DNA of 43,605 nt from an uncultured Ruminococcus sp. (GTDB lineage: Bacteria > Bacillota > Clostridia > Oscillospirales > Acutalibacteraceae). Location of the stretch: positions 1 to 43,605 of the forward strand of contig CACWOX010000018.1 of NCBI GenBank assembly GCA_902762615.1, written 5' to 3'. The notes beneath the pieces are model-generated. The model searched no databases and was not told the origin of the DNA. It saw nothing but the letters and a program-made list of their open reading frames with translations. The position numbers were made by a program, and so were the translations under genes. This document shows, piece by piece, positions 1-43,605 of this stretch (position 1 is the stretch's first letter; each line of letters begins with the position of its first letter).

Positions 1-189
1 TCGCTCCATTTCGATGTCGGACTGATAATCGTCGATAGCTTCTTGGATTTCATCCTCGAACCATCTGACCGAGCCGCTGGTGACGTCATACAGATCCTCA
101 CTGTCCTCATCCTCCACCTGCACCGACAGAGGGAAGTAAAAGGTTTCAGTGGCGTAATCGTCCGAAAATGCCTTCCTACTATATGGCAT
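1..189 (-). CDS. Hypothetical protein, C-terminus cut by window edge
   Basis: An open frame of 63 codons runs from an ATG at 189 to the left edge without a stop, so this is the N-terminal part of a longer protein. It starts MPYSRKAFSDDYATETFYF and is rich in Asp and Glu, with no signal peptide or membrane segment in the visible part. Its start overlaps the end of the upstream gene by 11 bases in another frame, which implies translational coupling. I do not recognise the family. The composition and the tiny-gene context resemble cargo genes of integrative elements, which is inference only. Confidence 0.55.
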   Translation of the reverse strand, partial: MPYSRKAFSDDYATETFYFPLSVQVEDEDSEDLYDVTSGSVRWFEDEIQEAIDDYQSDIEMER

Positions 190-550
190 ATTCTATCGCC
201 TCCGCTTTCTCCAGTCCCAAGCGCCGGATATTAATGGCAGTGATGATGACGTTGTACATTTTCTCCGAGATCAGCTTGGTGTCGAAGATATCGCTGAGTG
301 AGACGTGGTCGGTGTTGAAGTACATATCCTTCGACGCGCTGTAAAGGGTGTAGCAGTTTTCGCTCACCGTATCCAGTCTGACTTCATCGTAATCGATGCG
401 GCTCTCTCGGATATTGCCCTTCACCTTGTTCCACAGAATCTGATCCGCCGTGAGCAGATACATCGCAGCCATGAGTCTGGTGTCGGTTTTGTCCTTCTTC
501 CTGATGGCTTTCTTGAATGTGGACTTGTGCTGCTGGCTTTTGAATCTCAT
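179..550 (-). CDS. Small conserved-type protein of unknown function (DUF6075-like?)
   Basis: This 123-residue protein begins MRFKSQQHKSTFKKAIRKKD. It is soluble and mostly helical by eye, with a basic N-terminus and a middle part reading DTRLMAAMYLLTADQILWNKV. The ribosome binding site is AGGAGAG, about 11 bases before the ATG. From memory it resembles the DUF6075 proteins found on clostridial mobile elements, but I cannot confirm that. It overlaps the following partial gene by 11 bases, so the two form one transcript. A strong hairpin with a T-tract lies just upstream, so its promoter must be in the short gap after that hairpin or read-through is needed. Confidence 0.6.
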   Translation of the reverse strand: MRFKSQQHKSTFKKAIRKKDKTDTRLMAAMYLLTADQILWNKVKGNIRESRIDYDEVRLDTVSENCYTLYSASKDMYFNTDHVSLSDIFDTKLISEKMYNVIITAINIRRLGLEKAEAIEYAI

Positions 551-584
551 TTGGTAATCACTCTCCTAAAATTTTCGTTAGCAA

Positions 585-655
585 ACAAAAAAAGCCGATT
601 GTCTTTTCTGTCGGACGCTGATCAGACGTCCTTCTTCAAAACAATCGGCTTTGTT
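585..655 (-). terminator. Hairpin with T-tract upstream of the 123-aa gene
   Basis: AAAGCCGATTGT at 591-602 pairs with its complement at 641-652. A second stem, GGACG/CGTCC, is nested in the loop. Read leftward it ends in a run of T, so it works as a minus-strand terminator. It lies only 35 bases before the start codon at 550, so it could be a leader attenuator rather than the end of another transcript. Confidence 0.6.
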
Positions 656-842
656 GCTTATCTACAAAAAATCGCACAGATTTTCTACCTGCACGCTTGA
701 TTGACTGAGTATTGAATTTTTGAATTTTGGGTTAGGGAAGGGCTGCAAAATGCCCGTTACGGGAGTTCAAGTTCATAAATCGGGCAAAATCAGCCAAATG
801 CATCTACGGTATAACCTTTATAATTTTTGCCCCTAAAACGCG

Positions 843-870
843 AAAAAACCCCGAAAATTCGGAGTTTTTT
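843..870 (-). terminator. Terminator of tRNA-Leu(GAG)
   Basis: A 7-bp stem (ACTCCGA/TCGGGGT on the minus strand, with one G-T pair) with a short A+T loop is flanked by A6 and T6 runs, so it can act on both strands. It lies 30 bases beyond the CCA end of tRNA-Leu. Confidence 0.7.
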
Positions 871-899
871 GCGGGTGCATCTTTTTTGTTCACCTATTC

Positions 900-984
900 T
901 GGTGCGAGTGACGGGACTTGAACCCGTACGTCATGCAACACACGCCCCTCAAACGTGCCTGTCTGCCAGTTCCAGCACACTCGC
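900..984 (-). tRNA. tRNA-Leu(GAG)
   Basis: The minus strand folds as a class II tRNA. The acceptor GCGAGTG pairs with CACTCGC, followed by discriminator A and an encoded CCA. The anticodon stem CACGT/GCGTG holds the loop TTGAGGG, with anticodon GAG. There is a long variable arm, and the T-arm has the GGTTCAAGTCC core. It has its own promoter and terminator. Confidence 0.95.
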
Positions 985-1035
985 AAATCTTATTGTCTTT
1001 TCGCACTCATTGTCGCTCTCGCTGAGTGCCTATAT

Positions 1036-1064
1036 AATATATCATACCGAATTGCATTTGTCAA
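1036..1064 (-). promoter_or_regulatory. Promoter of tRNA-Leu(GAG)
   Basis: On the minus strand a perfect -35 TTGACA (1059-1064) and -10 TATATT (1036-1041) are separated by 17 bases. Confidence 0.8.
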
Positions 1065-1126
1065 GCATTTTTTTCAAAAAAACGATTTTTTTTCTTCCGC
1101 TTTAAGTCCTAACGTAAATGCACGCC

Positions 1127-1190
1127 AGGAATGAATTCCAAAGCACGCCGCAGACGGTGCTGAAACACTGACCGTGGCGTGCTGATTCCT
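1127..1190 (-). terminator. Long hairpin downstream of the aldolase gene
   Basis: AGGAAT (1127-1132) pairs with ATTCCT (1185-1190), and inside it AGCACGCC (1142-1149) pairs with GGCGTGCT (1176-1183). It begins about 30 bases after the aldolase stop. There is no clean T-tract next to the stem, so the terminator role is only likely. Confidence 0.5.
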
Positions 1191-1221
1191 AACGCGATTG
1201 AACCGTCGCCTTCTGAAAAAA

Positions 1222-2196
1222 TCAATCCCTGTCGAGCAGCTCCTGATAGAAGTCGGCGTAATTGGTCTTTTTGTCGCGGATGAATTCTATTGCAGAAGAA
1301 GGATGGCGGTTGAGTCTGCCGGTGAGAAGGTACGGCACGTCATAGCCCCACACAACGCCGGAGGCTTTGAGGGGAAGGATGTATTCTTCAATAAAGCTGA
1401 GAATGGGTGTAATATTGAACTTGGGGTTTTTGAAGAAGCCGAGCAACAGCTCCATTGCGCAGTTGCCTGCACCGCGACCCATGCTGCTTACGGTAGCGTC
1501 AAGATAGCTTGCGCCGAGGGACATGGATTCAATCGTGTTGGCGAAAGCGAGCTGCTGGTTGTTATGGGCGTGTATGCCTAAGTATTTGCCGGCTTTTTCG
1601 GTATAGGACAAGTATTTCTCGGTGAGTCTGGCGATTTGCTCTGGATAAAGCGAACCGTAGCTGTCCACAAGGTACAGTCCGTCTGCATTGCTTTGACAAA
1701 TCATGTCCAGAGCACCGTCAATATCGAAAATGCTGGCGTTGGAGATCGCCATGATATTCACGGTGGTCTCGTAGCCAAGCTCATGGCAGTATTCCACTAT
1801 TTCCAGCGCCGCCGGAATGGTGTTGATGTATGTCGCCACGCGCACCATGTCGATGACGCTCTCCGAACGCGGCTTGATGTCCCGGCGGAAGTCTGTTCTT
1901 CCAACGTCAGCCATCACGGAAATCTTCAAGTCGGTGTTGTTCTCGCCCACAATGGCGCGGATGTCCTCGTCGTCACAGAATTTCCACTTGCCGAACTTGT
2001 CTGGTGAGAAAATGTCCTTTGACGCCTTATAGCCGAATTCCATGTAGTCAACGCCTGCCTTCACATTGGCAAGGTAGAGCGCGCGCACAAATTCGTCGTC
2101 AAAATAAAAATTATTCACCAGACCGCCGTCGCGGATGGTCGCGTCCAGCACCTTGACATCGGGTCTGTAGGAGACAATATTACCTCTTCTGTTCAT
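1222..2196 (-). CDS. Aldolase catalytic domain protein (HMGL/DRE-TIM family)
   Basis: This 324-residue cytosolic protein has the DRE-TIM metallolyase signature: LDATIRDGG at residues 17-25 supplies the Arg-Asp pair, and GIHAHNNQ carries the metal-binding His-x-His, as in HMG-CoA lyase and 4-hydroxy-2-oxovalerate aldolase. The expected chemistry is metal-dependent C-C bond cleavage or condensation of a 2-oxo or acyl substrate. The length fits a stand-alone TIM barrel without the extra domains of isopropylmalate synthase. No pathway partner is adjacent, so the substrate is unknown. The ATG at 2196 lies inside an 8-codon out-of-frame leader (MKKNEQKR) that uses the better-placed AGAGGAAC site, so translation may be coupled. 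Confidence 0.8.
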   Translation of the reverse strand: MNRRGNIVSYRPDVKVLDATIRDGGLVNNFYFDDEFVRALYLANVKAGVDYMEFGYKASKDIFSPDKFGKWKFCDDEDIRAIVGENNTDLKISVMADVGRTDFRRDIKPRSESVIDMVRVATYINTIPAALEIVEYCHELGYETTVNIMAISNASIFDIDGALDMICQSNADGLYLVDSYGSLYPEQIARLTEKYLSYTEKAGKYLGIHAHNNQQLAFANTIESMSLGASYLDATVSSMGRGAGNCAMELLLGFFKNPKFNITPILSFIEEYILPLKASGVVWGYDVPYLLTGRLNRHPSSAIEFIRDKKTNYADFYQELLDRD

Positions 2197-2340
2197 TCTT
2201 TTTCATGTTCCTCTCATCTATTAAAATAACAAAATGCAAACAGACGTATTCCGTTTACAGGTATATTAAAAAATATTATAACACACCAACTGGGCAATTT
2301 CAATACAAATCACATGATTTTCATATTAAATGAAAAAATG

Positions 2341-2389
2341 AAAAAATAAAAAATCCGCGAAGGCTCCATTATGCGCGAAACCTTCGCGG
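2341..2389 (-). terminator. Terminator of the acyltransferase gene
   Basis: CCGCGAAGG (2355-2363) pairs perfectly with CCTTCGCGG (2381-2389). On the minus strand it is followed by a 14-base T-rich tract. Confidence 0.85.
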
Positions 2390-2415
2390 GTTTGCAATAT
2401 TATTTCATTATTTTA

Positions 2416-3555
2416 TTATTCAGCCGATGCCTTTTTCCTGAAATATTTGCCAGACAAAAGATTACCGAGGAAATTGCTCGCAAGCATGGTGATTGCGGAG
2501 CTGACAGCCGTGAGCACGACAATTGCCCAGACCTTGAAACCGTTGTCGTAATCCTTGAGATAATAATTTGTCGCATATATTGCGGAAAGCTGCGACAGAT
2601 AGACCGGAAGAGTTATCTTCCCCAGAAAATAGCACACGTTATTGTCGAACACTTCTCCGGAATAGGTCAGTCCGCTGAAGGAAAGAAGCACTCCAACAAA
2701 TATGAATGCCAATGCGCCGTACTCCCAGCCATAGGGCAGTGTGAGAAGTGTGATAACGACAGCGCCGACGTACATCATCCATTCCAGAACCGTCAGCAGA
2801 ATCCTTACGGACTGCCCTGCCTTGTCGGCAAGCGGTGCAAGACCGTATTTGCCGAGGCTGTAAACAAATGTGCCGAGCAGTATCTCCGCAAGCGCCCTGA
2901 TGTCACCCTTGTAGACAGACAGTCCGCCGCCGATATACATTGGACGGGTAACGCCTGTGAGCGACGGGAATTCACAGCACATCCAGACCAGAAGCCCGAT
3001 GGAAGCGACCGGCGCAACATACCGTGTGACAACCTTGAAATTCAGCCGGCAGAGGAAGTACACAATGATAACAGCGATCAGCATTGCCGACAGGTACCAT
3101 TCAATATGATTCAGCGGCGACCCCATTACGCCTGTCATCTGAATGAGAAACAGGTTGGGAATTGCCTGGCAAAATCTGTCCCATGCCGACCATTCCGGCA
3201 TATCAAGGTGTATCAGAACCATCACGCCGAACAGTACGGCAAAGGCGACAATGTGCTGCGGGAATGTGGAAATGTATTTCTTCCAAAAATATTTGCCGGT
3301 ATCGGCAAAGACATTGGTCTTTTTCTCGGCTCTTTGCAGCTGCTTGTCTAAACTCTGGGCGAGGAAGAGTCCGGTCAGCAGGAAGAAAAATTCAACGCCC
3401 ATCGCTCCATGCGGAAATAAAGCAAGAAAAACGCCCTTTGTCAGCGACGGCGAACCGTATGTGTATTTTCCGATGTGGAAAAAAAGTATTGTCAGGCAAA
3501 AGACAAACCGCATGAATTCAAGCGTACCGTTACGCTTTTTTGATGAGGAAGCCAT
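2416..3555 (-). CDS. Membrane acyltransferase family 3 protein
   Basis: This 379-residue polytopic membrane protein opens with GTLEFMRFVFCLTILFFH and continues with GAMGVEFFFLLTGLFLAQS, the N-terminal pattern of the acyltransferase_3 (OafA/YrhL) family. The conserved Arg and His of the first helix are visible, followed by about ten hydrophobic segments. Such proteins move acetyl or other acyl groups across the membrane onto surface polysaccharides or peptidoglycan, and the acceptor here cannot be inferred. The start is supported by AAGGAGAG seven bases before the ATG. It is a single-gene unit with its own terminator, convergent to nothing and divergent from the GntR operon. Confidence 0.85.
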   Translation of the reverse strand: MASSSKKRNGTLEFMRFVFCLTILFFHIGKYTYGSPSLTKGVFLALFPHGAMGVEFFFLLTGLFLAQSLDKQLQRAEKKTNVFADTGKYFWKKYISTFPQHIVAFAVLFGVMVLIHLDMPEWSAWDRFCQAIPNLFLIQMTGVMGSPLNHIEWYLSAMLIAVIIVYFLCRLNFKVVTRYVAPVASIGLLVWMCCEFPSLTGVTRPMYIGGGLSVYKGDIRALAEILLGTFVYSLGKYGLAPLADKAGQSVRILLTVLEWMMYVGAVVITLLTLPYGWEYGALAFIFVGVLLSFSGLTYSGEVFDNNVCYFLGKITLPVYLSQLSAIYATNYYLKDYDNGFKVWAIVVLTAVSSAITMLASNFLGNLLSGKYFRKKASAE

Positions 3556-3710
3556 TTTTTAATCTCTCCTTGTATTGCATGTTATCATACATTCATATGA
3601 TATTCACATTATATCACATTCTTTTCATAATATCAATATTTTCTATAATTTATTTGCAAAAAGCAGTCATATATTGTCAGTTATTTCAAAAGAATATTTT
3701 TCAAAACCCC

Positions 3711-3739
3711 TTGACAAATACAAAAAGCGGGTGTATGAT
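3711..3739 (+). promoter_or_regulatory. Promoter of the GntR-ABC operon
   Basis: TTGACA at 3711-3716 and TATGAT at 3734-3739 are 17 bases apart. They lie about 70 bases before the GntR start. Confidence 0.85.
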
Positions 3740-3740
3740 G

Positions 3741-3777
3741 TAACTGTACTAATAAAGCTAATACACTTAGTTAGCAC
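3741..3777 (+). promoter_or_regulatory. Probable GntR operator
   Basis: Directly after the -10 box lie two overlapping inverted repeats: TAACT...AGTTA across the whole stretch and GCTAA...TTAGC in its right half. The position over the start point fits autorepression by the YtrA-type regulator encoded just downstream. Confidence 0.5.
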
Positions 3778-3807
3778 ATAACACAACCTTCGGAGGTGAC
3801 ACATTGA

Positions 3808-4197
3808 ATGTATACCACAGACAATCTCAGCGGCGTTCCGGTCTATGAGCAGATCATACGTCAGACAGAAACCTTCATCTTAGCGGGCATCATGCAGCCG
3901 GACGCGCCGATGCCTTCCGTGCGTTCGGTAGCGACCGAGATAGCCGCCAATCCCAACACGGTGCAAAAGGCATATTCCAATCTGCTCGGGCGCGGCATCA
4001 TCTACGCCGTTCCCGGCAAGGGCAGTTTTATATCCCCCGACGCAAAGGAAAAGCTCCGGAACGAGCTGGAAAAGAAGCTCGAATCCATTGAGCAGATGGC
4101 TTCCCAATTCGCCAACGCCGGCATAGCCAAGCAGGATGTTCTCGACGCGGTCGAGCGAGGGTACCAAAGCGCTCACGTTCGTTCGCTAAGTGAATAG
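3808..4197 (+). CDS. GntR family regulator, YtrA subfamily
   Basis: This 129-residue transcription factor has an N-terminal winged helix (about residues 5-72, with PVYEQIIRQTETFILAG, SVRSVATEIAANPNTVQKAY and PGKGSFIS) and only a short helical tail. That is the YtrA type, which usually represses the ABC transporter genes it is cotranscribed with. The ribosome binding site is CGGAGGTGA. The last nine residues, including the stop, are encoded by the head of an intergenic repeat that also follows asd and dapA, so the native C-terminus was probably altered when that repeat arrived. An ABC ATPase and a large membrane protein follow on the same strand. Confidence 0.9.
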   Translation: MYTTDNLSGVPVYEQIIRQTETFILAGIMQPDAPMPSVRSVATEIAANPNTVQKAYSNLLGRGIIYAVPGKGSFISPDAKEKLRNELEKKLESIEQMASQFANAGIAKQDVLDAVERGYQSAHVRSLSE

Positions 4198-4254
4198 AGA
4201 ATAGAGAATAAATAATAGATAATATTTTAGGAGCGCTTCGCGCTGAATATAAAA
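4166..4254 (+). repeat. Intergenic repeat, copy 1
   Basis: This copy has a head (AAGCGCTCACGTTCGTTCGCT), a variable run of GAATA/AATAGA units and a tail (GGAGCGCTTCGCGCT). Copies 2 and 3 lie at 38044-38136 and 39102-39187. This copy overlaps the 3' end of the GntR gene and supplies its stop codon. Confidence 0.75.
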
Positions 4255-4272
4255 CGAAAGGAAGAAAACCTA

Positions 4273-5145
4273 ATGATAAACGCCAATAACGTTACCAAAA
4301 AATTTGGCGATTTTACCGCGCTCGACAGCGTGAGCATGTCGGTCGAGACGGGCAGCATATTCGGTCTGGTCGGCTCCAACGGCGCGGGTAAATCCACCTT
4401 CATGCGCTTGCTGTCTGGCGTCTATAGGCTTGACGGGGGCAGCATTTCCATTGACGGCAGAGACATTGCCGAAAGCCCCGAGGTAAGAAACAGCCTCATC
4501 TATGTGCCGGACGACCTTTATTTCATTCCCAACTGTCACATGGACAGCATGGCAAAGCTCTGCAAAAACAGCCGCGCCAGCTTTGACGAAAAACTCTACG
4601 CCGAGCTTGCCCAAAAATTCGAGGCAAGCCGCAAAAAACCTATCCGCTCTATGAGCAAGGGCATGAAGCGGCAGGCGGCTCTGATATTGGCGCTTGCCTC
4701 CAAGCCGGATATTCTGCTGATCGACGAGACCTTCGACGGTCTGGACGTCATCAAGCGCCACGGCATGAAGGAGATTCTCTGTCAGGCGGTCGCGGACAGA
4801 GGACTCACCGTGATCATGGCGACCCATTCCATGCGCGAGGTGGACGACATGTGCGACTCCATCGCCATGCTGCACAAGGGCAAAATTACGCTGCAATCCG
4901 AGCTGGACGAGGCAAAAACCTCCCTCTGCAAGGTGCAGATCGCCTTTGCGGAAGATTTCGGTCAAAGCGCGGTGGAATTCGACGGCGCAAAGATCACCGA
5001 CTTCACCAAGGACGGCAGCGTCGCAACGGTCATCTTTGAAAACGAACGCGAACATGTCGAGCGTGAGCTGAAAGCCAAAAATCCCCTGCTGATGAACGTT
5101 CTCCCGCTTTCGCTCGAAGAGGTCTTTATTTACAAGAACAGGTAA
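4273..5145 (+). CDS. ABC transporter ATP-binding protein (YtrB-like)
   Basis: This 290-residue ABC ATPase has Walker A GSNGAGKST (residues 34-42), Walker B ILLIDE (147-152) with catalytic Glu152, and the D-loop GLD. Its signature is MSKGMKRQ (about 127-134) in place of LSGGQ, a variant normal for the YtrB/CcmA-like branch that drives small export or lipid-related permeases. About 90 residues follow the ATPase core. The ribosome binding site AAAGGAAG precedes the ATG. It sits between its GntR regulator and the large membrane protein that should be its permease. Confidence 0.9.
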   Translation: MINANNVTKKFGDFTALDSVSMSVETGSIFGLVGSNGAGKSTFMRLLSGVYRLDGGSISIDGRDIAESPEVRNSLIYVPDDLYFIPNCHMDSMAKLCKNSRASFDEKLYAELAQKFEASRKKPIRSMSKGMKRQAALILALASKPDILLIDETFDGLDVIKRHGMKEILCQAVADRGLTVIMATHSMREVDDMCDSIAMLHKGKITLQSELDEAKTSLCKVQIAFAEDFGQSAVEFDGAKITDFTKDGSVATVIFENEREHVERELKAKNPLLMNVLPLSLEEVFIYKNR

Positions 5146-5152
5146 TTTTTAA

Positions 5153-5180
5153 TGTGAAATGTGAAGTGTGAAATGTGAAA
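5153..5180 (+). repeat. 7-bp tandem repeat TGTGAAA x4
   Basis: Four adjacent units (TGTGAAA, TGTGAAG, TGTGAAA, TGTGAAA) fill the gap between the ABC ATPase and its membrane partner. Just after them, TTTTCTCG-type units repeat at 5190-5213. Confidence 0.8.
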
Positions 5181-5253
5181 TAATTATCATTTTCTCGTTT
5201 TCTCGTTTTCTTCATTACTTCTGTTTTCTCCTGACATGGAAAGGAATGAATCT

Positions 5254-7824
5254 ATGATGAAATTATTCAAAAGTTTCAACAAAGCAAGCCTGCCGAGATT
5301 TAAAAAATCCCTCTTTTGCGAGGGACTGCGGCAGCTTAAAATCGGCGGCATTGCTTACGTTGTCATCACAACCATTGCCACACTGTTGTCAACTGGACAG
5401 AATGTGACATTTGGTGATTATATTGTCACCCACAACATGGGTCGTCTCAGATATTACCTTGATGACATTCCGTTTGGCATATTCGCTATCGCTTCGGCTT
5501 TCGCGGTGCTTGCCGTATTCTATATCTCCAATTTCATGCGCTCTGCCAAGGCGAGGGATTTTTACTGCGCAACTCCCCATTCTCACGGCATGCTCTGGCT
5601 GAATTTCGCGGCTTCGGCTCTCGCGTGGACTGCCGCGGGCGTGCTGGCTTACTTCCTTGTCACCGCCGTGCTGCTCATGCCGCTCGACCCGAAGGTGTTC
5701 GGTGCGCTGTTCTTCATCGCCTGCAATATTTTCGCCGCCGCGTTCATGGTGTTCGGCATGGCCGTGCTTGCGGTGACGCTGACAGGACGGCTGATTCCGG
5801 CACTCCTCACTCTCGCGGGACTCTCAGCGCTGTCCACCTGTATGAAGTACGCCTACGCGGAGGGCAGGCACGCCATCTACTCCAAATTCAGCCTTGTAAC
5901 GGAAACGTCTGATCTGGAGCTTTATGATCCCGTGTATTTTATATTCAGACGGATGTTTTTTGGAGGATTCAGTTATACAGGCGATTATTTTTCCTCGGAC
6001 GCTTTCAGTTTATTCAATTCATGGCGCACCATCGGTTACGGATTGCTGATGGGCTTTGTCATGCTCGCGGTCGCGGCGGTCTTCGGCACGATCCGCACGG
6101 GCGACGCGGTCGGCAAGCCCTTTGTCAACGAGGCGGCTCACGTCATTTCACTGACGTCCGCAACGCTTCCTGTCGGCTTTGTCATCACCTACTGCTTCTT
6201 CCGTGTCACCGAGGAATGGCTGCATGACCCTTACTTCAGCCTTGCGCCGCTGTTTACCGACGACGACTGGCTTGTCGTTATTCTCCTCGTTTTGTTTATT
6301 GTCGGCGCTTTCTGGGGAGCAGAGCTGCTGCTCACCTTCGACATTAAACATGCCCACCGCGCTTTCAAATATTTTCCTGTCCCTGTCGTGGCGACAATGG
6401 CGGCGCTGCTGGTCGGATTTTTCGGCATGAAGGCGGAATTCAACACCGTCCCCACCGCCGATGAAGTGGAATCCTTCACGCTGGTGCGCAATGATGTGCT
6501 TCCCGACGAGCTTGCCTTTTTCCGCATGAGTGAGACCTTCGGCAGAGCCGTGACCAATGAGACGGAATTCACCGATAAAGAAACCATTGCCTATGTCACA
6601 GGCAAAATGAAGCAATTATCTGACGAATACGGTCATGATACGCAGAAGGCATACGACGCTCACGCTATCTGGGAAAATGAGAAAACCGGAATCATCAATA
6701 TCCATGAGGACGGCAAGGGCAACAATCTGATCACGATTCGTCTCAACCTCAAAAACGGAAAGCATCTCTACCGCACGGTTGCCTTTGACCAAAAGCACAT
6801 CACGGGTCTGGAATCCGCCATGCTAAACGACAGCGACTTCATGAAGAAATTCCTCGCTCTGCCTGCTGCCGACATTATTAATCTGGATATTACGGATCAC
6901 ATGGGAATGACAAGAGGCGAAGCAGTCGCCATTTACAAGAGCTTTGTGAAGGAGTACAACGCCCTTTCCGACGCGGAGAAGCTGGATTATATCAAAACCT
7001 CCGTTATGAACCATTACGTTAATGATGCATACGATGAAGAAGCATACGACGATGAATACGACGATGAATACGACGATGAATACGATGACAACAAAACAAC
7101 TGTAGTACACGAAGTCGATGACGAAACAACCGTAGCATATGAAACGGTCAGCCGCACCGACATCCATCTCGTCAGTAAGTCAAAGAAAACCGGTGATTTC
7201 GGCATTGTGGAAACCTATTACAACGAGCAGCGTTACGACGGAAGCATTTCTATTGCTGTCTCCGGCTACCCGGAGAATCGTCTGTATGACGAGGAGCAGT
7301 TTTTCATACAGGACTTTGAGCTTGACAACAAGCGTTTTCCCAAGACCATCGCCCTGACCGTCAAAACCTGCAATTCCAAATTCAGCGGCATCCGCGACCG
7401 GATCAAAAAAGTCCAGTCGGGCGACGATTACAGATTCTGCGACATCGACGCAGACTATTATTCCAATGGGAACAGCCTGACGGTTCTTTACCGCTATATA
7501 AGCGGCAAGAATTCTGAGAATGCGGAGCTCAGCGTTAAGGGCGAATACTACGGCAGTTATTCGGATGATGAAGATGTGATTTACAAGGACTTCGAGGTCG
7601 ATTCCAACGAAATGATTGAGCGACTCTTCAACGACACAGCCGCCACCGAGACCGTCGACTTCACCAAGCCGTTCTGCAAATTCACATGGAATAATTACGA
7701 CAGCTACAAAAACGGACTGCCCGGGAATATGACCTTCTACGCCCAGACCGAGAACCCTGTCGATTATCTCCATCTGCTGGCTGACGAACAGCCGCAGACA
7801 GAAACAAAGGGCAAGAAGAAATAA
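5254..7824 (+). CDS. Large ABC-2-like membrane protein with C-terminal soluble domain
   Basis: This 856-residue protein is probably the permease partner of the preceding ATPase. The N-terminal 410 or so residues hold many hydrophobic segments, including VVITTIATLLST, FAIASAFAVLAVFYI, AGVLAYFLVTAVLLM and VVILLVLFIVGAFWGAELLL. About 440 residues of soluble sequence follow. I chose the ATG at 5254 because AAGGA lies eight bases upstream; an in-frame ATG at 5236 lacks a good site. An acidic linker made of three DDEY repeats splits the soluble part. The order GntR, ATPase, membrane protein matches YtrA-type systems. The length of the soluble domain is unusual, and its side of the membrane cannot be settled by eye. 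Confidence 0.75.
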   Translation: MMKLFKSFNKASLPRFKKSLFCEGLRQLKIGGIAYVVITTIATLLSTGQNVTFGDYIVTHNMGRLRYYLDDIPFGIFAIASAFAVLAVFYISNFMRSAKARDFYCATPHSHGMLWLNFAASALAWTAAGVLAYFLVTAVLLMPLDPKVFGALFFIACNIFAAAFMVFGMAVLAVTLTGRLIPALLTLAGLSALSTCMKYAYAEGRHAIYSKFSLVTETSDLELYDPVYFIFRRMFFGGFSYTGDYFSSDAFSLFNSWRTIGYGLLMGFVMLAVAAVFGTIRTGDAVGKPFVNEAAHVISLTSATLPVGFVITYCFFRVTEEWLHDPYFSLAPLFTDDDWLVVILLVLFIVGAFWGAELLLTFDIKHAHRAFKYFPVPVVATMAALLVGFFGMKAEFNTVPTADEVESFTLVRNDVLPDELAFFRMSETFGRAVTNETEFTDKETIAYVTGKMKQLSDEYGHDTQKAYDAHAIWENEKTGIINIHEDGKGNNLITIRLNLKNGKHLYRTVAFDQKHITGLESAMLNDSDFMKKFLALPAADIINLDITDHMGMTRGEAVAIYKSFVKEYNALSDAEKLDYIKTSVMNHYVNDAYDEEAYDDEYDDEYDDEYDDNKTTVVHEVDDETTVAYETVSRTDIHLVSKSKKTGDFGIVETYYNEQRYDGSISIAVSGYPENRLYDEEQFFIQDFELDNKRFPKTIALTVKTCNSKFSGIRDRIKKVQSGDDYRFCDIDADYYSNGNSLTVLYRYISGKNSENAELSVKGEYYGSYSDDEDVIYKDFEVDSNEMIERLFNDTAATETVDFTKPFCKFTWNNYDSYKNGLPGNMTFYAQTENPVDYLHLLADEQPQTETKGKKK
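7045..7080 (+). repeat. 12-bp in-frame tandem repeat encoding YDDE x3
   Basis: The unit TACGACGATGAA is present three times without a mismatch inside the membrane protein gene, followed by a partial copy. It lengthens an Asp/Glu/Tyr linker and should vary in copy number between strains. Confidence 0.9.
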
Positions 7825-7878
7825 TTCTTTTCTCGTTGATATTCCCCTATCCAAGGTGATATAAAAAAATCAGAACAA

Positions 7879-7935
7879 CCGACGGCGGTTTCTCATGCCA
7901 TTGACGCATGGGGAGCCGCTGTCGGCTTTTCTGGC
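7879..7935 (+). terminator. Long hairpin terminator of the ABC operon
   Basis: A 20-bp stem (7879-7898 with 7906-7925) closes a 7-base loop. The four imperfect positions are G-T wobbles, so the pairing is kept throughout. A T-rich tract follows, making this the end of the GntR-ABC transcript. Confidence 0.75.
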
Positions 7936-8052
7936 TTTTGGGAATAAAAAAACTTGAAAGTAATAAAAAAATATTTCATAATGTTTGTAACGAACGGACG
8001 AAAAAATACATTAACGGAGTGAAAGGGCAAAAAAGCAAAGGAGGTGAGCCTG

Positions 8053-8562
8053 ATGCAGCGAAGTGAAAACGACGCCGACATGCAAAGAAATTATCAGGAA
8101 TACGCCCGGACGGTCTACAAATATCTGCTTTCGCTCACACGGGACGAGCAGATTGCGGAGGAACTGACGCAGGAGACATTCTGTCAGGCGATCAAATCCT
8201 GCGAGAAATACGACGGCAGCTGCTCTATGCCGACATGGCTCTGCGCCATTGCCAAGAATGTATTGCGCACCTACCGCCGCAAACATCCGCCCTTTGAAGA
8301 CATCGACGACATTCCCGAGGAAGCGTTTGCCGTGCCGTCAGCCGAAAGCGGTGCGGAGGCTTCGGACGAAAGGGTGCGGCTCTTCCGAAGACTGCACGAG
8401 CTGCCTGAACCCTACCGCGAAATACTCTATCTGAGGATATTCGGCGGACTGTCCTTCCGCGAAATCGGCGAGGTACAGGGTAAGACGGAAAACTGGGCGA
8501 GGGTGACGTTTTACCGGGGCAAAGAAAAACTCAGGGACACGCTGAGCGAGGAAACAAATTAA
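8053..8562 (+). CDS. ECF-type RNA polymerase sigma factor
   Basis: This 169-residue sigma-70 family protein has region 2 (YLLSLTRDEQIAEELTQETF, then a tryptophan-containing 2.4 helix ending in YRRK) and region 4 (LPEPYREILYLRIFGGLSF, REIGEVQGKTENWARVTFYR). Regions 1 and 3 are absent, as in ECF sigma factors. The ATG at 8053 was chosen because AAAGGAGGTG ends six bases before it; an in-frame GTG at 8044 lies inside that site. A zinc-finger anti-sigma factor starts 17 bases after the stop, so the pair forms a regulatory module answering a signal outside the membrane. Confidence 0.92.
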   Translation: MQRSENDADMQRNYQEYARTVYKYLLSLTRDEQIAEELTQETFCQAIKSCEKYDGSCSMPTWLCAIAKNVLRTYRRKHPPFEDIDDIPEEAFAVPSAESGAEASDERVRLFRRLHELPEPYREILYLRIFGGLSFREIGEVQGKTENWARVTFYRGKEKLRDTLSEETN

Positions 8563-8579
8563 AGGAGGATTTTTTCAAA

Positions 8580-9923
8580 ATGAGCAAAAATAACATTCCA
8601 TGCGATACAGTGAGGGATTTGTTTCCTTCCTATATCGACAAACTGACAAGCGACACCACCAATGGGCTGATTGAAGAACATCTTGCCGATTGCGCCGAGT
8701 GTTCCGATATTCTCAAAACCATGCAGTCGCCCGAAGCCGTGACTTCCGAAACGACACATAAAGAGACGAAGGAAATCGACTTTCTCAAAAAGAACAAAAA
8801 TCGCAATCGCAAAATCATCATTGGCAGCCTTGTCGGAGCCTTTGCTTTGGTCGTTGTCATTCTGGCGCTGAATGCATTCGTCATAGGCGAGGCTAATTAC
8901 AGCGGCTTTATCGCCAGCCGGGTGGAAGTGAGCGGCAGCGACATCACACTGACCGCTGTGCCGGTAGACAGCATTCACGCTATTTCCGGTCTGACGTTTG
9001 AGGAGGAGGACGGCGTTGTCACCGTCCGCGCCAGAGCCGTACTGATGAGCTTTCTTCACAAGGGCGACCTGCGCAAGAGCTTCACCGCAAGCGAAAAAGT
9101 CCGCCGCATTGTGCTGAACGGACAGATTATCTGGGATGACGGCGCGCCGGTTTCCTTCTTCACGTCGCAGGTATTCCAGACGAAGCATGATTACATGGGC
9201 TCCATGTCCGACAATATGCGCACCGCCGATGCCATCAGCATGAGCCGCTATCTCGGTCGCTTTACCAACGAACTCAAAACCTCTGAGAAACCGTATGTCT
9301 GGAAGATCAATCTTGAAGAAAAAATATCGCAGAGCCAAAAGACCTTCCTTGAGGACGACATGGAGCGCTTTGCCTATGTCTTTCTGGGCGTCATCGGCAA
9401 TCTCGACGAGGTGGAATATTCCTACACCGTAGACGGCGAGAGCTTCACCAAATCCGTGAGCACGGAGGACGCGACGGCATTCTTCGGCAGGAACATCAAG
9501 GACTGCGGCAAAAGTCCCCGCATTCTCAGTGTGCTGCTCAGCAAGACCGGACTGGACACTTATGTAATGGGATATGAAGCGGAATTATTGGAACACAGAA
9601 ACGTCACACTGAATCTGGTCAATTTTACCCACGACGAATTTACGGACATCAGTTACGCCATTTATTCGTACGGAAATCTCATCAGCGCCGGAGGCGCCAG
9701 CCACGCCAACGGAAGCCCCGTCAAAAGAGGCGAGACCTTCACTGTCTTCTTTGAGCACGGCGACCTTGGCAGCGGAGAAAACGTCACCATAGAGTTTGGC
9801 ATTGAAATCGACGGCAAGAGCTACACCGTTAAGGACAGATTCCGTGTGCCTTCCGAGGACGGCGCCGAAACCACATTGATCCTCTGCGGCAGCGTCAAGG
9901 ACGGTTTCTATTTCGAGCAGTAA
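8580..9923 (+). CDS. Anti-sigma factor with zinc-finger domain and large extracytoplasmic part
   Basis: This 447-residue protein starts with a ZAS/zf-HC2 domain whose zinc ligands are His34, Cys38 and Cys41 (HLADCAEC), the part that holds the sigma factor. A basic stretch (KKNKNRNRK) precedes one membrane segment at about residues 79-103. The remaining 340 residues would be outside the cell and include a C-terminal beta-rich region. The domain order is that of single-pass anti-sigma factors such as RsiW, but the sensor part is longer than usual and I do not recognise it. AAAGGAGG precedes the ATG. Confidence 0.88.
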   Translation: MSKNNIPCDTVRDLFPSYIDKLTSDTTNGLIEEHLADCAECSDILKTMQSPEAVTSETTHKETKEIDFLKKNKNRNRKIIIGSLVGAFALVVVILALNAFVIGEANYSGFIASRVEVSGSDITLTAVPVDSIHAISGLTFEEEDGVVTVRARAVLMSFLHKGDLRKSFTASEKVRRIVLNGQIIWDDGAPVSFFTSQVFQTKHDYMGSMSDNMRTADAISMSRYLGRFTNELKTSEKPYVWKINLEEKISQSQKTFLEDDMERFAYVFLGVIGNLDEVEYSYTVDGESFTKSVSTEDATAFFGRNIKDCGKSPRILSVLLSKTGLDTYVMGYEAELLEHRNVTLNLVNFTHDEFTDISYAIYSYGNLISAGGASHANGSPVKRGETFTVFFEHGDLGSGENVTIEFGIEIDGKSYTVKDRFRVPSEDGAETTLILCGSVKDGFYFEQ

Positions 9924-9973
9924 CTCTCATCAACAAAAACGGTTTCGACTGCTCATCCATTAAAATGAAAAAA

Positions 9974-10022
9974 AACCGGCCACGGTTCTTTCTCTCAAAA
10001 TCGGGAAAGTCCGTGGTCGGTT
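9974..10022 (+). terminator. Bidirectional terminator after the anti-sigma gene
   Basis: AACCGGCCACGG (9974-9985) pairs with CCGTGGTCGGTT (10011-10022), with one wobble. There is an A-tract to the left and a T-rich tract to the right. Confidence 0.8.
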
Positions 10023-10559
10023 TGCTTTATATTGTCCTGTTTTGTAAAAAAACAAGTTATTGTTTCAACCGCATAGTGGGAAGCATCACCTGTCATCACA
10101 GATACCATTCCCTTGTCTTTCTTTTTCGCAAGGAAGGGGAGTCACGCCGCGTCACAGTCTCGGATCTACAGGCTCACTTTCGAGAGCGAGAACGGCAAAG
10201 GCACATTCATGGACGCGGCAAAGCGGTTCGCGGCTGACAAAGCAGGAAAGGGATTCCATGCCGAGGGAGAATTCCTTCTGAGCCAGCGGATGATTGCACT
10301 TGAGGGAGCGCTTTTTGAGACGCTGCAAATGCTCCGGCTCGAGGTACTCCGCGCCGTAGATAATGTGCAGATGCTCACTGCCGCGGCACTTCACGGCGGG
10401 CTGGAGCAGCTTGCCGGCTTCTTTTCTTGTGTAACAAAATCCAAGCTCTTGTGTATGTTCACCTTCGTATGTTATAGTCGATAACAAAATCCAACATCTC
10501 CTTTCAGTATGAGCTGGATAGAATCATACATATTATGCGATAAAGTAAAAATATCATTT
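10023..10559. other. Stretch without a supported gene
   Basis: A frame of 111 codons on the minus strand (10152-10487) and overlapping plus-strand frames exist, but none has a convincing family motif or start. On the minus strand AAAGGAG followed by ATG near 10500 opens only a 12-codon frame. TTGGATTTTGTTA occurs twice within 60 bases. The G+C-rich part (10140-10420) looks like decayed coding sequence next to the A+T-rich remnant at 10560. Confidence 0.4.
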
Positions 10560-10670
10560 TTATTTTTGGAATTTGTATTTTTTAAAAACAGGCTGCTTAG
10601 TTTCGTGTACAGTTTTGGAAATATCCGCAAAATTATTTCTTAAATCTGAAATAGGTCTGATGGTTTCCAT
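10560..10670 (-). pseudogene. Truncated Phd/YefM antitoxin copy
   Basis: The frame METIRPISDLRNNFADISKT runs on to QPVF and is nearly identical to the N-terminal 30 residues of the intact antitoxin at 11187-11456. It then diverges into a few unrelated codons and a stop, giving 36 residues. The C-terminal toxin-binding part is missing, and no toxin gene follows it. The N-terminal DNA-binding half is kept, so it might still bind the operator if expressed, but its own -10 region is damaged. Confidence 0.8.
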
Positions 10671-10776
10671 TGCAATCACTCCTTAATACTTTTTTATCCT
10701 AATTATGATAAGATTTCCAGAGAATTGTCAGAAAAAAGAAAAAGCACATCCACAGATAGACCATGAATGTGCTTGG
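10584..10776 (-). repeat. Direct repeat A (degenerate copy)
   Basis: About 193 bases match 11370-11561 in the same orientation with scattered changes. They cover the antitoxin N-terminus, its promoter/operator and the tRNA-Val terminator, up to the TTGG that corresponds to the tRNA CCA end. Confidence 0.85.
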
Positions 10777-10867
10777 AAGGACACCACAAAAAAGATGCAC
10801 ATGAGTTGCATTTATTCACATCGGATTAAGACAGATTTCTGTTTCTTTTTCAATTTATTGGTCATAT

Positions 10868-11182
10868 TTACTTCAAAACATCATCAATATTCCGCCCGCC
10901 ATAAATCACTCTGGCAATTGTAACAAGATGTTTTTCTTCATCTACCCAATAAAACACAAGATAATTCTTAACAACAATTTTTCTGTATTCCCTCTTTAAC
11001 GGTTTGACGGGATAATAAATCGGATATCTGTAAGGCATTACTGTAAGCTGTTCTACAGTTGATACAATTTGTTCTGCCAATTTATCGGCAGCTGATGGAT
11101 TTTGCAGTCTGATGCCAATATAAGTCGCAATTTCTGTCAAATCCCGAAGAGCAGACGGCAGATATTCAATCTGATATTGCAT
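10868..11182 (-). CDS. RelE/ParE family toxin
   Basis: This 104-residue protein has the RelE/ParE layout: an N-terminal helical hairpin (SALRDLTEIATYIGIRLQNP), then beta strands with REYRKIVVKNYLVFYWV and VTIARVIYGGRN. RelE members cleave mRNA on the ribosome while ParE members poison gyrase; this sequence does not let me choose, though the IYGGRN ending is common in ParE-like proteins. It starts four bases after the antitoxin stop, with AGAGGAGA upstream. The pair shares the autoregulated promoter at 11477-11505. Confidence 0.9.
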   Translation of the reverse strand: MQYQIEYLPSALRDLTEIATYIGIRLQNPSAADKLAEQIVSTVEQLTVMPYRYPIYYPVKPLKREYRKIVVKNYLVFYWVDEEKHLVTIARVIYGGRNIDDVLK

Positions 11183-11186
11183 CGTA

Positions 11187-11456
11187 CTATTCTCCTCTTG
11201 CGGCTTTTCGCATGGCGGCTAAAATGTCCTTGGAAGAAAATCTTTCCTCTGTCACTTCCGCTTCTCTTTCAGCGTCTGCCAATTTTGAATAAACCTCACT
11301 CTCAAAGCGCATGTTTTCGTATGCCTCCATGCTCATGACAACCATATCTCCGTAACCGTTTCTGGTTAAAAAAACAGGCTGCCCGGTTTCGTGTACCGTT
11401 TTGGAAATATCCGCAAAATTATTTCTTAAATCTGAAACAGGTCTGATGGTTTCCAT
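11187..11456 (-). CDS. Phd/YefM family antitoxin
   Basis: This 89-residue protein has the Phd/YefM N-terminal DNA-binding fold (RPVSDLRNNFADISKTVHE, then QPVFLTRNGYGDMVVMSMEA) and a charged C-terminal tail that should wrap the toxin. I chose the ATG at 11456, eight bases after AAGGAG; an in-frame GTG at 11465 lies inside that site. The following RelE/ParE toxin and the palindromic operator make a complete type II toxin-antitoxin module. The module sits between tRNA-Val and a truncated duplicate of its own start. Confidence 0.92.
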   Translation of the reverse strand: METIRPVSDLRNNFADISKTVHETGQPVFLTRNGYGDMVVMSMEAYENMRFESEVYSKLADAEREAEVTEERFSSKDILAAMRKAARGE

Positions 11457-11476
11457 TGCAATCACTCCTTAATAAT

Positions 11477-11505
11477 ATCTTATCATAATTATGATAAGAT
11501 TTCAA
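11477..11505 (-). promoter_or_regulatory. Toxin-antitoxin promoter with palindromic operator
   Basis: On the minus strand -35 TTGAAA (11500-11505) and -10 TAAGAT (11477-11482) are 17 bases apart. A perfect 24-base palindrome (11477-11500) fills the spacer and covers the -10. This is the expected geometry for repression by the antitoxin-toxin complex. Confidence 0.85.
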
Positions 11506-11527
11506 GAGGATTGTCAGAAAAAAGAAA

Positions 11528-11558
11528 AGCACATTCACAGATAAAACATGAATGTGCT
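11528..11558 (-). terminator. Terminator of tRNA-Val(GAC)
   Basis: AGCACATTCA pairs with TGAATGTGCT around an 11-base A-rich loop. On the minus strand a TTTTCTTTTTT tract follows. It starts right at the tRNA CCA end. Confidence 0.8.
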
Positions 11559-11634
11559 TGGTGGACGTTAACGGAATCGAACCGCTGACAACCTGCACGT
11601 CAAGCAGGTGCTCTACCAGCTGAGCTAAACGTCC
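11559..11634 (-). tRNA. tRNA-Val(GAC)
   Basis: The minus strand reads GGACGTT for the acceptor, then the D-arm TAGCTCAGCTGGTAGAGC and the anticodon stem CCTGC/GCAGG with loop TTGACGT (anticodon GAC). The T-arm is GGTTCGATTCC, and the CCA is encoded. Confidence 0.95.
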
Positions 11635-11640
11635 GAACTA

Positions 11641-11670
11641 TTTGTATATGCGCCTTTTGTATATGCGCCT
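11641..11670 (-). repeat. 15-bp tandem duplication in the tRNA-Val leader
   Basis: TTTGTATATGCGCCT occurs twice in direct contact between the promoter and the mature tRNA 5' end. Confidence 0.85.
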
Positions 11671-11688
11671 TTCTCAAAGTGCTAAGTA

Positions 11689-11717
11689 ATTATACTATAG
11701 CCGGATGAATTTGTCAA
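11689..11717 (-). promoter_or_regulatory. Promoter of tRNA-Val(GAC)
   Basis: Perfect TTGACA (11712-11717) and TATAAT (11689-11694) lie 17 bases apart on the minus strand. Confidence 0.9.
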
Positions 11718-11754
11718 GTGTTTTTCTAAAATTTTTTTATACGCCGTATTTTTT

Positions 11755-12441
11755 CTATTTTTCATATCTGAAAAGTGTGAGCTTGTTATTCCGGTCGCAC
11801 ACACCGAGGAATATTTCTTTAGGATTCTTGCAGCCTTGTGCGGCAAGCTGTTTGGAAAGCCACTTGTCATCAAGTCCCATGCGGTGAAGATTTTCACCCA
11901 TAATACTGCCATCCATTATAACCTCGGCGCAGATGTATTCGGGTTCAGGTGAAAGGCTCATGTCCGCAGGATTCATCGGACGCTTTTCGCTTACGGGAAG
12001 TATGGACAGCCTTCCGTTATATTCAAATACGGCGGTCTGTATATCGTTCAAATTGAAATAGCCCAGCTGACGGCACATCATCATAAATTCGCTCAGTTCC
12101 AGCTTTGCCTTTTTCATATTGCTGCGGTACAGCTTGCCGTTGTCCATGATGATTGTCGGCGTGCCGTTGATATATTTGCGTGTGCGAGGTAGCTTGCTCG
12201 ATATGATCGAAAGCGTGATTGCTATTGTGCCGTAAACGATCATGGCAGTCAGCGGCTTCATCGGCTCCTCTAATTCAGTGGCGAGCTCTGCCGCAATCGA
12301 ACCTATTGTAATGCCTGTGATGTAATCAAAAAAATCAAGCTGCGCTACCTGCTTGTGCCCCAGTACCTTTGCAATAAGAAACAGCACCGCAGCCGAAAGC
12401 AGCGATGTCAGTATTACTTTTGTGATTTCCGGCATTTCCAT
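11755..12441 (-). CDS. DUF421 family membrane protein (YetF-like)
   Basis: This 228-residue protein has three N-terminal hydrophobic segments (VILTSLLSAAVLFLIAKVLG, then YITGITIGSIAAEL and LTAMIVYGTIAITLSII) and a cytosolic domain with GTPTIIMDNGKLYRSNMKKA. That is the DUF421/YetF pattern, and the length is usual for the family. The frame could extend upstream to 12624, but AGGAAG seven bases before the ATG at 12441 and the family's normal N-terminus support this start. Its biochemical role is unknown; relatives are often stress- or sporulation-linked. It stands alone between tRNA-Val and the sulfur block. Confidence 0.85.
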   Translation of the reverse strand: MEMPEITKVILTSLLSAAVLFLIAKVLGHKQVAQLDFFDYITGITIGSIAAELATELEEPMKPLTAMIVYGTIAITLSIISSKLPRTRKYINGTPTIIMDNGKLYRSNMKKAKLELSEFMMMCRQLGYFNLNDIQTAVFEYNGRLSILPVSEKRPMNPADMSLSPEPEYICAEVIMDGSIMGENLHRMGLDDKWLSKQLAAQGCKNPKEIFLGVCDRNNKLTLFRYEK

Positions 12442-12597
12442 ATCGACACTTCCTGTATTGGATATGTGATTAGTATTTGCCGGAAGTGGGCTGATTATGA
12501 GTAATACTTCATCATTTGTTGTCGCCTTCTGTTTCTGTATTATGATGATATACTGCTGTGAAAATCGGGGAGCTGTGATCATTGTTGTTATAAATAA

Positions 12598-12638
12598 ACA
12601 GGCGCAGAGCTGCGGTAGTTGCATTACTCTGCGCCTGT
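12598..12638 (-). terminator. Terminator of the amino-acid uptake operon
   Basis: ACAGGCGCAGAG (12598-12609) pairs perfectly with CTCTGCGCCTGT (12627-12638). It has T-rich flanks on both sides, so it is probably bidirectional. Confidence 0.85.
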
Positions 12639-12702
12639 TTTACATTTATTTTGGTGTTATAATGACTGTGGGAGCGCGATGTAAAAAGCGTTCCATCATC
12701 TG

Positions 12703-13593
12703 TCAGTCTACCACGCCGCCTTCAACGACTAGGCTGTCGGGATTGGCTGCCGAGCCGTAAACCGAGGCGAGAGTTGCGTCATAGTCGGCATGGAAGAAGT
12801 TTTCTTCTCCCAGCGCCTTGATTTCGTCGTTGAGCCAGTTCAGCAGGGAAGAGTTGCCCTTCTGCACGGCGGGAGCGATGGTGTCTGCGCTGCCGAGCGC
12901 GTCAATGCCGACGGTGTAGCCTGGATTCAGGATAGCCCATGCAAGCACTTCGGTGTTGTCGGTGGAGAAGGCGTCGCCGCGTCCCTGCAGCAGCGCATTG
13001 TAAGCGTCGGCATACTCGTCGTACTTCTGGAGCTTTACGTCAGGCTCGTTCTTTTCAAAATAGGTTTCGGCGGTGGTACCCTTGACTACAATCAGGGTCT
13101 TGTCTTTGAGGTCGTCAATGCTCTTGACAACCGCACTGTCGGGAGAAACCACACCCAGCTTTACCTTCATGTAGGGAAGTGCAAAGTCGACCTTCTCGGC
13201 GCGTTCTTCGGTGACGGTGAAGTTGGCAAGAACAATATCAACCTTGCCTGTTGCGGCGTATTCCACACGGCTTGCGGGATCGGTGGAGACATATTCGACG
13301 TCAACGCCGAGATCCTTGGCTATGCGCTCGGCAAAATAGACGTCGTAGCCCTGATATTTGCCGTTTTCGTCGACATAGCCGAAGGGCGCCTTATCGCTGA
13401 ATACGCCTATTACCACCTTGCCGCTCTGCTTGATTTCATCTACCGTGCGGTATGTGGCGTTTGATTTCTCGCCGGAATCGTCAGCGTCTGAACTGACCGT
13501 TTCTGAACCGGAGCAGGCTGTGAAGGCGCCTACTGTCAGAACGGCGGAAAGTGAAAGTGCTGCTATTTTCTTGAATATATTACTGTATTTCAT
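12703..13593 (-). CDS. Amino-acid ABC transporter substrate-binding lipoprotein, cysteine-type
   Basis: This 296-residue lipoprotein has a signal peptide ending in a lipobox with Cys27 (GAFTAC), a Ser/Asp linker and a type II periplasmic-binding fold. The stretch ANFTVTEERAEKVDFALPYM, the following KLGVVSP and the VIAPAV-like ADTIAPAVQKG resemble, from memory, cysteine-binding receptors of the CjaA type. Cysteine or cystine is therefore the likely ligand, which its place beside MetNIQ and NifSU supports. AGAAAGG precedes the ATG. It is the last gene of the seven-gene uptake run, unlike most operons where the receptor comes first. Confidence 0.85.
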   Translation of the reverse strand: MKYSNIFKKIAALSLSAVLTVGAFTACSGSETVSSDADDSGEKSNATYRTVDEIKQSGKVVIGVFSDKAPFGYVDENGKYQGYDVYFAERIAKDLGVDVEYVSTDPASRVEYAATGKVDIVLANFTVTEERAEKVDFALPYMKVKLGVVSPDSAVVKSIDDLKDKTLIVVKGTTAETYFEKNEPDVKLQKYDEYADAYNALLQGRGDAFSTDNTEVLAWAILNPGYTVGIDALGSADTIAPAVQKGNSSLLNWLNDEIKALGEENFFHADYDATLASVYGSAANPDSLVVEGGVVD

Positions 13594-13599
13594 GGTTTA

Positions 13600-14373
13600 T
13601 TATCCTTTCTGTCTGTTATTGTTTTTTTTGAATTCAAATGTCTGCAAAAAATCCCTTGCACGCTGTGTAACAGGATTTTCAAAGAATTCCTCTGCGGGAA
13701 GGTTTTCCAGAACCTTGCCCTCGTCGAGAAAAATGATTCTGTCGGCAACCGCACGGGCGAATTGCATTTCGTGGGTGACAATCAGCATTGTCATGCCGCC
13801 CTGCGCAAGCTCCAGCATGACGTCCAGCACCTCGCGCACCATTTCGGGGTCAAGTGCGGCTGTCACCTCGTCAAAGAGCATGATTTCGGGATTCATGCAC
13901 AGCGCTCGAACGATGGCAACGCGCTGCTTCTGTCCGCCGGAAAGCTCACGGGGGTAAGCCTTGCGCTTTTCCCACAGTCCGACGCGCCTGAGAAGCTGCT
14001 CCGCCTGCGCTCTTGCATCCTCCTTGGTGCGCTTCTGCACCTTGACGGGCGCAAGCGTGATGTTGTCAAGAATGTTCCTGTGCGGGAATAAATCGTAGCT
14101 CTGGAATACCATGCCGATTTTCTGACGAAGACGGGTGAGGCTTTTGGAACCGGCTGCAACCTCTTCGCCGTCAATGCGTATGCTGCCGCCGTCGGATGCT
14201 TCCAGACCGTTGATGCAGCGAAGAAGGGTTGACTTTCCGCAGCCGGAAGAGCCGAGTATGACGACAACTTCGCCTTTGCTGACTGTCAGATTAACGCCGT
14301 CAAGTACCACGTCGTTGCCAAAGCACTTCTTTAAGCCCGATACTTCGAGCATACTGCTGTTTTGTTCTGCCAT
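13600..14373 (-). CDS. Polar amino-acid ABC transporter ATP-binding protein
   Basis: This 257-residue GlnQ/HisP-type ATPase has Walker A GSSGCGKST, signature LSGGQKQRVAI, Walker B IMLFDE and the switch His in VTHEM. The length is usual for the family. GGAGGTGA precedes the ATG. It is followed six bases later by its receptor and preceded by the two permease subunits, so the four genes form one importer for a polar amino acid, probably a sulfur amino acid. Confidence 0.92.
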   Translation of the reverse strand: MAEQNSSMLEVSGLKKCFGNDVVLDGVNLTVSKGEVVVILGSSGCGKSTLLRCINGLEASDGGSIRIDGEEVAAGSKSLTRLRQKIGMVFQSYDLFPHRNILDNITLAPVKVQKRTKEDARAQAEQLLRRVGLWEKRKAYPRELSGGQKQRVAIVRALCMNPEIMLFDEVTAALDPEMVREVLDVMLELAQGGMTMLIVTHEMQFARAVADRIIFLDEGKVLENLPAEEFFENPVTQRARDFLQTFEFKKNNNRQKG

Positions 14374-14380
14374 TCGGCTG

Positions 14381-15055
14381 TCACCTCCAACGCTTCTCTA
14401 AATATCTTGCCAGCACTGAAATCGGCCAGCACGCAAGAAAGTAAAGTATAAATACGGCTCCGTACACCCACAGCGACGCGGTGGGATATCGGAAACGGTT
14501 GACGTCGATAATCTGCTTGCCCACCTTCAGCACCTCGGTAATCCCAATGAGCACAACAAGACTTGTGGTCTTGATCATGCGTGTGGTGAGGTTGATGGTG
14601 GGAGGGAGCAATCTCCTTAGCGTCTGGGGTATAATGATATACGAAAAAGTCTGGAGCCTGCTCATTCCCAGCGCCTGCGCGCTGTCGTACTGGTGGCGCG
14701 GAATGCTGTTGAGCGCACCTCGCACCAGGTCGCCCATTTCTGCCGTACCCCATAGGGTAAAGACCAGCACCGCGCTGAATTCCGCGTCCCAGTTCCAGCC
14801 AAATGCCCTTGTGACACCGAAGTAGGCGATGAAGAGCAGCACCAGCTGCGGCATGATGCGTATGAATTCCAGATATACGCGGCTGACTGCTTTTGCAATG
14901 GGATTTTGCAGCGTCATAAACAGTCCGAAGAGTATTCCCAGCGGTATCGACATCAGTACTGCCAGAATGCTGATGCGCATTGTCACCCAAAGCCCTTCGA
15001 GCAGCCTTGCAAAATTGCTGCCCAGAAAGAGCACCTCAATTCCCGAAGCCTGCAT
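14381..15055 (-). CDS. Amino-acid ABC transporter permease, subunit 2
   Basis: This HisM/GlnP-type permease of 224 residues shows several membrane helices and the cytosolic coupling loop DSAQALGMSRLQTFSYIIIP with the EAA-type Gly. The ATG at 15055 was chosen because AAAGGAGG lies upstream; an earlier in-frame ATG at 15085 has no site. It overlaps the previous permease gene by 20 bases. The two half-sized permeases should form a heterodimer with the downstream ATPase. Confidence 0.88.
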   Translation of the reverse strand: MQASGIEVLFLGSNFARLLEGLWVTMRISILAVLMSIPLGILFGLFMTLQNPIAKAVSRVYLEFIRIMPQLVLLFIAYFGVTRAFGWNWDAEFSAVLVFTLWGTAEMGDLVRGALNSIPRHQYDSAQALGMSRLQTFSYIIIPQTLRRLLPPTINLTTRMIKTTSLVVLIGITEVLKVGKQIIDVNRFRYPTASLWVYGAVFILYFLACWPISVLARYLEKRWR

Positions 15056-15704
15056 GGCGCAGCCTCCTTTCGAGCAGTGTCGCAATAATGGAAACCGGCA
15101 GCAGAATGATCAGATAGGCTACCACCAGCATGGTAAGCGCTTCGTCGGTCTTGTAGTATAAGCCGATCAGGTCTTTGGCGACATACATCAGATCGGCAAG
15201 AGCGATGCCGCTCACGACCGACGTTTCCTTTATCAGAAAAATGACGTTCGCGCATATGCCCGGAACAGAAACCGCCATTGCCTGCGGGAAGATGATCTCC
15301 TTCATGGTGAGCCATTTGTTCAGACCGAGGCTCGCGGCGGATTCCTCCTGTATTTTGTCAACCGATTCCAGACCGCTGCGCAGCGTTTCGGTCATATAGC
15401 TGCCGCCGAGGAAGGCAATGCCGATAATCGCGCAGGCTTCTCCGCTCAGCACGATTCCGATGTTCGGCAAGCCGAAGTAGAGAAAGAAGAGCTGCACCAG
15501 CAGCGGCGTGTTGCGGCTGAGTTCGATGTATGCCGAGATAATTCTTCTCAGCACAGGCACTTTGTAATACAGTGCCGCCGAGCAGAGCACACCCACCGCG
15601 AATGCCAGCAGTATTCCCCAGAAGGCGATGAACACCGTCAGCTTTGCAGCCTCCGCGTAGAGCGGTGCGTATTTTGTTATGAAATTCCAGTCAAGATGAA
15701 TCAT
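15036..15704 (-). CDS. Amino-acid ABC transporter permease, subunit 1
   Basis: This 222-residue HisQ/GlnP-type permease has the family's typical SRNTPLLVQLFFLYFGLP stretch and the EAA loop EESAASLGLNKWLTMKEIIF. The ribosome binding site is weak (AAGGCGGTG at a long spacing). No terminator or clear promoter separates it from metI, which ends 46 bases upstream, so it is probably transcribed together with metQNI. Confidence 0.88.
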   Translation of the reverse strand: MIHLDWNFITKYAPLYAEAAKLTVFIAFWGILLAFAVGVLCSAALYYKVPVLRRIISAYIELSRNTPLLVQLFFLYFGLPNIGIVLSGEACAIIGIAFLGGSYMTETLRSGLESVDKIQEESAASLGLNKWLTMKEIIFPQAMAVSVPGICANVIFLIKETSVVSGIALADLMYVAKDLIGLYYKTDEALTMLVVAYLIILLPVSIIATLLERRLRHAGFGN

Positions 15705-15750
15705 TGTTCTTACTGCACCGCCTTTAAAAAAGTCAATATCTCATTAAAAA

Positions 15751-16461
15751 TTATTTAAGTCGTTTGTCGGAATGAACCGCCAGCTTTGTTCCTGCCGTCT
15801 GGAAGAATTGCACCAGAACGATGAGGAGAATGACAGCGGCGATCATAATTAAATCCTTGTAGCGATAATAGCCGTAATTAATGGCGATCTTGCCGAGTCC
15901 CCCGCCGCCGAGAATGCCGCTCATTGCGGAATATCCCAATATCGTGGTAATGGCAATCGCCGCGTTGGAGAGCAGCGAAGGCACGCTTTCGGGAATCATC
16001 ACCTTTGCGATGATCTGCAGGGGTGAAGCTCCCATGCTCTGCGCCATCTCGATGAGATTGGGATTGACCTCGCGCAGACTGCTCTCGGTCAGACGCGCGA
16101 CAAAGGGGAACGCCGCGATGACCAGCGGAACAATTGTCGCTTCGGTTCCCACCACTGTGCCGATAATGGCTCTTGTCAGCGGGAATACCATGATCATCAG
16201 AATGAGGAACGGCACCGAACGCAGCAGATTGATGATCACGTTGAGCGTGTGCATGAGCCATGCAGGCAGCGGCAGAATTCCGTTTTTTTCTCCTGTCACC
16301 AGCAGCACTCCCAGCGGCAGTCCGATGACGATGGCAAACAGCGTGGAGAGAATGGTGACATAGACCGTCTCCCATATTGCCATCGGAAACTGACTCTGGA
16401 TGATCAGCCATGCTTCCTCCACCTTGTCTGGCGCAAACAGTTCATTGAATGCTTCCGTCAA
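15751..16461 (-). CDS. metI: Methionine ABC transporter permease MetI
   Basis: This 236-residue permease contains FQMAIWETVYVT-like FPMAIWETVYVTILSTLFA, the stretch RSVPFLILMIMVFPLTRAI, and the coupling loop MAQSMGASPLQIIAKVMIPE. The ending SGILGGGGLGKIAINYGYYR is diagnostic of MetI. It transports methionine (often D-methionine and its derivatives) with MetN and MetQ. Its start overlaps metN by 20 bases. Confidence 0.92.
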   Translation of the reverse strand: MTEAFNELFAPDKVEEAWLIIQSQFPMAIWETVYVTILSTLFAIVIGLPLGVLLVTGEKNGILPLPAWLMHTLNVIINLLRSVPFLILMIMVFPLTRAIIGTVVGTEATIVPLVIAAFPFVARLTESSLREVNPNLIEMAQSMGASPLQIIAKVMIPESVPSLLSNAAIAITTILGYSAMSGILGGGGLGKIAINYGYYRYKDLIMIAAVILLIVLVQFFQTAGTKLAVHSDKRLK

Positions 16462-17461
16462 CGCCTGTCACCTCCTCAACGATTACCCCTTTTGTCTCTG
16501 ATAAATAGCCTATGGCAGCTGTGACCACGCTTTGGCTGTCAGGAAGCCCTAAAATCATTTGTCCGTAAGCCTTGCCGCCTATGCTCTTGGTGGAAGCGTA
16601 GACAATGCTTGCCGCGATTCCTCTCTCTGACGCCATCCGTGCGATGATTGGCTCATTGGCAGCCTGCGCGCCGTTGAATACGATTCGCAGCAGCCGTCCG
16701 CTGAAATCCGATACGTCGGGTGCGTCGGATTCGGGATAGACCAGCCGTTTGGCGGCTTCGGAATTCGGTCGTGAGAATACCTCGGTCACTTCGCCCTGTT
16801 CGGCAACTTCTCCGCCGTCAAGTATTGCGACATGGCGGCAAATCTTCTCCACCACGCTCATCTGATGCGTGATAACGATGACCGTGATGCCGGTCTTTTG
16901 ATTGATTTCCTTGATAAGCTCGAGAATGGAGTTGGTGGTGTTGGGGTCGAGAGCGCTTGTGGCTTCATCGCAGAGCAGCACCTTCGGATCGGTGGCAAGC
17001 GCGCGTGCAATGGCAACCCGCTGCTGCTGACCGCCCGAAAGCTGCGATGGATAGGCGTTGGCTTTGTCGCTCAGCCCCACTGTCTCCAATAATTCCAGCG
17101 CACGCTGCTGCGCCTGGGCACGGCTTACCCCCGCAAGCTCCAGCGGGAAGCATACGTTTTTCAGGCAGGTGCGCTGCATAAGCAGGTGGAAGCCCTGGAA
17201 TATCATCGTCACCTTGCGGCGAACCTCGCGCAGCTGCTTTTTGCTCAGACTGCCGAGATCAATGCCGTCAATGGTCACGCTGCCCTCATCGGGATGTTCC
17301 AGCAGATTGATGCACCTCACAAGGGTACTTTTGCCGGCGCCGCTCATTCCGATGATGCCGAAGATGTCTCCGTCGGCAATGTCGAGCGACACATTTTTGA
17401 GGGCTTCCACGCTGCCGTCAGCCGTATGGAAGGTCTTGGATAATTTTTCAATTTTTATCAT
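16442..17461 (-). CDS. metN: Methionine ABC transporter ATP-binding protein MetN
   Basis: This 339-residue protein has Walker A GMSGAGKST (from residue 38), signature LSGGQQQRVAI and Walker B VLLCDE. After the ATPase core comes a C-terminal NIL (ACT-like) domain of about 75 residues starting near GRLLRIVFNGAQ. In MetN the NIL domain binds methionine and shuts transport down (trans-inhibition), and its presence separates MetN from other ATPases. The gene lies between metQ and metI. Confidence 0.93.
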   Translation of the reverse strand: MIKIEKLSKTFHTADGSVEALKNVSLDIADGDIFGIIGMSGAGKSTLVRCINLLEHPDEGSVTIDGIDLGSLSKKQLREVRRKVTMIFQGFHLLMQRTCLKNVCFPLELAGVSRAQAQQRALELLETVGLSDKANAYPSQLSGGQQQRVAIARALATDPKVLLCDEATSALDPNTTNSILELIKEINQKTGITVIVITHQMSVVEKICRHVAILDGGEVAEQGEVTEVFSRPNSEAAKRLVYPESDAPDVSDFSGRLLRIVFNGAQAANEPIIARMASERGIAASIVYASTKSIGGKAYGQMILGLPDSQSVVTAAIGYLSETKGVIVEEVTGVDGSIQ

Positions 17462-17526
17462 AATTGTTCTCTCCTTCCGGTCGGTTACGGCTTTTTGCTG
17501 CTCTTTTTTATATCGTTTGTCCAGCC

Positions 17527-18417
17527 TTAGTTAAGTGCGTCAAGGGTAGTCTGCTTGCCGCCGTAAAGTCCGATGGGTTCCACATGAATGGAGGAAACGA
17601 CTACAAGATGGGTCTTATTTTCCTCATTGAAATTATTGAGATAGGGGGTGTGCTGGAAGTAATTCGCGTCGATTTCGCCGCTTTCAACGACGTTGTTGGG
17701 CTGCACGTAATCTGTAAATTCGATTACGTCAAGGGTGATCTCCTTCTCGGCGAGAATGTCCTTGACTACCGCGAGGATTTCGGCGTGAGGTACGGGCGTA
17801 GCGGCAACTGTAATTTTCTGACCCTTGAGGGAGTCGTAATCCACGGAATCGTCAAAGCCGTTGGTGGGATTCTCCACTGTGGGAACGACTTCATTCTGAT
17901 ATTTGCTATTGATGAAGTCTACCACCTTCTGACTTTCCAGAGCTGCGGCGAGAGCCTTGATTTTGTCGGTCTTTTCGTTGCCTTCCTTGACGACAAGCAC
18001 GTTGACGTAGGGTGACTGTGCGCCTTCCAAAGCGAGAGCATCCTTTGCGGGGCTGAGCTTGGCTTCCAGCGCGTAGTTGGTGTTGATGACCGCGTAGTCC
18101 ACATCGGGAAGTACGCTGGGAACCTGTGCCGCTTCGACCTCTTTGAACTCGATGTTCTTGGGATTTTCCTCGATATCAAGCACCGTTGCGGTAATGCCCG
18201 CGCTGTCTTTTACTTTGATGTAGCCGAGGCTTTCAAGCAGGAGCAGCGCTCTGCCGCCGTTGGTCGCGTCGTTCGGGATGGCTATTGTAATGGACGAAGC
18301 ATTGTCGTCTGCGCTGTCAGAGGAGCCGGAGGCGTTATCTCCGCAGGCTGTCAGGGAAAATACCGAGCCGAAGGCAAGTGCTGCTGTCAATGCGAGTGCA
18401 AGAATTTTCTTTTTCAT
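17527..18417 (-). CDS. metQ: Methionine-binding lipoprotein MetQ (NlpA family)
   Basis: This 296-residue lipoprotein starts MKKKILALALTAALAFGS and has the lipobox SLTACG. The NlpA/MetQ core is visible in VAATPVPHAEILAVVKDILA, the tail stretch DANYFQHTPYLNNF and the ending EPIGLYGGK. The ATG at 18417 follows AAAGGAG at an 11-base spacing; the longer frame from 18444 lacks a site and would spoil the signal peptide. It is first in the uptake operon and is served by the promoter at 18634-18662. Confidence 0.92.
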   Translation of the reverse strand: MKKKILALALTAALAFGSVFSLTACGDNASGSSDSADDNASSITIAIPNDATNGGRALLLLESLGYIKVKDSAGITATVLDIEENPKNIEFKEVEAAQVPSVLPDVDYAVINTNYALEAKLSPAKDALALEGAQSPYVNVLVVKEGNEKTDKIKALAAALESQKVVDFINSKYQNEVVPTVENPTNGFDDSVDYDSLKGQKITVAATPVPHAEILAVVKDILAEKEITLDVIEFTDYVQPNNVVESGEIDANYFQHTPYLNNFNEENKTHLVVVSSIHVEPIGLYGGKQTTLDALN

Positions 18418-18587
18418 AATGTTGTTATCTCCTTTGGTTTTCAATGTGTTGGGTGATTTAATATTGTTTTATAAGTGTAGATCAGCGACAACAACACATT
18501 CGTCCGAATCGGAAATTTGCTCTTAATAGCTTCTCAAAGGTTTGCTTCATAAGTATCAACGCCTTTCAACCTGAATTGTTTTTATCA

Positions 18588-18622
18588 GCAAAGCCCAAGG
18601 CTTCATCTGCTATGGGCTTTGC
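18588..18622 (-). promoter_or_regulatory. Hairpin in the metQ leader
   Basis: GCAAAGCCCA (18588-18597) pairs perfectly with TGGGCTTTGC (18613-18622), 12 bases after the -10 box. No T-tract follows directly. I see neither a T-box nor an S-box motif, so it may be an mRNA-stabilising 5' stem. The metQ leader is about 210 bases long. Confidence 0.5.
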
Positions 18623-18633
18623 CTTGTGCCAAT

Positions 18634-18666
18634 ATCATAGCCCTTAAAACCTATTTTGTCAATAGG
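18634..18666 (-). promoter_or_regulatory. metQNI promoter with sulfur-regulon operator
   Basis: On the minus strand TTGACA (18657-18662) and TATGAT (18634-18639) are 17 bases apart. The dyad CCTATTGACAAAATAGG (18650-18666) sits across the -35 box. The same dyad with one change covers the nifS -35 box. Such a CCTATT/AATAGG-type site is what an Rrf2-family repressor (CymR/IscR) would read; the regulator gene is not in the window. Confidence 0.8.
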
Positions 18667-18779
18667 AAAAGTAGGAATCAAAGCAAGTTCCGCTTTTTGA
18701 ATAATCGATTGCTATTTTGTGAACGGAAAATAGACAAATTAACAGATGACATGATAAATAAAAAAGATTTTATATAAAA

Positions 18780-18812
18780 CCTATTGACAAAGTAGGTAAA
18801 TAGATTTATAAT
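18780..18812 (+). promoter_or_regulatory. nifSU promoter with sulfur-regulon operator
   Basis: TTGACA (18784-18789) and TATAAT (18807-18812) are 17 bases apart. CCTATTGACAAAGTAGG (18780-18796) overlaps the -35 box and matches the metQ operator in 16 of 17 bases. Confidence 0.85.
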
Positions 18813-18842
18813 CATATCAAACAAAAGGAGGTCATTTCTATA

Positions 18843-20030
18843 ATGAAAATATACGCAGACAACGCAGCCACTACCAGAATGAGCCGCACGGCAATTGACG
18901 CAATGCTGCCATATTTAGATGAAATATACGGCAATCCTTCCAGTCTTTACTCTGACGGTCAGCGAGCTAAGGAGGTCATTGAGGCGGCAAGAAAGGATAT
19001 CGCTCAGGTGATCAACGCCGACCCGCGCGAAATCATCTTTACATCGGGCGGCAGCGAAGCCGATAATCAGGCGATTCTTTCGGCGGCAGCCATCGGACAG
19101 AAGACAGGCAAGCGCCACATCATTTCCTCGTCAATCGAACATCACGCAGTGCTTCACACGCTGAACAAGCTCGAAAAGCTGGGCTTTGAGATAACGCTTC
19201 TTCCTGTTCACGAGAACGGAATTGTCCGCACCGATGAGCTGAAAGCGGCGATCCGCGAGGACACCAGCCTTGTCACCATAATGTTCGCCAACAACGAGAT
19301 AGGCACCATTCAACCCATCAAGGAAATAGGCGAAATTTGCAGGGCGCACAAGGTGCTCTTTCACACCGATGCAGTGCAGGCTGTCGGACATATTCCGGTT
19401 GACGTGGCTGAGTACAATATCGACTTGCTCTCGGCTTCGGCGCACAAATTCCACGGCGCAAAGGGTGTTGGCTTCCTCTATGCCAAGAAGGGCATACGCC
19501 TTTCCAGCCTGATTGAAGGCGGCGCACAGGAACGCGGCAGACGTGCAGGCACCGAGAATGTCGCAGGAATTTCCGCAATGGCTGCGGCTTTGAAGGAGGC
19601 TGTCGCCAACATGGAGACCAGCGCCGCCAGACTGACCGCCATCCGCAGCAGGCTGATCGAGGGACTCTCCGAGATACCGCATTCCGCGCTCAACGGCGAC
19701 ATCGAAAACCGTCTGCCTTCCAATGTCAGCTTCTGCTTTGAAGGAATCGAGGGTGAAGCGCTGCTGCTTCTGCTCGACGACAAGGGAATTGCCGCTTCGT
19801 CCGGCTCTGCGTGCACGTCGGGTTCGCTTGACCCGAGCCATGTGCTGCTTGCCATCGGCAGAGTGCACGACGTGGCGCACGGTTCTCTGCGCCTGACGCC
19901 CGGCGAGGACACCACCGATGAAGAGGTGGAATACATCATTCAGGCTGTGAAGGATGTTGTGCAGTACCTGCGCAGCTTTTCGCCGGTGTGGAGAGATCTG
20001 AGCAGCGGTAAAATCAAGCATATTTTATAA
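18843..20030 (+). CDS. nifS: Cysteine desulfurase, NifS/IscS type
   Basis: This 395-residue PLP enzyme converts cysteine to alanine and carries the sulfur as a persulfide. The PLP lysine is Lys202 (SASAHKFHGAKG) and the catalytic cysteine is Cys324 in SSGSACTSGSLDPSH, the class I (NifS/IscS) loop. The N-terminus YADNAATT is typical. GGAGGTCATT precedes the ATG. The gene is followed 18 bases later by nifU and stands divergent from metQNI under the shared operator. Sulfur probably goes to the NifU scaffold and to MnmA, whose gene converges from downstream. Confidence 0.95.
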   Translation: MKIYADNAATTRMSRTAIDAMLPYLDEIYGNPSSLYSDGQRAKEVIEAARKDIAQVINADPREIIFTSGGSEADNQAILSAAAIGQKTGKRHIISSSIEHHAVLHTLNKLEKLGFEITLLPVHENGIVRTDELKAAIREDTSLVTIMFANNEIGTIQPIKEIGEICRAHKVLFHTDAVQAVGHIPVDVAEYNIDLLSASAHKFHGAKGVGFLYAKKGIRLSSLIEGGAQERGRRAGTENVAGISAMAAALKEAVANMETSAARLTAIRSRLIEGLSEIPHSALNGDIENRLPSNVSFCFEGIEGEALLLLLDDKGIAASSGSACTSGSLDPSHVLLAIGRVHDVAHGSLRLTPGEDTTDEEVEYIIQAVKDVVQYLRSFSPVWRDLSSGKIKHIL

Positions 20031-20048
20031 TATCAGGAGGAAAATAGT

Positions 20049-20450
20049 ATGGCATTATACAGCGAAAAGGTTATGGATCACTTCCGCAATCCGAGAAATG
20101 TCGGTGTGATCGAGGACGCGGACGGCGTCGGTGAGGTCGGCAACGCAAAATGCGGCGACATTATGAAGATGTATCTTAAAATCGACGACGGCACCATTAC
20201 CGACGTGAAATTTGAAACATTCGGCTGCGGCAGCGCCATTGCTTCCAGCTCGATGGCAACCGAATTAATCAAGGGCAAACCCGTCACCGAGGCAATGACG
20301 CTCACCAACAAGGCGGTTGCCGAAGCGCTCGACGGTCTGCCGGATTACAAAATGCATTGCTCTGTGCTGGCAGAGGAAGCCATTCAGAACGCGCTGGAGG
20401 ATTATTACACCAAGAATCCCGATCAGCGTCCGCAGAAGAACGAGGAATAA
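20049..20450 (+). CDS. nifU: Iron-sulfur cluster scaffold protein NifU/IscU
   Basis: This 133-residue scaffold has the three cluster cysteines Cys35 (NAKCGD), Cys60 (FGCGSAIASSS) and Cys104 (MHCSVLAEEA), plus Asp37, which helps release the cluster. It has the single-domain IscU size and lacks the C-terminal domains of full NifU. AGGAGGAAAATAGT precedes the ATG. It is coupled to nifS and ends at the bidirectional terminator shared with mnmA. Confidence 0.95.
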   Translation: MALYSEKVMDHFRNPRNVGVIEDADGVGEVGNAKCGDIMKMYLKIDDGTITDVKFETFGCGSAIASSSMATELIKGKPVTEAMTLTNKAVAEALDGLPDYKMHCSVLAEEAIQNALEDYYTKNPDQRPQKNEE

Positions 20451-20472
20451 TTTTAAATAGATAAAAATTAAA

Positions 20473-20512
20473 AATTCGGGTACGAGTTGACAGAAAGGCT
20501 CGTGCCCGAATT
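20473..20512. terminator. Bidirectional terminator between nifU and mnmA
   Basis: AATTCGGGTACGAG (20473-20486) pairs with CTCGTGCCCGAATT (20499-20512), with one wobble. It has an A-tract on the left and a T-tract on the right, and serves both convergent operons. Confidence 0.9.
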
Positions 20513-20522
20513 TATTTTTGTT

Positions 20523-21596
20523 TTATTCTGCGTGCCGTATCTCTCCGCCGCCTGCCAAGCAGTCGGATTCATCGTAAAACACCGCCGACTGTCCCGGCGC
20601 AGGCGCTCTGACCGGCTCATCAAATGCAATGCGGACGCTTTCGCCGCTTATTCGGGTGATTTCTCCCCATGTGCCGGCGTCGTGGTAGCGAATACGGACG
20701 TTTGCCCGAACCGAGCACCCGACCGGAAGATCGGGTATGCCCATAAAATTCAGCTCTCCGCACACAATTGCGTTGTGATAGAGCGACAACTCGTCGCCCA
20801 GCACCACTTCGCTCGATTTCACACGGATCTCATTGACGTAGGCAGGCTGCCCTAACGCAACGCCAAGCCCCTTGCGCTGACCGACGGTGTAATGAATGAT
20901 GCCCTTGTGATGACCGAGAATGTTGCCCTCTTTGTCCACAAAATTTCCCGCCCGCGGAGTATCAGTCCCCGCGGCAGACCGCACAAAATCCGCGTAGCTG
21001 CCGTCAGGAACAAAGCATATTTCCTGAGAATCCGGCTTATCCGCGACCGGAATGCCTTCTTTTTCCGCTATGCTCCGTACCTCCTGCTTGCTCATGCTGC
21101 CAAGCGGCATGAGCGTGCGCGAAAGCTGCTCCTGTGTGAGCCGCCACAGCATGTAGGTCTGATCCTTTTGTGCGTAAGCGGCTTTTTGCAGGGTATATCT
21201 GCCGTTGTCCAGCTTTGCGACCGAAGCGTAATGTCCTGTTGCCACATAATCCGCACGCAGGATATTGGCATAATACAGCAGCCGTTCCCATTTGACAAAG
21301 CGGTTGCAGTTGACACAGGGATTGGGTGTGCGTCCGTTAATATAAGCATCGGTGAACGGCTCGACCACCAGACGCTTAAAATCCGACAGACAGTTGAAGG
21401 CATGGTATTCTATTCCCAGCTGCCGAGCCGTTTCGCGCGCGTCGTCAATCTCGCAGCAGCGGCTTTCGGTGCCGTCGTCGCTTTCCCATGTGCGAAGCGT
21501 TACCCCGATGACCTCGTACCCTGTCTGCTTCAGCAGGAACGCCGCCACGGCGCTGTCCACGCCGCCAGACATGCCCACGATTGCCCTTTTTGCCAT
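20523..21596 (-). CDS. mnmA: tRNA-specific 2-thiouridylase MnmA
   Basis: This 357-residue enzyme makes 2-thiouridine at the wobble position of Lys, Glu and Gln tRNAs using ATP and persulfide sulfur. It shows the PP-loop GMSGGVDSA (8-16), the catalytic Cys97 (NPCVNCN) and Cys194 (SQEICFVPDG), and the C-terminal barrel with GQRKGLGVA. It is the last gene of the gamma-glutamyl operon, 29 bases after gshA, and faces nifS, a possible sulfur donor. Placing a tRNA thiolase in a thiol-synthesis operon is uncommon. Confidence 0.95.
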   Translation of the reverse strand: MAKRAIVGMSGGVDSAVAAFLLKQTGYEVIGVTLRTWESDDGTESRCCEIDDARETARQLGIEYHAFNCLSDFKRLVVEPFTDAYINGRTPNPCVNCNRFVKWERLLYYANILRADYVATGHYASVAKLDNGRYTLQKAAYAQKDQTYMLWRLTQEQLSRTLMPLGSMSKQEVRSIAEKEGIPVADKPDSQEICFVPDGSYADFVRSAAGTDTPRAGNFVDKEGNILGHHKGIIHYTVGQRKGLGVALGQPAYVNEIRVKSSEVVLGDELSLYHNAIVCGELNFMGIPDLPVGCSVRANVRIRYHDAGTWGEITRISGESVRIAFDEPVRAPAPGQSAVFYDESDCLAGGGEIRHAE

Positions 21597-21625
21597 GCGC
21601 TCACGCTCCTTTTGTATCTGACGGC

Positions 21626-22894
21626 TCAGTTGACAACCGCATACTGTGCGGCAAGCTCCAGCCCTTTGGCTGTGTAATCTCCGCCGAAGGTTTCCCTTAT
21701 CTTTACGGCGTAACGGTTCTGCGGGCTGCGCAGCTTGTTCTCCTGATAATCCAGCAGGACAGAGACCTCCTCCGGCGCGTCGAGCGAGAGGAAGAATGTG
21801 CGCATTTTTCTCAGAATATCCGAAGCCGCGTCGCGGATCGGCTGACTGCTTCCGCCAAAATCAATGAATACGCTCTCATCGTCATACAATGCGGCGTTCT
21901 TGAAATTGCTCACCGCTGCTGTTTGGGCGGTTTCATCAAAATCACTCTTTTCAAGCGACATGAGATACAGAATCAGCAGCTGAATAAATGCAATGTCCTC
22001 ATCAAAGATGCCCACAGGCGTCAGCGGATTGACGTCCAGCATGCGCAATTCGATGTGATTAACTCCGCTGCTGCGCAGATGATCGAGGCGGTTTTCTCCT
22101 TTTGGCTTGAGCCGGATAGGATAATACAGCTCCGAGGGGGACACGATTTTGCCATCTCTGATGAATTGCCATATGCTGTCGGTGTAATCGTTCAGGTTGT
22201 CGTATCGCAGCACCGGAACAAAATCATTCCAATATCCGCGTTCACCGCAGCGTGGGGAAGAGTACCTGCCGCCGTCGCTTCCGTCGTTAAAGAGCGAAGG
22301 GTCGCTCACGGAGCTTGCGGCGGTGAGATATACGATCAGCCAGCCGTATTCCGCCAGCATTCGTGCAAGCGTCAGATATACGCCGTTCTTGTACGTGCGG
22401 AAATCCTCTGTGCGGCTCTGCTCAAAGCCTGCCTTCAGAAGCGAGTCGTGAAAGGAAAAATTGCAGTGTATTCCGCAGAACAGCATTTTTCTTTTGCCGT
22501 ATTTGTGAGCTAAATACTGTCGGTAACTGGTCTTGGCGCTCTGAACTCCGCTGAACTGCGCGACGGGAATTTCGGTCTCACCGCTGATACGGGGAGGATT
22601 GGAGAAGGGCCAGAGATATTCCCTTCCGTCCGGCAGAGAGAGAAGCGTCGAGGCAACCTGCCGATGCAGCATGCCGAGCGACTGAGTCACACTTGCGGCG
22701 CTGTCTGTGGGCGGTGTGATGATCTCCACCTGATTTTCGCAGAAATCCCGCGATATATGTTCGTCGTCGCCAAAGGGGTGCGAAGTCTGTGCAAGCCTTC
22801 CTTCTGTGTTCACACGCAGCGTCTCACGCTCCAGACCGAAGCCTCCGCTGTACATATATTCCCTTATACGGGGACTGGTAAAGTTAAATGTCAT
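21626..22894 (-). CDS. gshA: Glutamate-cysteine ligase, GshA type
   Basis: This 422-residue enzyme has the class I signature FGLERETLRV near the N-terminus, followed by FCENQVEIITPP, the substrate-loop region CGIHCNFSFHDSLL and GVNHIELRMLDVNPLTP. It joins glutamate and cysteine through the gamma-carboxyl with ATP. It corresponds to the ligase half of bifunctional GshF and has no ATP-grasp half; no glutathione synthetase is in the window. gamma-Glutamylcysteine may therefore be the end product or be passed on. It lies 27 bases after a second, unrelated gamma-glutamyl ligase. Confidence 0.9.
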   Translation of the reverse strand: MTFNFTSPRIREYMYSGGFGLERETLRVNTEGRLAQTSHPFGDDEHISRDFCENQVEIITPPTDSAASVTQSLGMLHRQVASTLLSLPDGREYLWPFSNPPRISGETEIPVAQFSGVQSAKTSYRQYLAHKYGKRKMLFCGIHCNFSFHDSLLKAGFEQSRTEDFRTYKNGVYLTLARMLAEYGWLIVYLTAASSVSDPSLFNDGSDGGRYSSPRCGERGYWNDFVPVLRYDNLNDYTDSIWQFIRDGKIVSPSELYYPIRLKPKGENRLDHLRSSGVNHIELRMLDVNPLTPVGIFDEDIAFIQLLILYLMSLEKSDFDETAQTAAVSNFKNAALYDDESVFIDFGGSSQPIRDAASDILRKMRTFFLSLDAPEEVSVLLDYQENKLRSPQNRYAVKIRETFGGDYTAKGLELAAQYAVVN

Positions 22895-22921
22895 GGCATT
22901 GCAGCGCTCCTTTTTGTGTTC

Positions 22922-24322
22922 TCAAAGCTCGGCGTAATCTCTGATAAATGCCTCGCGGGAAATTCCGTGTTCCAATCCATCCGCCATTCGGCGTGCAGGG
23001 GAAATCAGCGTTTTCGCTCTTTCGTACAGCGGAGAGAGATAGCTCTCCTCTCCGAGATTTCTTCCGCGAAGCCCTTCGGCGGCGATATCCAGCACATCGG
23101 TGAGCAGGTCGGAAATCTCGCCCTTATTGAGGAAGGTGGGAAACTCGCGGCGGTTGAGCAGTTCACGAAGCTCCGATGGATTGTAGCCCTTGTGATAGAG
23201 GCATTTGTCCTCATTCAGCCTTTGCGTGAGATTGGGAAGCTGTTCCATCAGTCCGGTGTGGAAAGCCGCAACCGACATCAGATCTCTGACAGGCTGAGTA
23301 CATACGCTGCGGAATTCCACCGTCCCGCGATAGGTCAGATCTTCAAATTTGAAGGAGCGCAGGTATTGAAGATCCTCTATGTGCGGAGCGAATTGTATGT
23401 GACGGTAGCCGCCGTCGCTGAAATATTCACCTTCTATGCTGTCGGACGAAAAATAATCCTCGAGGTGTGTCGGACGGAAATTGATGTAATGCCCGTCGCG
23501 TTCCACGCAGTACAGGCTCATTGACTTGATGTAGGACAGCACATCGTCCGACGAAGTGAACGCCACCTGATACATATCGACATTGTGGCGGTTGAGTCCG
23601 TGCAGGCTGTTTTTCCAGAATTGATCGCGGCCGCAGAGCCATTCGCTGCGGTTCCCCCACAGTGAATTGGCAAAGAGAATGGATTTGAGCGGCTCCATGC
23701 GGTTAAATGTGTTGAAAACCTCCGGCAGCGATTTTTCCTCCACATCGAGCTGCACCTGAGCGGCACAGGAAAACAGCCCGAAGTCAGGATTGTGGTGGAA
23801 CGGAATCGCATTGCCGTACTGCTCATATGATTTCAGATGGTGCAGCAGCATTCTGTACCGTCCGCTGTGAATGGGCTCGCAGCGGTTCACGGCGTGATTT
23901 GGGTTGACGCCCATGCCTGTGAGCGTGTGCCCGAACTGACCGAATGCCTCCTGAAGATAGGTGTAATACCCGCGGAAGCGCCGGTCGATTACATTGATGT
24001 CGTATTCCGTGCCGAAGGAAAGCTCCAGTGTGTTGTAGCTGCAATCGTAGGATAGCGTGTCGTCATTCTGCGATGACTGCGCCGCATAGATAAATCCGTC
24101 CTCGTCACGGCTCAGACGGTTAAAGGAAAAACGCTTTACGAATTCATCTGTCACCTCGTGAACCGCGTCAAAATCCACAGCCTCGCCGCTGAGATTGACG
24201 ATAGGCAGTTCAAATTCCGTACCGACACATGGCTTTCGGGTACGCTGCGTGGGTATGATATATTTTTCATAAATCGCTTTGTCCAGAGCGATTTTGTCGA
24301 TTGTTTGCCTGCGAGTATTCAT
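22922..24322 (-). CDS. GCS2-family gamma-glutamyl ligase (EgtA-like)
   Basis: This 466-residue protein belongs to the carboxylate-amine ligase/GCS2 branch that includes plant-type glutamate-cysteine ligase and EgtA. Visible marks are GTEFELPIV (about residues 39-47), the stretch SYDCSYNTLELSFG, and TGMGVNPNHAVNRCEPIHSG, followed by GRYRMLLHH and a C-terminal VEFRSVCTQPVRDLM. It should activate a gamma-carboxylate with ATP and join it to an amine; glutamate is the likely acid, and the amine acceptor is unknown. A canonical GshA is encoded next door, so this enzyme probably does a different job. It starts 17 bases after the amidotransferase gene. Confidence 0.8.
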   Translation of the reverse strand: MNTRRQTIDKIALDKAIYEKYIIPTQRTRKPCVGTEFELPIVNLSGEAVDFDAVHEVTDEFVKRFSFNRLSRDEDGFIYAAQSSQNDDTLSYDCSYNTLELSFGTEYDINVIDRRFRGYYTYLQEAFGQFGHTLTGMGVNPNHAVNRCEPIHSGRYRMLLHHLKSYEQYGNAIPFHHNPDFGLFSCAAQVQLDVEEKSLPEVFNTFNRMEPLKSILFANSLWGNRSEWLCGRDQFWKNSLHGLNRHNVDMYQVAFTSSDDVLSYIKSMSLYCVERDGHYINFRPTHLEDYFSSDSIEGEYFSDGGYRHIQFAPHIEDLQYLRSFKFEDLTYRGTVEFRSVCTQPVRDLMSVAAFHTGLMEQLPNLTQRLNEDKCLYHKGYNPSELRELLNRREFPTFLNKGEISDLLTDVLDIAAEGLRGRNLGEESYLSPLYERAKTLISPARRMADGLEHGISREAFIRDYAEL

Positions 24323-24339
24323 GCAGATTCTCCCTCTCG

Positions 24340-25101
24340 CTATAAAGTATAATCCAGTGTAATACGTCCCATCACGTCGAGGTATTCGTTGTGGTGATTT
24401 TCACCCTGATAAATTGCCTTGCCCTGCTCGTACACCATAAGGGAATTGAGCGGCAGCGGTTCCCAGCCGGAGGGTTCCAGCGGAGTGGTCGAAAACATCG
24501 CGCTTTCTTTATCCTGTCTGACAAAAAGAGTGTCCCGCATGTTGACATGCACATACAGCCTGTCGCCGTCGTAGATCAGCAGATTGAGCTTGTTGCGGTA
24601 AGACAATTCCCTGACAGCTCCCTCCACAATGGCAATGCGTTCTGTGTCGGACAGTGGCGCATTGTTGTCGGCTATCTTGCGGTTGACGCTGTCTGTCAGA
24701 TAAAGCAGTATCCGCTCACTGTCGGTATCTCCGACCTGCCGGCTTATATAGGGAAGCAATTCGCTGCCGCTGAAAATCGTGCCGTTGTGCATCAGTGTCC
24801 ATGTGCGTCCGCTGTCGTCGTTTCGCACGAATGGGTGGCAATTCTCCGGCTTTACGCCGCCTATTGTCGCCCTGCGAATGTGAGCCATCAGCAGGCTGCT
24901 GTCCGGGAGGCTTTGGAGAATGCCCGGAAGAATTCTGCTTTTTTCCGCGGAGATCATCTCAGTGCGCACATTTGCCTTGCCGTTTTCAAATGTTGCCAGT
25001 CCCCACCCGTTGGGATGCCTGACGCTGTGGCGGAAAAATTCCCTCAGATAGGGCTGCAAGTGCGTTTTATTTTTAGATGAAAAACCGAATAATTCGCACA
25101 T
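24340..25101 (-). CDS. Class II glutamine amidotransferase (YafJ/EgtC-like)
   Basis: This 253-residue Ntn-hydrolase exposes the nucleophile Cys2 after Met removal (MCELFGF). It carries HPNGWGLATF, MAHIRRATIGG with a following NCHPF, and LMHNGTI, all parts of the glutaminase active site. There is no fused synthase domain. Relatives include YafJ and EgtC; EgtC removes a gamma-glutamyl group from an ergothioneine precursor. It is the first gene of the operon, so its product may trim a gamma-glutamyl amide made by the ligase encoded next. Confidence 0.85.
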   Translation of the reverse strand: MCELFGFSSKNKTHLQPYLREFFRHSVRHPNGWGLATFENGKANVRTEMISAEKSRILPGILQSLPDSSLLMAHIRRATIGGVKPENCHPFVRNDDSGRTWTLMHNGTIFSGSELLPYISRQVGDTDSERILLYLTDSVNRKIADNNAPLSDTERIAIVEGAVRELSYRNKLNLLIYDGDRLYVHVNMRDTLFVRQDKESAMFSTTPLEPSGWEPLPLNSLMVYEQGKAIYQGENHHNEYLDVMGRITLDYTL

Positions 25102-25169
25102 ATTTACTCATCGCTCCCTTCTTGCTCATTGTTTATAATAACATACTATTCAGATATGAAATATAGGGA

Positions 25170-25198
25170 ATTATAGCACGGCGTTTGAAATATGTCAA
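25170..25198 (-). promoter_or_regulatory. Promoter of the gamma-glutamyl/mnmA operon
   Basis: Perfect TTGACA (25193-25198) and TATAAT (25170-25175) lie 17 bases apart on the minus strand. The CCTATT-type operator seen at metQ and nifS is absent here. Confidence 0.9.
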
Positions 25199-25364
25199 GT
25201 AAAATAACGAAAACTCCGCTAAAATATTAAAAACAAAGCCCCTGCAAATGGATTGTGTTTATGATTTTATGTGTTTATGTAGCTTTTATGTTCAGCAAAA
25301 AAGGATACGTCATCATTGATGTTTGCTCCAATAGAGGTACCGCAATGAAGAATACAAAGAAAAA

Positions 25365-25396
25365 AATCCCATCGACATTCATCGACAGGATTTTCG
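25365..25396 (-). terminator. Terminator of the tRNA cluster
   Basis: AAAATCC pairs with GGATTTT around a loop that contains a second short repeat. On the minus strand a T-tract follows. It lies directly after the CCA end of tRNA-Ser(GCU). Confidence 0.7.
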
Positions 25397-25399
25397 CTT

Positions 25400-25492
25400 T
25401 GGCGGAGAAGGAGGGATTTGAACCCTCGCGCCAGATTTTACCCAGCCTACTCCCTTAGCAGGGGAGCCTCGTCACCACTTGAGTACTTCTCC
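25400..25492 (-). tRNA. tRNA-Ser(GCU)
   Basis: The minus strand has the acceptor GGAGAAG/CTTCTCC with discriminator G and an encoded CCA. The anticodon stem CTCCC/GGGAG holds the loop CTGCTAA (anticodon GCT). The long variable arm is typical of serine tRNAs. Confidence 0.95.
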
Positions 25493-25543
25493 AAATGTGT
25501 TGACAAAAAATCAATATTAAATAAAGCAAAAAAAAGAAGGGTG

Positions 25544-25632
25544 TGGCGGAGGGGAAGGGATTCGAACCCTTGGTAGGTTACCCTATCACTAGTTTTCAAG
25601 ACTAGCTCCTTAAACCGCTCGGACACCCCTCC
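25544..25632 (-). tRNA. tRNA-Ser(UGA)
   Basis: The acceptor GGAGGGG pairs with CCCCTCC, with discriminator G and an encoded CCA. The anticodon stem CTAGT/ACTAG holds the loop CTTGAAA (anticodon TGA), and the variable arm is long. Confidence 0.95.
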
Positions 25633-25637
25633 ATAGT

Positions 25638-25724
25638 TGGTGCGGATAACAGGACTTGAACCTGCATGAACTTGCATTCACTAGAACCTGAATCTAGCGC
25701 GTCTGCCAATTCCGCCATATCCGC
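25638..25724 (-). tRNA. tRNA-Leu(CAG)
   Basis: The acceptor GCGGATA pairs with TATCCGC, with discriminator A and an encoded CCA. The anticodon stem CTAGA/TCTAG holds the loop TTCAGGT (anticodon CAG), and the variable arm is long. It is the first of three cotranscribed tRNAs. Confidence 0.95.
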
Positions 25725-25754
25725 ATATATTGGCTAACTCAGTTAGCAAGAAAT

Positions 25755-25783
25755 ATATTATCATACCTTACGCCGTTTGTCAA
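25755..25783 (-). promoter_or_regulatory. Promoter of the Leu-Ser-Ser tRNA cluster
   Basis: TTGACA (25778-25783) and TAATAT (25755-25760) lie 17 bases apart on the minus strand. Confidence 0.85.
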
Positions 25784-25912
25784 GTGATTTTTTTTAATTT
25801 TTTATAATAATTTTTTTGGCAAAATATTAGTACTAAGTTTACATATTCGTAATAAAGCTATCTAAAAACTGTGCGATAATAATTCATATAATGTTATTTG
25901 GGGAGCAGTGTC

Positions 25913-26857
25913 GTGTTCGGATATATACGCATCTACAAGCCGCAATTGAGAATATGCGAATACGAGACCTATCGCTCGGTTTACTGTGCGCTGTGCAGGC
26001 ATCTCGGCAAACAAATGGGCATACCCGCCAGACTGCTGCTCAATTACGATTATACCTTCATGGCGATGCTGATGATCGCTCTCAGCGGCGAAAAGCCTTG
26101 CTTTGAGCCGGGCAGATGCGTTGTCAATCCCATGAAAAGGTGCGGCAATTGCTCCACCAACGACGAAGCTTTTGAATACACCTCCGCGCTGACGGCTATC
26201 ATGTTTTACTATAAGCTCAAAGACAACATCAACGACTCCTCTTTTGGCAAAAGGCTTCTATGGCGCATGCTGATGCCTTATGCCTCGCATGTGCGCAAAA
26301 AGGCAAAGAAGCTGTTTCCCGAGGAGGACGCTCTGGTCAGCGATTACATAACGCGGCAGTTTGCTGCCGAAAGCCGCGCGAAGGAAGGCGGCGAGATTAT
26401 CGTTGATGAGCTTTGTCAGCCCACCGCCGACGTGCTCTCGGCATTTGCCGCTAAACTGTCGGAGAAGGAAAGCGAAAAGACAGTTTTAAAGCACTTCGGA
26501 TACTTCATTGGGCGGTGGATCTATATGATTGACGCGCTCGACGATCTCTCAGATGATCTCAAGGACGGCTCCTTCAATCCCCTTGCTCTTAAATTCGGAC
26601 TCAGTGCCGACGACGCCGCAAACAAGACGGAGCTTTGGGAGCAGGCAAGGATATTCGGAAACGACAGCCTGAACATGTCGGTCTCCGAAGCTGTCAAGTA
26701 TTACGAGCTGCTTGATTTAGGCGAATTCAAGCCTATTGCAGACAATGTGATGTACCTCGGGATAGCCGAGGCGCAGAGAACCGCGCTGTTTCCGCCTGCC
26801 AAAAAAAGGCGCAGACGTTCAGATAAGAATCAAATGAATACAGGAGTTGAAGAATAA
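25913..26857 (+). CDS. DUF5685 family protein
   Basis: This 314-residue protein of unknown function starts [20 protein letters not shown], the usual N-terminus of DUF5685 proteins. Conserved-looking cysteines follow ([17 protein letters not shown]), and helices carry [18 protein letters not shown], a pattern that recalls the Asp-rich helices of prenyl synthase-like folds. I chose the GTG at 25913 because GGGGAG lies seven bases upstream; the frame could open at a TTG at 25898. It overlaps the J-domain gene by one base, so the two products probably work together. Confidence 0.8.
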
Positions 26858-27528
26858 TGAATGATCCGTATGCAGTATTGGGTATTTCATCAAATGCCTC
26901 AGACGATGAGGTAAAGACAGCCTACAGAAATCTCGCCAAGAAATACCATCCCGACAATTACTCGAGCGCTCCCGACGTCGCCGCGCTGGCTGCCGAAAAA
27001 ATGGCTCAGGTCAACGAGGCGTACGACGCCATTGTCACCGCCCGCAAAAACGGCACTCCGGTGGGCGGCACATCCAATGCCGGCACAAGTTCCAATTCCT
27101 CTGCCGGCAATAACTACGGCTCCTTCCAAGGCACACAGCACACCGACTTTGCCGATGTGCGCAATCTCTTCAGCACCGGCAGGATTACCGACGCCGAGAT
27201 GGTGCTTGACGGCGTGCCGAATTCCCGCAGAAATGCCGAATGGTACTTCCTCAAGGGCAGCGTGCTTTACCGCAGAGGCTGGATCGATCAGGCATACGCC
27301 TATTTCCAGACTGCCGTGAATCAGGCGCCCAACAACGCGGAATACCGCGCGGCTTACACACAGGTTTCACAGCAGCGCACGGGCAGGACTGCCGGTTACA
27401 ATTACAACGGCAGAAACAGCGGTTCCTCCTGCGGCAGCGGCTGCGGTCCCTGTTCCACCTGCATGGGTCTGCTTTGCGCTGACTCCTGCTGCGAATGCTT
27501 CGGCGGCGATCTTATCACCTGCTGCTGA
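26857..27528 (+). CDS. J-domain protein with cysteine-rich tail
   Basis: This 223-residue protein begins with a J domain (residues 2-66) carrying the HPD motif in [10 protein letters not shown], which stimulates DnaK. A Gly/Ser/Asn-rich linker follows, then two TPR-like helical repeats (about 105-170: [20 protein letters not shown] and [20 protein letters not shown]). The last 35 residues contain about a dozen cysteines in CG, CC and CxxC clusters. The tail could bind metal or be lipid-modified, which is inference. It is translationally coupled to the DUF5685 gene and ends at a strong terminator. Confidence 0.88.
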
Positions 27529-27563
27529 TATTTTCAGTTTGACACAGATGCTTTGTTTTTTTC

Positions 27564-27597
27564 AGGCAACACCTGCGCTTTTCGTCCGGTGTTGCCT
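27564..27597 (+). terminator. Terminator of the DUF5685-J operon
   Basis: AGGCAACACC (27564-27573) pairs perfectly with GGTGTTGCCT (27588-27597), followed by TTGTAATT. Confidence 0.8.
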
Positions 27598-27623
27598 TTG
27601 TAATTAACATAAAGGAGGGGATA

Positions 27624-28169
27624 ATGATGAATTCGGGAAAAGCCTCCTCGAAGGTTGCGTTCTGTGGAATACTCACCGCACTGAGCGTTGTCGCCATGAT
27701 CATCGCAGGATTCATGGGAATCCTGACCTATGCCGCGCCGATGATAGCAGGCGGCGTGATGATCATTCCCGTCAGACAGTACGGCAAGGGAACGGCATTC
27801 ACCATGTTTGCGGCGGTGTCGCTGCTGGGATTGATGCTCATTCCGGACAAGGAGATGGCGCTCTTTTACATGCTGCTGTTCGGGCATTACCCGATTATCC
27901 AGCCGCTGCTCAACGGGATAAACAAAAAGCTGCCGCGGGTGCTGCTCAAAGCGCTGGTCTTTAATGGCGGCGCATTGCTCTCGGTGCTGCTTGCCAAGCT
28001 GATTTTCGGGGTGCCGATCTTTGATTCGGATAAGCCGATATGGCTGCTTGCGGCGGGATATCTGATAGCGGCAAACATCTGCTTTGCCCTCTATGACAGT
28101 GCATTGCTGGGATTTTATACTTTTTATGACGTGCGGCTGGTGCCGCTGCTCAACCGGTTATTTAAATAA
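27624..28169 (+). CDS. Small multi-pass membrane protein
   Basis: This 181-residue protein has five or six hydrophobic segments, starting with VAFCGILTALSVVAMIIAGF and ending near AAGYLIAANICFALYDSALL. The N-terminus and size recall substrate-binding (S) components of ECF vitamin transporters, but no family motif is clear and no ECF ATPase is nearby. AAAGGAGGGG precedes two adjacent ATGs at 27624 and 27627. It stands alone between two terminators. Confidence 0.65.
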   Translation: MMNSGKASSKVAFCGILTALSVVAMIIAGFMGILTYAAPMIAGGVMIIPVRQYGKGTAFTMFAAVSLLGLMLIPDKEMALFYMLLFGHYPIIQPLLNGINKKLPRVLLKALVFNGGALLSVLLAKLIFGVPIFDSDKPIWLLAAGYLIAANICFALYDSALLGFYTFYDVRLVPLLNRLFK

Positions 28170-28180
28170 TGACAAAAAAT

Positions 28181-28217
28181 ACGCGGAAAGATTTGTTTGA
28201 AGTAGGTCTTTCCGCGT
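28181..28217. terminator. Bidirectional terminator
   Basis: ACGCGGAAAGA (28181-28191) pairs perfectly with TCTTTCCGCGT (28207-28217), with A and T tracts on either side. It ends the membrane protein gene and the leftward deacetylase operon. Confidence 0.9.
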
Positions 28218-28228
28218 TTTTTGCAGTA

Positions 28229-29209
28229 TTATTCGTATTTTTTAGCGACTTCCTGATATCTGACAAGATAGCTGAATCCTTTGGCAAACATCGAGCCGCT
28301 TACACGCAAACGCCTGAGCAGAAGCGGATCATCTCCGCGTTTGACCGTGCCGTTGGCGGTGGTAAACGCAAGGCGGTAGCCTGCCTGCCTGAGGATTTCC
28401 TTTGAATTGCCTCCGTGTGTGCCGTAGGGATATGCAAAGTATTGAGAGCCACCCAGTACTTGGGAGGATTTTTTCAGATCCTCGACGCCCTCCTCGACCG
28501 AAACGCCCTGCATCATGCCGCGATTGTCAGGGATCCCGCCTTTAGCGACCGTTCCGCGGTGCATATTGTGAGTATGCGAGTGAAGCTCGATATTCGGCAG
28601 AGTCAGCTTGTAGGAGATATTTTTTCGCCACGATGTAATGACAAACGACGTCGCAATAAAGCCGTATTTGTGAAGCTCCGGCTGGAGCAGGTCAAAGAAA
28701 TTTTCTTGCCCGTCGTCCGAAGTGAGCAGCACGCACTTGGCGGGAATTTCTATATTGCCGTTGAGCCATTCGTAAAGCTCGTCCATGGTGAGCGTGACGT
28801 AGCCGTTTTCCCAAAGCCATTGCAGCTGCACCCTGACCGACTGTATGGAATGACTGTTGTTTTCCTTGGTGGGTTCCTCTGTGTTGGCGTCGTAAAAGAA
28901 GTGGTACATCAGCACCGGAACAAAATCCGCCTTTGGACCGTCGTAATGCCGGAAGCGCTCGACATATTCCGGCTCACGCGGCACAAAATCCGTACAGAAA
29001 GCCGACTGCTCCATTGACAGATCCGAGCCGGAGACGGCGCCGCAGCAGAGTACAGCCATTCTTTCAGCAGCCTTGACCGCCGCAGAAGTACTGACCGGCT
29101 GATCTTCTGCAGGCGATGCCGATACATTGTACACAAAATTTCCCGAATAAATAACAACTATCGCTGCGGCAGCAATCCCGACAAAGAGCCACATTAACTT
29201 TTTAACCAA
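28229..29209 (-). CDS. Polysaccharide deacetylase family protein
   Basis: This 326-residue membrane-anchored enzyme has an N-terminal helix (about residues 5-27) followed by an extracytoplasmic NodB domain. The catalytic and metal motifs are Asp165-Asp166 (LLTSDDGQENF), His210 and His214 (HSHTH), and the later FAYPYGTHG. Such enzymes remove N-acetyl groups from peptidoglycan or other glycans. The start is a TTG at 29209, eight bases after GGAGG; the first downstream ATG would cut into the membrane anchor. It is the last gene of the leftward operon. Confidence 0.88.
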   Translation of the reverse strand: MVKKLMWLFVGIAAAAIVVIYSGNFVYNVSASPAEDQPVSTSAAVKAAERMAVLCCGAVSGSDLSMEQSAFCTDFVPREPEYVERFRHYDGPKADFVPVLMYHFFYDANTEEPTKENNSHSIQSVRVQLQWLWENGYVTLTMDELYEWLNGNIEIPAKCVLLTSDDGQENFFDLLQPELHKYGFIATSFVITSWRKNISYKLTLPNIELHSHTHNMHRGTVAKGGIPDNRGMMQGVSVEEGVEDLKKSSQVLGGSQYFAYPYGTHGGNSKEILRQAGYRLAFTTANGTVKRGDDPLLLRRLRVSGSMFAKGFSYLVRYQEVAKKYE

Positions 29210-29282
29210 GCAGAGTACCTCCTATCAAATATATCCAGCACAGTTCGCGCTTTCCTGTTCTTTTTGCAAGCCTTGGTGAGCG

Positions 29283-30017
29283 CTAAATTACATATCCTCC
29301 GTTGGGACAGAGAACCTGTCCTGTGATGAAGGAAGCGTCGTCTGACGCAAGAAAGGTTATCGCGCGGGCGACCTCGTCCGGAGTGCCAAGACGCATCAGC
29401 GGCGTGCTTTCGGCAAGCTCGCGCAGGTCGTCGGCGCTCAGATGGGAATTCATCTCGGTGTCAATAACGCCTGGCGCCACGCAGTTGACCCTTATGCCGC
29501 TTGGTCCGACCTCCTGCGCAAGCGCCTTGGTCAGCCCTATGACAGCCGCCTTGGTGGCGGAATACAGCACCTCGCAGGAGGCGCCTACCTGTCCCCACAT
29601 AGAGGAAATATTGATAATGCAGCCGCGGTGCTCGTGCAGCATATGCGGAAGCACCTCTTGGCAGCAGAGGAACATCCCGTCCACATTCACCGCGAAGGTC
29701 GTGCGCCATTCCGAATAATCAATGTCTGTAAAAAGGCTCTGACGGGCAATTGCCGCGTTGTTCACCAGAATATCCACTCCGCCGAGCTGTTCCCGCACGG
29801 TTTCAAACATCGCCGCGACCTCTTCGGGCTGAGATACGTCAGCCTTTACCGCCATTGCCATGCCGCCTGCCGCGTTGATCTCCCGCACGGCTTCTAAAGC
29901 CGGGTCGCGGCTGCGGTTGTAATTGATGACGGTGGGGTGTCTGCCGGCGGCAAACAGCCGCGCTGTGGCAAGTCCGATTCCGCGAGAAGCTCCCGTTACA
30001 AGGACTGTCGGTTTCAT
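29283..30017 (-). CDS. SDR family oxidoreductase (FabG/YmfI-like)
   Basis: This 244-residue short-chain dehydrogenase has the cofactor motif TGASRGIG (residues 8-15), NNAAI, the catalytic Ser in INISSMWG and YSATK with the catalytic Tyr and Lys. The ending ITGQVLCPNGGYVI is typical. It reduces a carbonyl with NAD(P)H. No fatty-acid genes are nearby, so a role like that of YmfI (EF-P 5-aminopentanone reductase) is as likely as beta-ketoacyl-ACP reduction. Confidence 0.85.
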   Translation of the reverse strand: MKPTVLVTGASRGIGLATARLFAAGRHPTVINYNRSRDPALEAVREINAAGGMAMAVKADVSQPEEVAAMFETVREQLGGVDILVNNAAIARQSLFTDIDYSEWRTTFAVNVDGMFLCCQEVLPHMLHEHRGCIINISSMWGQVGASCEVLYSATKAAVIGLTKALAQEVGPSGIRVNCVAPGVIDTEMNSHLSADDLRELAESTPLMRLGTPDEVARAITFLASDDASFITGQVLCPNGGYVI

Positions 30018-30047
30018 TCATAAGTCCTCCACTCAACACATAAACAA

Positions 30048-30629
30048 TTAATTATTTGGCTTTTTGAATTTAAATCCCGTCTTGGGAAATCTGCCGAAGA
30101 ATTTTTCCCGCTCAAAGCCGCCGCGTTTGATCTCGCGGCAGAAAAGGCTCATCACCCAGATATCCTCGGCAATGCCGTCGGTCACCACTCCGTCGGTGGT
30201 ATAGGCGATTTTGACGAAGCCCAGCCGCGTGTATGTGCGTATGGCGTTGTAATTCGACGCCCGGACTTCAAGGCGTATCTCGTTGAAGCCGCGTTTTTTT
30301 GCGTCGTTGATGGCTGCGGTCATCAGCCGTGACCCCCAGCCCATTCCTCTGTACCTTTTGGCTATGCCTACCCCTAAAAATCCGACGTCGTCCGGCGCTT
30401 CGCATCGGCGCACAATGTCGCACCAGCCGACAGCTCTGCCGTTCGGATCAATCAGCAGAAATTGAGGATATCCGCACCTTTGGCAGCCCTTGATGAATCT
30501 GATCATGTCCTCTATCGGATAGCCGCCTGAAATCGACAGAAACTTGCCCTCTTTTGCTACCTCGTCGAATGTCTCGCAGTAGGAAACGGCGTATTTTTCG
30601 GAGGAACGCACAATTTTAAGTTCGTCCAT
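30048..30629 (-). CDS. GNAT family N-acetyltransferase
   Basis: This 193-residue protein has the acetyl-CoA binding motif A (LGVGIAKRYRGMGWGSRLMT, with R/Q-x-x-G-x-G/A) and the following motif B NEIRLEVRASNYNAIRTYTR with LGF. Its substrate is unknown. The ATG at 30629 has no clear ribosome binding site; a TTG two codons upstream is an alternative. It directly follows the SCIFF maturase gene (21 bases), a place where an additional peptide-modifying enzyme would be conceivable, but that is not shown. Confidence 0.82.
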   Translation of the reverse strand: MDELKIVRSSEKYAVSYCETFDEVAKEGKFLSISGGYPIEDMIRFIKGCQRCGYPQFLLIDPNGRAVGWCDIVRRCEAPDDVGFLGVGIAKRYRGMGWGSRLMTAAINDAKKRGFNEIRLEVRASNYNAIRTYTRLGFVKIAYTTDGVVTDGIAEDIWVMSLFCREIKRGGFEREKFFGRFPKTGFKFKKPNN

Positions 30630-30650
30630 AAGCAATTGTAAAATATTACG

Positions 30651-32006
30651 TCAGTCTGCAAGAGCAGCCTTCATCATAATGGCACATTCCAGACGCTTCT
30701 TCTCCATCTCGCAGTAGAGGCTGTAGGGTTCGAGAATGTCGCCGTTCTTCTCGTTGTTGATGGCGTTGCAGCCGCCGCTGCAATAGAATCTCGCCCAACA
30801 GTCGCGGCACTTGCGCTTGTTGTAGATGGTTGTGCGGGCAAACTTCTTCTTGATATCCACATTGAAAGAGCCGTCCCCCAGATTGCCCATCTTCCATTCG
30901 TCGTGACCCACGAACTGATGGCAGGGGTAAATATCGCCCTGCGGCGTGATGGCGACGTATTCGTTGCCACAGCTGCACCCTCTCAGGCGGCGTATAGCGC
31001 AGGGACCCTGATCGAGGTCGATCATGAAGTGGAAGAAGTTGATTTTTTCGCCGGCTTTTTTCATCTCAATGAGCTTCCCGGCAAGCGTCTCGTATTCCTC
31101 AAATATCCTGGGCAGGTCGGACTCCTGTATCGAGAAATCCAGCTTCGGGTCGGAGACAACAGGCTCTTCGGAAAGCTGATCAAAGCCCTGCTCATAGAGA
31201 TACATTATGTCGTTGGTGAAGTCTAAATTGTAGCGGGTATAGGTGGCGCGCGCGTAATAATCCTTGTCGCCGCGCTGTGCGACCAGCTTCTTGAATTTAG
31301 GCATGATCCTGTCGTGGCAGCCCTTGCCGCCCCAGTCGAGACGCAGACGGTCGTTGACCTCCTTGCGTCCGTCGATGGAGAGCACGCAGTTGTGCATTTC
31401 GCGGTTGATGAAGTCGATCTTGTCGTCGTCGAGCAGCAGACCGTTGGTGGTGATGGTGAAGCGGAAATTCTTGCCGAATTCAACCTCTTTGCTGCGAGCG
31501 TACTCTACTGTCTTTTTGACCACATCAAAATTCATCAGCGGTTCGCCGCCGAAGAAATCCACCTCAAGGTTGCGTCTGCCGACCGATCTTTCTATGAGAA
31601 AATCAATAGCCTTGCGGGCGATTTCCTCGCTCATCAGGCAGCGTTCGCCGCCGAATCCGCCTTTGCTTGCAAAGCAGTATTCGCAGGCTAAATTGCAGTC
31701 GTGGCTGATGTTGAGGCACATCGACTTGACCGACGCATTGACCATCATGTCTGCAAATTGCTCGTAATCGTCGGGTGCGTGAAGCTGCCCCATGTCAAAT
31801 GCCTCATAAAGCTCCGAGTAAGCGGAATCAATATCCTCGCGGCTGTATTCGCTCAACGCCTCGTATACTTCCGAGGGGGTCTGCTCCGTCATGTTTTCGT
31901 CAGTGAAATCAACCAGCCTGTATGTAAGGTCGTCCACCACATGCACGGCTCCGCTGTAGACGTCGAGAATAATATTGTAGCCGTTAAGACTGTATTTATG
32001 TATCAT
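30651..32006 (-). CDS. SCIFF peptide maturase (radical SAM/SPASM)
   Basis: This 451-residue radical SAM enzyme introduces thioether cross-links between cysteines and other residues of the SCIFF peptide. The start MIHKYSLNGYNIILDVYSG is the family's normal N-terminus; the frame is open up to 32042. The radical SAM cluster is bound by Cys104, Cys108 and Cys111 (CNLACEYC). The SPASM domain has CSCGN, a QGDIYPCHQF region and CRDCWARFYCSGGCNA. It follows the peptide gene, as in most Clostridia, and fits TIGR03974. Confidence 0.95.
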   Translation of the reverse strand: MIHKYSLNGYNIILDVYSGAVHVVDDLTYRLVDFTDENMTEQTPSEVYEALSEYSREDIDSAYSELYEAFDMGQLHAPDDYEQFADMMVNASVKSMCLNISHDCNLACEYCFASKGGFGGERCLMSEEIARKAIDFLIERSVGRRNLEVDFFGGEPLMNFDVVKKTVEYARSKEVEFGKNFRFTITTNGLLLDDDKIDFINREMHNCVLSIDGRKEVNDRLRLDWGGKGCHDRIMPKFKKLVAQRGDKDYYARATYTRYNLDFTNDIMYLYEQGFDQLSEEPVVSDPKLDFSIQESDLPRIFEEYETLAGKLIEMKKAGEKINFFHFMIDLDQGPCAIRRLRGCSCGNEYVAITPQGDIYPCHQFVGHDEWKMGNLGDGSFNVDIKKKFARTTIYNKRKCRDCWARFYCSGGCNAINNEKNGDILEPYSLYCEMEKKRLECAIMMKAALAD

Positions 32007-32180
32007 ACTTTTATATATCCTTCCGTATGGAATCATCGTCAATTGCGTAAGATATCCTTCTTAGGAATCGCGTCCCAAAAAAGAGTACAAAGCCGCCGAA
32101 TCAGAAGAACCCGGCAGCCTTGTCAAACACCGGCACACTGTCAAAAAATGCGCCGCACAAAAAAGCCTTATGCAAAAAAA

Positions 32181-32321
32181 TTACTTCTCGCACTTCTGAT
32201 TTGCCACGGTGCAGGAAGTCTTGCAAGCCGACTGGCAGGATGCCTGGCACTCGCCGCAGCCGCCTTTGACAGCGCTTTCCTTGAGATTGGCCTTGTTGAG
32301 AGTCTTGATGTGCTTTTTCAT
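32181..32321 (-). CDS. SCIFF ranthipeptide precursor (six cysteines, 46 aa)
   Basis: This 46-residue peptide starts MKKHIKTLNKANLKESAVKG and then carries six cysteines at positions 22, 25, 29, 33, 37 and 44. It matches the 'six cysteines in forty-five residues' precursor family. The Lys-rich leader is bound by the maturase, and the cysteine part receives thioether cross-links. The ribosome binding site TTGGAGGT lies seven bases before the ATG. The maturase gene follows after 174 bases. It was not among conventional long frames and is identified from its own translation. Confidence 0.95.
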   Translation of the reverse strand: MKKHIKTLNKANLKESAVKGGCGECQASCQSACKTSCTVANQKCEK

Positions 32322-32354
32322 GGTTTTACCTCCAATCGTATAACGAATAAGGAT

Positions 32355-32383
32355 ATTATACCAAACCTTTTTTTATTTTTCAA
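32355..32383 (-). promoter_or_regulatory. Promoter of the SCIFF operon
   Basis: TTGAAA (32378-32383) and TATAAT (32355-32360) lie 17 bases apart on the minus strand, 34 bases before the SCIFF start. Confidence 0.8.
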
Positions 32384-32439
32384 CCTATAAATTCAAGATT
32401 TTACACATTACATATAAATTAGTGAGAAATTTGTGTCTG

Positions 32440-32880
32440 TCATCTTCTTTTTGGCTTGACGCGATTGGAACCCAGCCATCCGCCGCAGCCCCCGGCAAGC
32501 AGCAGAACGATCAGCTTGACGGCGACGGTGATGCTGAAGGTATCCTCGCCCATGGCAATGCCGATGATCCATGCGCCGAGAAAGACCGCCAGCCCGATCG
32601 CCAGTCCGTAAAAAAGCCCCCTCTGTCGCGAGACGGAGCCGCATATCCAGCCGCCCGCAAAGCAGCCCAGCATGAGCGACACCACTGACAGCGGAATGAC
32701 AGCGGACGATACAATGGATTTCATCACCACAAACACCAGCGCGAACACCATGACGAATGCCATTGACACCACAAGCGCAGCGATCAGCCCAATTAAAAAA
32801 GGCTTGCCTATCTGCAATGCCGGATTGCCGCAGCTGCCGCAGCGCGTATACCTGCTTTTACCTGATTTTGCACGAGTCAT
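32440..32880 (-). CDS. TIGR04086 family membrane protein
   Basis: This 146-residue protein has a short N-terminal zinc-ribbon-like CGSC and four hydrophobic segments (IGLIAALVVSMAFVMVFALV, VIPLSVVSLMLGCFAGGWIC, YGLAIGLAVFLGAWIIGIAM, KLIVLLLAGGCGGWLG). The family nearly always lies between yajC and the SCIFF genes in Clostridia, and its function is unknown. The ATG at 32880 was chosen because GGGAGG lies seven bases upstream. That site forms the foot of the preceding hairpin. Confidence 0.85.
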   Translation of the reverse strand: MTRAKSGKSRYTRCGSCGNPALQIGKPFLIGLIAALVVSMAFVMVFALVFVVMKSIVSSAVIPLSVVSLMLGCFAGGWICGSVSRQRGLFYGLAIGLAVFLGAWIIGIAMGEDTFSITVAVKLIVLLLAGGCGGWLGSNRVKPKRR

Positions 32881-32881
32881 A

Positions 32882-32938
32882 AAAAAACCTCCCGGACTTA
32901 CGATGATTGATTGGTAAATAGATACTCGTAAGCCCGGG
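32882..32938 (-). promoter_or_regulatory. Hairpin that ends in the ribosome binding site of the TIGR04086 gene
   Basis: A 13-bp stem (32891-32903 with 32926-32938) is followed on the minus strand by AGG and T7, then the start codon. It looks like a terminator, yet the 3' arm plus T-tract also supply GGGAGG and the spacer for the next gene. It may reduce transcription or translation downstream of yajC. Confidence 0.7.
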
Positions 32939-32965
32939 AAAATATGCATATCAGATAATAAAAAA

Positions 32966-33340
32966 TTACTTCTTGAGGAAGGAGAAGAAGCCCTTCTTCT
33001 CGCCGCTGTCCTTCTTTTCTTCGGTCTTGGGAGCGGAGCGCTTGGTCTCGTTGCTGCCGATAGCCCACTTCTTGATCTTGAGCTTGTTGCGGTCGGCGCC
33101 TGTTTCGATAACAATGTCGTCGTCCTTCACACTGACAACTCTGCCCACAATGCCGCCGATGGTGACGATAGTATCGCCGACATCAATGGAATTTCTCATT
33201 TCCTCTTCCTTTTTCTTTTGCTTGGACTGAGGTCTGATGAGAATGAAGTAGAATACCGCAATGATAACGCCGTAAAGAAGGATCATGGTTACCATGCTGC
33301 CGCCCGTGTTGCCGTTGGCGCTGAAGCCTATAAGGTTCAT
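32966..33340 (-). CDS. yajC: Preprotein translocase subunit YajC
   Basis: This 124-residue protein has one membrane segment (MVTMILLYGVIIAVFYFILI) followed directly by RPQSKQKKKEEE, the YajC hallmark, and the conserved core VGDTIVTIGGIVGRV. YajC works with SecDF at the translocon. The C-terminus is highly charged. TGGAGGTAAAT precedes the ATG. It follows tgt, as in many bacteria. Confidence 0.95.
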   Translation of the reverse strand: MNLIGFSANGNTGGSMVTMILLYGVIIAVFYFILIRPQSKQKKKEEEMRNSIDVGDTIVTIGGIVGRVVSVKDDDIVIETGADRNKLKIKKWAIGSNETKRSAPKTEEKKDSGEKKGFFSFLKK

Positions 33341-33463
33341 GTTGATTTACCTCCAAAATAAAAAATTTATTCCATTATAACAACATTTGAATAAAAGTGC
33401 AAGTCAATTTTTGATTTATACCGACGCAAATGTAAATATTCCGTAAACGCAGTTTTAAAACAT

Positions 33464-34594
33464 TCAGAGTCTCCTGCCGAGAATTTCTTTTTGTTCGCGG
33501 TAGAATTCCTCATAGCGTCCTTCACTGAGCGCGGCGCGAATCTTCTCCATAAGTGTGTTGTAAAAATACAGATTATGCATGACGGTCAGGCGCATGGCAA
33601 GCATTTCGCCGCTTTTGATGAGGTGGTGAATGTAGGCTCTTGAGTGCTTGCGGCAGGTCGGACAGTCGCAGGCTTCGTCAAGAGGACGCTCGTCGAGACG
33701 GTACTTGGCGTTGTTCATGTTGATAACGCCCTGTGAGGTGAAGATATGTCCGTGTCGCGCGTTGCGGGACGGCATGACGCAGTCGAAGAGGTCAACGCCG
33801 CGGTACACCGCTTCCAGAATGTTGACCGGCGTGCCGACGCCCATCAGATACCGCGGTTTGTCGGTCGGCATGAAGGGTTGCACTGTCTCGATGATGTCGT
33901 ACATCACCTCGGCAGGTTCGCCGACCGCAAGACCGCCTATCGCGTAGCCGTTCAGATCAAGCTCTGCGATTTCCTTCATGTTTTCCACGCGGATATCCTT
34001 GTAGGTGCCGCCCTGATTGATGCCGAAGAGCATTTGATTTTTATTGATGGTGGTTTCGAGCGAATTGAGCCTGTCCATCTCCGCCTTGCAGCGTTTCAGC
34101 CAGCGGATGGTGCGGTCAGAGCTTTTTTTGACATAATCGTAGGGGGAGGGGTTCTCCACGCACTCGTCAAATGCCATTGCAATAGTCGATGCTAAATGGG
34201 ACTGAATCTGCATGCTTTCCTCCGGTCCCATGAATATTTTGTGTCCGTCTATGTGCGAGCGGAAGTTGACGCCTTCCTCGGTGATTCTGCGCAGCTGCGA
34301 CAGCGAAAACACCTGAAATCCGCCGCTGTCGGTGAGAATCGGTCCGTCCCAGCCGGTGAATTGGTGCAGCCCACCGAGCGTGTGGACATTTTCATCACCC
34401 GGGCGCAGGTGAAGATGATAGGTATTGCAGAGCTGCACCTGACAGTGAAGCTCCTTTAAGTCATAAGCCGAAACCGCTCCTCGAATGGCTCCCGTGGTGG
34501 CGACGTTCATAAACGCCGGCATATGCACCGTGCCGTGGACGGTTTCAAAATCGCCCAGCCGGGCGTGTCCTTCCTGTTTGATAAGTTTGTACAA
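33464..34594 (-). CDS. tgt: tRNA-guanine transglycosylase Tgt
   Basis: This 376-residue enzyme swaps guanine 34 for preQ1 in tRNAs with GUN anticodons. It shows LTDSGGFQVFSL with the active-site Asp, the second Asp region GVDLFDCVMPSRNARHG, and the zinc site CDCPTC with a later His. The TTG at 34594 was chosen: AGGGAGG lies seven bases upstream, and the resulting length is standard. It has its own promoter, which is needed because an unrelated gene separates it from queA. Confidence 0.94.
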   Translation of the reverse strand: MYKLIKQEGHARLGDFETVHGTVHMPAFMNVATTGAIRGAVSAYDLKELHCQVQLCNTYHLHLRPGDENVHTLGGLHQFTGWDGPILTDSGGFQVFSLSQLRRITEEGVNFRSHIDGHKIFMGPEESMQIQSHLASTIAMAFDECVENPSPYDYVKKSSDRTIRWLKRCKAEMDRLNSLETTINKNQMLFGINQGGTYKDIRVENMKEIAELDLNGYAIGGLAVGEPAEVMYDIIETVQPFMPTDKPRYLMGVGTPVNILEAVYRGVDLFDCVMPSRNARHGHIFTSQGVINMNNAKYRLDERPLDEACDCPTCRKHSRAYIHHLIKSGEMLAMRLTVMHNLYFYNTLMEKIRAALSEGRYEEFYREQKEILGRRL

Positions 34595-34622
34595 TTGTGT
34601 TCCTCCCTGTTCTGACAAAGAA

Positions 34623-34648
34623 CAGCGCAAGGCGATGAACTTGCGCTG
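34623..34648 (-). promoter_or_regulatory. Hairpin in the tgt leader
   Basis: CAGCGCAAG pairs perfectly with CTTGCGCTG around an 8-base loop, starting right after the promoter's -10 box. It does not show the preQ1 riboswitch consensus and is probably a 5' stabilising stem. Confidence 0.55.
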
Positions 34649-34655
34649 CAATGAA

Positions 34656-34684
34656 ATGATAACATATCGTCAGCTTTTTGTCAA
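34656..34684 (-). promoter_or_regulatory. Promoter of tgt-yajC
   Basis: TTGACA (34679-34684) and TATCAT (34656-34661) lie 17 bases apart on the minus strand. Confidence 0.85.
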
Positions 34685-34736
34685 ATGATACAAGCACATC
34701 CATGACATCGTATTGATGTATTATACTACTGCTTAT

Positions 34737-35393
34737 TTATTCCGGGATTGAAATGCATGATAATTCCTTCTTTGCATCATTTCTAAACCGGTTAATCTCT
34801 CTTTCGCTTAATGTGAATTCTGTCGAAGCCAAGTACTCGTCGATTTTGTTTTGAATATCGTATTGTAATATAATATTGTTATACTCAGATATAAACGGTT
34901 CATAAATAGAATATGCTCTTTTTAGAAACATAGTTTTGAAGATACTGGATATTTTACCACTGGATTCATGACCGGTGAAAGGATCCATCAACTTTGGAGT
35001 ATAGCATATATTCCACGGACATTCAAACATAAAGATGTTTTTTGTGCGTCCCCATATATGTGATACTTGATAATTAAAGATTGTTTTATTCCGCTTGAGA
35101 TCAGTGAGCTTGTAGATCAATTTGTGAGGGATTGTATTATTCGTAGGGTCAATATCGACATTGAAATTGTCAAACAAAAATTGATAAAGCCCTTGATATA
35201 GTGATATTCCTTGAGGAGTTCTGCCATATCCCCGGATAAATACTCTTTCATTATTGAAAACACGATTCTTTAGATAATTCCATTCTATTCTGACCTGATC
35301 AACCGGAGGAAAAATGACTGCAGACAATCCCCATTCAACAAATTGGTTCAAATCTATATTAAAATAATCTAAAAACTCAATGTAGGAATCCAT
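34737..35393 (-). CDS. A+T-rich orphan protein with H-N-H-like motif
   Basis: This 218-residue protein is not assigned to a family. Its middle part holds YQVSHIWGRTKN followed by PWNICYTPKLMDPFTGHES, so His112, Asn119, Trp127-Asn128 and His142 are spaced like an HNH/His-Me finger nuclease core. That reading is inference. The gene is visibly richer in A+T than queA and tgt and uses codons such as ATA, AAT and TTA freely, which suggests recent transfer. It breaks the common queA-tgt neighbourhood. The start is uncertain: the ATG at 35393 follows AAAGGTGG at a long 14-base spacing, and a GTG at 35411 is possible. Confidence 0.7.
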   Translation of the reverse strand: MDSYIEFLDYFNIDLNQFVEWGLSAVIFPPVDQVRIEWNYLKNRVFNNERVFIRGYGRTPQGISLYQGLYQFLFDNFNVDIDPTNNTIPHKLIYKLTDLKRNKTIFNYQVSHIWGRTKNIFMFECPWNICYTPKLMDPFTGHESSGKISSIFKTMFLKRAYSIYEPFISEYNNIILQYDIQNKIDEYLASTEFTLSEREINRFRNDAKKELSCISIPE

Positions 35394-35421
35394 AGTAATC
35401 CGGTAAACCACCTTTATTCAA

Positions 35422-36447
35422 TCATATTATCATCATCGCGTCGCCAAAGGAAAAAAATCTGTATTTCTCATCGACGGCGATCTTGTAGGCGTTCATCACA
35501 TTGTCAAAACCCGCGAATGCCGACACCAGCATGATCAATGTGCTCTCCGGCAGGTGGAAGTTAGTGATCAGCCCGTCGATCACCTTGAATCGGTAGCCGG
35601 GGTAAATGAAAATCTGTGTCCAGCCGTCGTCCGGCTGAATTTTTCCGTCAACGACGGGGCAGGATTCGAGTGTGCGGCAGCTTGTGGTGCCGACGGAAAT
35701 CACCCTGCCGCCATTCGCGTGCGTTTCGTTGATGAGGTCGGCAGTCTCTTTCGGCAGGCAGTAATGCTCGGAATGCATGACATGGTTGTTCACGTCGTCC
35801 ACCTTGACAGGACGGAAGGTGCCGAGTCCGACGTGCAATGTGACGAAGCCGATTTTAACCCCTTTGGCGCGGATTCTGTCAAGCAGCTCATTGGTGAAAT
35901 GCAGTCCGGCAGTCGGCGCGGCAGCGGAGCCGAGTTCACGGGAATACACCGTCTGATAGCGCTCCTTGTCCTCCAGTTTTTCGGTGATGTAGGGAGGCAG
36001 CGGCATTTGTCCTATGCGGTCGAGGACTGAAAAGAATTCGTCCTCGCATTCAAAGCGCACGATCCGGTTGCCGTCGTCCAGCACTTCAATGACTTCGCCG
36101 ACCATCAGCCCTTCGCCGAATACAAATCGCGTGCCGACCTTGGCGCGTTTGCCGGGTTTTGTCAGACATTCCCACACCTTCTGCTCCTTCTGGGTCAGCA
36201 GCAGGAATTCGTTGACCGAATCGCCGCCCTCCTTCACGCCGAATATTCTCGCCGGAAGCACACGGGAATCGTTGACGATCAGGCAGTCGCCGGGGTTCAA
36301 ATAATCAATTACGTCGCGGAATATTTTATGTTGCAGCGCTCCGCTTTGTCTGTCCATGATCATCAGGCGGGAGGAATCCCTCGGCTCAACAGGGTGCTGT
36401 GCAATCAGTTCCTGCGGCAGGTCGTAGTAGAAATCAGATGTTTTCAT
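35422..36447 (-). CDS. queA: SAM:tRNA ribosyltransferase-isomerase QueA
   Basis: This 341-residue enzyme converts preQ1 in tRNA to epoxyqueuosine using the ribosyl part of S-adenosylmethionine. It starts [20 protein letters not shown], with RDSSRLM soon after, and shows [13 protein letters not shown] and the C-terminal [18 protein letters not shown], all diagnostic. Length is standard. It should be cotranscribed with the A+T-rich orphan gene, which begins 28 bases after its stop. Confidence 0.95.
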
Positions 36448-36560
36448 ATTCTGGTCAATCCTTTTTGTTCAAAATTGTGCGCACAGTGTCAAAACCGGCG
36501 GAATATTATAGGTAAAAAACAAGAAAAAACACGCAAAGTCGGCGATTTGCCGCAAAGCCC

Positions 36561-36588
36561 TTGACATTTGGCGATTATGCGCTATAAT
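36561..36588 (+). promoter_or_regulatory. Promoter of the lysine operon
   Basis: TTGACA (36561-36566) and TATAAT (36583-36588) lie 16 bases apart, about 30 bases before the riboswitch. Confidence 0.85.
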
Positions 36589-36616
36589 TATTTTCAGATG
36601 ATACAATAAACAGAAT

Positions 36617-36797
36617 TTCTGATAGAGGTGCGGCATTCAAAAGAGTATCACCGGCCGAGGCAGCCATTGCCGTCGGCAGGTCGGTGGGAAAGGTTGTGCC
36701 GCCGAAGGGCTTGTCCGTATAATGGCAGGGCATGCGCCTGGGTGTGCGGTCAACAGTCGTACAACTGTCATCATGCGTGATGGAGTGCTACTCAGAT
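36617..36797 (+). promoter_or_regulatory. Lysine riboswitch (L box)
   Basis: The core words of the lysine aptamer appear in order: GATAGAGGTGCGG, TTCAAAAGAGTATC, GGAAAGGTTGTGCCGCCGAAG and CTGGGTG near the far side. The closing stem TCTGA (36618-36622) pairs with TCAGA (36792-36796). It lies between the promoter and a terminator in front of asd. When lysine binds, the terminator should form and stop transcription of asd-dapA-dapB. Confidence 0.92.
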
Positions 36798-36881
36798 AAT
36801 ATTACCGCCCGGTTGGCAGAACGATGCAAAGCAAAGCCGGCACAGTATTTTAGCAGCGGTTAATATTATAACGCATTGATG

Positions 36882-36905
36882 ACCGGTTATCAACCGGTTT
36901 TTTGT
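36882..36905 (+). terminator. Riboswitch-controlled terminator
   Basis: ACCGGTT pairs perfectly with AACCGGT around a 3-base loop, followed by T6GT7. It is placed between aptamer and asd as the expression platform. Confidence 0.85.
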
Positions 36906-36962
36906 TTTTTTGTTTTTATTTGTCAACAATACATCATTTATTCTTTTGGAGGTCTGTCAATT

Positions 36963-38045
36963 ATGAAACAGTATTACAACGTAGGTATTATCGGAGCCAC
37001 AGGTATGGTCGGTCAGAGATTTGCAACGCTGCTTTCAAATCATCCGTGGTTCAAGGTGACGGCTCTTGCCGCAAGCGCACGCTCCGCAGGCAAAACATAC
37101 AAAGATGCAGTCGGCTCCCGCTGGAAACTGGCAACTCCCATGCCGTCCGAAATGGAAGACATGATGATTCTCGACGCAGACGCAGACATCGAAAAGATCA
37201 CCTCCATGGTGGATTTCGTCTTCTGTGCCGTTGACATGAAGAAGGACGAAATCAGGGCTTTGGAAGAAAAATACGCCAAGCACGAATGCCCCGTTATGTC
37301 AAACAACAGCGCCAACCGCTTCACCGAGGACGTTCCCATGATCATTCCCGAGATCAACGCCGATCACTCCCGGATCATAGAAGCGCAGCGCAAGCGCCTC
37401 GGCACCAAGCGCGGCTTCATCTCCGTCAAATCCAACTGCTCTATCCAGAGCTACGTTCCCGCCCTCACGCCCCTGCTCGAGTACGGCGTGGAGGACGTTC
37501 TCGCCTGCACCTATCAGGCGATCTCCGGCGCGGGCAAGAATTTTGAGACATGGCCCGAAATGGTTGACAACCTCATTCCCTTTATCGGCGGCGAGGAAGA
37601 GAAATCCGAGAAGGAGCCTCTCAAGGTATGGGGCAAGTACGAGGACGGCAAAATCACGCTGCGCGACGATATCCGCATCACCACACAGTGCCTGAGAGTG
37701 CCTGTGTCCGACGGTCACACCGCCGCCGTATTCGTGCGCTTCAAAAACAAGCCCACCATCGAGGAAATCAAGGCAAAATGGGCTGCCTTCTCCGGCGAAC
37801 CTCAGAAGCTGAATCTCCCCAGCGCTCCCAAGCAGTTCATTCACTACTTTGAGGAGGACAACAGACCGCAGGCGAAGCTCGACCGCAATCTGGAAGGCGG
37901 CATGGCTGTCAGCTGCGGCAGACTGCGTGAGGACACACAGTACGACTACAAATTCGTCTGCCTCTCCCACAATACTCTCCGCGGAGCTGCCGGCGGCGCT
38001 GTCCTCATGGCGGAACTCCTCTGCGCACAGGGATGGCTGGACTGA
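36963..38045 (+). CDS. asd: Aspartate-semialdehyde dehydrogenase, archaeal/fungal type
   Basis: This 360-residue enzyme reduces aspartyl phosphate with NADPH, the branch point to lysine, threonine and methionine. It has the nucleotide motif GATGMVGQRF (11-20), the active-site Cys159 in SNCSIQSY, and VSDGHTAAVFVRF. Length and motifs fit the non-USG-1 (TIGR00978) type rather than the usual bacterial type. TTGGAGGT precedes the ATG at 36963; the frame is open upstream through the terminator, which is not coding. It is first in the lysine operon. Confidence 0.94.
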   Translation: MKQYYNVGIIGATGMVGQRFATLLSNHPWFKVTALAASARSAGKTYKDAVGSRWKLATPMPSEMEDMMILDADADIEKITSMVDFVFCAVDMKKDEIRALEEKYAKHECPVMSNNSANRFTEDVPMIIPEINADHSRIIEAQRKRLGTKRGFISVKSNCSIQSYVPALTPLLEYGVEDVLACTYQAISGAGKNFETWPEMVDNLIPFIGGEEEKSEKEPLKVWGKYEDGKITLRDDIRITTQCLRVPVSDGHTAAVFVRFKNKPTIEEIKAKWAAFSGEPQKLNLPSAPKQFIHYFEEDNRPQAKLDRNLEGGMAVSCGRLREDTQYDYKFVCLSHNTLRGAAGGAVLMAELLCAQGWLD

Positions 38046-38136
38046 AGCGCTCGCGTTCGCTCGCTTAGATAATAAATAATAGAGAATAACGAATAGAGAA
38101 TAGTTTAGGGGCGCTTCGCGCTGGAATAAAGAATTT
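38044..38136 (+). repeat. Intergenic repeat, copy 2
   Basis: The head AAGCGCTCGCGTTCGCTCGCT begins at the asd stop codon. It is followed by AATAGAGAATA-type units and the tail GGGGCGCTTCGCGCTGGAATA. It fills most of the asd-dapA gap. Confidence 0.8.
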
Positions 38137-38216
38137 CACTTTATTGGTTGTTTGGAATACAATAGTTAATATAAGGCTTTTTAAATAATAAAAAATTTTG
38201 AAAGAAGGACTGTCGC

Positions 38217-39104
38217 TTGAAGAACACCATTTTTACAGGCTCCGGCGTTGCCATCGTCACTCCCATGAACGAGGACGGCACCGTTAATTACGACGCTTAC
38301 GCCGACCTTATTGATTTTCAGATTGAGAACAAGACCGATGCTATCATCACCTGCGGCACAACAGGTGAATCCTCCACTCTGAGCGATGCCGAGCACCGCG
38401 AGGTCATCAGGTTTGCCATCGAGCAGACTGCCGGAAGGGTTCCCGTCATCGCCGGAACGGGCAGCAACGACACCAAGTACGCCATTGAGCTTTCCAAGTC
38501 CGCTGAGGAAATGGGCGCTGACGGCTTGCTTCTGGTCACCCCTTACTACAACAAGACCTCTCAGCGCGGACTTGTCGCGCATTTCGGCATGATCGCCGAG
38601 AGCGTCAAGACGCCCATCATTCTCTACTCCGTGCAGAGCAGAACAGGCGTCAATATCGCACCCGAAACCGCTTATGAGCTTTCCAAGTACGACAATATCG
38701 CCGCCATCAAGGAAGCCAGCGGCAACATCTCGCAGGTTGCCAAGATCCGTGCGCTCTGCGGCGACAGTCTCGACGTGTATTCCGGCAACGACGACCAGAT
38801 CGTTCCTCTGCTGTCTCTGGGCGGCAAGGGCGTGATTTCTGTGCTTGCCAATGTCGCTCCCGAAGTCACTCACAACATCTGCCAGTACTACTTTGACGGC
38901 AAGGTTGCGGAAAGTGCCGCTCTCCAGCTCGAATACCTCGATCTCTGCAACGACCTCTTCATCGACGTCAACCCCATTCCCGTCAAGGAAGCCCTCAATA
39001 TGATGGGCATGAATGCCGGTCCCTGCCGCATGCCTCTCTACGAGATGACCGACGCAGCCAAAGACAAGCTCGCCGCCACTCTCTCCAAGCACGGACTCCT
39101 GTAA
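38217..39104 (+). CDS. dapA: 4-Hydroxy-tetrahydrodipicolinate synthase DapA
   Basis: This 295-residue aldolase condenses pyruvate with aspartate semialdehyde, the first step committed to lysine. Lys165 in IAAIKEASGN forms the Schiff base, Tyr137 lies in LYSVQSRTG (the family usually has YNVPSRTG here) and GTTGES (47-52) binds the substrate. The start is a TTG at 38217 with GAAGGA eight bases upstream; no in-frame ATG lies near the family's normal N-terminus. It follows asd after a 170-base gap that holds repeat copy 2. Confidence 0.94.
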   Translation: MKNTIFTGSGVAIVTPMNEDGTVNYDAYADLIDFQIENKTDAIITCGTTGESSTLSDAEHREVIRFAIEQTAGRVPVIAGTGSNDTKYAIELSKSAEEMGADGLLLVTPYYNKTSQRGLVAHFGMIAESVKTPIILYSVQSRTGVNIAPETAYELSKYDNIAAIKEASGNISQVAKIRALCGDSLDVYSGNDDQIVPLLSLGGKGVISVLANVAPEVTHNICQYYFDGKVAESAALQLEYLDLCNDLFIDVNPIPVKEALNMMGMNAGPCRMPLYEMTDAAKDKLAATLSKHGLL

Positions 39105-39187
39105 GCGTTCGCCTATCGGCTCGCTAAAAGAATAGAGAATAAAGAATAACGAATAGTGAATAGTTAAGGAAGCGCTGCCGCGCTTGA
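39102..39187 (+). repeat. Intergenic repeat, copy 3
   Basis: The head starts at the dapA stop (AAGCGTTCGCC, CGGCTCGCT). GAATAGAGAATA-type units follow, then the tail GGAAGCGCTGCCGCGCTTGAA. This is the most diverged copy. Confidence 0.7.
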
Positions 39188-39202
39188 AAAAAGAATAAAA
39201 AC

Positions 39203-39240
39203 CACATGCTTTCGGTTGTAATTCCGGCCGGAAGCATGTG
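39203..39240 (+). terminator. Hairpin between dapA and the HIT gene
   Basis: CACATGCTTTCGG pairs with CCGGAAGCATGTG with one bulge. No strong T-tract follows, so read-through to dapB is possible. It may set lower expression of the later genes. Confidence 0.5.
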
Positions 39241-39262
39241 TTGTAATGGGGTCTTTTACAAA

Positions 39263-39763
39263 ATGTGCCTGATCTGTGACAGAATTGATTTGATTAAAAA
39301 AGGTTGCAATCCTTATTTTGTCAGGGAGCTTGCAACGGGATATGTTGTTATCGGGGACAATCAGCACTTTTACGGTTACACGCTTTTCCTTTACAAGCGT
39401 CACGGAGATAAGACGGAGCTGTTTCATCTTGCTCCTGACGAAAGAGCGAAATTCATGGAGGAAATGTCGCTGGTTGCCGAGGCGGTTTCCGGAGCTTTCG
39501 GCGCCGAAAAGATGAATTATGAGCTGCTCGGCATGGGCGACGCTCACCTGCACTGGCATCTGTTTCCGCGCAGAAGCGGCGACATTGAGCATTACGGCAA
39601 TCATGGCAAAGGACCGGTCTGGTGGTACCCTATGGACAAGATGTATTCCGACGACAACCGACCGGACGAAGTGCAGCTTGCCGAGATGAAGCGGAAACTG
39701 CTTGCCGAACTGGACAGGCTGCTTCCTCCACCACCTTCCAATGAATCGGAGGTGAGGCAATAA
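39263..39763 (+). CDS. HIT family protein
   Basis: This 166-residue protein has the histidine triad DAHLHWHLFPR and an N-terminal CLIC that may bind zinc, so it should be a nucleotide hydrolase or transferase acting on dinucleoside polyphosphates or AMP conjugates. The ATG at 39263 gives the family's N-terminus; the site upstream is weak. It overlaps the next gene by one base and sits between dapA and dapB, where it has no known role in lysine synthesis. Confidence 0.88.
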   Translation: MCLICDRIDLIKKGCNPYFVRELATGYVVIGDNQHFYGYTLFLYKRHGDKTELFHLAPDERAKFMEEMSLVAEAVSGAFGAEKMNYELLGMGDAHLHWHLFPRRSGDIEHYGNHGKGPVWWYPMDKMYSDDNRPDEVQLAEMKRKLLAELDRLLPPPPSNESEVRQ

Positions 39764-40422
39764 TGGATTTCTTAAAAACAATCAGAAAAAAGCTGGACGG
39801 CATACGAAAACCGGAGCAAAACGAAACTTTTTCAAGCATCGCCTTGCAGGGCGGAGTATTCTTTGCGGTCGGGGTGCTGCTCGGCGTATTCGCCAAATGG
39901 CTGGACACTCTCGGAATCAACGACGGCGTGTGGTGGCAGCATATCCTGGGCATGATCGACCTCGGAAATATACTTTCGCTGTTCCCGATATGGCTTCTGA
40001 TTGCTATCGCTATCGCGGTTTATGCCAAATCACCGCTGAATGCGGCGATGCGGGTCTTTCTCTTTTTTGCGGGAATGTGCGTTGCCTATCACATATCATC
40101 CATTCTCATAGCCGGATTCAACCCTATGGGTTACATGATGATCTGGTACGGTTTTACCATTCTCTCTCCTCTTTTAGCGGCTGTCTGCTGGTATGGAAAA
40201 GGGGCATCCGTTCCGTCGCTTGTGATCGACACATTCATTCTCTGGAATATGATGTCCTGCTGCTTTGCGATTGGCTTCTGGTATTTTGATGGCAGAAGTG
40301 TCATTGATGTCATTATTTTTATCGGAGCGGCTGCCATTCTGTATGTGTCCCCGAAAAATACGGCAATCAGCCTTGCCGGAGCATTGGCAATGGCTTTGTT
40401 TTTCAGACTGCCTATAGGATAA
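39763..40422 (+). CDS. Multi-pass membrane protein (DUF6518-like)
   Basis: This 219-residue protein has a basic cytosolic start and about seven hydrophobic segments, including LQGGVFFAVGVLLGVFAKWL, LFPIWLLIAIAIAVYAKSP and AMRVFLFFAGMCVAYHISSI. From memory it resembles DUF6518, whose function is unknown. ATG and the stop of the HIT gene overlap (TAATG), with GGAGGTGAGG upstream, so translation is coupled. dapB starts 41 bases after its stop. Confidence 0.65.
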   Translation: MDFLKTIRKKLDGIRKPEQNETFSSIALQGGVFFAVGVLLGVFAKWLDTLGINDGVWWQHILGMIDLGNILSLFPIWLLIAIAIAVYAKSPLNAAMRVFLFFAGMCVAYHISSILIAGFNPMGYMMIWYGFTILSPLLAAVCWYGKGASVPSLVIDTFILWNMMSCCFAIGFWYFDGRSVIDVIIFIGAAAILYVSPKNTAISLAGALAMALFFRLPIG

Positions 40423-40463
40423 TACATTGATAAATCACATAAACGAAAGGAAGTACAAAAAAC

Positions 40464-41222
40464 ATGACTAAAATCATTCTCTGCGGATGCGGCGGAAAGA
40501 TGGGCGCGGCCATTACGGGCATTGTCAATGAGCGCACCGACTGCGAGATCATTGCAGGCGTGGACGTGAATACCGCCTGCACACACGGCTATCAGGTGTA
40601 TTCCAATATCGCTGACGTGACCGAAAACGCCGACGTTATCATCGACTTTTCCCACCCGAGCGCCCTCGACTCCATTCTCGCCTATGCGGTGGAAAAGCAG
40701 GTTCCCGCTATCCTCTGCACTACCGGTTACTCTGAGGCTCAAAACAGGCAAATTGAGGAAACCGCGCAAAAAATCGCACTTTTCCACTCGGGCAATATGT
40801 CGCTCGGCATTAACCTGCTGATTGCCCTTTCACGCAAGGCTGCCCAGATTCTGGGGGACAGCTTTGATGTGGAAATCGTCGAGAAGCACCACAATCAGAA
40901 GCTCGACGCGCCCAGCGGCACCGCTCTGATGATAGCCAAAGCCATCAGCGAAGAGCTGCCCTACGATTCCCGCTACGAATACGACCGCCACAGCGTCCGC
41001 AGAAAGCGTGAGCGCAGCGAAATAGGAATTCATTCCGTGCGCGGCGGCACAATCGTCGGCGAGCATGAGGTGATCTTCGCCGGACACGACGAGGTTGTCA
41101 CCATCGCCCACAGCGCACAGTCCAAGGGCGTATTTGCCGCCGGAGCCGTCAATGCAGCCGTATTTTTAAAAGGCAAGCCCGCCGGACTTTACGACATGAA
41201 TGATTTGATCTCAGAATCATAA
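40464..41222 (+). CDS. dapB: 4-Hydroxy-tetrahydrodipicolinate reductase DapB
   Basis: This 252-residue reductase makes tetrahydrodipicolinate with NAD(P)H. It has the nucleotide motif GCGGKMG (8-14) and the catalytic segment EKHHNQKLDAPSGTA with His142, His143 and Lys146. The length is standard. GAAAGGAAG precedes the ATG. It is the last gene under the lysine riboswitch. Confidence 0.95.
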   Translation: MTKIILCGCGGKMGAAITGIVNERTDCEIIAGVDVNTACTHGYQVYSNIADVTENADVIIDFSHPSALDSILAYAVEKQVPAILCTTGYSEAQNRQIEETAQKIALFHSGNMSLGINLLIALSRKAAQILGDSFDVEIVEKHHNQKLDAPSGTALMIAKAISEELPYDSRYEYDRHSVRRKRERSEIGIHSVRGGTIVGEHEVIFAGHDEVVTIAHSAQSKGVFAAGAVNAAVFLKGKPAGLYDMNDLISES

Positions 41223-41259
41223 TCGTTAATAAAAAGGACACATTCGTTAGTTTTGCGAA

Positions 41260-41288
41260 TTGACACAGCGGGAAAAATCAAATAAAAT
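41260..41288 (+). promoter_or_regulatory. Promoter of hppA
   Basis: TTGACA (41260-41265) and TAAAAT (41283-41288) lie 17 bases apart, 37 bases before the ATG. Confidence 0.85.
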
Positions 41289-41325
41289 ATAAGCAGAATT
41301 TTTACATTCGGAAAGGAAGGATTAT

Positions 41326-43332
41326 ATGGAAAAATTGATGTACGTTTCTGCCGGAGTCGGCGCGCTCGCGCTGCTCTATGCGCTGCTGCTCACGATGCGG
41401 GTCAAGCGTCAGGAAGAAGGTACCGACAGGATGAAGCACATTGCCGCCTCCATCAGCGACGGCGCAAGGGCGTTTCTTTTTTCGGAGTACCGCATACTGA
41501 TCATCTTTGTTGCCGTGCTGTTCCTTGCCATCGGTATAGGTTTGAACAACTGGCTCACGGCGGTATGCTTCCTCTGCGGTTCGGTCCTCTCCACACTCGC
41601 CGGCTACTGCGGCATGTCGGTCGCAACCAAAGCCAATGTCCGCACGGCTAACGCAGCCAGAAAGCATGGCATGAGCAAGGCGCTCTCGGTGGCATTTTCC
41701 GGCGGCGCCGTGATGGGAATGTGCGTCGCGGGACTTGGCTTGCTGGGCGTATGCCTGATCTATGCCATTTCGGGCAATACCGACATTCTCTTCGGATTCA
41801 GCTTAGGCGCGTCCTCCATCGCGCTCTTTGCACGCGTGGGCGGCGGCATTTACACCAAGGCTGCCGACGTCGGCGCCGACCTTGTGGGCAAGGTGGAAGC
41901 CGGCATTCCCGAGGACGACCCGAGAAATCCCGCCGTTATCGCCGACAACGTGGGCGACAATGTGGGTGACGTGGCAGGCATGGGAGCCGATCTTTTTGAG
42001 AGCTATGTCGGCTCGCTGATCTCGGCAATTACTCTCGGCGTGGGTATTTCCGGCGGCATGAGCGCAAAGGCAGCGCTCTTTCCGGCGATTCTCTCGGCTG
42101 TGGGTCTGATAGCCTCCATCATCGGCACATTCTTCGTGCGGGGCAAGGAAGGGGGCAACCCGCAGACCGCTCTGAATATCGGCACCTATGTCGCTTCGGG
42201 CGCGGTGGTGATTGCTTCCATCGTTCTCAGCAGGTCTCTCATGGGCAGCTTGAGATACTGCATTCCGGTCATCGCCGGACTTGTGGTGGGACTGCTCATA
42301 GGCACCATCACAGAGATATACACATCCGATCAATTCCTCTTTGTGCGCAAGATAGCCGATCAGTCGCAGACGGGACCTGCTACCACCATCATAAGCGGCA
42401 TTGCGGTCGGCATGCAGTCCACACTCTTCCCGATCATTCTTATCGGAATCGGCGTGTTGGCAGCCTATCGCTCCTGCGGCGGCGGATACAACGGTCTTTA
42501 CGGCATTGCTCTGGCTGCGGTGGGAATGCTCTCCACGACAGGTATTACCGTTGCGGTGGACGCATACGGTCCCATCGCTGACAACGCCGGAGGTATCGCC
42601 GAAATGAGCGGTCTGGACGAATCGGTGAGAAAGATCACCGACAGCCTCGATTCCGTCGGCAACACCACAGCCGCCATCGGCAAGGGCTTTGCGATTGGCT
42701 CGGCTGCGCTTACGGCTCTTGCTCTGTTCGTTTCCTACGCGCACGCCACAAGACCGGCTCTCGCAGCCATCAACATTCTCGACCCCAAGGTAATCGTCGG
42801 CTTGCTCATCGGCGGCATGCTGCCTTTCCTCTTTTCTTCGCTCACCATGGACAGCGTTTCCAAGGCTGCCAATGAGATGATCGAGGAGGTTCGCAGACAG
42901 TTCCGCGAAATGCCGGGCTTGCTGGAGGGAACCCAGAATCCCGATTACAAGACCTGCGTCAGCATTTCCACACACGCGGCTCTCAAGCAGATGCTCATTC
43001 CCGGCATTATTGCCATCGTCTGCCCGCTGGTTGTCGGCTTCATGCTCGGCACCGAGGCGCTCGGAGGAATGCTGGCGGGCGCGTTGGTCACAGGCGTGCT
43101 GCTGGCGATATTCATGTCCAATTCCGGCGGCGCATGGGACAACGCCAAGAAGTTCATAGAAGGCGGCGGAGAGGACGGCAAGGGCAGCGAGTCGCACAAG
43201 GCTGCTGTTGTCGGCGATACGGTCGGCGACCCCTTCAAGGATACCGCAGGACCGTCCATCAATATTCTCATTAAGCTGATGACGATCGTTGCGCTGGTAT
43301 TCGCTCCGATGTTCGGCGCCGGTCTGTTCTGA
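41326..43332 (+). CDS. hppA: K+-dependent membrane pyrophosphatase (ion pump)
   Basis: This 668-residue integral membrane enzyme splits pyrophosphate and pumps Na+ and/or H+. The active-site motifs are [20 protein letters not shown] (172-191), [20 protein letters not shown] (196-215) and the C-terminal [25 protein letters not shown] near residue 445 has Ala rather than Lys at the selector position, which marks the K+-dependent class. Na+ versus H+ specificity cannot be read by eye. The long frame on the opposite strand (41803-43197) is a shadow. GGAAAGGAAGG precedes the ATG. Confidence 0.95.
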
Positions 43333-43353
43333 TTATTTTCAATTAACCAAATG

Positions 43354-43402
43354 CCCGACGGGACGTCAGGTTATCTGCCTGAGAAGCCTGCCGGGTTTTT
43401 TT
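43354..43402 (+). terminator. Terminator of hppA
   Basis: The outer arms CCCG...CGGG and the inner pair CAGG/CCTG form a bulged hairpin, followed by T7. Confidence 0.75.
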
Positions 43403-43605
43403 ATGTTTCAGATAAGATGGTAATCGAATCAATGTATTTTGATTGGATGTGCGTTGTATATCGCGATGCTTCCGCTGCGTAGATAATGATGCAACCCACA
43501 TTCATAATATAGCAATCCAACAAATCAGCAAGACACGAAACAAGATTTAAACCAGCCGATACAATCAGAAGGAGCAACGGCAGAGAAAGCGGTATCTATG
43601 GCATC

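Follow-up and report, generated by a model that had tools for sequence, protein, structure and literature searches.

The closest described relatives of the locus analyzed here are the EgtA/EgtC pair of ergothioneine synthesis, the glutamate-cysteine ligases (GCL) of the plant and GshA types, including the GshA half of the bifunctional GshAB/GshF proteins, and the yeast DUG proteins. EgtC takes gamma-glutamate off its natural substrate, with which it has been solved (4zfl). The roles of the GshA catalytic residues are known in Escherichia coli. To our knowledge, no low-molecular-weight thiol system has been named for most anaerobic Clostridia. The yeast Dug2p/Dug3p GATase degrades glutathione. 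Dug3 carries a type 2 glutamine amidotransferase domain, and Dug2p-Dug3p cleaves gamma-glutamyl bonds, thereby recovering sulfur amino acids (PMC7617739, PMC9012958); Dug2p/Dug3p also act on gamma-Glu-Met (PMC7617739).

Our window, a stretch of 43,605 nucleotides of DNA from an uncultured Ruminococcus sp. whose genome assembly is incomplete (95.9%), holds the operon in question. We found no description of its three-gene core in the CC-licensed PMC literature, as judged by title or the start of the abstract; a 2009 amidoligase survey by Iyer and colleagues might mention neighbors of the GCS2 and GAT-II kind.

Two glutamyl ligases and an amidohydrolase in one operon

The original prediction, made from the sequence alone, placed a Cys2 amidohydrolase, a GCS2 ligase, a GshA-type ligase and mnmA behind one promoter, and the open reading frames and family scores agree with it: four minus-strand ORFs follow one another in that order of transcription (Table 1), with gaps of 17 bases (EgtC-like/GCS2), 27 bases (GCS2/GshA-type) and 29 bases (GshA-type/MnmA). 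A scan of 5 kb gave 5 promoter-like sites, against an expectation of 4.0 from shuffled sequences, and this promoter is the sole perfect one. As to the single terminator that had also been proposed, a stem-loop lies just past the mnmA stop codon; its listing as a terminator is for the plus strand (the iscU side) only, and the T-rich minus-strand flank was recognized by eye. It is probably a terminator common to iscU and mnmA.

Table 1. Features of the operon and its surroundings in the window
Feature	Coordinates	Strand	Basis or remark
EgtC-like/GATase_4 stand-alone class II (Cys2 Ntn) amidohydrolase, 253 aa	24340..25101	-	Pfam GATase_4, structures, residues
GCS2-family ligase, distinct clade, 466 aa	22922..24322	-	Pfam GCS2, fold, residues
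GshA-type glutamate-cysteine ligase without glutathione-synthetase half, 422 aa	21626..22894	-	Pfam Glu_cys_ligase, 1v4g alignment
MnmA (tRNA 2-thiouridine synthase), 357 aa, last operon gene, lineage-specific	20523..21596	-	Equivalog match
Promoter TTGACA-17-TATAAT, TG before -10	25170..25198	-	12/12 consensus matches
17-pair stem-loop between convergent iscU and mnmA	20472..20513		Listed on + strand only
NifS cysteine desulfurase	18843-20030	+	Convergent with operon; context, outside operon
IscU/NifU scaffold	20049-20450	+	Convergent with operon; context, outside operon
Polar-amino-acid ABC genes and MetI, MetN, MetQ-type methionine transporter genes	12703..18444	-	Context

The EgtC-like protein begins with Met-Cys, scores 114 bits against Pfam GATase_4 and has 1te5 and EgtC (4zfj-4zfl) as its nearest solved structures, the glutaminase domains of GlmS and PurF being fold matches as well. 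C2, R76, N106, G107 and D127 are invariant in all 78 alignment rows; the counterparts of the last four form the glutamine site of class II glutamine amidotransferases (GATases). Its Cys2 nucleophile, gamma-glutamyl site and fold place it among the class II (Ntn) amidohydrolases, while the EgtC equivalog TIGR03442 is not reached (49.7 bits versus a cut-off of 218.65). The closest solved structure by both sequence and fold, 1te5, is a stand-alone class II GATase from Pseudomonas aeruginosa, which we take to be YafJ-like and which is listed merely as a predicted amidotransferase.

The GCS2 ligase belongs to its superfamily by a Pfam score barely over the cut-off (23.4 bits versus 21) and by its GCL fold, the best match being the plant enzyme 2gwc (TM 0.75-0.80). 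Motifs are shared with the plant-type enzymes (TIGR01436, 2gwc, 6gmo), and E38, D93, E100, R232, E336 and R338 are kept in 83-84 of 84 alignment rows; identity in the Foldseek alignment is nevertheless 18%, and the score against TIGR01436 (38.6 bits) is far below its cut-off of 463.15. The third protein is by family score (Pfam Glu_cys_ligase, 211 bits) and catalytic residues a glutamate-cysteine ligase of the GshA type; it aligns with 1v4g and with the GshA half of 3ln6/3ln7, and E22, E24, D50, E57, H143, R215, E282 and R284 are invariant in 70 of 70 rows. Unlike GshAB/GshF, it has no ATP-grasp glutathione-synthetase half, and it scores 297.8 bits against the GshAB model, the cut-off of which is 425. 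A division into a catalytic and a modifier subunit, with one ligase a pseudo-enzyme, is not supported, since both retain their active-site residues; the two might possibly form one complex.

The trio is a conserved module in Clostridia

Gene order was followed by tblastn in 90 loci, namely, the best 80 of 441 GTDB relatives and 10 from a separate genome search. The egtC-like, gcs2 and gshA genes stand together in 65 of the best 80 (of 441) and in 8 of the 10 further loci, 73 of 90 in all. The GCS2 tree implies at least nine changes in their order, and in two distant lineages, one of them represented by Lachnospiraceae bacterium AC3007, the two ligases are fused, in opposite orders; among the loci examined for fusions, none joined the EgtC-like protein to a ligase. 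Across 295 genomes of the window's order, with the window's own genome left out, co-occurrence was significant for GCS2 and GshA (p = 1.6e-8), for GCS2 and the EgtC-like protein counted at E below 1e-60 (p = 2.4e-7) and for GshA and the EgtC-like protein (p = 4.9e-8). Left out of this test were weak EgtC-like matches in 13 of 20 genomes (E 3e-7 to 7e-6, 25.7-30.3 bits), which are probably GlmS/PurF-type proteins. Pairwise distances in 59 trio loci, taken without taxonomic control and not relied on here, correlate at r 0.76-0.82, or at only 0.41-0.54 once the GCS2 distance of a pair exceeds 0.4.

The trio is thus a real conserved module. Conservation beyond the window genome had been set beforehand as a test of the prediction, and the genes proved to be conserved, rearranged and twice fused. 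The Oscillospiraceae setting that had been suggested is too narrow: gcs2 is rare in the window's order (6 of 295 genomes), and the named relatives, among the matches listed, include Lachnospiraceae, Ruminococcus, Eubacterium and unplaced Clostridia.

Cysteine and iron-sulfur genes recur near the trio

Recurrent neighbors of the trio are CysK, Cys/Met PLP enzymes, methionine transport, NifS/IscU or SUF and Rrf2 regulators. Genes for cysteine, methionine, Fe-S clusters or Rrf2 lie within 6 kb of the trio in 36 of 90 loci (24 of 44 lineages), or in 29 loci (18 of 44 lineages) with Rrf2 excluded; none of the 14 control loci, a small set drawn from 19 loci of a sister GCS2 clade, has such neighbors. 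The other 54 loci, some on short contigs, have no counted sulfur neighbor. CysK is found near the trio in nine loci, each of a different lineage, and nifS and/or iscU in five, in one of which nifS-iscU lies upstream of the module on the same strand; SUF genes follow directly downstream on the same strand in two loci. This context is one of cysteine and sulfur supply rather than of tRNA thiolation as such. Cysteine-responsive or S-adenosylmethionine (SAM) RNA switches were dropped as a sign of control, none having passed the gathering threshold in the window or in the 23 of 90 loci scanned.

Comparison with ergothioneine, glutathione and DUG systems

Genome-wide searches covered 11 genomes with this GCS2 clade, the window genome included; a twelfth lies outside the set. 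Neither EgtD (Methyltransf_33) nor gamma-glutamyltranspeptidase was found in any of the 11. EgtB likewise exceeded its cut-off in none, with a single 18.6-bit match in one genome, in a search that is weak, as 14 control genomes also gave none. The GSH-S_ATP cut-off was reached in three of the 11 by partial matches of 26.5-41.7 bits, and a glutathione-type synthetase is therefore possible in those three. No genome exceeded the GshAB cut-off; the second half of that model scored at most 39.3 bits and, in the window genome, 18.4 bits, which we take as a generic ATP-grasp match. The absence of EgtB, EgtD and glutathione synthetase noted in the original prediction holds for the window genome, in an incomplete assembly (95.9%) and with a weak search for EgtB, neither EgtB nor GSH-S_ATP having any match there.

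The combination of a GCS2-superfamily ligase with an EgtC-fold Cys2 Ntn hydrolase that stands alone recalls EgtA/EgtC, but the EgtA model has no match, the EgtC model is not reached, EgtD is missing from the 11 genomes and no EgtB exceeded its cut-off in the weak search; ergothioneine synthesis is rejected on the missing EgtD and the unreached EgtC and EgtA models. Glutathione synthesis in the window genome is rejected for want of a GSH-S_ATP match and on the low second-half score, although another ATP-grasp ligase might possibly take the place of glutathione synthetase. The likeness to the DUG proteins, one by description, lies in the GATase and presumably in the cleavage of gamma-glutamyl bonds; the difference is that two ligase genes accompany the GATase of the window. 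A PepT-like M20 gene, presumably a distant counterpart of Dug1/Dug2, adjoins gcs2 in 2 of 90 loci only, so a DUG-type partner beside the GATase is not a feature of the module at the locus level.

A candidate cycle of gamma-glutamyl-cysteine synthesis and release

Gene linkage, co-occurrence, two fusions, intact active sites and the sulfur context underlie our preferred reading, to which we give a probability of about one in two: the module may add glutamate by its gamma-carboxyl to a sulfur amino acid and then remove it, in a cycle of gamma-glutamyl-cysteine synthesis and release. As judged from family and conserved residues, the GshA-type enzyme would convert glutamate, cysteine and ATP to gamma-glutamylcysteine. 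The GCS2 protein, for which fold and residues are observed and the acceptor is presumed, would likewise be a gamma-glutamyl ligase that uses ATP, with cysteine or something close to it as the acceptor. The EgtC-like hydrolase would cleave the gamma-glutamyl amide to glutamate and free thiol, in the manner of yeast Dug2/Dug3 or EgtC. The net effect would be a store or buffer of cysteine that works without ergothioneine, without gamma-glutamyltranspeptidase and, in most genomes checked, without a recognizable glutathione synthetase, and the released cysteine could pass to NifS/SufS for Fe-S clusters and, in the window's lineage, to MnmA. Against a store stands the fact that one ligase would be enough for it, leaving two ligases and their fusion unaccounted for.

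The original prediction had envisaged a transient gamma-glutamyl cycle, which is partly supported. It is the most natural reading of a ligase beside an amidohydrolase, and in 11 of 80 loci (the best 80 of 441), some close to the end of a contig, the egtC-gcs2 pair has no gshA nearby; two genomes of the window's order pair the EgtC-like gene with another GCL-like protein, next to genes for the transport of methionine and amino acids. Four of the 11 pair-only genomes carry a gshA homolog elsewhere and 7 have none that we found, at a completeness that is not given; gshA therefore seems dispensable. For Clostridia the module is a concrete candidate either for a cysteine store that dispenses with glutathione or for the making of a new thiol. 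It also suggests a possible function for two clades, one of GCS2 proteins and one of stand-alone amidohydrolases, that both fall below every specific NCBIfam cut-off, and the proposed storage and release of cysteine by two ligases and one hydrolase looks undescribed.

A serial use of the two ligases is the strongest competitor, although we consider it unlikely: GshA would make gamma-Glu-Cys, GCS2 would couple it, through its free carboxyl, to a further amine, or would use a second glutamate, and the EgtC-like protein would remove the gamma-glutamyl cap. Direct hand-over of product is suggested by the ligase fusions in opposite orders, and the distance of the GCS2 clade from known ligases, the precedent of EgtC, the missing EgtD in 11 genomes and the lack of a recognized glutathione synthetase in the window genome all fit. 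The seven pair-only genomes without gshA (best 80 of 441 relatives) argue against it, however, as do the nearest structural relatives of the GCS2 ligase, which attach the glutamate gamma-carboxyl, and no recognizable supplier of a dedicated amine stands among neighbor families of at least four loci. Were it true, rumen and gut Clostridia would make an undescribed cysteine-based or glutathione-like thiol tied to Fe-S/cysteine metabolism.

Somewhat less probable still is that the two ligases, whether isoenzymes or parts of one complex, both yield gamma-Glu-Cys, with the amidohydrolase a housekeeping degrader. Both ligases are of glutamate-cysteine-ligase families with complete active sites, and the fusions would suit a complex, but it would be unusual for redundancy that such different isoenzymes stay neighbors in 65 of 80 loci (best 80 of 441) and are repeatedly rearranged together. 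We regard as improbable a route in which the EgtC-like protein acts as a glutaminase and supplies the ammonia from which the GCS2 ligase makes a carboxamide; the retained glutamine-site residues and the GlmS and PurF fold matches agree with it, whereas EgtC and Dug3, of the same fold, act on gamma-glutamyl amides, no EgtC-like/ligase fusion was found and both GshA and the cysteine context are left unaccounted for.

That the trio serves MnmA in a tRNA-thiolation operon, as mnmA at the end of the operon and the adjoining NifS/IscU genes might suggest, is very improbable and, as a general role, contradicted: mnmA (392 bits against the equivalog cut-off of 284) adjoins the trio in 12 of 80 loci (best 80 of 441), all close relatives of the window, and in 0 of the 10 further loci. 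MnmA is a local addition in the window's lineage and not part of the module, and we reject it as a general functional partner; the predicted link to sulfur is supported, but through cysteine supply and Fe-S assembly rather than through MnmA.

Among the transporter genes of the window (Table 1), the models matched were those of generic amino-acid transporters and of MetI/MetQ, with the binding protein, MetI and MetQ all below their cut-offs, and MetN was recognized by eye and by matches in relatives only. The polar-amino-acid ABC genes are possibly for cystine. Similar transporter genes flank the EgtC-like and GCL-like pair in the two genomes of the order mentioned above.

Results

ORF and family calls bore out the four minus-strand genes of the original prediction, which encode an EgtC-like Ntn amidohydrolase (egtC), a GCS2-family ligase (gcs2), a GshA-type ligase (gshA), and MnmA and are separated by gaps of 17, 27, and 29 bases. 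By its sequence, the GCS2 protein is distant from characterised families: it scored 23.4 bits against Pfam GCS2 and 38.6 bits against the plant-type glutamate-cysteine ligase (GCL) model (cut-off, 463), and the EgtA model did not match it. The closest fold to its predicted structure (mean pLDDT 89) was that of plant GCL 2gwc (TM 0.75 to 0.80), with a lower resemblance to YbdK; the amidohydrolase model (pLDDT 92) matched 1te5 and EgtC. The GshA-type protein is alignable with E. coli GshA and with the GshA half of GshAB, whose synthetase half is missing from the window protein. NifS and IscU of the related locus L013 are 95% identical to those of the window, and the four operon proteins just 69 to 82%; by these identities, the operon seems to be evolving faster than its NifS/IscU neighbours.

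Features of the window and of two related genomes
Feature	Location	Strand	Remarks
Transporter genes	12703-18444		similar to those of L124 and L125
gcs2	22922-24322	minus	encodes D93-C94
Promoter TTGACA-17-TATAAT	25198-25170	minus	perfect consensus, upstream of four-gene operon
tRNA genes Ser(gct), Ser(tga), Leu(cag)	25400-25724	minus	just upstream of trio promoter
Lysine riboswitch	36615-36798	plus	81.5 bits, upstream of ORF 36876-38045
ORF	36876-38045		aspartate-semialdehyde dehydrogenase-like, judged by eye
PuuD-like gene	L008:7381-8184		directly upstream of gcs2
GSH-S_ATP-like ATP-grasp matches	G560:C7:19135-20156		two, adjacent, 41-42 bits; trio-bearing genome

The search for the trio in other genomes that had been proposed with the prediction found it conserved. 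A scan of GTDB species genomes gave 441 stretches encoding relatives; in the best 80 of these, the trio occurred together in 65 loci. Of the 42 loci flanked by 3 kb or more on both sides, 37 had the trio and 5 had egtC and gcs2 only. Ten genome-search loci of the GCS2 clade held the trio in eight cases, the egtC-gcs2 pair in one, and gcs2 alone in one (L011). Among 295 genomes of the window's order, GCS2 was found in 6, and the GshA-type protein in 5 of these and in no other genome; the amidohydrolase (E below 1e-60) was found in 7, of which 5 carry both ligases, a count that excludes 13 genomes with weak matches only (25.7 to 30.3 bits). Pairwise Fisher tests in the order, with the window genome excluded and kinship ignored, gave p values of 1.6e-8, 2.4e-7, and 4.9e-8. 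The two genomes with the amidohydrolase and without window-type GCS2 or GshA (L124 and L125) encode beside it a different GCL-like protein (149 bits against TIGR01436; shorter in L124), 19% identical to the window GCS2 protein, and this pair is flanked by methionine and amino-acid ABC genes.

Gene order was variable. Among the best 80 of the 441 relatives, the same-strand order was gshA-egtC-gcs2 in 41 loci, egtC-gcs2-gshA in 14, gcs2-gshA-egtC in 9, and egtC-gshA-gcs2 in 1; in L008, one of the eight genome-search loci with the trio, egtC and gshA lie on the opposite strand from gcs2. With that arrangement scored as a state, order changed at least nine times on a quick GCS2 tree of 90 rows with several long branches. 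Two distant branches of this tree carry one-frame ligase fusions, GshA-GCS2 in L064 (880 aa) and GCS2-GshA in L158 (887 aa); such opposite orders argue that the two ligases cooperate and are not spare copies.

In rows of at least 85% length, both ligases retain the acidic and the basic residues that align with the GCL metal and substrate sites (84 GCS2 and 70 GshA-type rows), and C2, R76, N106, G107, and D127 of the hydrolase are present in 78/78 rows; we take the roles of these residues to be those in E. coli GshA and GlmS. In these alignments, neither of the two ligases has the look of an inactive subunit. An Asp-Cys pair of GCS2, D93-C94, is invariant (84/84 rows), whereas aligned plant GCLs have Glu-Pro there; it possibly has a redox or substrate role.

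Across the 90 loci, neighbours lying no more than 6 kb from gcs2 included Rrf2 regulators (15 loci), CysK (9), MetQ (8), Cys/Met PLP enzymes (7), nifS and/or iscU (5), and sufC, B, D, S (4). IscR and CymR were the best specific models for three scanned Rrf2 neighbours, both under cut-off; the two PLP enzymes scanned were an O-acetylhomoserine sulfhydrylase and a cystathionine gamma-lyase-like protein. With lineages defined by GCS2 at 70% identity (44 lineages), any counted neighbour was present in 36 loci and 24 lineages, sulfur neighbours without Rrf2 in 29 loci and 18 lineages, and Fe-S genes in 9 loci and 5 lineages. SUF genes lie downstream of the trio on the same strand in L041 and L069, and nifS-iscU lies upstream on the same strand in L072; the SUF genes of L034 and L057 are on the opposite strand. 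A small control of 14 sister-clade loci, fetched stretches without egtC or gshA, had no counted neighbours (Fisher p=0.002). The GCS2 proteins of this second clade (L161 to L174) are mostly of about 400 aa and come from other Clostridia families; neither egtC nor gshA nor any of the counted sulfur genes lay near their genes. A ThiF/TcdA-like gene (249 to 261 aa; named by eye) lies near the trio in L053, L055, L083, and L084. The predicted link to tRNA thiolation did not hold generally, as mnmA follows the trio in 12 loci of the best 80 of 441, all close relatives of the window; for that lineage it is suggested.

Absence searches covered 11 of the 12 genome-search genomes with the GCS2 clade (G553 was left out): in nine, the three genes share a locus; in G626, gshA lies elsewhere, and in G026, gcs2 is the sole member of the trio. 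EgtD, gamma-glutamyltranspeptidase, and GshAB-model matches over cut-off were found in 0/11; EgtB exceeded its cut-off in none, a weak result, since no control genome passed either. GSH-S_ATP had partial matches over cut-off in 3/11 (26.5 to 41.7 bits) and no match in the window genome, in which, as predicted, neither EgtD nor a glutathione synthetase was found. In 14 genomes with a gshA-less locus (completeness known for 1), a gshA homologue lay elsewhere in 5 (in G300, within a GshAB-sized frame of 813 aa), and none was found in 9; for the 11 with an egtC-gcs2 pair, the numbers were 4 and 7. GCS2 and the hydrolase may thus stand without GshA, and the seven genomes count against GCS2 needing gamma-Glu-Cys from GshA.

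Discussion

Each trio protein is a member of a known superfamily; by titles and abstract starts, we found no description in the CC-licensed literature of this conserved, rearranged, and twice-fused trio. The most likely mechanism is a closed gamma-glutamyl cycle whose acceptor would be cysteine or a closely related compound: one or both ligases would use ATP to form gamma-Glu-Cys, which the Ntn hydrolase would split, freeing cysteine. The neighbours suggest that this cysteine would serve Fe-S clusters and, in the window's lineage, tRNA thiolation. The opposite-order fusions in L064 and L158 leave room for another route, in which the two ligases and the hydrolase protect, couple, and deprotect to yield a novel thiol; we consider it less likely, and the seven genomes with an egtC-gcs2 pair in which gshA was not found count against it. 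For release in the closed cycle on cysteine, the EgtC-like enzyme is the obvious candidate, since no transpeptidase was found in the 11 genomes checked. A precedent is the yeast Dug2p/Dug3p complex, which, as described in passages of PMC7617739 and PMC9012958, contains a type 2 GATase domain in Dug3 and breaks down glutathione and gamma-Glu-Met, recovering sulfur amino acids. In L008, a protein of the PuuD-like gamma-glutamyl-GABA hydrolase type (101.8 bits; cut-off, 266) is a candidate second gamma-glutamyl hydrolase.
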